Part shown: positions 1 through 5,263 of the stretch, piece after piece
How positions within the stretch are numbered: the first letter of the stretch is position 1
Layout: every line of letters begins with the position of its first letter
DNA from: Candidatus Desantisiibacteriota bacterium
GTDB taxonomy: Bacteria > JACRDZ01
Direction of reading: 5' to 3'
Assembly: GCA_016209155.1 (NCBI GenBank)
Contig: JACQWU010000188.1
Span: 1-5,263 of the forward strand
Length of the DNA stretch: 5,263 nucleotides
The notes under the pieces: model-generated
The model's input: only the letters and a program-made list of their open reading frames with translations
Told to the model about the DNA's origin: nothing
Database searches by the model: none
Program-made: the position numbers and the translations under genes

Positions 1-117
1 TTCCTGAGTGATTACAAATTTGATATTTTTATTTTTTAAATAATCAGCTAATTTTTTTATTTGAGTTGTTTTTCCGGAGCCGTCAAGCCCTTCAAATGTT
101 ATAAATAATCCTCTCAA
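1..117 (-). CDS. tmk: Thymidylate kinase, N-terminal part (runs off the left edge)
   Basis: Thymidylate kinase (dTMP kinase) phosphorylates dTMP to dTDP with ATP in the cytoplasm, an essential step of dTTP synthesis. Only the first 39 residues are in the window. They open with MRGLFITFEGLDGSGKTTQ, which contains the family P-loop (GLDGSGKT, about residues 10-17) in the characteristic FEG-x-DG-x-GKTTQ setting. A helix follows, then the strand VITQE, which in the family leads into the (R/Q)EPGG substrate-binding motif just beyond the edge. I chose the TTG start at 115-117 because AGGAG (126-130) lies 8 nt upstream and the family begins a few residues before FEG; no ATG is better placed. The gene is transcribed away from the cytochrome genes and separated from them by about 450 bp. 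The family call is secure; the exact start is less so. Confidence 0.9.
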   Translation of the reverse strand, partial: MRGLFITFEGLDGSGKTTQIKKLADYLKNKNIKFVITQE

Positions 118-237
118 AATATTTGCTCCTATCAAAATTAAGATGCTATGCGCAGCAACTTAGATTTAAGGTTGAAGGATTTTAGACTGAAGACTTTTAA
201 AAGCCTTATATTTTCAGTCGACCTGCCTATTCAAATA

Positions 238-267
238 CAAATAACATATATTTCAATAAAATGTCAA
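238..267 (-). promoter_or_regulatory. Possible weak promoter for tmk
   Basis: On the minus strand a perfect TTGACA -35 box (267-262) is followed after 18 nt by TATTTG (243-238), which matches only three of six -10 positions. The position, 120 bp upstream of tmk and pointing at it, is sensible. The -10 box is poor, so this is only a candidate. Confidence 0.28.
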
Positions 268-330
268 TTGTTTTAAGTATAACCTGCTGTTTCAGTTACG
301 GTTTTATGTAAATATTCCGGTAAATTTCAC

Positions 331-359
331 TTGACATTTATTGCAAATTGTAATATAAA
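331..359 (+). promoter_or_regulatory. Sigma-70 type promoter of the cytochrome genes
   Basis: A perfect -35 box TTGACA (331-336), a 17-nt spacer and a -10 box TATAAA (354-359, five of six matches) form an almost ideal housekeeping promoter pointing toward the cytochrome at 565. Transcription should start near 366, giving an mRNA leader of about 200 nt that contains the whole first 126-bp repeat. No recognisable FNR, NarL or similar operator was seen by eye. Confidence 0.65.
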
Positions 360-388
360 AGTTTAATTAAAAATGAATTATATTAATT

Positions 389-514
389 ATGAAGAACCCT
401 GCGGCAGCGACCGCAGGTATCTTCTGTCTCTGATAGGAATTCTTTATTATTTATTTTTGTGCCAATTCATCCCTGCCTTAGAAAGGCAGGGTATTAATGG
501 CACATCCAGATAAA
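389..514 (+). repeat. 126-bp two-hairpin repeat, copy 1 (upstream of the cytochrome)
   Basis: This segment recurs at 1452-1577 in the same orientation; my hand alignment gives nine mismatches and two single-base gaps, about 91% identity. Hairpin 1 pairs CCTGCGG (398-404) with CCGCAGG (411-417) around a 6-nt loop. Hairpin 2 pairs CCCTGCCTT (471-479) with AAGGCAGGG (483-491) around AGA. Its outer stem is GTGCCA (459-464) with TGGCAC (498-503), and the six bases between the stems (465-470) no longer pair. An AT-rich linker with GAATTC lies between the hairpins. No open reading frame and no outer terminal inverted repeat were seen. It resembles a REP/MITE-like dispersed repeat more than an insertion sequence. 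It sits inside the predicted 5' leader of the cytochrome mRNA. Confidence 0.85.
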
Positions 515-564
515 ATAGCATAAATTAATGAAAAAAAAATTAAAAATAAAGGGGGGAATACTTA

Positions 565-1107
565 ATGATTGAATGGATTAAAAAAAATTTGGTATTAACT
601 ATCGTAATTGTTATTGTAGCCGGTACTGTAGCTTTTGTCGCAGGTATTAAATTAGCCGATAAACCATTTTTTTGCGGTATGTTATGTCATGAAATGCAGC
701 CCCATGTTGACAGTTTAAAAGCCAATTTTCATGGTGCAAAAGATGTAATCTGTATGGACTGCCATTCTGAGCAAGGTTTTATCAATCATGCTACCGAGCA
801 TCTTGCCGCATTATCACTCCTCGGCGGTCATTTCAGCAAATCTTATCTTGAAGACGAATTTGGTTTTCATAAAAACGTGCAGGGTTTTAATGCAGAGGAA
901 ATGAATTTTAAAGGAAAAACAGATACTGAAGAAGAAAAAAAATTATTGGGAAAATGCGCGGAATGTCATCCCAACAGAATGGGGACATCATATTATATGA
1001 AAGTTCCGGAACATAAAAAAGAAATGATAACTGAAAACTGCATACGCTGTCATGAAGAAGTTGAAGCTCAAAAACAAGAAGGCGAACCTGCAAAAATTTA
1101 TGGCTGA
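565..1107 (+). CDS. NapC/NirT-like membrane-anchored multiheme cytochrome c (N-terminal part of a split gene)
   Basis: This is a 180-aa protein with a short cytoplasmic start (MIEWIKKN), one hydrophobic anchor (about residues 8-28) and an extracytoplasmic multiheme domain. That is the plan of NapC/NirT/NrfH-type quinol dehydrogenases, which take electrons from menaquinol and pass them to a periplasmic reductase. Heme motifs are a CX3CH (C37, C41, H42, followed by EM as in the family's CxxCHxM first heme) and three CXXCH (C63-H67, C131-H135, C159-H163). Additional histidines at H47, H56, H75 and H79 are possible distal ligands. The start is supported by AAGGGGGG (549-556) 8 nt upstream. The stop overlaps a further heme-binding frame (1100-1444), and the two probably encode one protein (see that entry and the findings). 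The gene is bracketed by two copies of a 126-bp repeat. The partner reductase is not visible, so the electron acceptor is unknown. Confidence 0.85.
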   Translation: MIEWIKKNLVLTIVIVIVAGTVAFVAGIKLADKPFFCGMLCHEMQPHVDSLKANFHGAKDVICMDCHSEQGFINHATEHLAALSLLGGHFSKSYLEDEFGFHKNVQGFNAEEMNFKGKTDTEEEKKLLGKCAECHPNRMGTSYYMKVPEHKKEMITENCIRCHEEVEAQKQEGEPAKIYG

Positions 1108-1444
1108 TACTGAATGTACTGAATGTCATTCAAATAACATGAAATTTGATATTGAAACTTGTGTGGGATGCCATGATGATACATACAAAGCTAAACTTAC
1201 TGAATACAAAAATAATTATAAAGCAAAATTTGATGAAGCCAGTAAGTTATATGAAGAAATAACAAAAGCAATTGCTGAAGGAAAAAATCCTGGCGCATCT
1301 GAGGCAATACTTAAAAGAGCTGAATTCAATTTTAAATATGCATCTCTTGATGGAAGTAAAGGCATGCACAATCCTGATTTTACTGATTCACTTTTCACTA
1401 AAGTGATGGCAGATTTAAACGAAGTGAAAAATGCTTTAAAATAA
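1100..1444 (+). CDS. Diheme C-terminal segment of the split multiheme cytochrome
   Basis: This frame encodes two closely spaced heme motifs, CTECH and CVGCH (residues 6-10 and 21-25 from the ATG at 1100). A helical, lysine-rich stretch of about 85 residues follows, ending with a G-x-HNPD segment of the kind seen at the C-termini of multiheme cytochromes. It has no signal peptide or anchor, yet heme c is attached only outside the cytoplasm, so it makes little sense as an independent protein. It lies +1 relative to the preceding cytochrome frame and overlaps its end (ATGGCTGA). Removing one base near the A-run at 1092-1096 would join them into a six-heme protein of about 293 residues. The ATG at 1100 has only a distant purine tract (AAGAAGG, about 1077-1083). 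An earlier in-frame ATG at 1052 lies inside the upstream gene's fourth heme codons and has no ribosome site. Coupled translation remains a less likely alternative. Confidence 0.75.
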   Translation: MADTECTECHSNNMKFDIETCVGCHDDTYKAKLTEYKNNYKAKFDEASKLYEEITKAIAEGKNPGASEAILKRAEFNFKYASLDGSKGMHNPDFTDSLFTKVMADLNEVKNALK

Positions 1445-1451
1445 TTTCGTA

Positions 1452-1577
1452 ATGAAGAACCCTGCGGCGGAGACCGCAGGGTATCTTATGTCTCTGACAG
1501 GAATTCTTTATTATTTATTTTTGTGCCATTAATACCCTGCCTTAGAAAGCAGGGTATTAATGGCACATCCAGATAAA
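1452..1577 (+). repeat. 126-bp two-hairpin repeat, copy 2 (downstream of the cytochrome)
   Basis: Direct repeat of 389-514, starting 7 bp after the cytochrome stop. Hairpin 1 pairs ACCCTGCGG (1459-1467) with CCGCAGGGT (1474-1482) around a 6-nt loop and can be extended by AAGA/TCTT with a one-base bulge. Hairpin 2 has a perfect 18-bp stem, GTGCCATTAATACCCTGC (1523-1540) with its complement at 1549-1566, around an 8-nt loop. Each copy has lost pairing at a different place: copy 1 in the middle of hairpin 2, copy 2 at its tip. The two together suggest an ancestral stem of about 21 bp. No run of T follows either hairpin, so they are not typical terminators by themselves. Confidence 0.85.
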
Positions 1578-1579
1578 CT

Positions 1580-1617
1580 AAAAACACCGCTACTGCTTTT
1601 GTAATAGCGGGGTTTTT
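1580..1617 (+). terminator. Rho-independent terminator
   Basis: CCGCTACTGC (1587-1596) pairs with GTAATAGCGG (1601-1610) around a TTTT loop, with one mismatch and one G-T pair, and is followed by GGTTTTTC. A run of A at 1580-1584 makes it potentially bidirectional. It should end the cytochrome transcript after the second 126-bp repeat. Only 14 nt separate its T-run from the rimO start codon, leaving no room for a separate rimO promoter downstream of it. Confidence 0.85.
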
Positions 1618-1631
1618 CTTTAAGGCAATCA

Positions 1632-1814
1632 ATGAATTCAAAAATAAAAGCTAAAATTTATATAGTGCACCTTGGATGTCCTAAAAATCAGGTGGATGCG
1701 GAAATAATGCTTGGCAAACTGCAAAAGGACAGCTTCGAACTTGTTTCTGACTACAGGCAGGCAGAAATAGTAATTATAAATACTTGCGGGTTTATCGATG
1801 CCCGGAAGATATAA
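1632..1814 (+). CDS. rimO: RimO N-terminal fragment (start of MTTase domain)
   Basis: This 60-aa frame encodes the start of the methylthiotransferase (UPF0004) domain: a first beta strand, LGCPKNQVDAEIMLG, then IVIINTCGFIDA, and a stop (TAA, 1812-1814) three codons later. LGCPKN plus NTCGFID separates RimO from its tRNA-modifying relative MiaB, which has GCQMN. The ATG at 1632 is preceded by AAGG (1622-1625), at reasonable spacing, and matches the usual start of the family. On its own the fragment has two of the three cysteines for the auxiliary cluster and no radical-SAM core, so it cannot be active. Confidence 0.75.
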   Translation: MNSKIKAKIYIVHLGCPKNQVDAEIMLGKLQKDSFELVSDYRQAEIVIINTCGFIDARKI

Positions 1815-2892
1815 AGATAAATTAGAAAAATTGCTTCCGGAGGTTGACGGGTGGCTGTCTCCGGGTGAAATCGATAAAATAAATTTTTTAGTAAACACAA
1901 TTATGTCCACCAGACAGAAACAAAGTATCTTTTCTTCAGATCATTTAAGCTATCTGCCGGATAAAAATGAACATAGTGAGAAAAAAATACTTTCTTCGTA
2001 TTATAGCGCTTATATTAAAATTGCAGATGGTTGTGATAATCATTGTTCATATTGCATAATACCTTTTATACGCGGTCCATATAGAAGCCGGACAATAGAA
2101 TCAGTGAAAGAAGAAGTAAAAAATCTGGTTAAGCACGGAGTAAAAGAAATAAATTTAATCGCGCAGGATATCACAAGCTTCGGGAAAGATTTATCAGGCG
2201 GAAAATATCAACTGCCGGAGTTGATTAAAAGCCTGCTTAAAATAAAAAAATTGGAATGGATAAGGCTTTTGTACGTCTATCCTGAACACATAATGCCCGA
2301 ACTAATAGACCTTATGAAACATGAAAAAAGAATATGCAAATATCTTGATATTCCGATACAGCATATTGATGATAAAATTTTAAAAACCATGAAACGTCAA
2401 AGCTCAGAAAAATCAATTCGGAAGATAATCGAAAATATAAAAGAAAACATTCCGGATATAGCACTTAGAACAAGCGTCATTGTTGGATTTCCGGGAGAAA
2501 CCGAGAATCAATTTGGGAAACTTAAAAAATGGATAAAAAAAACTGAATTTGATTATTTAGGTGTATTTACATATTCACGTGAAGAAGGAACTCCTGCCTA
2601 TTCCCTGCCCGGGCAGATCTCAAAAAAAATAAAAGAAAAAAGACAGGCGGAATTATTAAAAATTCAATCCGAAATCGCTCACAAAAAAAACACAAATAGA
2701 ATTGGATATACTTTTAGAACTTTAGTTGAAGGATTTCAGGATGAAGAATTAAAGGGAAGAACTGAATTCCATGCTCCAGAAATAGACGGAGATATTATTA
2801 TTGAAAAAGGGAAAGCATCCGAGGGTAAATTCGTCAATGTAAAAATTATTGATGCGTTAGAATATAATTTGATCGGGGAAATCGTCAAGTAA
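1798..2892 (+). CDS. rimO: RimO C-terminal fragment (radical SAM and TRAM domains)
   Basis: This 364-aa frame starts, if at the ATG at 1798, with MPGRYKDKLEKLLPEVDGWL, the family sequence that normally follows the third cluster cysteine. The radical-SAM motif is C79-x3-C83-x2-C86 (GCDNHCSYCIIPFIRG). It is followed by the typical IAQDITSFG, YVYPEH, DIPIQHI and VGFPGETE segments, and a TRAM RNA-binding domain from about residue 300 to the end. All core motifs are intact, so the loss is confined to the N-terminal junction. No ribosome site precedes 1798; expression would have to come from reinitiation at the overlapping upstream stop. It converges on the minus-strand small gene with only 19 bp between them. 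Confidence 0.85.
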   Translation: MPGRYKDKLEKLLPEVDGWLSPGEIDKINFLVNTIMSTRQKQSIFSSDHLSYLPDKNEHSEKKILSSYYSAYIKIADGCDNHCSYCIIPFIRGPYRSRTIESVKEEVKNLVKHGVKEINLIAQDITSFGKDLSGGKYQLPELIKSLLKIKKLEWIRLLYVYPEHIMPELIDLMKHEKRICKYLDIPIQHIDDKILKTMKRQSSEKSIRKIIENIKENIPDIALRTSVIVGFPGETENQFGKLKKWIKKTEFDYLGVFTYSREEGTPAYSLPGQISKKIKEKRQAELLKIQSEIAHKKNTNRIGYTFRTLVEGFQDEELKGRTEFHAPEIDGDIIIEKGKASEGKFVNVKIIDALEYNLIGEIVK

Positions 2893-2911
2893 ATGTAAGA
2901 TTTCAATCGTT

Positions 2912-3160
2912 CTATATTTTTTTGTGCAAAATAGCACTTGACCGCTTTGATAAACCAATAGATTTTCGCGCAAGCTCAATAAGGGATCTAAGGGCATCAT
3001 TTACAGCTTCTTCTGTAGGAAACGCTAGAGCAACATCGGGACGAATAAGTACCAAATTTGTGCCTTTTTGGTAAGATTCATAATGCTTGCCTCGAACCCC
3101 TTTACCCAAATCCTCACGATAATATTCTGCGCGCAATTCGTCAGCTTTAACCTTCTTCAT
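2912..3160 (-). CDS. Antitoxin-like small hypothetical protein
   Basis: This 82-aa soluble protein starts MKKVKADELRAEYYREDLG and carries G-x-GVRGK(H/Y)YE, then LVLIRPDVALAFPTEEAVNDALRSLIELA, and a basic tail. From memory of similar short proteins (K-A-D-E-L-R-x-E-Y, RGK-(Y/F), DV-x-x-x-FP-(T/N)-(x)2-AVN-x-ALR), these belong to an abundant uncharacterised family often met near toxin-antitoxin loci. An antitoxin role is inference, not demonstrated. AAGGAAAGG lies just upstream of the ATG at 3160. Its G+C is about 42% (76 of 180 bases over 2941-3120), against about 28% in a sampled rimO block and 18-30% in sampled blocks of the NACHT gene, which suggests separate acquisition. No intact toxin partner is next to it; upstream on the same strand lies only a RhuM remnant. 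Confidence 0.8.
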   Translation of the reverse strand: MKKVKADELRAEYYREDLGKGVRGKHYESYQKGTNLVLIRPDVALAFPTEEAVNDALRSLIELARKSIGLSKRSSAILHKKI

Positions 3161-3202
3161 AAATTTTCCTTTCCTTGCGGAATTTGGCTAACAATGTTTT
3201 TG

Positions 3203-3337
3203 TCATAAAATTGAATACCCAATGTGGTCATCATTGATAACAAAACCTTTAACAATGTATTCCCTCAATCTTTTAGTTGCCAAGATGTAAAATTGCGTCG
3301 CAACTTGTGATTTTTTATCTAATTCTAGTTTGTATTG
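3203..3337 (-). pseudogene. Remnant of a RhuM-family protein
   Basis: A 44-codon open frame on the minus strand, with no start codon of its own, reads ELDKKSQVA then TQFYILATKRLREYIVKGF and VINDD before a stop. The segment TQF-x-I-x-ATKRL(R/K)EYIVKGF-x-(x)-(N/D)D is the conserved core end of the virulence-associated RhuM family, whose members are usually over 300 residues and often sit in pathogenicity or defence islands. ELDKKS resembles the family's upstream (G/N)EL-x-x-xS segment, so about 35 residues between the two seem deleted in frame. An in-frame TAA lies immediately upstream, and the frame ends just after the conserved core. It cannot make a functional RhuM. The identification is from motif memory. 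Confidence 0.6.
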
Positions 3338-3406
3338 TTAACCATTCTAATTTATTTATTAAATTTGTCTATCAAAATTTTATTAATTGCTAAATCAAAA
3401 ACTATT

Positions 3407-5263
3407 TTATTCATTAAATGCTTCAAACGGTATTGATGCAAGGCCATAAGAATATTTTATATATCGGATTACTTCAGATGATGAATAAGTTGATAATTTG
3501 TCATATTTAAATACTGCCCATTCTTTTTGGGAAAATAAAATTATATAAAAGGATTTACCTGTCTCTGCATCCCATATACATGTATCAGTAAAATCAACAT
3601 TTTCAAATTCACAAAGTCCAAAAGATGAATATTTTAAATTTACATTTTTTAAATTTGCATTATTCATTTTGCATTTTATAAACTCAGATGCTTGAAGATT
3701 AGCTTTTTCAAAAATCGCGCCTTCCAAAAAAACCTCTTTTAAATATATCCTGGTTAAATCAGTTTTTTCCATTACTGCTTTTTCAAAATTTGATTTAATA
3801 ATTTTACTATTGGACAGATTAGCATTATACAGATTAGCATTTGATAAGTTTGAATTTTTTATTATAACGTTTTTTAAATTAGCGCTTTTAAAATTAGCAT
3901 ACTCCAAATTTAAATCAGACAGCTCCCATGTTTCAAGATTAGCGCCTTCAAGATTTATTGATTTTGGTTCATCCAATGAAATCCCTGATTTTTTGCAGGA
4001 AATTATTAATGCAAAAGCATTCTCGCTGCGCTGTGATACATACTCTGCTTCAATAATAGATATGAGTGTTTTGCTGAAATTGGTTTTATCGACTAATTCT
4101 TCTTTAAGTTCAAGAAGCCCAATTATAAAATTTCGAGTTTCAATAGATAATAACGGCAAATCAAAAACTTCCGGTTTCTCTGAGCTTAAGCCTCTTACAA
4201 CATATCTTGCAATAAAAAATTCCTGTAATGACGTATGCGCAAAACGGAAATTATTATTTCCATCCCGAATAAGAAAAGTTGATGTGCGAATATCACTTTC
4301 AATTGTCATTCTTAAAATATTTTCATAACTTATTTTGTATTTGCTATCTACTTCATTATCAACCCAATCCTCCTGACCTTCGTCAGTTTTGCGTTTCAAA
4401 TCACCAAGATGCTCGGTAATAAGTGACAATAAATAGGGCCTCTCAGAAAGATCCGCAAGATTATGAATACGGTTAATCAATTCCCATGTTTCGTTTCTTC
4501 TTTCAATACCAAATATTTTCTCAAGATATAACTTAATCTGGTCTTCATTAAATGGTTTTAAATAATAAACTAAAAAATCATCAGATCTTCTGCCCGTGCG
4601 CCTGCCACCTGTAAGCATATTTTTTTCTTCCCTATGATCACGAAAATAATGTGTCCTGCACGCAATCAATAATTTTCCTTGATAAGTATATTTTTTGTTT
4701 TTTTGAATATCTGATTCTTGAGATTTGTCTTTTATTTCCCTGTTTGGTAAAATACTTTGTATTTGTTCAATAAATTTATTTGCCTGCGCAGGTTGTAAAT
4801 GAACCGTCTTCTCATCAAGCCCGTCAAAAATTATAATAATATCACCCTGCCTAACTAACTCTATAACAATTTCAGGTTTTACATCCCTGACACCATTTTT
4901 CTTTAATATAGAATCGATCATTTCTTCAGCAGTAGGAATCCTGTCTCCAATATAAGTATTAATATGACGTAAATCAATATATAAAGGTAAAGGTAATTCC
5001 GGATTCTGCTTCCTTTTTTGTAAAAGTTCGCGCGCAAACATTCTGGAAAGAAAAGTTTTCCCAATCCCATAGTCACCTAAAATAGCACAATATGAATAAT
5101 CATCATTTTCTAACCAACGAAATAAAGCATCTAAAGCATCCTGGTCTATTTTTACAGATTTAATATTTCCATGTTCTTGTTCAAATAAAGATGCTTCCCA
5201 TTTTTTTTCTTTTACTAATGCATTAATATATCTTTCTTTTTTATAATATTTACAGTATTCATC
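3407..5263 (-). CDS. NACHT-type STAND NTPase with pentapeptide repeats (5' end off the right edge)
   Basis: The open frame encodes at least 618 residues and is still open at the window edge, so the N-terminal effector domain is not visible. An internal ATG at 5041 is not the start, because the Walker A motif GDYGIGKT (5054-5077, residues 63-70) lies upstream of it in the same frame. Walker B is IIIIFDGLDE (4811-4840), the DGLDE form typical of NACHT ATPases. Further NACHT hallmarks are LLIACRTHYF (sensor region), LSERPYLLSLI, and FRFAHTSLQEFFIARYV (winged-helix region). Residues about 436-564 (3572-3958) are A(N/D)Lxx-type pentapeptide repeats forming a predicted right-handed beta helix; a 54-residue non-repeat tail ends the protein. 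Such proteins are NLR-like sensors. Several bacterial NACHT proteins are known to defend against phage by sensing infection and triggering a fused effector. The pentapeptide array would take the sensor position here (inference). Confidence 0.88.
   Translation of the reverse strand, partial: DEYCKYYKKERYINALVKEKKWEASLFEQEHGNIKSVKIDQDALDALFRWLENDDYSYCAILGDYGIGKTFLSRMFARELLQKRKQNPELPLPLYIDLRHINTYIGDRIPTAEEMIDSILKKNGVRDVKPEIVIELVRQGDIIIIFDGLDEKTVHLQPAQANKFIEQIQSILPNREIKDKSQESDIQKNKKYTYQGKLLIACRTHYFRDHREEKNMLTGGRRTGRRSDDFLVYYLKPFNEDQIKLYLEKIFGIERRNETWELINRIHNLADLSERPYLLSLITEHLGDLKRKTDEGQEDWVDNEVDSKYKISYENILRMTIESDIRTSTFLIRDGNNNFRFAHTSLQEFFIARYVVRGLSSEKPEVFDLPLLSIETRNFIIGLLELKEELVDKTNFSKTLISIIEAEYVSQRSENAFALIISCKKSGISLDEPKSINLEGANLETWELSDLNLEYANFKSANLKNVIIKNSNLSNANLYNANLSNSKIIKSNFEKAVMEKTDLTRIYLKEVFLEGAIFEKANLQASEFIKCKMNNANLKNVNLKYSSFGLCEFENVDFTDTCIWDAETGKSFYIILFSQKEWAVFKYDKLSTYSSSEVIRYIKYSYGLASIPFEAFNE

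Follow-up and report, generated by a model that had tools for sequence, protein, structure and literature searches.

Two repeat copies flank a multihaem cytochrome gene

The window, by which we mean the whole stretch of 5,263 nucleotides analyzed here, is contig C73 of a 3.08 Mb Candidatus Desantisiibacteriota genome comprising 352 contigs (78.8% complete). It carries a gene for a multihaem cytochrome in the order tmk-cytochrome-rimO and two copies of a 126-bp, gene-free element, one on either side of the cytochrome gene (Table 1). Over their entire length, the copies align as direct repeats with 93.0% identity by BLAST, or 91.3% when gaps are counted, in agreement with a first-pass annotation that had described them as equal in length, similarly oriented, and about 91% identical. 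The same annotation had the copies exactly framing the cytochrome unit; they do flank it, but the fit is loose, with 50 bp separating the end of copy 1 from the cytochrome start (565) and copy 2 beginning 7 bp after the stop (1444). Its report that the window contains neither a transposase nor a terminal inverted repeat holds, and no open reading frame (ORF) in the window has a transposase domain.

The genes of the contig show irregularities of their own. The cytochrome frame changes at 1063–1096, where approximately 100 residues of the 385-aa homolog in the same-phylum genome G001 (residues 165–264) are missing, reflecting either gene decay or a local fault in the assembly. The rimO gene, matched in other phyla at 35% to 49% identity, is split into ORFs 1632–1814 and 1798–2892, with a frame change at 1797–1802 and approximately 24 residues of its relatives missing. 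Internal losses in both genes on one contig suggest decay or misassembly. On the minus strand, a NACHT-type NTPase fused to C-terminal pentapeptide repeats (3407–5263) runs off the contig end and is possibly a STAND/NLR-like defense protein.

Table 1. Features of the 2 element copies and the enclosed gene in the window (CM, covariance model).
Feature	Position	Strand	Details
Element copy 1	389..514	+	Full length (126 bp); CM 150.9 bits
Element copy 2	1452..1577	+	Full length (126 bp); CM 140.5 bits
Left boundary	389..390; likewise 1452–1453	+	Invariant A, nearly invariant T (29/32 copies), A/T-rich target before
Hairpin 1, copy 1	391..424	+	GAAGA, bulge, CCTGCGG / CCGCAGG, TA, TCTTC; right arm minus one G
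Hairpin 1, copy 2	1454..1488	+	Core stem ACCCTGCGG/CCGCAGGGT
Hairpin 2 module, copy 1	450..514	+	Reaches right boundary of the element
Hairpin 2, copy 2	1522..1567	+	Perfect 19-bp stem, 1522–1540 with 1549–1567; left arm unlike family consensus
Right boundary motif	508..513; likewise 1571–1576	+	AGATAA
Cytochrome	565..1444	+	NapC/NirT-type, multihaem; between the copies, outside the element; shorter than relatives, frame-shifted near 1063–1096

The copies belong to a dispersed, lineage-restricted family

The first-pass annotation had proposed counting copies across the genome, and the two in the window turn out to be members of a large family. Copy 2 matched about 40 places in its own genome by BLAST, and a covariance model built from 29 copies located the element at no fewer than 39 dispersed intergenic places (E<1e-7), a lower bound because the best 150 candidates were scored. 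Approximately 30 of these are near full length, further ones are fragments, and many weaker entries represent the opposite strand of the same hairpins. We estimate the family at about 40 to 60 copies. No copy was detected by DNA search in 59 relatives (3 genomes of the same phylum and 56 more distant ones) or by the covariance model in the other 3 genomes from this phylum. A core-pattern scan of GTDB genome contigs and viral contigs likewise found no element, nor did plasmid and phage collections yield one, all of these being collections that perhaps omit the genome itself and its near relatives.

The mean pairwise identity of the copies is 85%, and the subfamily to which the window copies belong is star-like with very short branches. 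Identical copies of 124 to 127 bp occur in unrelated flanks on contigs C70 and C77 and again on C212 and C203; since some copies are still identical, the spread of the family was recent. Other copies are shortened, lack the greater part of hairpin 2, or have a second repeat, which ends in TTTTTGGACAGCCCC, lodged within them.

A second repeat family, the ends of which resemble ggg(c/t)tgtccaaaaagg ... tttttggacagccc(c), has inserted into the element or lies directly against it in several cases (L040:262-400, and left of position 1043 in L043, 1050 in L045, and 16887 in L047), as if the palindromes attracted it. In addition, a separate palindrome like ACCTGAATCTTGCACTTCAGATTCAGGT adjoins three copies (right flanks of L005 and L006, and L046); the genome therefore carries several REP-like families.

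Sharp ends and one-sided target preference

The aligned copies have sharp common ends, seen in 32 copies, beyond which the sequences are unrelated. The left end follows AT and starts with GAAGAACC (ATGAAGAACC leading into the hairpin), and the right end reads GGCAC(A/T)T(C/T)CAGATAA. Immediately outside the left end, A occupies position −2 in 32/32 copies and T position −1 in 29/32. The left flank, of the form (T/A)(A/T)AT, is A/T-rich: positions −8 to −3 of GAAG are 92% A/T versus a background of 76% further out (P 4e-7), the fixed motif being limited to AT. The right flank lacks such enrichment (76% versus 73%, P 0.45), and the left-only preference points to one-sided target choice, as in insertion 3′ of a target.

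The aligned ends contain no terminal inverted repeat, and a junction-by-junction test revealed no target duplication at any offset, with isolated single matches only. The family thus lacks both hallmarks of classical DDE-type miniature inverted-repeat transposable elements (MITEs), terminal inverted repeats and target site duplications, and counts as a MITE in the broad sense, its numerous dispersed copies sharing their ends but not the flanking sequence. We regard the 126-bp block with high confidence as a non-autonomous, mobile, hairpin-ended interspersed repeat, its mobility being well supported.

A conserved two-hairpin fold and possible correction of its arms

Two modules make up the element, at element positions 1–59 and 62–127. 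The first comprises hairpin 1 (GAAGA-bulge-CCCTGCGG/CCGCAGGG-bulge-TCTTC) plus a weaker hairpin of small size; the second is hairpin 2, the outer arms of which, TTTATTT/AGATAAA, extend to the right boundary. Overall, an A/T-rich linker connects two imperfect hairpins that differ from each other. In copy 1, the outer arms of hairpin 2 pair positions 450–456 with 508–514 and enclose TGTGCC/GGCACA, a mismatched middle, and CCCTGCC/GGCAGGG. The predicted folds of copy 1 (−50.1 kcal/mol, z −6.66) and copy 2 (−58.8 kcal/mol, z −9.50) were equaled by 0 of 200 dinucleotide shuffles in each case. A search of Rfam gave no match at the gathering score, with sub-threshold chance matches only.

Pair counting across 27 distinct copies found 93.7% of cells paired and changes on both sides at 9 pairs (31 cells), with a covariation score above those of all 500 shuffles and all slid versions, although kinship among the copies inflates such counts. 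In hairpin 1, the covarying pairs are CG to UA, UA to CG, CG to UA, and GC to AU, and three stem types occur (CCTGCGG, CCTCGCAGC, and CCTGTGGC) in which both arms have changed together.

The consensus hairpin 2 contains a mismatch, AATTCATC against GTATTAAT, which has been perfected through a changed left arm in copy 2, L002, and L014 and through a changed right arm in L022 and L029; the bulge of hairpin 1 has been made perfect in L007, L019, and L027. The stem of hairpin 2 in copy 2, initially given as 18 bp, is indeed perfect but 19 bp long. The accompanying suggestion that each copy had decayed at a different place did not survive comparison with the family: the mismatched hairpin 2 of copy 1 is the consensus, and the unusual form is the perfect hairpin of copy 2, with the left arm ATTAATAC in place of AATTCATC. 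Viewed in light of established replication biology, the perfected arms would fit template-switch correction of imperfect palindromes, so that the perfect stem of copy 2 need not be ancestral. Some of the hairpin “covariation” may likewise reflect such correction instead of selection for pairing. In a further copy, L191:213-316, the hairpin 1 palindrome runs past the element into the flanking DNA (CAATATTA...ATAATATTG), the outcome that a fold-back template switch would give.

Independent insertions, rather than a cassette or a regulatory element

The first-pass annotation had offered three explanations for the pair: a mobilized cassette, a duplication by recombination, and REP/MITE-like insertions on both sides. 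The dispersed family, with identical copies in unrelated flanks, upholds the last of these; the other two are not supported. For the cassette or local duplication, one can point to same-orientation copies 1,063 bp apart that enclose a single gene and to a tmk-cytochrome-rimO order not seen in relatives. However, each of the two copies has closer relatives elsewhere, L004/L005 for copy 1 (98.4%) and L002 for copy 2 (94.5%), versus 91.3% between the two, which share no flanking sequence beyond the element. Random placement of 40 to 55 copies predicts 0.55 to 1.05 pairs within 1.1 kb, and 43% to 65% of simulations yielded one such pair or more. Furthermore, cytochrome homologs are present in the same-phylum genomes G001 and G003 (69% and 65% identity), where cytochrome and rimO homologs lie on separate contigs among other neighbors; neither genome yielded the empty tmk-rimO junction that the first-pass annotation had proposed to look for. 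Because a close pair is expected by chance, the copies are nearer to others, and the homologs have other neighbors, the cassette idea is unneeded, and we judge it extremely unlikely. The copies in the window are independent insertions on either side of the cytochrome gene.

A fixed role would, according to the first-pass annotation, have been favored if these two copies were the only ones and the tmk-cytochrome-rimO order with both repeats were widely conserved; the family is larger, and this gene order was not found in the relatives. A regulatory or structural RNA or DNA element serving the neighboring genes (a terminator, mRNA stabilizer, or riboregulator) would account for the strong conserved fold and for the placement of copy 2 between the cytochrome stop, 7 bp away, and a terminator-like hairpin that follows closely at 1585–1617. 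When the copies were mapped against genes, called as simple non-overlapping ORFs, they proved intergenic and in every orientation: 12 against both neighbors, 9 with both, 8 between divergent genes, and 4 between convergent ones. Such placement argues against a terminator or leader role. The lack of the element in the phylum's 3 other genomes and the many copies that are incomplete or broken by other repeats further weaken the regulatory explanation, which we consider very unlikely.

Candidate enzymes

The genome contains seven Y1_Tnp genes, and all six that were scanned with NCBIfam score better as REP-associated tyrosine transposases (RAYTs) than as IS200. One of them, on contig C349, exceeds the cut-off (97.7 versus 80 bits) and lies approximately 1.5 kb from an element copy. 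The Y1/REP-associated transposase genes for which the first-pass annotation proposed to look are accordingly present, but a cognate gene with element ends was not found, as none of the seven loci has element ends flanking the gene. The absence of such an enzyme is weak evidence, since the genome is 79% complete. The C349 gene was considered as a source of the cognate enzyme but rejected, because the palindrome at this gene contains GTAG and is not the element.

REPs are recognized by a GTAG (or CGTC) tag at the hairpin foot (PMC3733652, PMC8266576). Mobilization of the element as a REP-type population by a RAYT of this genome, with an atypical guide replacing GTAG, would agree with the RAYT-like genes present and with hairpin 1, the conserved internal bulge of which (A / TA) recalls that of Escherichia coli REPs (PMC8266576). 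The element also shares with REP/REPIN/BIME systems the organization into short, paired, intergenic imperfect palindromes with compensatory changes. In contrast to these systems, neither hairpin foot has a GTAG or CGTC tag, although palindromes with GTAG accompany the C106 and C349 genes; the hairpins differ in stem sequence and are not two inverted copies of one REP, so there is no inverted doublet; and no RAYT gene is directly flanked by a copy. Lacking GTAG, the element fails the REP definition, and a RAYT origin appears unlikely.

Other loci of the genome are of interest in this respect. Beside the Y1 gene on C106 is a GTAGGGAACGGTTTCAAACCGTTCC repeat, a pattern with 8 matches across the genome, of which C106 itself holds 5. 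With its GTAG-tagged REPs close by, this RAYT-like gene (L061) is a REPtron candidate from a phylum that has been poorly sampled. On contig C314, repeated large palindromes (GTTAGGCGGCGC...GCCGCCTAAC; L056:1651-1754 and 2526-2636) lie beside a Y1 gene and resemble integron attC sites; a reverse transcriptase gene is on the same contig.

Searches found neither TnpB nor IS110, and the search for Y2 (IS91-type) transposases gave zero matches in this genome and likewise zero anywhere for its control. Reverse transcriptase genes are present, the nearest to a copy on a shared contig being approximately 8.5 kb away (C329). A different, undetected mobile system, for example, retro- or recombinase-based, may have spread a structured DNA or RNA unit. 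The reverse transcriptase genes would accord with this, as would the predicted plus-strand pairing, which covers the whole element and has constant G-U pairs in the outer helices; those G-U pairs are not independent evidence, because the helices were chosen from the plus-strand fold. Against it stand the lack of any reverse transcriptase match adjoining a copy, of a poly(A) tail, and of a target duplication, together with the failure to find IS110, and we hold such a system to be improbable. We consider it quite doubtful that the element belongs to a hairpin-ended mobile class whose enzyme is something other than an IS200 TnpA or a RAYT reading GTAG, and in which the two hairpin modules together span the element so that its full length is the transposing fold.

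The best reading, in which we place middling confidence, is a PATE/REP-like non-autonomous element that a Y1 (HUH) transposase, acting in trans, would move in single-stranded form; the assignment to the Y1 (HUH) class itself may well be correct. The transposase would bind the two subterminal hairpins in single-stranded DNA and cut at the A/T-rich left target, between WWAT and GAAGA, and after CAGATAA at the right end; the freed strand would then be joined on the 3′ side of another A/T-rich site, and no target duplication would arise. The enzyme class, the cleavage positions, and the single-stranded route are inferred. Counting against this reading are orientations without significant bias relative to local GC skew (P 0.14) and a target motif that is short and A/T-rich instead of a fixed tetranucleotide.

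Relationship to known elements and implications

Palindrome-associated transposable elements (PATEs) are end-only derivatives of IS200/IS605. Like PATEs, the element is dispersed and gene-free, has a hairpin near each end and neither terminal inverted repeats nor target duplications, and would be expected to be mobilized in trans. It differs in that no parent IS with matching ends was found, in its preference for an A/T-rich run ending in AT, and in its length of 126 bp, with hardly any sequence between the hairpin modules. Because the parent element is missing, the likeness is one of mechanism, by analogy, and falls short of proof that the element is a PATE. The bcr1-type repeats of the Bacillus cereus group are likewise mobile, structured, and intergenic, approximately 100 to 160 nt long, and not known to have a transposase; they differ from the element in having a short target duplication. 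IS200/IS605 elements lack terminal inverted repeats and target duplications, have a hairpin at each end, and insert 3′ to a short motif (PMC7290912, PMC6006769). By analogy, the testable features of the element appear to fit end-only elements of this group.

The element is a new family of a familiar mobile-repeat kind and not a special cytochrome cassette. What it contributes is a repeat family without a tag, built of two hairpins and sharply bounded, from a phylum of which sampling is poor. Variants in which one arm has come to match the other may preserve natural traces of palindromes being corrected through template switching. Palindromic repeats without a tag have been named as an open problem (PMC3733652), and the presence of the element alongside GTAG REPs and RAYTs in a single genome offers a test case for which enzyme such repeats use, be it RAYTs, IS200 transposases, or something else.
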